DNA of 36,150 bases from Methanobacteriota archaeon (lineage in GTDB: Archaea; Thermoplasmatota; Thermoplasmata; Methanomassiliicoccales; Methanomassiliicoccaceae), in NCBI GenBank assembly GCA_012519255.1, contig JAAYQQ010000016.1:1-36150 (forward strand), read 5' to 3'. Below the pieces are notes generated by a model. That model saw only the letters and a program-made list of their open reading frames with translations, ran no database searches and was not told the DNA's origin. A program made the position numbers and the translations under genes. Numbering within the stretch: position 1 is the stretch's first letter; each line of letters opens with the position of its first letter. This document shows positions 1 through 36,150 of this stretch, piece after piece.

Positions 1-710
1 TCCGGCCGCCCGGCGACGTTGTACACCTCGCCGGGGATGAAGTTGTCCACGATGTTCGCCCACGTTCTGCAGGAATCCTCGACGAAGTCGATGATGCGCT
101 TGTGGCCCCTGAATACGGTGTACGGCCTGTTGAAGAGCGCGTGATGGATGAACTTGGGGATGAAGCCGCGATATGGCGTGTAGTGCTCGCCGGGCCCGTA
201 GCAGTTGACCGGCCGCGTGCGCACGGTCTCGGTGCCGAACATCTTGGCCGAGTTGAGGCACATGAGCTCGCCAGCCCACTTGGTGATGGCGTAATCGTTC
301 ATCTGATAGGTGTCTGCCATCGGGTTCTTCTCCATGACGTCCTCGGTCATGACGCCGCGGTAATCGCCGTAGACCTCGGCGCTGGAGAAGAAGATCATGC
401 GGAACTTCAATCGCTCCTGGAGACGTAACATGTGCTTGGTCCCGATGACGTTCGTCTCCCACAGGTTCTCGTAATAGTCCTCGCCGTTCCAGCGGCCGTA
501 CTCGGCGGCGAGATGGTAGACGTAATCGAAGTGGCGCCCTTCGAACACCCTCTCCAGCTGGCGGAAGTTACGAACATCGGCGCGCTGATAACTCGCCCCA
601 TCATGATTCATCAGATCCAATGCGAGGACCTTGTGCCCTCTCTCCTGGAGCTCATTTACCAGGTTGGTCCCGATGAACCCCGCTCCCCCTGTTACAAGTA
701 TGTCACTCAT
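1..710 (-). CDS. NAD-dependent sugar-nucleotide epimerase/dehydratase, 3' end cut off
   Basis: Extended short-chain dehydrogenase/reductase acting on an NDP-sugar, probably for surface polysaccharide. The ATG at 710-708 opens a frame that stays open to the window edge (236 codons read). Residues 7-14 carry the Rossmann motif TGGAGFIG. A serine pair at 109-110 followed by AEVYG matches the family's catalytic Ser/Thr strand. Tyr140 and Lys144 form YxxxK. The late motif GEVYNVAGRP is typical of GDP-mannose-dehydratase and UDP-glucose-epimerase relatives. The C-terminal substrate-binding part is missing because the window ends, so the sugar cannot be named. It lies 131 bp downstream of a glycosyltransferase on the same strand, which supports a cell-envelope or glycosylation role. 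Family call is secure; substrate unknown. Confidence 0.9.
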   Translation of the reverse strand, partial: MSDILVTGGAGFIGTNLVNELQERGHKVLALDLMNHDGASYQRADVRNFRQLERVFEGRHFDYVYHLAAEYGRWNGEDYYENLWETNVIGTKHMLRLQERLKFRMIFFSSAEVYGDYRGVMTEDVMEKNPMADTYQMNDYAITKWAGELMCLNSAKMFGTETVRTRPVNCYGPGEHYTPYRGFIPKFIHHALFNRPYTVFRGHKRIIDFVEDSCRTWANIVDNFIPGEVYNVAGRP

Positions 711-841
711 CTGCCCTTCTCCTTATCCGTGATGCAATATCTTGATCGGCTGGGACGCTTCTGGCAATGCAGCCCCTCATCGGCCCACCTTGCTGGCCAG
801 CAACAGGCCCCCGTCCGCCAGAGATCCCCAATAATCACTGC

Positions 842-1933
842 TCAGGTCTCCTCATAGGCTTTCAGCATCCGTTCAACCACTGCCTCATAGCTGTAATGAT
901 TGACCATGTGTTCCCGACCTTCAGCACCCATCCTACGTCTTAGGGAGTCGTTCTCCATGAGCTCCACTATATGTGATGCAGATTCGCTGACGTCTCCAGG
1001 CTCTACCAAGAATCCAGAGTGGCCGTCTTTGACTATCTCGGGAGTATCGCCCACCCGGGTGGCGACGCATGGCACTCCACAGGCGAGTGATTCCATACAT
1101 GTGGTCGGCGCCCCCTCCATGAACGAGGGCAATACCGAGACTGCAGAGTCTCTGTACTGGGCAGGCATATTCTCATGAGGTATGTGCCCTCTCATGATTA
1201 TGGGCAGGTCCGCCTTGCGCATCTTGTCTGCAAGGCTGCCGTCCCCGATGATCTGGAACTCTGCATCCCTGATCTCATGGCGGACCTGACGGAAGATCTC
1301 TAGGAGCGTCTCAACTCCTTTCCACTTCTCCAACTTTCCTACATATGTAATCCTTTGAGCACCCTTCTCACCGGGTTTAAAATCCTCTATCGACACCGCG
1401 TTGGGGATGTATTGCGCATCCACTCCGAATGCCCTCCTGATCAATGGTATATCAGCCTTTGAAACACTCAGGACCTTGTCGGCGAGTGCGACGGTAGCTC
1501 TCCCGAGGGTCCGGTCATAAACATTATCCTTAATCCACAGCCTTCGGCTGCAGGAATCCTGTATGGCGCTATGGCTTATCCCTCCGTGAAAGTTCAGCAC
1601 GTATCTAAAATCCTTAAGCAGACGTGCCGCTGCGGTGCTATTGGACATGTAGAAGATATAGGAGTGGACATGCACGACATCGAAGTCCTCTCGCAACAGG
1701 ATGGGCAGTACGTTGGCTATGGGATTCATGTCCCATAACATACTGTAGGTGCGCAGTACTCTGAGATGAAGATTTTTGGGCAGTAGCATTCCATTGAAAT
1801 TGCCAATCTGCGATGTGAAGGCATGAACCTCGTGCCCCTGTTCCGCCATCCTTTTGGCCAACTCGTAAGCATAGATCCCCGATCCCGTTGGGTAGGCTGG
1901 CCCCCATAGCGGAGATATCATGGCTATCCTCAT
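842..1933 (-). CDS. GT4-family glycosyltransferase (group 1)
   Basis: Retaining GT-B glycosyltransferase that transfers a sugar from a nucleotide donor, probably to a lipid- or protein-linked acceptor at the cytoplasmic face. The protein begins MRIAMISPLWGPAYPTGSG, the usual N-terminal strand plus glycine loop of the family. The C-terminal half has ITYVGKLEKWKGVE, then SFMEGAPTTCMESLACG with the E-x7-E donor-site signature, then GDTPEIVKDG. Length (363 aa) is normal. ATG at 1933 is chosen because it sits directly before the conserved first strand; in-frame ATGs at 1945 and 1957 would add 4 or 8 residues. A GGAG lies about 8 nt upstream of 1933. Acceptor and donor cannot be inferred. It probably shares a transcript with the downstream epimerase. 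Confidence 0.88.
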   Translation of the reverse strand: MRIAMISPLWGPAYPTGSGIYAYELAKRMAEQGHEVHAFTSQIGNFNGMLLPKNLHLRVLRTYSMLWDMNPIANVLPILLREDFDVVHVHSYIFYMSNSTAAARLLKDFRYVLNFHGGISHSAIQDSCSRRLWIKDNVYDRTLGRATVALADKVLSVSKADIPLIRRAFGVDAQYIPNAVSIEDFKPGEKGAQRITYVGKLEKWKGVETLLEIFRQVRHEIRDAEFQIIGDGSLADKMRKADLPIIMRGHIPHENMPAQYRDSAVSVLPSFMEGAPTTCMESLACGVPCVATRVGDTPEIVKDGHSGFLVEPGDVSESASHIVELMENDSLRRRMGAEGREHMVNHYSYEAVVERMLKAYEET

Positions 1934-1957
1934 CGTCTGCTCCATCCACAGTAACAC

Positions 1958-2585
1958 TTGCCCCGAATGTTTCTCGGATGCCTGGCTATGCGGAGATACA
2001 ATCTACTTCCAGCCACCTATATTTATCAATATTGATAACAGATAACTGTAAGTATTTCGACAAATCAGTTATCTTGTGGGATGGGGCGAGAATTTATGAG
2101 AGGCATTCAATCCTGGATGTGCCACCGATCGCCAGCGGTAACTGGTGTTTTTAGTTATTGAGAGATAATAATAGGAAATTCTGGACCAATGATGTGAGGG
2201 GCAAGCCAGGCCACCAAATGCCCTTCAATCAATGATCATGTCTGAGATGGTGGGAGAGCTGGGCCGCATCGATGATGACTAAAACCCTATAGTGGGAATC
2301 AAGGCAGGCCTCGCAGTAACGGGCGTATCAGGGGCCTGGACTTAAAAAGGACCTGACTCCCAAAGGGCTGCACCGGTCAACCTATAGTTGGGTTGATTCC
2401 CGGGCGTGTAATGGAATTATTAAGATGTCCTGCTTGTAATAGTACACATGCCCGGAGGGAACTCAGGTTTCCTTCATCCACGCCAGGACCACTGACATTA
2501 TCCTGCGCTCCCTCTGGGTAACAGGGTAGGGTCTGCCCCCGTTAGATGCTCAAAGCGATCGATCTAGGCCCTGTCCTGCCTGATA
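1958..2585. other. Long intergenic region with several potential hairpins, no convincing gene
   Basis: Beyond the glycosyltransferase promoter, no frame has family-like content. The right half is rich in inverted repeats: TCAACC 2377-2382 with GGTTGA 2391-2396; CCGGGC 2400-2405 plus GTGT 2406-2409 with ACAC 2444-2447 plus GCCCGG 2450-2455; ACAGGG 2521-2526 with CCCTGT 2569-2574. A near-repeat of AACC(C)TATAGT occurs at about 2283 and 2379. This could be a structured leader of the FtsZ-like gene or an independent small RNA. No known RNA family was recognised. Confidence 0.35.
2018..2073 (-). promoter_or_regulatory. Promoter with palindromes upstream of the glycosyltransferase
   Basis: On the minus strand 2028-2017 reads TGATAAATATAG, a good archaeal TATA element about 85-90 bp upstream of the ATG at 1933. 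It overlaps a perfect 16-bp palindrome at 2023-2038 (TTATCAATATTGATAA). Immediately upstream is an inverted repeat, GATAACTG at 2041-2048 with CAGTTATC at 2066-2073. The half-site GATAAC thus recurs in both orientations around the TATA box, as expected for a regulator that blocks or recruits TBP. The regulator is not identifiable. Confidence 0.5.
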
Positions 2586-3545
2586 ATGTCGGATAGATTT
2601 ATGCCCTTGTGGACAATTGTCCACAGGATGGCTCGAGATGTTCGTTCCCTGGGGTATGGCGATATGACAATGCGCCCCCGTCTCAAGGCCATCGGTATCG
2701 GGGGAGCAGGATGCAATACAATAACCGGCTTCCCCCTCCCATCGGTGGGACTATGCAGCCCCCTGGATCATCTCAACGGCCCGTCCAACCAGCGGCGATT
2801 GGTGCTGAGTGATGAAGAGGTATCGTCACTGCGTTCTCCCTTTTCCCATCTATTAAGCAGCATGGATCGCACTTTCCTTCGTCGATTGAAGGCAGAAGTA
2901 GATGGATATGATCTCATTTTCTTATTCGCAGGCCTGGGGGGTGAAACAGGCAGTCATATCACTCCGGGACTCGCACACCTATGCCGCCGTATGGGCAGCC
3001 TGGTCGTCGCCTCGGTTACTCTACCCTTCTCGGCAGAAGGGTCGGGGAGGAGGGAGACCGCTGCAAAAGCCCTTCCCACGTTGATAGGAGCTGCCCACTT
3101 AACAGTCACTTATCCCAATGATGGCCTTATCAGAGTGGCCCCCAACCTTCCGCTGCGACGTACCTTCAAGGTCATGGATAATATCATGACGGTGCCTCCA
3201 CAAGACCTTGCGGGGGTACTCACGCGGGGTGATCTCAAAATGCTCCGCGCCGAGATCGCCTCAGGTGGGCACATGCGTATGGGCGCAGGGGCGGGTATGG
3301 GGATGCAGAAGGAGAGGGTGGCCGTATCGGAAGCGTTTTCCTCTCCATGGTTTGATTTTGATCTTGACAATGCCAGGTTGGCTCTCGTGATAATCTCGGG
3401 AAGAGGAGTGGATCAATTCTCGGTCGAGGAGGTGCTTGGTCACGTCGAGGCCAGGGTGCCAGGCGCCAAGATACGCTACGGCGTACGCTCCGATCCGTCA
3501 CTGGAGAACCTTCGTGTCACCATACTTCTGGATGGTGCGCCCTAG
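2586..3545 (+). CDS. Divergent FtsZ/tubulin-superfamily GTPase homologue
   Basis: Cytoskeletal GTPase-like protein. In the 319-aa version, residues 36-45 (IGIGGAGCNT) match the FtsZ nucleotide loop GVGGAGNNA. Residues 115-124 (AGLGGETGSH) match the tubulin signature GGGTGTG imperfectly. VTLPFSAEG and YPNDGL follow in FtsZ order, and the C-terminal domain (about 216-316) aligns well, including SSPWFDFDLDNA and RVTILLDG. The T7 synergy loop, normally NxDFADV, is PQDLAGV here (205-211): the first Asp is kept (D207), the second is Gly (G210). The T2-T3 region is short and unlike FtsZ. GTP hydrolysis by polymers should be weak or absent if those residues act as in FtsZ. It is not a normal division FtsZ; a regulatory or specialised paralogue is inferred. 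The start is uncertain: 2586, 2628, 2664 or 2670. Its stop overlaps the convergent dphB stop in a shared CTAG. Confidence 0.8.
   Translation: MSDRFMPLWTIVHRMARDVRSLGYGDMTMRPRLKAIGIGGAGCNTITGFPLPSVGLCSPLDHLNGPSNQRRLVLSDEEVSSLRSPFSHLLSSMDRTFLRRLKAEVDGYDLIFLFAGLGGETGSHITPGLAHLCRRMGSLVVASVTLPFSAEGSGRRETAAKALPTLIGAAHLTVTYPNDGLIRVAPNLPLRRTFKVMDNIMTVPPQDLAGVLTRGDLKMLRAEIASGGHMRMGAGAGMGMQKERVAVSEAFSSPWFDFDLDNARLALVIISGRGVDQFSVEEVLGHVEARVPGAKIRYGVRSDPSLENLRVTILLDGAP
2608..2625. promoter_or_regulatory. Perfect 18-bp palindrome at the 5' end of the FtsZ-like gene
   Basis: TGTGGACAATTGTCCACA is fully self-complementary. It falls inside the longest version of the FtsZ-like reading frame (start 2586) but upstream of later in-frame ATGs at 2628, 2664 and 2670. 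If translation begins at one of those, the palindrome is in the 5' leader or promoter and is a candidate operator. Confidence 0.35.
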
Positions 3546-4336
3546 TCTTCTTCAAGGATGTCCCTGGGCGCCGAGGCAAAGCTAACCAGGGCGTGCGCCT
3601 CCATGAAATGCAGTCTGCCCGGTATGACAAGACAGTGTAGAGGAGGGCCCATATCCGCTCCCAATATGGTTTGGGGATCTCCGGCCAGCAACCTCTGGCC
3701 AGTCGAACCTATGCGGGCGCCGGCGCAGATAATGGTCTCATCGTTCAATAATCCCTTTCCCAACCGTTGCTCGGCATCGAGGAGCCATCTAACCGCCTCG
3801 TTCGCGGTCATGTATCTATCCTCTTCCTCTCGGATGTCCAGCAGGACAAGGGTATGTAGGCCTCGGGAATAGTTCTCAAGAATGTAATCATAGGGCGAGG
3901 CGGGCAGGTAGCCTGGCTCTGGAAATGGTATGGTGACTGCACGGCCGAACTTGTAGGGCTGTAGGCCGAATGCCGCCGCCGCTGCGGTGAAGATGGAGAC
4001 GCCGTGCACAAGCTCGGTGGTAATGCCCTCTTCCGCAGCCCGGAGGCGCAGATCCACATGCGTCGTCGCGGACATGGGATCGCCGGCTACCATGAACGCG
4101 ACCTTGTGCTGCCTGGCCGCTTTGAGGATAATAGTTCCCTCCTCCACTTCTTTGCGATTTAGCACCGTGATCTTCCTGCCTATGAACTCCTCTAGTTCGG
4201 CCTGGCAGGCATCGATCAACCGAGAGGTGTAGAATTCAGCGAACACTTCGTCGCAGCCGCGAAGCGCGACAAGCGCCTTCATGCTCATATCTTCGGGCCT
4301 GGACAGCCCTAAACCCACAAATATCAAATGTCCCAT
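3542..4336 (-). CDS. dphB: Diphthine synthase (diphthamide biosynthesis methyltransferase)
   Basis: Transfers methyl groups from S-adenosylmethionine to the modified histidine of elongation factor 2 on the route to diphthamide, an archaeal/eukaryotic modification. The protein (264 aa, normal length) begins MGHLIFVGLGLSRPEDMS and has AGDPMSATTH, the SAM-binding loop of this tetrapyrrole-methylase-fold family, then VHGVSIFTAA and HTLVLLDIREEE. The ATG at 4336 gives the family N-terminus; an adjacent ATG at 4339 would add one Met. The gene is divergent from trm5, the start codons being 1 nt apart, so each promoter lies inside the other gene. A TATA-like element about 26 bp upstream implies a leaderless mRNA. 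The 3' end meets the FtsZ-like gene tail to tail. Confidence 0.95.
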   Translation of the reverse strand: MGHLIFVGLGLSRPEDMSMKALVALRGCDEVFAEFYTSRLIDACQAELEEFIGRKITVLNRKEVEEGTIILKAARQHKVAFMVAGDPMSATTHVDLRLRAAEEGITTELVHGVSIFTAAAAAFGLQPYKFGRAVTIPFPEPGYLPASPYDYILENYSRGLHTLVLLDIREEEDRYMTANEAVRWLLDAEQRLGKGLLNDETIICAGARIGSTGQRLLAGDPQTILGADMGPPLHCLVIPGRLHFMEAHALVSFASAPRDILEED

Positions 4337-4337
4337 C

Positions 4338-5366
4338 ATGACCACCGTGCGTGCGCTCTGTATTAAGGTACCGAGGGGGGAAGCCGAGTTCACCCGTAAA
4401 AAGCTTTTAGAGCAAAACCTCCTGGATATCGGCTTACGCATTCGCCGCCAGGGCGATGTCGTGTTATTCCCCGTACGTTCTGAAAAGGCAGCCGAGCTCG
4501 GTTTCGAGCTGGTGGAGGAAGATTTGGAAGAGCGAGAGGTAATGGTTACAGACTACCGCCTCGTTGCAAAGCTCCCTGATGAGGTGCGTGCGTTGTTGCC
4601 CACCTCTTTTGATATCATTGGGGACGTCGCCATCATCCGACTGGGTGATGATTTGGTCGAGCACGCCTCCGAGATTGGAAAGGCATTGATGACTACTTTT
4701 CCAAGGCTCCGCACGATCGCCCTGGATAGAGGGGTGAAGGGTGAGCTGAGGGTTAGAGAGCTTCAGGTCATTGCCGGGGATCCCGATGCCGAGACGGTAC
4801 ATGTCGAGCATGGCATTCGATTAAGGGTTGACCCGACCAAGGTGTACTTCAATCCCCGCCTGGCCAACGAGCGCAGGCGCATCGCATCTCTCGTTAGGGC
4901 GGGAGAGCGGGTGGTAGACATGTTTTCTGGAGTGGGTCCCTTTGCCATCATGATTGCCAAACATTCTCGCCCTGAAGCCATATGGGCAATGGATCTCAAC
5001 CATGATGCCGTCGAATATATGAGGCGGAACATCCAGCTTAACAAGGTGACCACGGTCATACCCCTTGAGGGCGACTCTGCAGACTTGCTCTTCAGAGTGC
5101 CGTGTGCCGACCGCATAATCATGAACCTGCCTCACTCGGCCAGGGACTTCTTTGCCGATGCGCTCACCCGGCTGAATATGGGTGGAGTTATTCATCTTTA
5201 CGTCATCTGCGAACGTGATGAGATCAGCGATGTAGCTATAGGTCTGGCCACGGAGGCCCGGGGCATGGGAGTAAGGGTAGGTATGGAACGCATCGAGGAA
5301 TTAAAGACCTACTCGCCCACCATGAGCGTATTTGCTCTAGACATCCGATTTCTGGACTGGTGCTAG
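4338..5366 (+). CDS. trm5: tRNA (guanine37-N1)-methyltransferase Trm5
   Basis: Methylates N1 of G37 next to the tRNA anticodon using SAM, preventing +1 frameshifting; the archaeal counterpart of bacterial TrmD. The 342-aa protein has the N-terminal D1 domain (ALCIKVPRGEAEF ... VVLFPV, about 5-46), the D2 linker (FDIIGDVAIIRL), then the D3 Rossmann methyltransferase: VYFNPRLANERRRIA, DMFSGVGPFAI for SAM binding, and NLPHSARDF, the N-[LP]-P catalytic motif. Presence of D1 suggests the Trm5b type. The relative Taw2/TYW2 (wyosine pathway) is the main alternative; NLP favours Trm5. ATG at 4338 overlaps the alternative dphB start. The 3' end overlaps the convergent dcd-like gene by 30 bp. Confidence 0.92.
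   Translation: MTTVRALCIKVPRGEAEFTRKKLLEQNLLDIGLRIRRQGDVVLFPVRSEKAAELGFELVEEDLEEREVMVTDYRLVAKLPDEVRALLPTSFDIIGDVAIIRLGDDLVEHASEIGKALMTTFPRLRTIALDRGVKGELRVRELQVIAGDPDAETVHVEHGIRLRVDPTKVYFNPRLANERRRIASLVRAGERVVDMFSGVGPFAIMIAKHSRPEAIWAMDLNHDAVEYMRRNIQLNKVTTVIPLEGDSADLLFRVPCADRIIMNLPHSARDFFADALTRLNMGGVIHLYVICERDEISDVAIGLATEARGMGVRVGMERIEELKTYSPTMSVFALDIRFLDWC
4359..4367 (-). promoter_or_regulatory. TATA-like element for leaderless dphB
   Basis: Minus strand reads CTTAATACA, centred about 26 bp upstream of the dphB ATG. That is the spacing expected when transcription starts at the start codon. It is embedded in the first codons of trm5. Confidence 0.45.
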
Positions 5367-5834
5367 AGTGATACCCTCCTGATTCTGGTAGTTGCCACTT
5401 CTTTGTTCATAGGTCAGCGATGCCGATGAATGAAGGGTCTCAAACACTAACTGTACGAACCGCTCTCCCACCGGTACCGCCAGCTCCGTCTGCGAAAGGT
5501 TCACGGCCATGAATGTCAGGGTGCCCTTGAATCCCGCATCCACTTTCCCCAGGCCAGCGAGCACGCCCTTGCGCATCCATGAGGTTCGCAGCCACAGCTG
5601 TCCGGCCAGGTCTGGAGGCAACTCCACTCATTCGACAGTGGAGACAAAGAACATGGCCCCTGGAGGCACCCTGGCCACGCCCTCGTTAGTCTTGAGGTCC
5701 AGAGAGGGTACCGCCACTTCGGCGATGCGGAGGTCGTAGCCATTGGGAGTGAGCGATCGATCGGAATATTCAGTGATCTTGAGGCGGCCAGAACGAAGGC
5801 GCTCAAGGATCTCATGGTCAGGAAGAACGCACAT
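5337..5834 (-). pseudogene. dcd: dCTP deaminase/dUTPase-family protein, interrupted by an in-frame TGA
   Basis: Trimeric dCTP deaminase/dUTPase fold, normally making dUMP or dUTP for thymidylate synthesis. The first 68 codons (MCVLPDHEILERL ... SLTPNGYDLRI ... PPGAMFFVSTVE) and codons 70-165 (VELPPDLAGQLWLRTS ... SGNYQNQEGITL) form one family-length protein in one frame. Codon 69, at 5630-5628, is TGA. Relatives have a sense codon between the Glu and Val (for example LEYVELP). A second oddity: where E. coli Dcd has catalytic Glu138 in (L)EF, this protein has M109 in LTFMAVN, and RSS is RTS (83-85). Hence even if read through it may be a dUTPase or non-catalytic relative rather than a deaminase. 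GGGGGAG 4 nt before the ATG is a strong ribosome site. GTG directly after TGA could allow reinitiation as two chains. Other genes here end normally in TGA, so general recoding is unlikely. Confidence 0.75.
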
Positions 5835-5886
5835 ATCTCCCCCATCATATCCCTTATAGATAATCTGCTCCCAGCTTTATTGCTTC

Positions 5887-6381
5887 ATGGGAAGGATGGG
5901 AAAATCTATTTACCTGAGCTGGTCTGGCCGCTCCGATATAATGGACCATCTAGTCTGTCTGGATAGTGAGGCCAAGGAACTTGAGCGGTTGACCAAGGGC
6001 ATCAAGAGTATGATCGTCCATGGTGCTGCCGAGAGGAAGCCGCCTCATGGACAGGTTGGTGAGGGCGATACGCTGTACTTCGTCCTGGACAGTGAGGATG
6101 GCCTAGTAAGGGCGAAGGCGAGAGTTAAGAATGCAACAAGCTCCCCCATGCTCAATCAGGAAGCTTCCATCATTCGACTGATACAAAATCAGAGGAAGTT
6201 AATGCTGACCGAGCAACAGGTGCGACGGTGGGGAGGGCGGCGATATATGGTGTTCGTGGAAGTAGAGCAGATCGAACATCTGGAACCATTTTGCATAGAT
6301 CGCTCGGTTCTATCTGGTAAGGATGGCTGGGCGGTGGTTGGAGATATAGCCAAGGTCCGGAAACATCCCCCGTCCAATTGA
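5887..6381 (+). CDS. PUA-like (ASCH/EVE-type) small protein, function unknown
   Basis: The 164-aa protein starts MGRMGKSIYLSWSGR and contains GEGDTLYFVLDSEDGLVRAKARV (residues about 58-80), then WGGRRYMVFVEVEQIEHLEPF and DGWAVVGDI near the end. This arrangement resembles the PUA-like superfamily, β-barrels that often bind modified bases or RNA. I recognise the pattern, not a characterised member. It is divergent from the dcd-like gene with 52 bp between starts, and the intervening TTATAGATAA can serve as a TATA element. Proximity to trm5 and a nucleotide-metabolism gene is suggestive only. Confidence 0.6.
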   Translation: MGRMGKSIYLSWSGRSDIMDHLVCLDSEAKELERLTKGIKSMIVHGAAERKPPHGQVGEGDTLYFVLDSEDGLVRAKARVKNATSSPMLNQEASIIRLIQNQRKLMLTEQQVRRWGGRRYMVFVEVEQIEHLEPFCIDRSVLSGKDGWAVVGDIAKVRKHPPSN

Positions 6382-6669
6382 TGCTTCATTACGATCATCT
6401 CATGGTTGGTTGACCATCTTGGCATCGGCCGCTGCATTCCACTTTATTTACTGGCCCCTTTCCAGGTTTATTATTTGACTGCCCTATATCTGTAGGTAGA
6501 GCGGGATGGCCCGGGATCGATGGATTTGGATACTGACCGTTGCCACAATCTATCCAGGTTCTGCGAGCCGTAAAATCGCGTGCCATGGTTCGAAGATAAA
6601 CAACATCTGCCTACTGCGTTCTCGAGCATCTCCCCGCTGCACCGTGCCCCTGCCACTCATGGACACGCG

Positions 6670-6677
6670 TAAATATA
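6670..6677 (+). promoter_or_regulatory. TATA box for ilvE
   Basis: TAAATATA lies 37-44 bp upstream of the GTG start, predicting transcription start near 6700 and a leader of roughly 14 nt. The rest of 6382-6669 shows no gene or clear repeat. Confidence 0.5.
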
Positions 6678-6713
6678 GGTTCAGCCTTACCCCATGGGAC
6701 GCGTGGCGATATC

Positions 6714-7775
6714 GTGAAGGTAAAGACCCGTAAAGTCAAGAAGAGCAGAATCGACGAGGTCGACTTTGACCATCTGAAATTTGGAGAGATGTTCTCCGAT
6801 CACATGTTCAGGATGGATTACACTGATGGGAAGTGGCTTGAACCTGAGATAGTTCCCTTTGGACCAATTGAGGTACTACCGTCCTTGAGCACCTTGCACT
6901 ACGGGCAAACAGTCTTCGAAGGTCTCAAGGCCTTCCGTTCCCGCGATGGCGGGATCAACATCTTCAGGCCGGACAAGCACGCTGAGAGAATGATGCATTC
7001 TTGTGAACGTGTGTGCATACCTCAAGTGGGCAAGGACATATTCGTGGATGCGGTGGAAGAGCTAGTCCGACTTGACCAGGCATGGGTACCCTCCGCACGG
7101 GGCACGGCCCTATACATCCGCCCCCTTGCTCTTGCCATGGAGTCATATATCGGAGTGAGGGTTGCTGAATCATATTCATTCTTTATCATGACCTCTCCGG
7201 TGGCTGCCTACTTCAAGGAAGGCCTCAACCCGGTCAAGCTTATGACCTCGGGTGAGTTCGTCAGGTCTTGTCCAGGGGGGCTAGGGGAGGCCAAGACTGC
7301 GGCCAACTATGCCGCATCACTCTTCCCGGCATATGATGCCAATCGTAGAGGATATGCTCAGGTCATATGGCTGGATGCTCTGGAGGGCAAGTATGTTGAC
7401 GAAGTAGGCACAATGAACATTTGCTTCGTCAAGGATGACACGCTGATCACCCCATCGCTGGAGGGAACCATACTTCCAGGCATCACACGAGACAGTGTCT
7501 TGCAGCTGGCCCGTCACTGGGGCATGAAGGTGGAGGAACGTCGCATCTCCATAGATGAGGTTATGGCTTCCATAAAGGATGGAAGTATGACCGAAGCATT
7601 TGGCACCGGAACGGCTGCAGTAATTTCGCCGATTGGGGAGATATATCACAAGGGCGAGACTGCAATCATAAACGATGGCCGCATCGGTCCAGTGTCTCAA
7701 AAGCTGTACGACACTATCACTGGCATCCAGTATGGTGAGATCCCTGACCCATTTGGGTGGATCCACACCGTCTGA
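6714..7775 (+). CDS. ilvE: Branched-chain amino acid aminotransferase
   Basis: PLP enzyme of fold class IV that interconverts Val, Leu and Ile with their 2-oxo acids, the last step of branched-chain amino acid synthesis. The 353-aa protein has LHYGQTVFEGLKAF (61-74), the family substrate loop; RPLALAMESYIGV; GGLGEAKTAANYAASL, where K194 should be the Schiff-base lysine; DEVGTMN; and GTGTAAVISP binding the PLP phosphate. Length and motifs match the larger bacterial/eukaryotic BCAT type. The start is GTG at 6714; no nearer start precedes the conserved VDFDHLKFG. It appears to be a single-gene transcript, with a TATA box upstream and a T-rich stretch after the stop. Confidence 0.95.
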   Translation: MKVKTRKVKKSRIDEVDFDHLKFGEMFSDHMFRMDYTDGKWLEPEIVPFGPIEVLPSLSTLHYGQTVFEGLKAFRSRDGGINIFRPDKHAERMMHSCERVCIPQVGKDIFVDAVEELVRLDQAWVPSARGTALYIRPLALAMESYIGVRVAESYSFFIMTSPVAAYFKEGLNPVKLMTSGEFVRSCPGGLGEAKTAANYAASLFPAYDANRRGYAQVIWLDALEGKYVDEVGTMNICFVKDDTLITPSLEGTILPGITRDSVLQLARHWGMKVEERRISIDEVMASIKDGSMTEAFGTGTAAVISPIGEIYHKGETAIINDGRIGPVSQKLYDTITGIQYGEIPDPFGWIHTV

Positions 7776-7789
7776 AGCCTAAACCCATT

Positions 7790-7813
7790 CCTCTCTTTCT
7801 CATTTTTTATTTG
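7790..7813 (+). terminator. T-rich terminator after ilvE
   Basis: A pyrimidine-rich stretch with CTCTCTTTCT and a run of six T residues follows 14 nt after the ilvE stop. Archaeal RNA polymerase commonly terminates at such oligo-T tracts. Confidence 0.5.
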
Positions 7814-7851
7814 TTCACTTGAGCTTGAGCGCTCTCCCTCCGTCGGTAAGA

Positions 7852-7898
7852 TTTAATATATAATCCAACATCTACTGTACATTGGATGATACATCCAA
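7852..7898 (+). promoter_or_regulatory. btu/cob operon promoter with inverted-repeat operator
   Basis: TTTAATATATAA (7852-7863) is a strong TATA box. A perfect inverted repeat, TTGGAT-GATAC-ATCCAA, occupies 7882-7898, exactly where transcription should start (about 25 bp after the TATA centre). A further ATCCAA half-site (7863-7868) abuts the TATA box. The same 17-bp design recurs at cobT (19526-19542; 14 of 17 bases identical). A bound protein would cover the initiation site, so repression, presumably by cobalamin status, is inferred. No B12 riboswitch-like leader is evident; the predicted leader is only about 52 nt. Confidence 0.65.
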
Positions 7899-7934
7899 CT
7901 ACGGTCAGCGGTTGCTAGTCGGAGGAACTCAGTT

Positions 7935-9047
7935 ATGGACTCGAATAAGCGTAGGATAGTAGCCATCGCTTTGGTTGCCGTGCTGGTAGTGGCGGCGACG
8001 GCAGTGGTAGTAGTAAGTGGAATGTTGAAGCAAGAACAATTCAGTTCGTCGGTGACAGACGCCGCGGGGAAATACGTTGCCCTGGACAAGCGTCCAGAGA
8101 GAATAGTATCCTGTTCCCCTGCCATCAGTGAGATCGTCTGTGCACTGGGCCTTGGCGACAAGCTAGTGGCGGTGACCGATTATGATGATTATCCTGCCGA
8201 GGCGGCAAAATTAGTGGAAGATAAGCACACCATCGGAGGATACTACACTCCCAGCTTCGAGAAGATCTTAGAATATGAACCCGATCTGGTGCTGGTCAAC
8301 AGTCGCACGGGGCCTCATCAGGAACTCGCTGAACGTCTGTATGATGCCAAGTACACCGTTGTCCAACTGTATCCTCAGGAGAATCTCGAGGAGGTCTACA
8401 AGAGCATTGAGCTGGTCGGTAAGATCGCTGGCAAGACTGACAAAGCTGACGAACTGATCTCATCCATGAAGGCCTCTATTTCGGACGTGGGGTCAAAGGT
8501 GAAGGATTTGGAGAAGCCGAACGTCATGTATGTGACTTATGCCGAGGCCGGTTTCACCAGCGTGTATCTTACCGGCAGTGGGACAGCGGTTGATGAGATC
8601 ATCGCCCTCAGTGGGGGAAAGAACGCCTTCGTTGATCTGGAAGGATGGGTCGCTCCCTCTGATGAAGAGTTCAAGATAAGAGCTAAGTCCATAGATTGCA
8701 TGGTCATCACCAGCATGTACTCCGGTAGCGATGTCGACGACATGAACGCCTATTTCCAGGATGATGACCTCTGGAAGGAGAGCCCCGCGGTGAAGAACAA
8801 TACGATCTTCTATCTCCAGGGACAGGGCGAGAATATCTTCAATCGTCAGTCGGTGAGGATGGTCGATGCGGTCCAGATGATGGCCCAGATGCTGCATCCG
8901 GATGCCTTCGAGACAAAGGTTCCCTACGATGAGACCGGCGCTACCCCGAACGTGATAGGAGACAACTATCTCGATTACCTTACTCTCGAGGCCTCGCCGC
9001 GATCCTCCTCTGGTACGGTGATGGTAGCAGCGTGCCTGCGCGGATAA
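7935..9047 (+). CDS. btuF: Corrinoid ABC transporter substrate-binding protein
   Basis: Extracytoplasmic binding protein that captures cobalamin or related corrinoids and docks on BtuC. Residues 7-29 form one hydrophobic segment. No lipobox cysteine follows, so an uncleaved membrane anchor or simple signal peptide is likely. The mature part has the periplasmic-binding-protein type 2 (helical backbone) pattern: RPERIVSCSPAISEIVCALG, GYYTPSFEKILEYEPDLVLVN, and later LSGGKNAF and TIFYLQGQGENIFNRQSVRM. Siderophore-binding relatives look similar; placement at the head of a cobalamin salvage operon favours corrinoids. The last about 20 residues (SPRSSSGTVMVAACLRG) look unlike the family and may be a species-specific tail or a late frameshift. 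Confidence 0.85.
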   Translation: MDSNKRRIVAIALVAVLVVAATAVVVVSGMLKQEQFSSSVTDAAGKYVALDKRPERIVSCSPAISEIVCALGLGDKLVAVTDYDDYPAEAAKLVEDKHTIGGYYTPSFEKILEYEPDLVLVNSRTGPHQELAERLYDAKYTVVQLYPQENLEEVYKSIELVGKIAGKTDKADELISSMKASISDVGSKVKDLEKPNVMYVTYAEAGFTSVYLTGSGTAVDEIIALSGGKNAFVDLEGWVAPSDEEFKIRAKSIDCMVITSMYSGSDVDDMNAYFQDDDLWKESPAVKNNTIFYLQGQGENIFNRQSVRMVDAVQMMAQMLHPDAFETKVPYDETGATPNVIGDNYLDYLTLEASPRSSSGTVMVAACLRG

Positions 9048-9065
9048 GGTCTCTGGGGTGTGAGA

Positions 9066-10115
9066 ATGATGGACGGTTCGATGGTGAACAAGACTCGGGC
9101 TAAACTATTTCTTGTCCTGGCCATCGGCCTCCTGACTCTTTTTTTCCTTTTGGTGGTCTCCTGGTCACTAGGGGCAGTGGACATCGCGTTCTCTGATACT
9201 CTTGGTTACGTATGGAATATTATAGTTAATTTTGGACCGATGCCTGCTCACGCGGGGGAGCAGATCATATGGTCCAGAATGGTCCGCTCAGTGGCAGTTA
9301 TTGGAGTGGGCATTGGCCTCTCGGTCTCCGGCGTGGTCATGCAGGCTCTTATCCGGAACCCATTGGTTGACCCCTACGTAACTGGAATATCATCCGGCGC
9401 TGCCCTGGGTGCCACACTTTCCCTACTGGCCGGTGTATCGCTGGTGCAGGTCGCAGAATATACCACCCCGCTGGCCGCGTTCATAGGGGCGCTTATCACT
9501 TTCTTCATCACCATGGCCCTGGCCGAGGCCTCAGGGGGGCGACCAGTGAGCTATATCCTCAGTGGGATAATTATAGGCATTGCGATCTCCTCCTTTACCA
9601 CAATTCTTATTGTCTTCAGTGAGGATAATCGCCTGCATGGGGCAATGTTCTGGCTGTTCGGCTCGTTCGCCTACATGTCCTGGACCAAGGCCCTGCTTAT
9701 CATCATTCCCGTCTTGATACTATGCAGCATAATCCTTCTCTATGCTCGTGAACTCAACGTAATATTACTTGGAGATGAGAATGCCAGGAATCTTGGGTTG
9801 AACGTCAAGGTGTTCAAACGAATATCCGTGTTGGTAGTGTCGGTGCTCACTGCCGTCTCGGTCGCGTTCTGCGGCATCATCGCATTCCTTGGCCTCATTA
9901 TCCCGCACACTGCTCGCATGATCGTCGGTGGCGACCATCGCCTCCTCATCCCTACATCCATGGTGATGGGCCCCATCGTCCTGCTTGCGGCGGATATATT
10001 TGCCAGGATCATCATACGTCCGGTTGAATTGCCAATAGGCGCCATCATCTCACTCGTGGGCGCTCCGTTCTTCATTTATTTAATGATCCGAAGGGGGAAG
10101 GAATATGGAGTATGA
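9066..10115 (+). CDS. btuC: Corrinoid ABC transporter permease (FecCD/BtuC family)
   Basis: Inner component of the cobalamin importer; pairs with BtuD and receives substrate from BtuF. The protein is almost entirely hydrophobic with roughly ten membrane segments. It carries the FecCD signature GVVMQALIRNPLVDPYVTGIS followed by SGAALGA, and GIIAFLGLIIPHTARMIVG, the loop that contacts the ATPase. Length about 350 aa is normal. ATG at 9066 is preferred; GTG at 9060 and ATG at 9069 are alternatives in the same frame, with GGGGTG just upstream. It overlaps btuD by 11 bp, so the two are probably translationally coupled. Confidence 0.92.
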   Translation: MMDGSMVNKTRAKLFLVLAIGLLTLFFLLVVSWSLGAVDIAFSDTLGYVWNIIVNFGPMPAHAGEQIIWSRMVRSVAVIGVGIGLSVSGVVMQALIRNPLVDPYVTGISSGAALGATLSLLAGVSLVQVAEYTTPLAAFIGALITFFITMALAEASGGRPVSYILSGIIIGIAISSFTTILIVFSEDNRLHGAMFWLFGSFAYMSWTKALLIIIPVLILCSIILLYARELNVILLGDENARNLGLNVKVFKRISVLVVSVLTAVSVAFCGIIAFLGLIIPHTARMIVGGDHRLLIPTSMVMGPIVLLAADIFARIIIRPVELPIGAIISLVGAPFFIYLMIRRGKEYGV

Positions 10116-10905
10116 TCCAAAGGTCTCTCTAATTATCGAAGGGGTTCGTTTTGCATACAATGGCACGGATATTCTAGATGGCGTGGAGTTCGAAGGCCAG
10201 CATGGTGAGCTCATTGGACTGATCGGTCCCAATGGATCGGGGAAGAGCACACTGCTTCGCTTAATGAATGGGGTGCTCAAACCAAAGGTCGGAACGATCA
10301 TGATGGAAGGGCGTTCCATTGATACGATGAAGATCGATGAGATTGCCCGCATCTGCGCCAACGTCCCCACCGAGTTCTCTGAGGAATTCAATCTATCCGT
10401 TCAGGATCTGATATCCCTGGGGCGCTATCCGTTTGCCAAGGGACTGTGGTGGGATGACCATGAGGACGAGGAGATGGTGATGGATGCGATGAGGAAGTTC
10501 AACGTCTATCATCTCCGTGACCGTCGTTTCTCTGAGCTATCCTCTGGAGAGGGGCAGCGCGTCCTTCTGGCCAAGGCGGTGGTGCAGTGCCCCCGAGTCA
10601 TGTTGGTGGATGAGCCATCGGCCCATCTGGATCTTAGATATAAGCTGGAGGTTATGGAACATCTCCGTGATCTGCTCGGCGACAAGGTCACTATTGTCAT
10701 TGCCTCACATGACCTCAATCTTCTAGCCAAGTATTGCGATAAGGTAATGATATTATCTGAGGGACGGATTGTGGCGATCGGAACGCCTGAAGAAGTGATC
10801 ACTCCAGAGGTGGTAGAGCAGGTTTACGGCGTTGAGGTGGCGGTTCTGAAGGATGGAAATGACATATTCACCATCCCCAGGCGCACCAGGAGGAAGGAGA
10901 AATGA
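10105..10905 (+). CDS. btuD: Corrinoid ABC transporter ATP-binding protein
   Basis: ATPase of the BtuCDF importer. Walker A is GPNGSGKST (41-49), the Q-loop region is around 88-93, the signature is LSSGEGQR (145-152) instead of the common LSGGQ, Walker B is VMLVDE (165-170), and the switch histidine is in ASHDLNLL. The 266-aa length is usual for FepC/BtuD-type proteins. The altered signature is within natural variation for this family. Its ATG lies inside btuC, and its end overlaps cobD as ATGA. Confidence 0.92.
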   Translation: MEYDPKVSLIIEGVRFAYNGTDILDGVEFEGQHGELIGLIGPNGSGKSTLLRLMNGVLKPKVGTIMMEGRSIDTMKIDEIARICANVPTEFSEEFNLSVQDLISLGRYPFAKGLWWDDHEDEEMVMDAMRKFNVYHLRDRRFSELSSGEGQRVLLAKAVVQCPRVMLVDEPSAHLDLRYKLEVMEHLRDLLGDKVTIVIASHDLNLLAKYCDKVMILSEGRIVAIGTPEEVITPEVVEQVYGVEVAVLKDGNDIFTIPRRTRRKEK

Positions 10906-12023
10906 TCGAACAGAAGGTCCGTCCAGAGGTTCGGCCGATGGCTCGCCCCCGCCATGGGGGGGACGTCTGGCACTATGATGGTATAAAAGATTACAGTTCC
11001 AACGTCAACCCTCTTGGGGCGCCGCCTAGATTGGAAGAATACATTATGGAGGCTGCTCGGGACCTTCACAACTATCCCGATGATACCTCCTCCCAGCTCA
11101 GGGAGGCGATTGCCCGTCGTTATGATGTCGGAGCGGAGAACGTCATTGTCGGTGCCGGTTCTGCCGAGCTGATCCGTCTATTCCCCGAGGTCTTTGTTTC
11201 TCCGCGTGACCGGGTCATCATTCCGTGTCCTACATTTTCCGAATACAGCTTCGCCTGCCAGCTGATGGGCGCCCGTATTATCGAATATCCGTTGCCATTC
11301 GATAATGACTTCTCACTTGATGTGGCCGAGCTGATGGCTCGCCTGGATGGGGTCAAGGCTGTTTATGTATGCAATCCAAACAATCCTACCAGCCGCATGG
11401 TCGGCCGGAGAGACCTCCTTGATCTGGTGCAGGAGGCCGAGAGGAAAGGCACGCTAGTCTTCCTCGATGAGACGCTGCTTGAGCTATCTTCTCGTTCAGA
11501 TGAACTCTCTCTTGTCCCCGAGGTAGAAGGGCAGGATAATCTATTCATCATCCGTTCTTTCACCAAGGCCTTTGCGATGCCAGGGATCAGGGTGGGCTAT
11601 GGTCTGGGTTCCAGGGAGATGATACGCTTCCTTGAGGCCGGGCGGCTCACTTGGAATCTCGGCACCATTGAGCAGCGGGTGGCCACACGACTTATGGAGA
11701 ACGAGCAGGAGCACGTTGCCAGGGCGGTGCGTCTGCTGGAGAAGGAAAAGGGACGCATGCAGGTTGGTGTGGAAAAGCATCTTGGACCTGTACCGTCCCC
11801 TCATTCTTACTTTTTCTTCGCCCCTCTTGGTGATCTGGGCGTCTCCTCATCCCAGTTCCGTACCGCCATGCTTCGCCACGACGTGCTGGTGCGTGACTGC
11901 TCCTCCTTTGGGGAACGCTGTGAGGGGTACTCTCGCTTCTGCGTGAAAACTCCAGAAAAGGATGATGAATTCCTTGTCGCGCTTGGTCTCGCCGTCGAGG
12001 AGATAAGGGAAGGGCGGCATTGA
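10902..12023 (+). CDS. cobD: L-threonine-O-3-phosphate decarboxylase-like aminotransferase
   Basis: PLP enzyme of fold type I. In cobalamin synthesis it decarboxylates threonine phosphate to (R)-1-amino-2-propanol O-2-phosphate, the linker attached by CbiB. The 373-aa protein has DYSSNVNPLGAP near the N-terminus (the SxNxNPLG feature of CobD rather than HisC), VCNPNNPTSR, FLDET (D189, pyridine-N partner), and RSFTKAFAMPGIRVGY with K222 as the PLP lysine. HisC is the close relative, but a separate hisC is present at 32113-33159 and the neighbours are btuD and cbiB, which decides for CobD. Starts as ATGA within the btuD stop. Confidence 0.9.
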   Translation: MIEQKVRPEVRPMARPRHGGDVWHYDGIKDYSSNVNPLGAPPRLEEYIMEAARDLHNYPDDTSSQLREAIARRYDVGAENVIVGAGSAELIRLFPEVFVSPRDRVIIPCPTFSEYSFACQLMGARIIEYPLPFDNDFSLDVAELMARLDGVKAVYVCNPNNPTSRMVGRRDLLDLVQEAERKGTLVFLDETLLELSSRSDELSLVPEVEGQDNLFIIRSFTKAFAMPGIRVGYGLGSREMIRFLEAGRLTWNLGTIEQRVATRLMENEQEHVARAVRLLEKEKGRMQVGVEKHLGPVPSPHSYFFFAPLGDLGVSSSQFRTAMLRHDVLVRDCSSFGERCEGYSRFCVKTPEKDDEFLVALGLAVEEIREGRH

Positions 12024-12024
12024 T

Positions 12025-13011
12025 TTGGAACTGCTTTACTATGCCCTATTAATTCCCACCCTAGCACTGCTGATCGATCTTACGTTGGGTGAGCCCCCCA
12101 ATCGCTTCCACCCTGTGGTATGGATGGGCAAGACCATCGATTTCCTGGACCGCCGGGTGCGAAAGGGGAACCCTCGTCATGAGAAGGCGCTGGGCATACT
12201 TGTCATCCTTCTCCCCATCTTACTTTTCGTCTTCGTCTTCACACTATTTCTGGCGATACTCCGAGATCTGTTTGGAGCATTGGTGTGGGCAATTGCCAGC
12301 GCGATCATTTTCAAGACCATGTTTGCCATCCGCGCATTGGAGACTCACACTGCCCCCATGATTGATGATCTCCAGAAGGGAGACCTGGACGCCGCCAGGG
12401 AAAAGGCTGCCATGGTGGTATCCCGGGATGTTACGCAAATGGATAAGCCCCATCTGATCTCCTGTGCCGCGGAGACGGTCTCGGAGAACCTGGTGGATAG
12501 CGCCCTCTCCCCCATGTTCTTTTTCGGTCTCGCCGGCGTCCCTGGGGCAGTTTTTCTACGCGTGTCGAACACGGCCGATGGTATGGTGGGATATCTTTCC
12601 GATCGCCATCGCCATGTTGGGTGGGCGGCCGCTCGCCTGGATGATTGCGTCCACTATGTGGTAGCACGGCTATCGGTGCCATTCATTCTTCTCTCTCTGG
12701 CCTTGCTGGGTAAGGATTGGCGTAAAGGGTGGAGGGCTGGCCGGAGAGATCATCGGCAGACTTCCAGTCCCAATAAGGGCTGGCCCATGGCCACCGTGGC
12801 TGGTGGTCTGGGGGTGAAGTTTGAAAAGGCTGGACACTACAGCATGGGGGAAGGGGATCTATCCTCCGACCCCATGGTTATTGGAGACACCATCAAGGTG
12901 ATGAAGCTGACCGCAGTCCTATTCTTTGCATTGGTGCTGCTCCCTTTATTTATGCTCATGGGCATCCATGTCCAGCTGTCCCTTGAGGGTTTGCTGTTCG
13001 GTCTGATATAA
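12025..13011 (+). CDS. cbiB: Adenosylcobinamide-phosphate synthase
   Basis: Integral membrane enzyme joining aminopropanol phosphate to adenosylcobyric acid to give adenosylcobinamide phosphate. The 328-aa protein has LIDLTLGEPPNRFHPVVWMG at the N-terminus, the amphipathic HISCAAETVSENLVDSALSP, FLRVSNTADGMVGY with conserved Asn-Thr-x-Asp-x-Met, and GWPMATVAGGLGV. These are the standard CbiB motifs. At least four hydrophobic helices are visible. The start is TTG at 12025, one base after the cobD stop; no ATG precedes the conserved region. GGGCGG about 5-6 nt upstream is the likely ribosome site. Works with the neighbouring CobD product. Confidence 0.92.
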   Translation: MELLYYALLIPTLALLIDLTLGEPPNRFHPVVWMGKTIDFLDRRVRKGNPRHEKALGILVILLPILLFVFVFTLFLAILRDLFGALVWAIASAIIFKTMFAIRALETHTAPMIDDLQKGDLDAAREKAAMVVSRDVTQMDKPHLISCAAETVSENLVDSALSPMFFFGLAGVPGAVFLRVSNTADGMVGYLSDRHRHVGWAAARLDDCVHYVVARLSVPFILLSLALLGKDWRKGWRAGRRDHRQTSSPNKGWPMATVAGGLGVKFEKAGHYSMGEGDLSSDPMVIGDTIKVMKLTAVLFFALVLLPLFMLMGIHVQLSLEGLLFGLI

Positions 13012-13020
13012 GGTGATAGG

Positions 13021-14172
13021 TTGAATGAGTTCGATGTCAAGGTCCGTATTGAGGATAATGGGAAAAGACCGGTAGCGATCATGACGCTGCCGGGACGGTA
13101 CAGGTTGCTCAGCTCCACCATTATGGGAGGGGGCTTTACCGAGACAGACACGGTGTTCTTCTACGAGGTGTCTCTTGGATATGACAACTCCTATCCAGAA
13201 GAGGATATGGAAAGGGTCCGTCGAAAGTTCGGTCTTCCGGATGATGCAGTTGGTTTCATGACTGCGGCGGATGTCCGCCGGGTCATTACCACCCGGAAGG
13301 AGGAGGTCAACGGGAAACAAGCCATCGCCGTCGCCACCGCCGGCGTGACCAATGCCGTCTATGCTGGAGAGCGCCTTCCCCAGGAACTTATTGATACCCT
13401 TCCTGCACACCAGCCGCCATCCCCCGGCACGATCAACGTTCTTGCGGTCACTGACACTCCCCTGTACGATTGCGGTCTTGCCAATGCATTTATCACCATC
13501 ACCGAAGCCAAGACCGCCGCCCTTATGGACACCGGTGTGGAGGGAACAGGTACCACCAGCGATGCTGTTTCGGTGGCCTGCCCCAGAGGCGGAGGCAGCA
13601 AGTATGCTGGCACGGCCTCGGATATAGGTGTTGCCATGGCCAGGGCGGTGCGTTCAGCCGTGGCCGAGTCGATACGGAAATGGAACAATGGTAAGAAGGC
13701 GAAGGATTTCCTCACCCGGCTGGATGAGATGGGGGTAGGGGAAGAAGAGATGTGGGGGGCGGCCCGGAAGCTGTACGTGCCGGATCCTACCTGGGAAGAG
13801 GAAATGATCCATGAACGATTCTGCAGACACCTCGCGGTCCTGCGCAAGGATGTCAACGTCAACGCCATGATCTTCGCTGCCATCAACATGGAGGATATGG
13901 GCAAGCAGGACGCCATGTATGGGCTGGATGGGGGGAGGTTCATGGAAGATCCTGTACATCTGGTAGCGGATGAGATGTTGGGTATGGCCCTTTCCCAATA
14001 TATCGCCGGGACCAAGGGTATGTTCGAATACGTCCGCTATGATAAGAAGAAGCCCGGCGTGCTGGGCGTGTTGGGGCCTTTCCTTGATGACATTGTAGCC
14101 TCTCTAATTGGAGGAATCATGTCGCGCATATACACCGAGCTGCTGGAGGGAGAGGATAAATTAGTTTCTTAG
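13021..14172 (+). CDS. cbiZ: CbiZ-CobZ fusion: adenosylcobinamide amidohydrolase plus α-ribazole-phosphate phosphatase
   Basis: Two domains in 383 aa. Residues about 1-225 match CbiZ, which hydrolyses non-native (adenosyl)cobinamides or pseudo-B12 to cobyric acid for salvage: VATAGVTNAVYAG, TINVLAVTDTPLYDCGLANAF, TEAKTAAL and SVACPRGG. Residues about 230-383 match CobZ, a PgpA-like phosphatase shown in Methanosarcina mazei to replace CobC: MFAAINMEDMG-like helix, then DPVHLVADEMLGMAL and PFLDDIVASLIGGIM. The second domain would dephosphorylate α-ribazole phosphate or the cobalamin phosphate after CobS. The combination puts the salvage entry and a late step in one chain. TTG start at 13021 has a good ribosome site (AGGTGATAGG). 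It lies 9 nt after cbiB. Confidence 0.85.
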   Translation: MNEFDVKVRIEDNGKRPVAIMTLPGRYRLLSSTIMGGGFTETDTVFFYEVSLGYDNSYPEEDMERVRRKFGLPDDAVGFMTAADVRRVITTRKEEVNGKQAIAVATAGVTNAVYAGERLPQELIDTLPAHQPPSPGTINVLAVTDTPLYDCGLANAFITITEAKTAALMDTGVEGTGTTSDAVSVACPRGGGSKYAGTASDIGVAMARAVRSAVAESIRKWNNGKKAKDFLTRLDEMGVGEEEMWGAARKLYVPDPTWEEEMIHERFCRHLAVLRKDVNVNAMIFAAINMEDMGKQDAMYGLDGGRFMEDPVHLVADEMLGMALSQYIAGTKGMFEYVRYDKKKPGVLGVLGPFLDDIVASLIGGIMSRIYTELLEGEDKLVS

Positions 14173-14177
14173 GCGTC

Positions 14178-14960
14178 CTGAAGGCGCAGCTGTCATTATT
14201 TACGGTAATTCCTGTCCACATTTCGGGTGAGGATGTCAACGAACTTTCCCGTCACTTTTGGACGGTGCCGTTTGTTGGCCTACTCTACGGCATCGTGGCC
14301 GGCAGCCTACTCCTCCTCATCGGATTGCTGGATCCCCTGGTGAGCGCGGTCATCACCCTATTTGCCATCCACGGGCTCAATCGTTTTCTACACTTCGATG
14401 GTCTCATCGATCTAGGCGACGGCCTCATCGCCACTGGGCCGCACGAGAAGCGAATGGCTGCCATGAAGGATACCCGTGTGGGGGCTGGAGGGGTCGGCTT
14501 TGGCCTACTATTCTCTATTCTTCTCATAGCTGCCCTGGCCTTTGTCGTCACGGGTGCCCCTTCTGCTGCCATGGTTTTCTTCCTTCCGTTGGCCATGGAG
14601 GTACTGGCTAAAAATTCCATGATCACCGCGGCCGCGGTGGGAAGGCCAAGAGAAGGAATGGGCAGCCCATTCGTAAGTAACACTCCGCCAGGTCATGCAT
14701 TATTATCTGCAATACTGTCATTTGTTATTCTCTTACCAGTTCTGACTTATCTAACAGCATGGGAGCCATGCATGGCATTGTTCGTTGCTCTGCTGGTACT
14801 GGCAAGCTCCGTGACCGGAATAGTTGTGGCTGCACAGGCGAAAAAGAGTTTCGGCTACGTGAACGGGGACGTCCTGGGAGCGACCAACGAACTGGCCAAG
14901 CCCGTGGTGCTGCTGATCGGCATGGTGGGGGTGTTACTGTACCTGTCGATGTTCTCCTGA
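14178..14960 (+). CDS. cobS: Cobalamin 5'-phosphate synthase, without a canonical start codon
   Basis: Integral membrane enzyme joining adenosylcobinamide-GDP with α-ribazole (phosphate). HFDGLIDLGDGL is the CobS catalytic Asp-rich motif, followed by MAAMKDTRVGAGGVGFG and GDVLGATNEL near the end, with about six hydrophobic helices. Family homology clearly begins upstream of the first GTG (14265): codons 14175-14264 encode VLKAQLSLFTVIPV then RHFWTVP, the typical CobS N-terminus. In that stretch there is no ATG, GTG or TTG. CTG at 14178 gives a family-like N-terminus and is used here. ATT at 14160, 9 nt after a GGAGGG, is another option. A sequence error is also possible. Confidence 0.85.
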   Translation: MKAQLSLFTVIPVHISGEDVNELSRHFWTVPFVGLLYGIVAGSLLLLIGLLDPLVSAVITLFAIHGLNRFLHFDGLIDLGDGLIATGPHEKRMAAMKDTRVGAGGVGFGLLFSILLIAALAFVVTGAPSAAMVFFLPLAMEVLAKNSMITAAAVGRPREGMGSPFVSNTPPGHALLSAILSFVILLPVLTYLTAWEPCMALFVALLVLASSVTGIVVAAQAKKSFGYVNGDVLGATNELAKPVVLLIGMVGVLLYLSMFS

Positions 14961-15562
14961 CAGCGGGAGGCCGGGGAAGTCGTATGCGCGATGTCCCCGG
15001 CGAGAAGCCCCTGGTCCCTTTACTTGGCCGGCCCATGATCGACTGGGCGCTAGATGCGCTCCTAAATTCGGAAGGCATCGGCACCCTGTATGTTTCGGTA
15101 AGTCACAACGTTCCCCAGACAATGAAGCATCTGGCGGGCCTGGGCATAGAGGTCATCATGACATCTGGCACTGGTTATGTGTTCGATCTGGGGGAGGCCA
15201 TGAATCACCTGCGGTCCGATGATGTACTGGTCTGCCCAGCCGATATGCCGCTCATAACTTCTCAGGGAATCGAAGAAGTGCTGGAATATTTCCGCCATGC
15301 CCGCGTCGCCTCGCTCTCGGTGGCCGTGCCTTCAAGCATCGTGAGATCGATCGGCGCGATACCCTCTTACACAGTTATGGCAGAGGGCCGCGAGGTCGTG
15401 TTATGTGGGGTCAGCGTTGTTGACCGGGAACTGATGCTTTCTGGGAATACGCTCAGCCAGGGATTCATGATCACCGAGGATGAGCAGTTTGCACTGAACG
15501 TGAACACGCGAGAGGAGCTGAACAGGGCGGAGAGTCTATTACGTCGCCGCAGGAAGAAGTGA
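14945..15562 (+). CDS. cobY: Adenosylcobinamide-phosphate guanylyltransferase (archaeal CobY type)
   Basis: Nucleotidyltransferase moving GMP from GTP onto adenosylcobinamide phosphate, the archaeal replacement for CobU. The chain opens VDVLLTAGGRGSRMRD, the GT-A-like nucleotide-binding signature, followed by GEKPLVPLLGRPMIDW and CPADMPLI. The end, FALNVNTREELNRAESLL, is the usual C-terminus. The start is unresolved: homology begins about codon 14945 (GTC), inside the end of cobS, yet no ATG, GTG or TTG lies nearby. CTG at 14957-14959 overlaps the cobS TGA but would remove the first strand; ATG at 14996 would remove the GTP loop; ATGs at 14759 and 14768 would create a 190-200 bp overlap. The frame is -1 relative to cobS. 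Confidence 0.83.
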   Translation, partial: VDVLLTAGGRGSRMRDVPGEKPLVPLLGRPMIDWALDALLNSEGIGTLYVSVSHNVPQTMKHLAGLGIEVIMTSGTGYVFDLGEAMNHLRSDDVLVCPADMPLITSQGIEEVLEYFRHARVASLSVAVPSSIVRSIGAIPSYTVMAEGREVVLCGVSVVDRELMLSGNTLSQGFMITEDEQFALNVNTREELNRAESLLRRRRKK

Positions 15563-15736
15563 GGGTCGATCGAACATCTGGCCCCGGGCGGTCGATCACG
15601 AACACGCGGTAACAATCCCGAAGAAATATCAGAATTATCCAGTCTGGACGTAAAAAGCTCTGGTAAATGATAGATAGGGGCGGAACGGGTCAAAATTAGC
15701 AGCGGCGCTTAAACAGCCCGCCAGCGGGCGATATGT

Positions 15737-16210
15737 TTGAGGAGAGGCACCATCGCTTTCTTGGCCATCATATGTATTGTCATCATCGCTGGGAGTATCT
15801 TTCTCTATCAGCAGATTCAGCAGAGGGATGCGCTGAGGAATGTTCAGATCAGCGTAGATGGAGTACAGATCGAGAGTGTCGATGCAGGTAGTGCGACCCT
15901 TAACATCTCCCTTCGGATAATCAATCCCAATTCTATTGCAGTCACCATCGACCGGACAGATTATACCGTGTTCATCAATAACGATAGCCTGGGAAGCGGA
16001 AAGAATCTACATAGGGTGACGATTCCGGCTGGCGGCTCCGTCATCATTTCTCAGCCCTTTACCGCCCCATATGTAGGAGCGACCCATGGCATTTGGTCGT
16101 ACATGACACAGGATGAGGTAGACTGGAGAATCGTGGGAACGGCCTATTTCGATACGCCGCTGGGAACGATAGCGATCCCCTATGAATACAGTGGCACCGC
16201 CAAGACATGA
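15737..16210 (+). CDS. Membrane-anchored LEA14/WHy-domain protein
   Basis: 157 aa. Residues about 6-24 form a hydrophobic anchor or signal (IAFLAIICIVIIAGSIFLY). The rest is a single LEA-2 type β-sandwich: VQISVDGVQIESV, then NISLRIINPNSIAVTIDRTDYTVF split by the typical NPN motif, then VTIPAGGSVIISQPF. Such proteins are seen in plants and archaea; their molecular role in archaea is unknown, with stress or envelope functions proposed. The start is TTG at 15737, the only one that retains the anchor. A weak TATA-like CTTAAAC lies about 26 bp upstream. It is 174 bp after cobY and probably has its own promoter. Confidence 0.72.
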   Translation: MRRGTIAFLAIICIVIIAGSIFLYQQIQQRDALRNVQISVDGVQIESVDAGSATLNISLRIINPNSIAVTIDRTDYTVFINNDSLGSGKNLHRVTIPAGGSVIISQPFTAPYVGATHGIWSYMTQDEVDWRIVGTAYFDTPLGTIAIPYEYSGTAKT

Positions 16211-16570
16211 TGGGGCCGGCCACAAGGGAGGGTTGGTTCCGTTATGCCTTGGTATCGGCGGCACATTCATGGGGCCATTCCTTATTTTATCGTCTCACTC
16301 CTCGATGTTCGTTCTGATCGGTCATGGGCCAGACAGTATGAGGTGGCGCCACAAGTGCAGTGAAGGTCGATCTGATGGAGCAACTTTAAAATTGATCTAG
16401 CCCTGCCAGTCGAGCTTATACCTGGTGCTGAGATCGCCTCGACCAGGCGGAAGATCTGCCGAACCCGTAAGGTTCGAACCAATGGCCAATCTTATCTGCC
16501 ATGGAGTCGAAAGATACGTTTTTCAAGGAAGATCTCTCCCTGCCATGATATTCTCGTTCATCATCGGCCA
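16211..16570. other. Convergent intergenic region without a visible gene
   Basis: The region between the 3' ends of the LEA14-like and potassium-channel genes. Short frames have no family-like content. The only structure is GAACC 16461-16465 facing GGTTC 16471-16475, overlapping the perfect palindrome GGTTCGAACC at 16471-16480. It could form a small hairpin, but a tRNA fold was tested and does not work. Confidence 0.4.
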
Positions 16571-17272
16571 TCATTTACTAACCCGCTCTCTAGGCTTCCA
16601 TGTGTCTACCAGCCTGGATATCAGGATGGCCATGTAGAGAACGCCCGTGAGCACCTCCATGATGACCAGGCCTCTAGCCTCTTGAGTCATGGGTACAATA
16701 TCGCCATACCCAAGCGTGGCCAGGGTGACGAAGCTGTAATAGATCATAACGGGAAAATTCATAACCGTGTCCGGTAGGACGGTGTCCTTGAATGAGCCTG
16801 GAGCCATAGACTCCAAGACGGTGAACACACTCGCCCATGTGAGCCCAATTAGAATATAGCCCGATATGGCCACCCAAACGGTGGTGGATGTGACGATCTT
16901 GGTCTGGAACAATGAACGTATAAGGAGAAGGGTTACCCAGGCGAGGGTCGCGCTCGAAAAGATATATGATGCAGTTTCCAGCACAATCTCGCCCGTCAAC
17001 AGGGAGAGCCATCGCGCCGATATGGATAATATGAGGAAAAATAGGGCGATCAATTTAAGCCGTCTGTTGCCACGGATGGTCATGACGGCCGCTATGAGCA
17101 TCACTGAAAACAGGGTTGTAAGGGCCACGGCGCCCGTCTCACCTTTCGTGAATGGGATAATGGTCATTAACATGGCCAATGATGCCCAGAGGCCGACATA
17201 GGTCAGCCTGGGTGAGATATACTTCCACCATTCCCGCAGCCTGTGAAGTATGGGTAACTGCGCACCATTCAT
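16571..17272 (-). CDS. Six-TM potassium channel without an RCK domain
   Basis: Voltage-gated-like ion channel subunit of about 233 aa. Hydrophobic segments appear at about 24-42, 47-67, 73-93, 103-121 and 133-157, then the pore helix and filter TLATLGYGD (185-193, numbering from the upstream GTG), then a final helix 203-223. TLGYGD is the K+-selective filter. The fourth segment has few Arg/Lys residues, so strong voltage sensing is doubtful. There is no C-terminal RCK or cyclic-nucleotide domain; the protein ends soon after the last helix. ATG at 17272 is taken; GTG at 17278 with AAGGTGG upstream would add two residues. No obvious functional partner nearby. Confidence 0.85.
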   Translation of the reverse strand: MNGAQLPILHRLREWWKYISPRLTYVGLWASLAMLMTIIPFTKGETGAVALTTLFSVMLIAAVMTIRGNRRLKLIALFFLILSISARWLSLLTGEIVLETASYIFSSATLAWVTLLLIRSLFQTKIVTSTTVWVAISGYILIGLTWASVFTVLESMAPGSFKDTVLPDTVMNFPVMIYYSFVTLATLGYGDIVPMTQEARGLVIMEVLTGVLYMAILISRLVDTWKPRERVSK

Positions 17273-17497
17273 CTTCACTCGTCCACCTTCCCGCCGTTAC
17301 CTCGCCCGCAACCGGCAACACCCACGGAGGGGTCTGGTTCATCATACGTATGGACGGAGTAAATAATCCATTTACCACTGTCCCGCTCGCTCATTGCTTC
17401 GTTGTATGTTCACGTCACAGCCGTCTCGCATACTTCTTGGAATTAAGAAAATGAGGAGGGCCAGTGGTGAGGCATACTGATCATGGCGGCAAACGTC

Positions 17498-18205
17498 TCA
17501 GGTCGACATGGATCGCACTGGCCCCATGGGGTGGTAAACATACTGGGACAGCATTTTCTCGGTCTCGAACGGCTGGGGTACATTCTCCCATACTACTCCT
17601 CCTCCCGAATGGAGTCGGAGGCCAGGTTGCCTTTTAATCATCCCGCCGACCTCTGCCGAGGTGGCGATGGTTATATCTCCAAAGCCGAAGAGCCGTTCCA
17701 GCATGGGCTGGTTTAGTGAGATGTTCTGTACCTTGTCCAGACCGGTATCGTTGAAATGGCGACTCAGGAATCCATACTGGCTGATGATGCGCCGGTCGGT
17801 GAGAACGAACACGGTATTCCTCCACTGGAGGTAGGTGATCAGGAGTGGCAGCGCACCAAGGACCACTGGGATAAAGACCAATACATCCAGGGAACGGTCG
17901 ATGGAGACCAGAAAGGCGACGATCACGCCTGCAATCGCGGCAGGTATCCCCAATCGTCTGTCGAATGGTATCAGCAACCCTGCCAGGATAAGGGCGATCA
18001 CCAGGTATAGTACGCTGCCATCATAGGTCAATATAATACTGGCAAAAATGAGTGCCAGAATGATCATTGCCAGGGGCTTCAGCAGCACCACGACAATGGC
18101 CGGTCTACTCTCCCATATTATCTTCTCACCGGGCACAAGGTGCCTGCCGTCCAGCATATTTCGTGTGTGCAGCTGAACTGCTTCTGTCGATGCCTGGGCA
18201 GTCAT
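17498..18205 (-). CDS. Membrane protein with bacterial-type PH domain (bPH2, YdbT-like)
   Basis: 235 aa. Four hydrophobic segments (about 36-60, 64-81, 87-102, 107-126) precede a bPH2 domain (about 129-190) with the typical WRNTVFVLTDRRIISQYGF, then TGLDKVQNISLNQPMLERLF, then GFGDITIATS. A short stretch before the first helix (VPGEKIIWESRP) is also typical of the family. Function is unknown; family members are thought to act at the membrane, perhaps in envelope stress. TATA-like TTTATATT on the minus strand near 18281-18288 may be its promoter. Confidence 0.78.
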   Translation of the reverse strand: MTAQASTEAVQLHTRNMLDGRHLVPGEKIIWESRPAIVVVLLKPLAMIILALIFASIILTYDGSVLYLVIALILAGLLIPFDRRLGIPAAIAGVIVAFLVSIDRSLDVLVFIPVVLGALPLLITYLQWRNTVFVLTDRRIISQYGFLSRHFNDTGLDKVQNISLNQPMLERLFGFGDITIATSAEVGGMIKRQPGLRLHSGGGVVWENVPQPFETEKMLSQYVYHPMGPVRSMST

Positions 18206-18365
18206 ATCGCGCCTCCGCCTGGCGGTCGAGTCTACCCCGGCCCATTGTCATCCACATGGGGCCGAAAGTTGACAGACCGCAATATAAATTCACGTCAGAA
18301 ATGAGTATATTATAATTCCTAATCTAGGCAATTGGGTGGAATCGTTAACGTCGGCGACGAACTCG

Positions 18366-18383
18366 TAAAAAAAGGAAAGATTT
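18366..18383 (-). terminator. Oligo-T terminator after cobT
   Basis: On the minus strand the sequence after the cobT stop reads TCTTTCC then seven T residues (18373-18367). It starts about 16 nt after the stop and matches the oligo-T signal used by archaeal RNA polymerase. Confidence 0.6.
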
Positions 18384-18398
18384 GGGGGGCCTGGTGAC

Positions 18399-19505
18399 TC
18401 AGCGTCGTGAGACCAGGCGGGCGTAGTTCTTTTCTATCTCATCGTTGAGACCGTGAGATGTGACTCGCCCTTCGCTGCTGGCCATAGCGGCGATGCATGC
18501 TCCTCCTGCTCCCACACCCTCCTTCACCAATCCAGTCTCATAGATCTTGAGACCGTCGAAGCGGGACAGGGAGAAGTTCAGGTTCGCTGCCAGTACCGGG
18601 ACTTCGGCTATCTGGGAGACGAGGTGGCACAGATCGGAATGTTCATCTTCGGCTACCCAGCGTGTTGTGCCGATGGCCACGTTATCCAGCACCGTGTCAT
18701 CCATGCCCTTGAGGACAGCGAGCACGGCGGCCATCTGAGTGCCTCCCGCCATCAGGACAGGAATGCTCTCGGCAGCTCCGGCGATCAGCCCAGCCGCCGG
18801 CGCCATCATCGGATCCCCCAATGCCTGAACCGCAGCCATGGGGTCGAGCTTAAGCGCTTCCCGGCTTAATCCACAAGCGTTGATCCCTTCCTCCACCACT
18901 TTTTGCTTGAGATCATGAGGGTTTACAGGGAAGGTACTGGAGACTTTGCCATTGGCATCATAGCCTAGAGCGGTAAGCACGCCAAGCGCGGTGGTCGTCC
19001 CGCCGGGGACAGATTCTGCCACCACCAGACAATCTGTGGTTTTGGCCAGGTTCTTCCCTGCCACTACGGCGCGGTCGTATGTCCTCTCGGCGTTCTTGAC
19101 GGACTTTCCGGTGCGGATGTCCTCACCTGGATTCCCATCAACCTCAAAATAGGGAGCGTGGGGTTTAACCCTCAGGCCTCCGTTCAGGACGAAGACGGGC
19201 ATGGGTGCCAGCTTCAGGGCAGACATGGTGATGAGTCCTGGAGTGGGAATGCCATCAGGGGTGATGGGCACCCCTTCAATGCACTTGCACCTTCCATAAT
19301 AGAGCAGCTCCATGTCTGCGGCAGGCGTATAATCGGTAATATCGGGATTGGCCCCTGCTGCTGAGATGCCAGGTATTTTGGCAGTGTCCGTATTGGCGAT
19401 CACGCAGCAATAGGTGGGGGTCTTGCCCCAGAACTTGTCTATAAATTCCTTCCCCTTCTCCTCTTCTAAACAGAATGTTACATCTTTAGGGACCTTAAAC
19501 GTCAT
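18399..19505 (-). CDS. cobT: Archaeal CobT-type nicotinate-nucleotide phosphoribosyltransferase
   Basis: Activates the lower-ligand base by transferring ribose phosphate from nicotinate mononucleotide, giving an α-ribazole phosphate for CobS/CobZ. The 368-aa protein belongs to the long archaeal branch (as in Methanocaldococcus), not the E. coli-length form. Visible signatures are AESVPGGTTTALGVLTALG, DPMMAPAAGLIAGA, VLMAGGTQMAAVLA and KEGVGAGGACIAA. It supplies the step missing from the btuF-cobY operon, although it is 3 kb away on the other strand. The two are linked by the shared operator motif in their promoters. ATG at 19505 has its own TATA box. Confidence 0.88.
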   Translation of the reverse strand: MTFKVPKDVTFCLEEEKGKEFIDKFWGKTPTYCCVIANTDTAKIPGISAAGANPDITDYTPAADMELLYYGRCKCIEGVPITPDGIPTPGLITMSALKLAPMPVFVLNGGLRVKPHAPYFEVDGNPGEDIRTGKSVKNAERTYDRAVVAGKNLAKTTDCLVVAESVPGGTTTALGVLTALGYDANGKVSSTFPVNPHDLKQKVVEEGINACGLSREALKLDPMAAVQALGDPMMAPAAGLIAGAAESIPVLMAGGTQMAAVLAVLKGMDDTVLDNVAIGTTRWVAEDEHSDLCHLVSQIAEVPVLAANLNFSLSRFDGLKIYETGLVKEGVGAGGACIAAMASSEGRVTSHGLNDEIEKNYARLVSRR

Positions 19506-19524
19506 TCACATCAGCCTCGCACTA

Positions 19525-19567
19525 GTTGGACTATATATCCAACCGCATGCTCACAGAGCTATTTATA
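19525..19567 (-). promoter_or_regulatory. cobT promoter with the same inverted-repeat operator as btuF
   Basis: Minus strand: TATAAATA at 19567-19560 is an excellent TATA box. Then a perfect inverted repeat, GTTGGA-N7-TCCAAC, occupies 19543-19525; plus strand 19526-19542 reads TTGGACTATATATCCAA. The predicted transcription start (about 19538) is inside the repeat, as at btuF. Leader length to the ATG is about 33 nt. Confidence 0.65.
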
Positions 19568-19589
19568 CTCTGCTCGGAGATGATTAATC

Positions 19590-20633
19590 TTAAGAAAGGA
19601 TGTTTTTGGCCAGGCCCTTTAATGGTAGATATTGGGAATTATTCTCGCAGAATCGCATCGTGGGATGATTGGGTTCGATGACCTCAGATATCGCGAAGGG
19701 CACATTGGTACGGAGATGCTCTCCGCTAAGGGAAGAAGTCCCATGATCGACGATAAGTGCGACCCTGTATCCGATCAGTAGATCTAGATTCTCCATGAGA
19801 ATGTCATCCACCTCTCTGAGCATGCTGACTTTCTGGTCTGGTGCCCTCCGGTGGCTAATGTCATCAGTTTCTTCGACATGCATAAGCACGTCGCCGGAGC
19901 GGAGCATGCGGAACGCTTCCTGGAACCCGCTCCACATATTGTCCACAACCTTGCGGCGCATTTTCAGCAGCCCCCCCACTCCCAGGGCGGAAGGGCTCTT
20001 GGAGATCATGTCCATGCTCTTGGCTTCGGGAATGCACCGATGCTTCTCGCCCTGCTCGAGAGCTCCTCCTCCCCATGGGAGGATGGTCAGCCCATCCATA
20101 TCTCGAGAGGTCTTGTGGATAAACTCGCCGAAGTCGCCCAGATCAACCACGGGGCCTGGAATGGGGGCGGGCGGTGAGGGGAAATCCCAAATCTCGTCGG
20201 AGTCGACAGTCATAACTCCCCTACCATCCTCATAGAAGTAGAAGCGAGGGTTAAGGTCGCCCAGCATGTCGAGATTATGTACAATGGCCTCCTGGAGGGA
20301 TGAACCCATCTGTGGAGACACGCGGTAGGCCCACTCTATTGACCCACTCGTCATTTGCACAGGGGAGAACCGGTATGCGATCCTGTGTGGTTTCACCGGC
20401 ACGCCCAGGCCTATGGCCTCGATCAGGCCACGGGGTGTTTGCAACCGCTTCCCGGTCAGGAATTCAAGAAGAAAGAGGTGAGTGTATTCTCGTCCATCGG
20501 TTTGGCCGAGGACGCCATGACTCGCCACCATATCCATGAATGGCTTCTCGAAATATCCAAGGGGGGTGTGGCCACCCAGTGTGGGAACCTGTTCGTCGGC
20601 AGCTCCGTCGAGGAGAATTATCAGAGTGTTCAT
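19590..20633 (-). CDS. ApgM-like (archaeal phosphoglycerate mutase) alkaline-phosphatase-superfamily protein
   Basis: 347 aa. The N-terminus LIILLDGAADEQVPTLGGHTPL matches cofactor-independent phosphoglycerate mutases of the archaeal type, with the metal-binding Asp in LDGAAD. Later HVEETDDISHRRAPDQKV matches the second metal site (HxxxxDxxxH), and VALIVDHGTSS matches the third. Typical ApgM is about 400-410 aa; the central region carrying the GxxxxCN-like and substrate-binding parts is shortened and not recognisable. So glycolytic mutase activity is doubtful. ApgM relatives have been proposed for other phosphotransfer roles, such as homoserine kinase. Being next to cobT raises a cobalamin-related role, a guess only. 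GGGGAAG gives a good ribosome site at ATG 20633. Confidence 0.65.
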   Translation of the reverse strand: MNTLIILLDGAADEQVPTLGGHTPLGYFEKPFMDMVASHGVLGQTDGREYTHLFLLEFLTGKRLQTPRGLIEAIGLGVPVKPHRIAYRFSPVQMTSGSIEWAYRVSPQMGSSLQEAIVHNLDMLGDLNPRFYFYEDGRGVMTVDSDEIWDFPSPPAPIPGPVVDLGDFGEFIHKTSRDMDGLTILPWGGGALEQGEKHRCIPEAKSMDMISKSPSALGVGGLLKMRRKVVDNMWSGFQEAFRMLRSGDVLMHVEETDDISHRRAPDQKVSMLREVDDILMENLDLLIGYRVALIVDHGTSSLSGEHLRTNVPFAISEVIEPNHPTMRFCENNSQYLPLKGLAKNILS

Positions 20634-21198
20634 TAACTTCCCCTTTATTGGTAAGATTGATGATATGGAGTTTGGATAATAAATCTTGCTTAAGATTAGA
20701 ATTCTTGAGATTGACTCTTAGATGGTAGAGGAGTTGAGGAAAGTAAATAGCCTATCCTTGAATACGGGTCGGGATAAGGGGCTATTCCATTGAGGGACAA
20801 GGTATGGTAGGAAGGTCAGGACATCCACTCCTTCCAGAAGATATTTGGGCATTCATAGACCTCCCGTATGATACCGGCTGTCAATATGCAAGGTGAGACG
20901 GCGATGTTACGAACATCTCCGTTGCTGGTAGTTGAGAATGCTCCATTCAGAGAAAGGAAGTACTGGTAAGGGCCAGTGGGGCGGAATATCCCCTTGTCAA
21001 GATTCTTGGAATCGCCCGCCCCACTGGCTCCCAGAAATATACATACTATAGAAACATCATTTTTGCCCGCTTTTTAATCAATAATTCGCATTATCTCCGC
21101 GTCATTCGTTTAGTATTCTATTGGTCTCGTTATTGATAACCAGATTGGAACGTATTTGAGGGTAGATGGAGAAATCAGGGTAGAATCACTCAAAAGGG
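20634..21198. other. Long intergenic region; possible gene remnant on the minus strand
   Basis: Holds the promoter sides of two divergent genes. TTTATTATCC on the minus strand near 20674-20685 may be the ApgM-like TATA box. A frame of 86 codons is open on the minus strand from 21073 to the TGA at 20816. It reads plausibly (for example RPTGPYQYFLSLNGAFS) but has no ATG or GTG start. Chance openness of that length is common, so it is not called a gene. GTTATTGATAAC at 21129-21140 is a small inverted repeat before the next gene. Confidence 0.3.
20972..21028. repeat. 13-bp perfect inverted repeat with 31-nt loop
   Basis: GCCAGTGGGGCGG (20972-20984) is exactly complementary to CCGCCCCACTGGC (21016-21028). 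The GC-rich stem is much stronger than surrounding AT-rich sequence. It may be a structured RNA element or a mobile-element relic; no similar copy was seen elsewhere in the window. Confidence 0.6.
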
Positions 21199-21651
21199 AT
21201 GAGAAATAAAATGAACATAACAACCGATGAGTTTCTTTCACTCGCCAAAAAATACCAGGCCCTTGGGTCATCAACCCAGACCCTCCTGGAGGATCTCAGG
21301 AAGGGCTCACGCAAGGTCCAGGACGGCGTCCGTCTGCGACAGCTCTATGAATTCCTCCTTGATCTCCAGTTCGTGCAGGGCGAAAATAGCGACATCCACG
21401 ATCTCTCTGCGAAGGTCGGCCGACTGCTGGCCGAGCTCCAGGATGAAGAGGAAGAGAAGATAGTGGATGAGCGATGGGTCCCCGAGAAAGGCTTCCCCGG
21501 GGCTACCCTGTGGCTCCAGAGGGAGGATGAAAAGTGGACGATCGCACCCTCTCCCCGCGAGGGCGCATGCCTGGGGAAGTGCGTTAGGGACCTTGGCTCG
21601 ACCAAATGGTTCGACAATCCACTGCCCCTTCTAGTCGATGGCAACCGTTGA
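21199..21651 (+). CDS. Conserved-looking small protein of unknown function
   Basis: 150 aa, not recognised. The first half is likely helical (about 9-85) and ends in an acidic run, DEEEEK (82-87). The second half has ATLWLQREDEKWTIAP, then GACLGKC with Cys124 and Cys128, then TKWFDNPLPLL. Codon usage and composition look like the neighbours. ATG at 21199 follows AAAAGGG; an in-frame ATG at 21211 is also possible. It converges on hypF with 3 bp between stops. No context clue to function. Confidence 0.6.
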   Translation: MRNKMNITTDEFLSLAKKYQALGSSTQTLLEDLRKGSRKVQDGVRLRQLYEFLLDLQFVQGENSDIHDLSAKVGRLLAELQDEEEEKIVDERWVPEKGFPGATLWLQREDEKWTIAPSPREGACLGKCVRDLGSTKWFDNPLPLLVDGNR

Positions 21652-21654
21652 AAC

Positions 21655-23839
21655 CTAACCCCTTACCTTTTTAAGGGCTACTGCCGCCTGCCCGCTGGAT
21701 ATGCCTCCGTCCCCGTTGGGCAGGCGGTTGTGGCAGACGAACTCCAGTCCTCTTCTTTCTACCATATCCTTGACCATTTCAGCGATGGTCCCATTGTAAG
21801 ATACTCCTCCAGTGAGGCCTATGCGCCCCACTCCCTGTTCTGTCGCAGTGTCGGCAGCTGCATCCACCATCGACTCAAGCAGGGCAGCCACGAAGGAATG
21901 GGCAAGATCCTCTCGGGAGCCCCTGGCCTCAGTGAGCTGACGGAAGAGATCCACCGTTTGTATTATGTCGGACCGTCGTTCCGCGACCAGCGGTACAGAG
22001 CGCCGGCCACGCTCCAGGAAGGGTTCCAATTTCATGGCCGGTTCGCCGTCATAGCTCCTCTTCTGGCATATTCCCAGGTGGCAGGACACGGCGTCAAGCA
22101 TCCTGCCAAAACCAGTTGTCAGAGGCGAGGATGTCATGAGCTTGGAGAGCACATCGGCATCCCGATCACTGAAATAGGGCAATGGAAGATCCGCGAGCGC
22201 CGATAGCGCAAACACCAGGCGGCGAGGGTCCCGCACTGCCATCTCTCCGCCCAGCAGGGGGAATCCTTGCAGATGAGCCACTCGGGTAAAATCCTCAAAG
22301 GTGGTGTGGAGAACTTCTCCTCCCCATGCCTGGCCGTCGGAACCATATCCTGTACCGTCAAGGGTCAGGCACACCAGCTCATCCACTCCCGCATCCACCA
22401 TAAGTGAGGCAGCATGTGCCCAGTGATGTTGCACCTCTATCAGTTCAGTCCCTGCCTGGCGCGCCATCTCCCTGGCCAGCTTACGATTGGTGTAGCCAGG
22501 ATGAAGGTCCATGGCCACGGCGTCGAGGTTGTCGATGCCGAGTAGCCGGCGGAGATGATCGATCGCCGCACCTAGGAAATCGATCACTCGGGGAGAATCG
22601 CCGTCGCCGATGAACTGTGTCGTGAATAGGCGGCCATCCCCGGTCACCGTCCCGGTAAGATTCTCCTGCGCCCCCACCCCCACCGCCTGCCCCTTCATGG
22701 GGATATCGATGGGCGAGGGAATGTATCCTCGAGATCTGCGCATAAAGAATGTTTGCTCTCCGAACGCCCGTACCACCGAATCATCACAGCGATTGGCGAT
22801 CTCACGGTTATGCATCAGGTAGAGGTCGGCACGGAGGTCCAGTGCATCGGAATCCCGCAGCACCATGGGCTCGCCGGGAACATTTGCCGAGGTCATGACA
22901 AGGGCATCCTCTGTAAGGTGATGGAATAATAGATGTTGCATCTCGGTATAGGGAAGAAATAATCCTACGTTGCCTAGCCCAGGAGCGATCGCTTCGTTCG
23001 CAGTCTCATCTGTCTTGGGGACCAATACCACTGGACGATGGGGCGAGGTGAGCAGCTCGATCTCGCGCTGATTCGGTCGCCCGTACTTCATGGCTGCCTT
23101 GAGGTCGCGTACCATCACTGCGAAGGGCTTCTGATGGCGATGGTATCGTTCTCTCAATCGTGGAATGGTTCCCAGGGTGCAGCAGATGTGCATACCGCCC
23201 CATCCCTTGGTCATCCCTATGGCGCCATGTTGCAGTCGTTCTGCAAACATCGCCACGGGATCTCCCTGAGTGAGTCGTTTCCCATCAGGGTCAAGAAGAT
23301 AGTACGTTGGTCCGCAGCGGGGGCAAGAAATGGTCTGATGGTGGAATCTCCGTGCCGTTGGGTCTTCATATTCACTGCGGCAATCGGGGCACATGGGGAA
23401 GTTTTGCATGGTGGTACTATCTCTATCATAGGGCAAGTCTTCGATTATGGTGAATCTAGCCCCGCAGTTGGTGCAGTTTGTAAATGGATATAGGTAGCGT
23501 CGTTCGCCAGGCGTGAACATCTCCTTTAGACACTCTGGGCACATCGCCGAGTCGTTGGGAATCCACGCCTTTATGCCCTGATGTGCTGGGCACAATGCGG
23601 AATCCCGTCTCGACATCACAATGTTCGCTCTTGATGATCTCCACCGAATCGATGGTGGCCAGGGGAGGAAGTTCAGCCATCAGGCGTCTCACAAGTTCCT
23701 CGGCCCCATCATCTACGGCGATCACCACATCAGAGCCATTATTCCGCACCCATCCCCTCAAGCCCATGGAGGTTGCGATACGATGCACTGTTGGCCGAAA
23801 GCCTACGCCCTGCACCACTCCACGGACAATAATCTTCAT
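21655..23839 (-). pseudogene. hypF: Hydrogenase maturation protein HypF, split by a frameshift
   Basis: Carbamoyltransferase that makes the cyanide ligands of NiFe-hydrogenases with HypE. The start at 23839 encodes the acylphosphatase domain (VRGVVQGVGFRPTVHR). That frame leaves homology just after FRIVPSTSG (about 23585) and runs on to 23456. The rest continues one base over: IPNDSAMCPECL, a pair of zinc fingers (CPECL ... NCTNCG; CPDCR ... CPRCG), the YrdC-like domain (KGWGGMHICC, LVMTSANVPGEP), and the Kae1-like domain (HHWAHAASLMVDAG, TLDGTGYGSDGQAWGGE, LPNGDGGISSGQA). The switch requires skipping one nucleotide between about 23560 and 23590. All domains are otherwise intact, arguing for an assembly error, a very recent mutation or programmed +1 shift. 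A TATA at 23861-23869 suggests leaderless transcription. Confidence 0.85.
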
Positions 23840-23860
23840 GTCCGCTCTCTATATCAGATT

Positions 23861-23869
23861 GTTATATGG
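23861..23869 (-). promoter_or_regulatory. TATA box for hypF
   Basis: Minus strand CCATATAAC is centred 26 bp upstream of the hypF ATG, the spacing for a leaderless transcript. Confidence 0.45.
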
Positions 23870-23885
23870 CCTTTTCCGAGAACCG

Positions 23886-23893
23886 TATAAATA
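23886..23893 (+). promoter_or_regulatory. TATA box for gcvH
   Basis: TATAAATA predicts a transcription start near 23915. This lies downstream of the first in-frame ATG (23909) and so favours ATG 23927 as the gcvH start. Confidence 0.55.
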
Positions 23894-23926
23894 TCCGGGA
23901 AGGTATGGATGCGGCTGCAGGTATAT

Positions 23927-24319
23927 ATGGCCGACAAGAGTGAAGTCAGAGAGGATTTGAGGTACACAGAGGGCGACGAATGGGTGAAGGTGGAAGGGGC
24001 GAACGCCCGCATCGGCATCACCGATCACGCCCAGTACCAGCTCACCGAGATAGTGTTCGTGGAGCTGCCCAGTGTAGGTGATAAGGTCAAGGAAGGGGAT
24101 GTCCTTGGTCAGGTTGAGAGCGTGAAGACTGTCGCCTCCATTCATGCACCTGTAAGCGGTGAGATCGTGGAGGTCAACGCCGAGCTTGAGGACGCTACCC
24201 AGTTGCTAAATGAATCGCCCTATGAGGAGGGTTGGGTTGCCGTCATCAAGATGGATGACCCCTCATCTGTAGAAGGACTGTTCGACGCCGCGGCCTATCG
24301 TGAGAAACTAGGCGAATAA
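23927..24319 (+). CDS. gcvH: Glycine cleavage system H protein
   Basis: Lipoyl-carrier protein shuttling aminomethyl and electrons among GcvP, GcvT and the lipoamide dehydrogenase. The 130-aa chain has YTEGDEWVKVEG, GITDHAQYQLTEIVFVELP, and VESVKTVASIHAPVSGEI, where the Lys in ESVKT is the lipoylation site. NESPYEEGWVAVIK is the usual C-terminal region. ATG at 23927 gives MADKSEVRED; ATG at 23909 adds six residues and has a good GGGAAGG, but the TATA position argues against it. No gcvP, gcvT or lipoate gene is in the window, so it acts with partners elsewhere or as a stand-alone lipoyl carrier. Confidence 0.93.
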   Translation: MADKSEVREDLRYTEGDEWVKVEGANARIGITDHAQYQLTEIVFVELPSVGDKVKEGDVLGQVESVKTVASIHAPVSGEIVEVNAELEDATQLLNESPYEEGWVAVIKMDDPSSVEGLFDAAAYREKLGE

Positions 24320-24359
24320 ATCAATTCCTGATCGGGCCAATAATAGGGTTGCGGAGGCC

Positions 24360-25145
24360 TCAGGCTCCCGCTTCCCTGGCGGCGTCGGGACACTCGCAGC
24401 AACTTCTTTCTTTTGGTATCTTTGGGAGTGTGGCAGCGATTAGCTTGCGCACCCGGTCGATGTTCTCAGACATGACCCTGAGGACGATGTCGATACCCAC
24501 GGGCTCCTCGGACCATACATCGTAATCTGTAATCATGGCCAGAGACGTGTAGCATATCTCTGCCTCTCGGGCCAGCTGGCATTCTGGCACCAGAGTCATT
24601 CCGATGACGTCTGCGAAGTTGCGGAACATGCGTGACTCGGCACGGGTGGAGAATCGAGGACCCTCGATGCACACGTATGTGCCGCTATCGTGAATAGGTA
24701 GTCCGAGCCGCCGCCCTTCTGATGCGAACAGGGCCCCCATTTCCTTACAGAATGGGTCGGCAGTGCTGATGTGTACGGTCTTGGCGCCATCGAAGAAAGT
24801 GTACTCTCTTCTCTTGGTGAAGTCAATGAACTGGTCGACAACGACGATCTCGCCTGGCTTGTAGCTTTCCTGTAGTGATCCGACCGCACAGGGGGATATG
24901 ATGCGCTCGACGCCCAGATGTTTCATCGCCCAGATATTTGCCCTATAGTTGATCTTATGGGGCGGATGAACGTGCCCGGTGCCGTGGCGGGGAAGGAATG
25001 CAACCTCCACTCCATCCATATTCCCGACAGAGATGACATCAGAGGGAGCTCCGTATGGAGTGGATAGGGCCACCCGCTCCTTGATGTCGAATATCCTGGG
25101 ATCATAAACGCCGGTGCCACCGATGATGCCAATACGTGGTGCCAT
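24360..25145 (-). CDS. mtnP: S-methyl-5'-thioadenosine phosphorylase (or related purine nucleoside phosphorylase)
   Basis: Splits methylthioadenosine, a by-product of polyamine and SAM chemistry, into adenine and methylthioribose phosphate. The 261-aa protein has IGIIGGTGVYDP at the N-terminus, PRHGTGHVHPPHKINYRAN (phosphate and ribose site), GTYVCIEGPRFSTRAE, and ITDYDVW. The two Asp residues in DYD favour 6-aminopurine (MTA) over 6-oxopurine. Some methanogens instead use a methylthioinosine phosphorylase of this same family, so specificity is not settled. The C-terminus has SCCECP; a C-terminal CxC is known from thermostable archaeal MTAP. Convergent with gcvH. Confidence 0.88.
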   Translation of the reverse strand: MAPRIGIIGGTGVYDPRIFDIKERVALSTPYGAPSDVISVGNMDGVEVAFLPRHGTGHVHPPHKINYRANIWAMKHLGVERIISPCAVGSLQESYKPGEIVVVDQFIDFTKRREYTFFDGAKTVHISTADPFCKEMGALFASEGRRLGLPIHDSGTYVCIEGPRFSTRAESRMFRNFADVIGMTLVPECQLAREAEICYTSLAMITDYDVWSEEPVGIDIVLRVMSENIDRVRKLIAATLPKIPKERSCCECPDAAREAGA

Positions 25146-25233
25146 GCTCTAGAAATAGGCCATGCGGATATGAACTTGACGAAGGATGAAAGCGAGGATT
25201 TATGATTGGACTATATCATCCCGGGATGTGAGT

Positions 25234-25752
25234 ATGAACAAGCTGGAAATAAATCCCGTAAGAGGCATCAGAACCTTTCCCTCGTTCCCTGTAGTCATGG
25301 CAGTGGTGGGGAGAGAGGAAAATAACATTATCACAATATCTCTGGTTCACGTCTTCTCATTCAGTCCGCCTCTTGTTGGCGTGGGCATCTCACCTTGCAG
25401 GTATAGTCACGAACTATTCCATCGCTCTCCCGACTTCACGCTTAACATACCTTCCAAGGGTTTGGTCGAGGAGACGCTCTTCTGCGGTGAGAAGTCAGGT
25501 AAGGATATGGATAAGTTTGAGGAGACTGGACTCACTCCGGTCCCGGGCAAACGGGTGAGCACCTCCACCATCGCAGAGTGCCCAGTGAGCTTCGAATGCA
25601 GGAAGGTCCATACATTCGACACCGGCGACCATACCTGGTTCATCGGCGAGATCGTTACTGCCAGTATAGGTGAAGGGTACGACCGCGAGAATGCTCTTAT
25701 CTATTGGGCCGGTGAATTCAGAACCATCGGGGAACTCATCCGGGGCCGCTGA
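25234..25752 (+). CDS. Flavin reductase-like FMN-binding split-barrel protein
   Basis: 172 aa. PVVMAVVGREENNIITISLVH (residues about 19-38 region), then PPLVGVGISPCRYSHELF and FTLNIPSKGL match the flavin reductase-like domain, FMN-binding enzymes that reduce flavin or act as flavoredoxins. Conserved late part is CPVSFECRKVHTFDTGDH and GEIVTASIGEG. Methanogens carry several of these; the partner is unknown. ATG at 25234 follows GGGATGTGAG; the longer frame from 25186 has no such site. ATTTATGA (25198-25205) may be the TATA element. Just after it, TTGGACTATAT (25206-25216) equals the left part of the cobT operator, possibly by chance. Confidence 0.82.
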   Translation: MNKLEINPVRGIRTFPSFPVVMAVVGREENNIITISLVHVFSFSPPLVGVGISPCRYSHELFHRSPDFTLNIPSKGLVEETLFCGEKSGKDMDKFEETGLTPVPGKRVSTSTIAECPVSFECRKVHTFDTGDHTWFIGEIVTASIGEGYDRENALIYWAGEFRTIGELIRGR

Positions 25753-25995
25753 CGCTTGGTCCTAGACATCAATCTCACCGGGCCGCAGCGATGCATACCT
25801 TTCATTGTCGACCAGATCTAATCTACATATGAATCAGAATAGCGCATCTCCTTTCTGTGCTCATCCTCAACCGGCGTTCAAAAGAGCTCATTAGAGGCGC
25901 TGCGATACGCCTGTGTCTTTACTTCAGGACATCGTAGTAATCGGAATCTAGCTAGAATAATGTCCCCCATCAACCCGGCCTGCTATTGTGGGAGC

Positions 25996-26823
25996 CTAGA
26001 TCTTTGCCCGGGAGTATGAACCCAGCACCTTGACGAACACTGCCTTTCGCACCAGATCCTTGAGTGCCTCGGCCACTGCGGGGTCGTTCATATGTCCGTC
26101 GATATCCACGAAGAAGACGTATTCCCACGCGCGTCCCCTCCGAGGGCGTGACTCCACCTTCGTCATGTTGATGCCCCGCGAGGCAAAGCAGCCCAGCGCC
26201 TCATACAGTGTGCCGGGCACATTGCGAGTGGCAAACACCACCGAGGTCTTGTCCCCCTGTTCGAGCAGGCGGGGGGCCTTCTGCAGAGCGAAGAAGCGGG
26301 TGCGATTATCGGCACTGTTCTGGATCCCATCAAGCAGAACCTTCATTTTGTAGATCTCGGCGGCCCGACGGGAAGCGATGGCTGCTTCCTCTTTTCGTCC
26401 CCCATCACGAACCATGCGCACGCTCCCGGCAGTATCAAAGGAAGGCACTCTCTCCCACGCGGGATGCCTGGATAGTAAGTCGCGGCACTGCCCCAATGCC
26501 TGTGGGTGAGAATACACTCGACGGACGTCCTCCATCCTGGCCGAGGGATGAACTATGAGGCAGTGCACCACATCGACCACGACCTCGCCAACGATAACAA
26601 GATCGCTCTCAAGAAGCAGGTCGTTCACGATGGTCACGCTGCCTTCCACCGAGTTTTCCACTGGCACCATGGCACGGTCTGCCCGCCCTTCTTCCACCGC
26701 CCGGAAAACGCTCTTGAAGTCAGGACAGGGCACGGTAACAACCTCCCCGAAGAAACTGGCCACGGCGTCCTCCGAGAACGCTCCCTGCTCTCCCTGAAAA
26801 GCCACCCTGAACACATCAACCAC
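25996..26823 (-). CDS. pheA: Prephenate dehydratase with ACT domain
   Basis: Converts prephenate to phenylpyruvate for phenylalanine synthesis. The 275-aa monofunctional protein has FQGEQGAFSEDA at the N-terminus, MVPVENSVEGSV, YSHPQALGQC, and NRTRFFAL with the catalytic Thr in TRF. A C-terminal ACT domain (about 190-275) contains the ESRP-type phenylalanine-binding motif, so feedback control by Phe is expected. No chorismate mutase domain is fused. It is the last gene of the his-centred operon and overlaps the aspartate kinase stop by 8 bp, implying translational coupling. Confidence 0.95.
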   Translation of the reverse strand: MVDVFRVAFQGEQGAFSEDAVASFFGEVVTVPCPDFKSVFRAVEEGRADRAMVPVENSVEGSVTIVNDLLLESDLVIVGEVVVDVVHCLIVHPSARMEDVRRVYSHPQALGQCRDLLSRHPAWERVPSFDTAGSVRMVRDGGRKEEAAIASRRAAEIYKMKVLLDGIQNSADNRTRFFALQKAPRLLEQGDKTSVVFATRNVPGTLYEALGCFASRGINMTKVESRPRRGRAWEYVFFVDIDGHMNDPAVAEALKDLVRKAVFVKVLGSYSRAKI

Positions 26824-28183
26824 CGAAAAATTCCTGATGGATTGTCCGGGTGGTCATGGCGAGGTCTTCGCGCCTCACCGTGAAGGTGAGGGCAGTGGCG
26901 GATGCGCCGGCGGATATGAGGGAGACATTGATGCCATTGGCGGCCACGATGCTGAAGACCTTGCCTGCGATGCCCTCACGTTGACTTAGCCCTTCACCGA
27001 CCAGACATAGTAAGGCAATATCTCGGAAAGTCTCGATGCGGTCGATCACGCCCTTCTTTGCTTCGCCCAACACATTTTCGGCCCTTTCCAGGTCGCTCTC
27101 TTCGATAAGTAGTGAGATGCAGGTCTGCGAGGTTGCCGCGGAATAGACATTAATTTCCGCACTGGAAAGTAACATGGAGATCTCAGATAGCACGCCGCTT
27201 TTGGAACCTATGCCGGCGCCGTAGGCCTTGATCATGGCCACATTGGGCATGCTGGAGATAGATTTGATGACCCTGCTATGTTCTACCCTCGTAGGACATA
27301 TGGCAGTGCCTTCATACTCTGGTTTGAAGACGTTTCTGACCCGTATGATGATATCCTTCTCTTTGGCCGGTTCTACCGTGCGTGGGTGCAGTACCCGCGC
27401 TCCGAAATAAGACAGCTCTGCCGCTTCCTCATAGCTCAGGGCGGGGATGGGAATAGCCTCTTGGACCACCTTGGGATCGGCAGACATGAACCCATCTACA
27501 TCCTTCCAGATCTCCAGTGCATCTGCGTCGATGGCGTTGGCGATGATGGAGGCGGAATAATCGGTTCCATTCCGCCCGAACAGCGTGATGTAGCCTTCGG
27601 GGGTCTTGCCGAAGAAACCAGTTACCACGGGCACTTCCTTCTGCCTGAACATCTCGTGGATGCGGGGGGCCACATTGCTACGGGTGAGTTCCATCTCTAC
27701 AGTGGCCGAGCCGAACTGTCCATCGGTGATTATGCCTAGCTCATCTGCCTCTATTGGAACGGCATTCACGCCCATATCCTGCAGCATTGCCGATAGGACG
27801 ATGACGCTCATGCGTTCCCCAAAACTCTGGACCAGATCTCTGGTCCGGGGGGTAAGCTCCTCAAGATAGATGATGCCATAGAGCACCCGCTCCAGCCTGA
27901 CCAGTTTATCTGTCAGCAGCTGGACTGCCTGTTGCTTGATATCCATGCTCCCCACCACTTCGACGAGAATTTTGAAGTGGCGGTCGCGAAGGCTGCCAAC
28001 GAATCTTTGGACTTCTTCCTCCCTGCGCACCTTTGACATAAACTCTAGCAGGGCGTCGGTAATTCCTTGAATGGCTGAGAGGACGATAACCTTCTCCTCA
28101 TTGTCGGAGGCGATGATGGCACCTACCTTTCTCATCGATGGCCCATCTTTTAATGAGCTGCCCCCGAACTTCAGCACCTTCAT
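26816..28183 (-). CDS. Aspartate kinase
   Basis: Phosphorylates aspartate, the entry to Lys, Met, Thr and Ile synthesis. The 455-aa monofunctional protein begins MKVLKFGGSSLKDG (the KFGGTS-like nucleotide motif), has SFGERMSVIVLSAML, then GRNGTDYSASIIA and DVDGFMSADPKVV in the kinase domain. Two C-terminal ACT-type units (about 310-455) contain SGVLSEISMLLSSAEINV and GKVFSIVAANGINVSLIS. Feedback inhibition by an end product is expected, but which one cannot be told. The ATG overlaps the upstream PHP gene by 4 bp (ATGA). Confidence 0.94.
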   Translation of the reverse strand: MKVLKFGGSSLKDGPSMRKVGAIIASDNEEKVIVLSAIQGITDALLEFMSKVRREEEVQRFVGSLRDRHFKILVEVVGSMDIKQQAVQLLTDKLVRLERVLYGIIYLEELTPRTRDLVQSFGERMSVIVLSAMLQDMGVNAVPIEADELGIITDGQFGSATVEMELTRSNVAPRIHEMFRQKEVPVVTGFFGKTPEGYITLFGRNGTDYSASIIANAIDADALEIWKDVDGFMSADPKVVQEAIPIPALSYEEAAELSYFGARVLHPRTVEPAKEKDIIIRVRNVFKPEYEGTAICPTRVEHSRVIKSISSMPNVAMIKAYGAGIGSKSGVLSEISMLLSSAEINVYSAATSQTCISLLIEESDLERAENVLGEAKKGVIDRIETFRDIALLCLVGEGLSQREGIAGKVFSIVAANGINVSLISAGASATALTFTVRREDLAMTTRTIHQEFFGG

Positions 28184-28839
28184 CTATCTTGGATCCTCCG
28201 GGTTATCTCCCTAGGGTTGCGTTGGACGCATTGCACTGCTTCTTCTCTAGTCAATCCGGCTCCCATAGCTATTACCATGGCTCGTTCTTCCGAGATCAGA
28301 TCTCCGGGAGCATGGCAGTCCGTATTGATCACCATCTTGGCCCCGACTTCACGGGCCTGCCTGACGACATGTCCATTGGTCATGCCATGTGACGGACGTG
28401 AGGTTATTTCCAATACGACCCCGTTGTCTGCGGCCGCCTGGGCGTCTTCTATGGTGATGAGGCCCGGATGTGCCAGAATATCAACGTCGGGATTATTCGC
28501 CGCTGCACGGTTGGTCCCGCGCTCTACTGGTTCAGAAATGGTCTCTCCATGTACCACAATGATCTCAGCGCCAGCCTTCCTGGCCCTGGCCACCATGGCA
28601 TCTAGCCTGGCCACGGGGATATGGGTGAGCTCGCATCCTACCAGGACGTCAATGTCCCACTCGCTGGCCAGGGCAGCATCTTTCTTCGCCTCGTTTATGA
28701 TGCGGTCGATGTTGCTCATGGAAGCATGATCGGTAATGGCGATGGCCTCATGCCCCATGATCGCAGCCCTTCTTGCCAGCTCTATGGGCAACAGCTCTCC
28801 ATCGCTGAAAAGTGTGTGAGTGTGGAGATCGATCCTCAT
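28180..28839 (-). CDS. PHP-family phosphatase, candidate histidinol-phosphate phosphatase
   Basis: 219 aa. The metal-site motifs of the PHP superfamily are in order: [14 protein letters not shown] (H6, H8), AITDHAS, an HGET element, DILAHPGLI, and NTDCHAPGD. The operon has every other step from hisG to hisC but no HisN or bifunctional HisB phosphatase. The position among his genes makes histidinol-phosphate phosphatase the best inference. Similar short PHP proteins are so annotated in other archaea. DNA-polymerase-associated PHP activities are the alternative. Both ends overlap neighbours by 4 bp. Confidence 0.8.
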   Translation of the reverse strand: MRIDLHTHTLFSDGELLPIELARRAAIMGHEAIAITDHASMSNIDRIINEAKKDAALASEWDIDVLVGCELTHIPVARLDAMVARARKAGAEIIVVHGETISEPVERGTNRAAANNPDVDILAHPGLITIEDAQAAADNGVVLEITSRPSHGMTNGHVVRQAREVGAKMVINTDCHAPGDLISEERAMVIAMGAGLTREEAVQCVQRNPREITRRIQDR

Positions 28840-29450
28840 TTCTTGGACCCCCGGTGCCTTTGGCTGAGCTTGCGGTATACCTCACTTACAGGTAATCCGA
28901 GATACTCAAACAGAACCATCTGGTGGTAGATCAGGTCGGCAGCCTCCCAGATCTGAGCTGACCGGTCATTGCCCTTGCCAGCTATGGCCAGTTCACCTGC
29001 TTCCTCTACCACCTTCTTTAGCACCAGGTCCTCGTCGTTTAGCAACTTATTGGTGTAGCTACCCTCCACGGGATGTTCCTTGCGGTCTCGAATTATCCTT
29101 TTGAGGCGTGGAATTATTTCCGCAGTGCTGGCAGTATCGCCGTGCAGCACTTCTTCGAAGCACGAAGGCCTATCCAGATGGCAAGCGTTGCCTGTTTGCC
29201 TCACCCGTACCAATAATGTATCGGCATCGCAGTCGGTCTGGATGGAGACGATGTCCTGGACATTGCCGGAAGTCTCCCCCTTCATCCACAGTTGCTGGCG
29301 GGAGCGGGAGTAAAAATGGGTCCGTCCTGTCTGGATCATCTTTTCGTAAGACTCTTCATTGGCATAAGCAAGCATCAGGACCTCATTGGTCTCAGCGTCC
29401 TGTACGATGGCAGGAATAAGTCCATCTGAATTATATTTGAGGGTGGTCAA
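28836..29450 (-). CDS. hisIE: Bifunctional phosphoribosyl-AMP cyclohydrolase / phosphoribosyl-ATP pyrophosphatase
   Basis: Two consecutive histidine steps in one 204-aa chain. N-terminal HisI domain (1 to about 112): [16 protein letters not shown], then [17 protein letters not shown], then [11 protein letters not shown], with metal/zinc-binding Asp and Cys residues, and GNACHL. C-terminal HisE domain (about 113-204): EGSYTNKLL and [13 protein letters not shown], with the MazG-like Glu pair, then [10 protein letters not shown] fused HisIE is common in bacteria and some archaea. Overlaps hisF and the PHP gene by 4 bp each. Confidence 0.95.
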
Positions 29451-30205
29451 CGTACCAATACTCCTTTATCACGAAGGTATTCTTTCACCTGACCAACAGT
29501 GAGGGTGCCATAATGGAATACCGAGGCTGCCAGTGCCGCGGACGCGTCAGTCTGGTGGAATACATCATAGAAGTGCTCCAATCTGCCGCAGCCACCTGAG
29601 GCGATGATTGGGATATTGACTGCATCGGCAACGGCGGCGGTGAGTTTGAGGTCATAACCGTCGGTAGTGCCATCGGCATCCATGCTGGTAAGGAGGATCT
29701 CTCCGGCCCCATGGTCCTCTGCATCCATCGCCCACTCCGTTGCATCCAGCTCGGTGCGCTTGTGCCCGCCATGAGTATAGACCTTCCAGCCATTTCCTTC
29801 ACGTTTGGCGTCGATTGCTACCACTACACACTGCCGTCCGAATGCCTGAGAGCATTCGGTTATGAGCTCTGGGGTTTGCACAGCTGCCGAATTCATGGAT
29901 ACTTTATCTGCGCCGGCCCGGAGGGCGGTGCGCATATCTTCACATGACCGTATTCCCCCTCCGACGGTGAGAGGAATGGATAATTTCTCTGCCGTATGCT
30001 CCACCATCTTCAAGAGGGTCTTTCGCGCCTCCACCGATGCGGTAATGTCCAATACGACGATCTCATCTGCCCCCTGGTCTTCATATATTCTAGCCAGCTC
30101 GGGCGGATGCCCCACTCCCTTGAGGTTCTGGAACTTAACTCCCTTGACAACCTTGCCGTCGGTGACGTCAAGGCAAGGAATTATGCGTTTGGTCAGCAGT
30201 TTCAT
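29447..30205 (-). CDS. hisF: Imidazole glycerol phosphate synthase, cyclase subunit
   Basis: Works with HisH: uses ammonia from the glutaminase to turn PRFAR into imidazole glycerol phosphate and AICAR. The 252-aa (βα)8 protein has [18 protein letters not shown] with the first catalytic Asp (D13), [26 protein letters not shown] with the second catalytic Asp, [14 protein letters not shown], and IIASGGCG for phosphate binding. Length is standard. Start overlaps hisB as ATGA. Confidence 0.97.
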
Positions 30206-30750
30206 TCCCTCCTTATGGCGACAGCGTCTTTGGTGCTTAGCACATCTGCCCTCAGGGCCGAGGCCTGTTGCAGCGCCATCCCCAGGGCCTTGAAGGTGGC
30301 CTCGATGATGTGGTGATCGTCAAATCCTCGATGGATGATGCCATGGAGTGTGATCCCGGAGGACATGGCGAACGAGCGGAAGAAGTGAGTGTATAATGTA
30401 TCGGGACAGTCCACGTCGGCATAGGGGCGATCGATGATGTCCAAGGATACCGTGACTAGCGCATCATCCATGGGAACCATGACTGATGCGATGCGCTCAA
30501 CCGGCTGATCTCCCAGGGCCTCTCGGTACGCTGTACCTAGGGCTATTGCGACATCCTCTATGAGGTGATGCGTGTTGTCACCAGAGGCGGTGAGCTTGAG
30601 GTCGAAACTGGCATATCTGGTAAGGGTCTCAAGCATGTGACGGAGGAACTGCTCCTCTGTTGTGATCTCCGAATGGCCAGTTCCATCGATCATAAGTTGG
30701 AGAGCGATGTCTGTCTCTCGGGTCTTTCGGGTGAGCCTGGAGCTCCTCAT
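30202..30750 (-). CDS. hisB: Imidazoleglycerol-phosphate dehydratase (divergent subfamily)
   Basis: Dehydrates imidazole glycerol phosphate to imidazole acetol phosphate; Mn-dependent. The 182-aa protein keeps both HH-x3-E metal motifs: [13 protein letters not shown] and [14 protein letters not shown], plus PMDDALV. Differences from textbook IGPD are clear: FLRHML replaces [14 protein letters not shown] replaces the usual ARHGxFDL, and the Asp just before the first HH is Thr (NTHH). It seems to belong to a distinct branch rather than to be defective. Start at ATG 30750 overlaps the hisA TGA (ATGA); a further ATG at 30765 lies within hisA. Confidence 0.92.
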
Positions 30751-31457
30751 GCCTTCACCTTCCACACGTCCTCTGCCTTAATGGTGCCGGCGTAGAGGGC
30801 CAGGCCGACGATGGCGGAATCGATTCCCAGCGCCTTGAGTTGAGTTAAGTCCTCTAGTGTGGTTATTCCTCCCGAGGCGATGACTGGATGGGGGCACATT
30901 TCTTTGAATTGTTTAATCTCTGTCAGATCGATGCCCGCGGCCTTCCCTTCCACGTTGATATTGGTATGTAGCACTCCGGCCAGGGGGAGGTCGGCGGTCC
31001 TCTCAAGAATGTCCTTCACTCCTCGCTCGGAGCTCTCCCGCCACCCATGGACCTGTATCTTACCATCCCGGAGGTCCAGCGCCAGCACTATCTTATTATG
31101 ATTGGAGAGGGACAATTCCTCAAGCCACTCGGGGTCGGTTACCGCCCTCGTACCTACCACCACTCGCGATGCACCTAGATTGAGCAAGAGCTCGGCGGCT
31201 TCAATGGTGCGAATGCCTCCACCGATCTGGATTGGTATATCGACTCGAGATATGATGGATTTTATAGCCTCGAAATTGTCTCCCCGACCCATCGCCGCGT
31301 TCAGATCGACCACATGGATCATACGGGCACCCTTACTCTCCCATTCCAATGCGACCTCGTGAGGGTTGTGAAGGGAGACCTTCTCTGTGCCGGGTTTCCC
31401 CCCGACCAGGGTAACAACTTTTCCATCCAATATATCCACTGCTGGAATGACATTCAT
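30747..31457 (-). CDS. hisA: ProFAR isomerase (HisA)
   Basis: Amadori rearrangement of ProFAR to PRFAR. The 236-aa (βα)8 protein has VIPAVDILDGKVVTLVGG with the catalytic Asp in AVD, IHVVDLNAAMG, IQIGGGIRT, VVVGTRAV, LALDLRDGKIQVHGWRES with the second catalytic Asp in DLRDG, and VIASGGITT. All fit HisA rather than its paralogue HisF. Some archaea and actinobacteria use PriA, which also isomerises phosphoribosyl anthranilate; no trp genes are present here to judge that. Overlaps hisH by 4 bp. Confidence 0.96.
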   Translation of the reverse strand: MNVIPAVDILDGKVVTLVGGKPGTEKVSLHNPHEVALEWESKGARMIHVVDLNAAMGRGDNFEAIKSIISRVDIPIQIGGGIRTIEAAELLLNLGASRVVVGTRAVTDPEWLEELSLSNHNKIVLALDLRDGKIQVHGWRESSERGVKDILERTADLPLAGVLHTNINVEGKAAGIDLTEIKQFKEMCPHPVIASGGITTLEDLTQLKALGIDSAIVGLALYAGTIKAEDVWKVKA

Positions 31458-32119
31458 AGCTTTGCCTCAAGATATTTCACGAAGTTGCGAAGGAACACTG
31501 CCCCGGAGGAGCCGCTCTTCTCAGGGTGGAATTGCACTCCTAGCACATTCTTCTTTCTGAACATGGAAGGTATCCCTCCATGATGATCTGTGGTGCCCAC
31601 CACTATATCCTCAGTAGGGCAACCGTAATAGGAATGGGCGAAGTAGAAATACGGGGAAGTGACGCCTGCGAAAGAGAGATCATCAGTACAAACCTCGTTC
31701 CATCCCATATGAGGAACGCGATCGGTACCTAGCTTGATCACCTTGCCCTTCATAAATCCGAGGCCAGGAAGGACACCCTCCTCGCTGCCCTCGAATAGTA
31801 CCTGCGCTCCAACACAAATGCCAAGACAGGGAGTACCTGCCTCGAGGCGGTCTAGTATGATATCACGGTATGGCTCCAGCCCGCGCATGGCGCTGTCGAA
31901 AGCTCCCACTCCAGGAAGGACGATGGCGTCGGCATCGAGCAGGTTGCGCATGTTTGACTCAACTACTGGCCTGGCCCCAGCAAGCTTGAGAGCCTTACGG
32001 ATGGAGTGGAGATTGCCTACTCCATAGTCGGCAATGGATACCTTGACCCGGGGCCTTTGACCAATACGGTAAGAATCAGTGGATTCAAAATACTTTACCG
32101 ACCGCCGTATGGTCACCAT
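31454..32119 (-). CDS. hisH: Imidazole glycerol phosphate synthase, glutaminase subunit
   Basis: Class I glutamine amidotransferase supplying ammonia to HisF. 221 aa with IADYGVGNLHSI, LPGVGAFDSAM, GICVGAQVLF (C102 nucleophile) and QFHPEKS (H198 and E200), the full triad. The oxyanion strand is PGVG as usual. There is an extra segment of about 24 residues before the first strand (KVSIADYG). The ATG at 32119 is supported by GGAG and overlaps the hisC stop by 7 bp; no later ATG or GTG exists before the conserved strand, so the extension is probably real. Confidence 0.95.
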   Translation of the reverse strand: MVTIRRSVKYFESTDSYRIGQRPRVKVSIADYGVGNLHSIRKALKLAGARPVVESNMRNLLDADAIVLPGVGAFDSAMRGLEPYRDIILDRLEAGTPCLGICVGAQVLFEGSEEGVLPGLGFMKGKVIKLGTDRVPHMGWNEVCTDDLSFAGVTSPYFYFAHSYYGCPTEDIVVGTTDHHGGIPSMFRKKNVLGVQFHPEKSGSSGAVFLRNFVKYLEAKL

Positions 32120-33159
32120 GTCTCCAGCACCTCTTCGAGCCTGGACAGAAGCATGGCGTTGAGTTCCTCAGTGCCCACAGTTGTGCGGGCGCAATCCTCC
32201 AGCAGACGGAGCTTGCCAAAGTCACGAATAAGCACTCCCCGATCAGCCAGCTTTGCCACGAGCTCGGATGAGGGGACGGGGCATTTGAACAACACGAAGT
32301 TGCTCTGTGATGGGAAGGGCTTCAGCCCCAATGCATTCAGTCCGCGGGACAGCTTTTCTCTCTCCCGTCTCACCAGCTCGATGGTGGCATCGATGTACTC
32401 CCGATTTTGTAATGCAGCCATGGCTGCCCGTTCGGAAATGCGATTCAATGAGTAAGGTATCTTGACCCTCTGCATTTGATTGGCCATCTTTGGGTTGGAG
32501 GCCATATATCCGACCCTTAGGCCCGCCATGCCATAGGCCTTGGAGAACGTCCGAGTCACTATCAGATTCTCAAAATCGTTCACGCGAGATATGAACGAAT
32601 CGTCGGCGAACTCACCATATGCTTCATCCACCACTACTGGGCCGTCGTGCTCCTTAATTACCTGCTCCACCGCACGCCGATCGAAGGTGTTGGCGGTGGG
32701 GTTGTTGGGAGTGCATAGGAGAATGACCTTGCCTTCCCGTTTCAGCAGTGCATCGGCGTCCAGCTGGAATCCCGGCTTGAGGTCGACGGTGTCGAATCTC
32801 CCGGCATTGATCTTTACAAAGAAACTGTGCAGCGAGTAGGAAGGATATGGTGAGATGACTGTCTCGCCCGGATTCATGTAGGTCTTGAAGATTATATCCA
32901 GTACCTCATCGGAACCGTTGCCGACCACGAAGTTGTCAGCCGAGATACCATAGGTCTCGGCGAGCGCCTCGCGCAATCCATCAGAATAGGGGGCGGGATA
33001 TTGATTAAGATCCATATCCGCACACTCCCTGAGCACATCTCTTAAAACGGGATTCGGTCCAAGAACGTTGGTGGAAGTGTCCATGCGGACTGCTTTCACC
33101 TTGGGATTGTAGTAAAGTGGTATGTTTCGAACGGTCTCTCTAGTCCAGGTATCTGTCAT
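32113..33159 (-). CDS. hisC: Histidinol-phosphate aminotransferase
   Basis: PLP enzyme transferring the amino group from glutamate to imidazole acetol phosphate. 348 aa with MDTSTNVLGPNP, VGNGSDEVLD, PYPSYSL, CTPNNPTAN, VVVDEAYGEF (D178) and RTFSKAYGMAGLRVGY, where K207 is the PLP lysine. The C-terminal Arg-containing motif (RDFGKLRLLEDC) matches HisC. The related CobD at 10902-12023 lacks these details. It sits 8 nt after hisG. Confidence 0.95.
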   Translation of the reverse strand: MTDTWTRETVRNIPLYYNPKVKAVRMDTSTNVLGPNPVLRDVLRECADMDLNQYPAPYSDGLREALAETYGISADNFVVGNGSDEVLDIIFKTYMNPGETVISPYPSYSLHSFFVKINAGRFDTVDLKPGFQLDADALLKREGKVILLCTPNNPTANTFDRRAVEQVIKEHDGPVVVDEAYGEFADDSFISRVNDFENLIVTRTFSKAYGMAGLRVGYMASNPKMANQMQRVKIPYSLNRISERAAMAALQNREYIDATIELVRREREKLSRGLNALGLKPFPSQSNFVLFKCPVPSSELVAKLADRGVLIRDFGKLRLLEDCARTTVGTEELNAMLLSRLEEVLETW

Positions 33160-33167
33160 GATATCAC

Positions 33168-34031
33168 CTATGGGACCATCCGGTCGATGGGCACAATAAG
33201 TATGCCTGTCGCCCCCAGACGCTTAAGTCTGTTCACCGAGTCATATATGCAGGACTTGTCAACCACCACATGGATGGCCACAATATCTTCTCGGCCGACT
33301 ATGTTCATTACCGTCGGTCCAGCTACTCCGGGAAGGAATGCGCGAATCTCGTCCAATGCATCCGTTGGCACATCCGCCATGAGGTATCGCTTGCCCTCGG
33401 CGGCAATCACGCTCTGGATGGCTGAGGCGAGATCAGTCATCTCCCGTTCCTTACTGGCAAAGCTCTTCTTCGAGGCGATGAGGACCGCCTGAGACTCGGC
33501 TATGACGGCGATCTCGCGGAGATTATTGGTCTTTAGAGTGGAACCGGATGAGACCAGGTCGACGATAAGATTTGCCACGCCCAGGTGGGGGGTGACCTCG
33601 GCTGCTCCGGATACCGTGGCGATCTCAACCTCCTTACCATGTTCCTCGAAGAACTTCCTGGCCATGTTGGGGAACGAGGTCGCGACGATGGCTCCGTTGG
33701 GAACGTCATCGGTCCCACATACTCCCATGGATTCAGGAACGGCCACGGAGAGACGGCATCGACCATAATTAAGATCAAGCATCTTCTTGACATCCAACTC
33801 GGATTCCAGGACGAGGTCCCATCCTGTCACACCCATGTCAACCGCGCCCTTATGGACGAACCTGACTATGTCCTGCGCCCGCAGGAACATTACTGAGATA
33901 TCTCCATTCTTTACGTGGGCGTAGAGTTTTCTCTCTCCGCCATTCTCTATTTCCAGGCCAGCCTGACGGAGGAGTTCAAGGGTCCTCTCATTCAGTCGCC
34001 CTTTGTTTGGCACGGCCAGCTTCAAAGACAT
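33168..34031 (-). CDS. hisG: ATP phosphoribosyltransferase, long form
   Basis: First committed step of histidine synthesis: condenses ATP with PRPP. 287 aa, with LAVPNKGRLNE, MGVTGWDLVLE, ATSFPNMARKFF, and ATVSGAAEVTPHLGVANLIVDLVSSGSTLKTNNL for PRPP binding. A C-terminal ACT-like regulatory domain (about 215-287) marks the long, HisZ-independent type, which is feedback-inhibited by histidine. It is first in the ten-gene operon; AAGGTGA before the ATG is a good ribosome site. TTAATAAT on the minus strand near 34077-34084 and AATATC near 34060 are possible TATA elements. hisD is not in the window. Confidence 0.96.
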   Translation of the reverse strand: MSLKLAVPNKGRLNERTLELLRQAGLEIENGGERKLYAHVKNGDISVMFLRAQDIVRFVHKGAVDMGVTGWDLVLESELDVKKMLDLNYGRCRLSVAVPESMGVCGTDDVPNGAIVATSFPNMARKFFEEHGKEVEIATVSGAAEVTPHLGVANLIVDLVSSGSTLKTNNLREIAVIAESQAVLIASKKSFASKEREMTDLASAIQSVIAAEGKRYLMADVPTDALDEIRAFLPGVAGPTVMNIVGREDIVAIHVVVDKSCIYDSVNRLKRLGATGILIVPIDRMVP

Positions 34032-34200
34032 TTATTCACCTTGCTAAAGCTCGAGAAGCTGATATTGTGTCATCATTATTAACCTATGTGGGAGGATGAA
34101 GTACAGCGTACCTATCCAGCAGTCTCGTAACGTCCTTTACCGAAAAAATTTGAGATGGGAATCATAATGCTCATGCAACGCATATCGTCTCTGAGAAATC

Positions 34201-35613
34201 ATGAAGGTTCTACTCTCTACCCCGCCGTGGGAGACCACTGAGCTATGGCCTCCTCTAGGGCTGCTATACATCGCGGGTTCGGTGAAGCGGGAGCGTAAGG
34301 ATGAGGTCGTAATACTGGACGCCTTCTGCGAGAACCTCACCGCCGAGCAGTTTGTGGCAAGGGTAAGGGAGGAAGCGCCGGACGTGGTGGGTATGAACTG
34401 CTCTACCCACACTTTCCTTACCGCCATGGATACTCTGGAGAGGGTCCATAATCAGTTGCCATCGGTTTATATTGTGCTGGGAGGATACCATGCCACCTTC
34501 GCTGCTCCTGAGATCCTCCGTGATTATCCCTTTATCGACTACATAATCAAGGGTGAGGCCGAGGTCGCCTTCCCAAAACTCCTTGAGCACATGGAGAATG
34601 GAACCGTACCGAAAGACGTGGAAGGCATCACCTATCGCACCGACGATTGTATCGTAGATAGGCCTTCCGTATTGATCGAGGATCTCGATGCACTGCCATT
34701 TCCTGATCGCACGATGCTAGGTGACGTTAGGTACGGTTACTTATTCCAGGGAATCCCCCTCACATTTGGCAAGTTTACCACGATCTCATCATCCAGGGGG
34801 TGTCCCTTTACCTGCTCTTACTGTTCCTGCTCTGCCTTCTCGGGAGGGCGGTGGCGATATCGCAGCGCCAGTAATGTAGTGGATGAGCTGGAAATGCTTT
34901 TCCGCCAGGGATATAGGGAATGCGTCTTCGTGGATGACAACTTCACTCAAAAGACTTCTCGGGTGGAAGAGATCTGTGATCTCATCGAGCAGAGAGGCAT
35001 CAGAATGAAGCTCTACTGCGAGGGCCGTGCCAACCAGGCATCCCTTCCCTTGCTGAAGAGAATGAAACGGGCTGGATTCAACGTTATCTATTTTGGGGCC
35101 GAGTCGGCATCGCCTCATGTGCTGGATTATTATAATAAGAAGATTACCGCCGAACGGACCGCCCAGGCGGTGGCAAATGCCAAGAAGGCCGGCATGCTTG
35201 TGATAACATCATATATTGTGGGGGCGCCGGTGGAGTCAAAGAAAGATATCCATCACACCATCTCCTTCGCCGAGTCCCTGCGCCCTCATGGCGTCCAGTA
35301 TAATGTGCTTGACCTCCTGGTGGGAACACCGCTGTGGGATAACCTGTTGGAGCAGGGAAGGGTGGGGCCAGATGACTGGAAGACCAATCATCGCGTCTAT
35401 GAATATTATCCCGAACATGCCTCACAAGAGGAGCTGGAAGCGCTCGTTAACGATGGCTATGACTCATTTATCGGCGCGTGGAAGAGCGTTCAGGGACTCA
35501 AGGAGCTGATACACATTCTTCTGGTCAACTCCACTGCACGTAGTGTCATCCTTGGAAACATCCGTAATCCTGCCGCCCGAAAGGTTGTGACCGATGGTCT
35601 GAAGCAATTCTGA
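34201..35613 (+). CDS. Radical SAM protein with N-terminal B12-binding-type domain
   Basis: 470 aa. Residues 1 to about 130 form a Rossmann-like cobalamin-binding-type domain: KVLLSTPPWETTELWPPLGLL, VVGMNCSTHTF, YIVLGGYHATFAAPEIL, then KGEAEVAFPKLLE. The classic DxHxxG histidine loop is not present; the matching region reads LDAFCENLT. The radical SAM domain has CPFTCSYC (C201, C205, C208), the CxxxCxxC cluster motif, followed by VFVDDNFTQ and IYFGAESASPHVLDYYNKKI. This is the BchE/methylase-like class that methylates unreactive carbons or makes ring changes. Substrate unknown; a methylcobalamin-dependent reaction would tie it to the corrinoid genes here. Start ATG 34201 precedes the first strand. 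Confidence 0.85.
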   Translation: MKVLLSTPPWETTELWPPLGLLYIAGSVKRERKDEVVILDAFCENLTAEQFVARVREEAPDVVGMNCSTHTFLTAMDTLERVHNQLPSVYIVLGGYHATFAAPEILRDYPFIDYIIKGEAEVAFPKLLEHMENGTVPKDVEGITYRTDDCIVDRPSVLIEDLDALPFPDRTMLGDVRYGYLFQGIPLTFGKFTTISSSRGCPFTCSYCSCSAFSGGRWRYRSASNVVDELEMLFRQGYRECVFVDDNFTQKTSRVEEICDLIEQRGIRMKLYCEGRANQASLPLLKRMKRAGFNVIYFGAESASPHVLDYYNKKITAERTAQAVANAKKAGMLVITSYIVGAPVESKKDIHHTISFAESLRPHGVQYNVLDLLVGTPLWDNLLEQGRVGPDDWKTNHRVYEYYPEHASQEELEALVNDGYDSFIGAWKSVQGLKELIHILLVNSTARSVILGNIRNPAARKVVTDGLKQF

Positions 35614-35665
35614 ATCACTCCATTGAGGAACAGATTGTTAACGTAGGTGGTCCGATCATTCAGAT

Positions 35666-36150
35666 CTAGTCACCCCTGGACCGGAAGGTCAGAGAGAATA
35701 GAATTGCCATGGCCAACAACAACATGGCCAGAAGGCCGAAGCCGCCTACAAAGGAGAGCGAGGAAGCCACCACTGCCCCCGTCACGATCGGTCCGGCGGC
35801 CTGTCCAATATCCATGATGGTGTTCAGGAACCCCATCGTCGAGCCGGAGCCGGAGCGGGTGCATAGATCAGACACCAGTGCCTGTGTGGATGAAGTGACG
35901 GCTGCGAACCCCACGCCAAAGATCACCGACAGAATGATGAGGATGGTAGGGTTGGCAGTTAGGGGAACCAGCAGGACCGAGACGCTGCCGAGCAACAGCC
36001 CCATGGCGATGATGCGTCTCCTTCCTGCACGATCGGACAGGCGGCCGAGCAAGGGTTTGATCAGCACGACGGTGACGAGTTGTGAACCGGTGATGAGAGT
36101 GATATAGGCCAGGCTGACACCTGCCGCGGCGGCATAGATAACAATGAAGA
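35666..36150 (-). CDS. Major facilitator superfamily transporter, 5' end cut off
   Basis: The frame is open from the window edge to the stop at 35666-35668 (161 codons read). It contains VLIKPLLGRLSDRAGRRRIIAMGLLLGS, whose GRLSDRAGRRR core is the MFS loop motif, here the copy between TM8 and TM9. About five more hydrophobic helices follow, with GFLNTIMDIGQAAGPI typical of drug/H+ antiporters. This is the C-terminal half, so no substrate can be named. An ATG/GTG at 36067 is internal, not a real start. Confidence 0.82.
   Translation of the reverse strand, partial: FIVIYAAAAGVSLAYITLITGSQLVTVVLIKPLLGRLSDRAGRRRIIAMGLLLGSVSVLLVPLTANPTILIILSVIFGVGFAAVTSSTQALVSDLCTRSGSGSTMGFLNTIMDIGQAAGPIVTGAVVASSLSFVGGFGLLAMLLLAMAILFSLTFRSRGD

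Follow-up and report, generated by a model that had tools for sequence, protein, structure and literature searches.

A palindromic operator of cobalamin genes in Methanomassiliicoccales and its candidate winged-helix/DUF4443 regulator

Genes and operators of the window

The window, which is the whole stretch of 36,150 nucleotides that was analysed, carries cobalamin (B12) genes on both strands, with a 17-bp palindromic site at the btuF promoter and another at the cobT promoter:

7852..7861, plus strand: TATA box of the btuF promoter, TTTAATATAT, predicted from sequence
7852..7868, no strand: weak secondary site TTTAATATATAATCCAA, a 10/12 match overlapping the TATA box
7882..7898, no strand: primary operator TTGGATGATACATCCAA of the btuF-cob transcript, covering the predicted start of transcription
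7935..9047, plus strand: btuF, corrinoid-binding protein (Peripla_BP_2; PF01497, E 1.9e-34)
9060..10115, plus strand: btuC permease (FecCD; PF01032, E 1.5e-87)
10105..10905, plus strand: btuD ATPase (PF00005)
10902..12023, plus strand: class I/II aminotransferase-fold protein (PF00155)
12025..13011, plus strand: cbiB (PF03186, E 4.6e-85)
13021..14172, plus strand: cbiZ, adenosylcobinamide amidohydrolase (PF01955, E 1.1e-52) with a C-terminal PgpA-like part (PF04608)
14265..14960, plus strand: cobS, cobalamin-5-phosphate synthase (PF02654, E 2.7e-34)
14759..15562, plus strand: cobY-like nucleotidyltransferase (PF12804 at residues 66-182)
18399..19505, minus strand: cobT-like phosphoribosyltransferase (TIGR00303, E 2e-119, above cut-off)
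19526..19542, no strand: cobT operator TTGGACTATATATCCAA, over the predicted start
19560..19567, minus strand: TATA box of the cobT promoter, TATAAATA in minus-strand reading, predicted from sequence
19590..20633, minus strand: ApgM-like phosphoglycerate mutase (PF01676/PF10143)

The product of the aminotransferase-fold gene is probably the threonine-phosphate decarboxylase CobD, to judge from PF00155 and the position before cbiB. The true start of the cobY-like gene lies inside its open reading frame.

The btuF operator is a perfect 6-5-6 palindrome, and the same 17-mer recurs on contigs C53, C54 and C110 of this genome. The cobT operator is one base off the 6-5-6 consensus (C for T). The first-pass annotation had described both sites, with 14 of 17 bases identical, and had placed them over the transcription starts predicted from the TATA boxes. 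The sites were recovered exactly, and the starts, read from the sequence at about 27 bp past each TATA box, are again predicted to fall inside the operators. These are the only exact TTGGA-N7-TCCAA matches in the window, against 0.06 expected; two or more occurred in one of 300 first-order Markov shuffles. The secondary site TTTAATATATAATCCAA, absent from the first-pass annotation, lies exactly 30 bp 5' of the btuF operator, and its match could in part be the TATA box itself.

Two weaker relatives had also been proposed, at 20672 near the ApgM-like gene and at 25206. The first matches the consensus at 9/12 positions in the window, and the best sites 5' of ApgM orthologues of the same family reach 7-8/12, which is about background. 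The second has the wrong spacing and is missing from the genome scan that allowed two mismatches. Neither is supported as a member of the regulon, and both should be dropped from it. The ApgM-like gene keeps its place upstream of the cobT operator (synteny in L215); a conserved site of its own was not found there, and its membership in the regulon is unsupported.

The motif in the genome and the order

The operator consensus is TTGGAT-N5-ATCCAA, 17 bp long. The genome of the window contains ten perfect copies and no copy of the reversed control, and the looser TTGGA-N7-TCCAA occurs at 17 places against none for its reversed pattern. Perfect sites are present in 37 of the 41 genomes of the order, with one control site in all of them combined. 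The information extends symmetrically beyond the core, with A/G at -10/-9, G/C at -2/+2 and C/T at +9/+10. Secondary sites are enriched 6.5-fold within 150 bp, with preferred spacings of 29-30, 33-35 and 70-73 bp.

The site at btuF is conserved in 14 genomes, and perfect sites stand at orthologous cobT promoters in six further genomes (G003, G004/DTU008, G008, G010, G027 and G040). The conservation anticipated at these two genes in relatives was thus found. That the palindromes are chance matches or a dispersed repeat is scarcely credible: some copies do fall within coding sequence or in the gap between two convergent genes, but the controls in the genome gave no matches, and the sites are kept at orthologous promoters amid flanking DNA that has diverged. 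The palindrome thus occurs above chance and is conserved at orthologous promoters, as a transcription-factor operator is. The two palindromes in the window are confirmed as real copies of an operator used throughout the genome and the order, which goes beyond the original claim.

Not every copy can be given a function. Sites of this genome on C70, C95 and C104 have one or two mismatches, lie in coding DNA or lack a clear target, and are probably due to chance. An orphan site on C54 keeps its palindrome in an alignment of six genomes, without a recognisable conserved small gene beside it. A TrmB-like protein near this site was rejected as the regulator, having only the synteny of the C54 locus in its favour.

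B12 genes hold 77 of the 134 perfect sites counted in 21 genomes of the order. Other recurrent targets account for 25 sites, and 32 are without an assigned target. The B12 targets are btuF, btuC, cobQ, cobT, cbiT, cbiX, cbiM, cbiZ, cobN and an ECF/DUF4430 operon, and B12 is the function that the targets share, as in a transcription-factor regulon. Further members are the radical-SAM-modified RiPP CbpA/CbpB (a literature search with these model names gave no useful match), genes of nitrogenase type and an operon with an alcohol dehydrogenase. The latter operon is conserved and combines a zinc alcohol dehydrogenase with a nucleoside-phosphorylase-like gene, and the nitrogenase-like complex adjoins cbiZ and a cobN-like gene.

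No B12 riboswitch was found in the window at the Rfam gathering threshold, in agreement with the first-pass annotation. Its proposal of a B12 regulon with a DNA-binding regulator is well supported by this observation together with the strong concentration of sites at B12 genes and their conservation at btuF and cobT, and a candidate family for the regulator has now been found. The positions of the operators and the nature of the targets suggest a B12-responsive repressor.

DUF4443 proteins as candidate regulators

The candidate in this genome is encoded outside the window, on the minus strand of contig C135 (G000:C135:24781-25386), behind an AdoMet synthetase gene. It combines an N-terminal winged helix-turn-helix (wHTH) with a C-terminal DUF4443 domain (PF14544, E 7.9e-35; PF22167 and PF21715 above cut-off) and is a homologue of the Pyrococcus horikoshii protein PH0730 (E 5e-16). 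The sequence of the helix-turn-helix region (GR...GEG..R) hardly varies. Our search of the literature on DUF4443 gave no useful match.

DUF4443 is present in 40 of the 41 genomes of the order. In a first sample from outside the order, the motif was found in 6/7 genomes with DUF4443 and in 29/160 without it (Fisher p 3e-4, an optimistic value because the genomes are related). For five further genomes with DUF4443 the motif was predicted beforehand, and all five carry a perfect copy, either at btuF or at transporter-type genes of the DUF4430/beta-propeller kind. Overall, 11 of the 12 genomes with DUF4443 outside the order have a perfect site, a count that overstates the functional sites because those in G052, G056 and G080 look like chance. 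Conversely, none of 27 genomes of the same class that lack DUF4443 has a perfect site, and since 20 of these have cbiB, the motif follows the protein and not the pathway. DUF4443 is thus present where the operator is enriched and absent elsewhere, with three exceptions: G051 has DUF4443 and no perfect site, G013 (67% complete) has sites and no detected DUF4443, and G020 has three perfect sites and DUF4443 only as a long paralogue of 338 aa.

Gene position points the same way. In several families the DUF4443 gene is followed by a site, 20-210 bp after its stop codon in G060, G348, G372, G017, G040, G028 and G031, and a site with one or two mismatches lies behind the gene in G019, G022 and G025. 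At L218 the order on one contig is site-btuF-btuC-btuD-...-cobS-...-cobY-DUF4443-cobT. The btuF region of this contig is identical in a second bin (G185, G229), and it was counted once.

The operator and regulon could be real and read by some other protein, DUF4443 being merely carried along behind AdoMet synthetase beside a B12 transporter operon that bears a site. AdoMet synthetase and DUF4443 form a conserved pair of their own, so the position next to the transporter could have been inherited; in addition, G020 is without a short DUF4443, and a protein with XRE-type helix-turn-helix and CBS domains is also nearby in several genomes. This reading is improbable, given that DUF4443 lies in a quite different B12 operon, without AdoMet synthetase, on the G185 contig, that the motif was predicted correctly in the five new genomes, and that motif and DUF4443 are jointly missing from the 27 genomes of the class. 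The XRE-HTH/CBS gene, a less favoured candidate for the regulator, is close to the DUF4443 locus but divergent from AdoMet synthetase.

A Fur-family protein (PF01475) is encoded beside the sites at cobQ (G002-G004) and cbiM (G010), and its gene is divergent from cobQ across the site. It is very unlikely to be the regulator, being absent from G000, G001, G007, G009, G015, G017, G020 and G037, all of which have several sites. As a general regulator it was rejected, since, though linked to sites in two genera, it is absent from the genome of the window and 16 others. It could instead be a target of the regulon. From co-occurrence and gene position, the DUF4443 protein is the one that most likely binds the operator.

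Proposed mechanism and comparison with known systems

We consider it likely that TTGGAT-N5-ATCCAA is the operator of a B12 (corrinoid) regulon, most probably bound by a dimer of the PH0730-like wHTH/DUF4443 protein. The operator covers the predicted start, at a distance of 20-35 bp from the TATA box on its downstream side. With an ample supply of corrinoid, or of some indicator of it, the protein would occupy the operator and block RNA polymerase. When corrinoid is scarce, the protein would be released, allowing expression of the genes for uptake (btuFCD, ECF/DUF4430), salvage (cbiZ, cobS, cobY, cobT) and de novo synthesis (cbi, cobQ, cobN, cbiX, cbiM).

The same protein and operator might respond to cobalt, AdoMet or methyl-group status instead of corrinoid, which is an unlikely though serious alternative. 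Chelatase genes, cbiM and cbiX are among the targets, and an AdoMet signal is conceivable because the DUF4443 gene follows that of AdoMet synthetase in many genomes. Yet the commonest targets import whole corrinoids (btuF and, presumably, DUF4430/ECF), and a cobalt signal would make little sense in the cbiB-less genomes G060, G348 and G372, which have corrinoid-uptake targets. AdoMet or methionine genes were not found among the recurrent targets.

Archaeal B12 genes have so far had a predicted DNA box that is not known to have an identified regulator. The operator and the DUF4443 family now supply a protein to assay, a probe of 17 bp and a set of named promoters as targets, making an archaeal B12 regulator directly testable. 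DUF4443 would become a candidate new small-molecule-binding domain for which a structure (PDB 2p8t) is already available, and the regulon gives a functional handle on several genes whose role is not known: on the CbpA/CbpB peptide, on the DUF4430 surface proteins that accompany an ECF transporter, and on the nitrogenase-like complex and the alcohol dehydrogenase operon. More tentatively, and on balance doubtfully, DUF4443/PH0730-like proteins may be general archaeal corrinoid-sensing repressors, with a regulon in this order reaching CbpA/CbpB, the zinc alcohol dehydrogenase/nucleoside-phosphorylase-like operon and the nitrogenase-like reductase; these would then belong, so far unrecognised, to the machinery that acquires corrinoid or cobalt.

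The CBL-box, said to have been predicted by Rodionov et al. in 2003 as an operator read by a hypothetical regulator, is reportedly also a DNA signal, not a riboswitch, 5' of archaeal B12 genes, and is not known to have an identified regulator. The present motif may be the CBL-box; it differs in having a named candidate regulator and in being mapped across an order. No further paper with the term was found.

PH0730, a hypothetical protein in PDB entry 2p8t, shares the two-part wHTH and DUF4443 architecture of the candidate. No function was found for it, and PH0730-like proteins are only listed as a wHTH family among the transcription factors of P. furiosus (PMC6316755).

The bacterial cobalamin riboswitch controls the same kinds of targets as the present regulon (btuFCD, cbi/cob and cobalt transport), but it is an RNA element, of which the window has none, whereas the signal here is a DNA operator. 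NrpR, the nitrogen repressor of methanogens, is an archaeal repressor, as is proposed here for DUF4443, and its predicted binding sites are inverted repeats in promoters (PMC3087415). It differs from the candidate system in protein family, signal and regulon.

Palindromes in the window and its genome

The palindromes at btuF and cobT are confirmed at the positions given by the first-pass annotation. They are the only exact matches to TTGGA-N7-TCCAA in the window, where 0.06 would be expected by chance. The organism's own genome (G000; 1.75 Mb in 149 contigs, 97% complete) has this motif at 17 places and the tighter consensus TTGGAT-N5-ATCCAA, from which the cobT copy is one base away, at 10; the reversed control patterns have no match. 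The full consensus is longer, AGTTGGATG-NNN-CATCCAACT. Second copies within 150 bp are found at 6.5 times the background, with preferred spacings of 29-30, 33-35 and 70-73 bp, and the btuF promoter in the window has a weak second copy at exactly 30 bp. Targets in this genome, at perfect or single-mismatch sites, are as follows.

btuF, window: site 5' of the gene, 7882-7898
cobT, window: site 5' of the gene, 19526-19542
cbiT, contig C18: site 5' of the gene, within the cbi operon
cobQ, contig C53: site 5' of the gene
second btuC and second btuF, contig C110: sites 5' of the genes
CbpA/CbpB peptide-maturase pair, contig C5 (L016:6827-8478): two sites 72 bp apart
zinc alcohol dehydrogenase operon, contig C43 (L018:4165-7152): two sites 71 bp apart
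nitrogenase-like operon, contig C139 (L025:4793-8226): site 5' of the operon
contig C54 (L020:7476-7492): perfect operator, no evident target gene

CbpB is a radical SAM maturase (TIGR04163, 493 bits) encoded downstream of both operators on C5. The CbpA candidate, likewise downstream of them, is a 31-residue open reading frame (L016 6932-7024; TIGR04164, E 3.4e-6, below the cut-off). The organism is not called a methanogen here, because McrA (PF02249) was not found in its 97% complete genome.

Targets and range of the motif

The motif occurs in 37 of 41 genomes of Methanomassiliicoccales, with up to 18 copies each and one control match overall. Across 194 sampled genomes of the phylum, its enrichment is limited to this order: none of the 27 same-class genomes of other orders has the motif, and the remaining genomes are at about chance level.

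The DNA around the sites was taken from 20 relatives and targets were assigned by position and similarity. Of the 134 sites, 77 are at B12 genes, a strong concentration there, another 25 belong to a small set of further targets that recur, and 32 have no assigned target. The site centre is mostly within about 100 bp of the start codon. Sites were found at btuF in 14 genomes, alcohol dehydrogenase in 10, cobQ in 7, cobT in 6, the DUF4430/ECF operon in 6 and the CbpB promoter in 5.

The second commonest target, the alcohol dehydrogenase unit, encodes the zinc enzyme, a Glycos_transf_3 protein and often a ferredoxin-like protein; this operon is not known to have a role in B12 metabolism. A NifH-NifD fusion and NifK-like proteins are encoded downstream of or adjoining an operator (L025 on C139; L120, L139, L154), and score below the cut-offs of the F430 and nitrogenase models. 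The nitrogenase-like genes of G037 lie beside cbiZ and a cobN-like gene. A ribonucleotide reductase (PF02867 and TSCPD, class II-like) is downstream of an operator in G037 and G015 (L122, L136). The C54 operator, with a TATA box, is situated between convergent geranylgeranyl reductase and mevalonate kinase genes. Its palindrome is kept in G000, G001, G003 and G004 while the flanking DNA has diverged (alignment A1), and it is possibly a small RNA promoter.

Candidate regulator and signal

A short winged-helix DUF4443 protein, found in 40 of the 41 genomes of the order, is the candidate regulator. Its gene is directly upstream of a site in G017, G028 and G040, and in the family where sites are scarce it is directly followed by one that is perfect or slightly degenerate. 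Outside the order the motif is present in 6 of 7 DUF4443-positive genomes, as against 29 of 160 DUF4443-negative ones; in G045, G060 and G185 the sites are at B12-type genes, the other three resembling chance. A wider scan gave five additional DUF4443-positive genomes, for which a site was predicted beforehand, and all five have a perfect one: 5' of btuF in G229, 5' of beta-propeller/DUF4430-type genes in G338, G340 and G348, and directly behind DUF4443 in G348 and G372. G185 and G229 are one count, their btuF regions being identical. This same region is in bins of different genera (L218, L238), probably owing to misbinning. On the G185 contig DUF4443 is itself within an operon, btuFCD...cobS...cobY-DUF4443-cobT. 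Since 20 of the 27 same-class genomes without motif and DUF4443 have cbiB, the motif tracks the DUF4443 protein and not the B12 pathway. Fur, attractive as the regulator in four genomes, is absent from G000 and 16 others.

An operator over the transcription start is the classic position for archaeal repression. Both window operators overlie the start that the TATA box predicts, where a bound protein would probably repress. From the targets, we infer that the signal is a corrinoid. AdoMet may be the signal instead, because the AdoMet synthetase gene is immediately 5' of DUF4443 in many genomes. In the pair at L230:3998-5882 the two genes overlap, and this pairing is kept across families.

The closest solved structure to the DUF4443 protein is that of PH0730, an uncharacterised Pyrococcus protein (PDB 2p8t; E 5e-16). 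A 2003 study reportedly predicted a DNA box at B12 genes of archaea; new here are the regulon across the order, a candidate for its regulator, and targets that were not expected.
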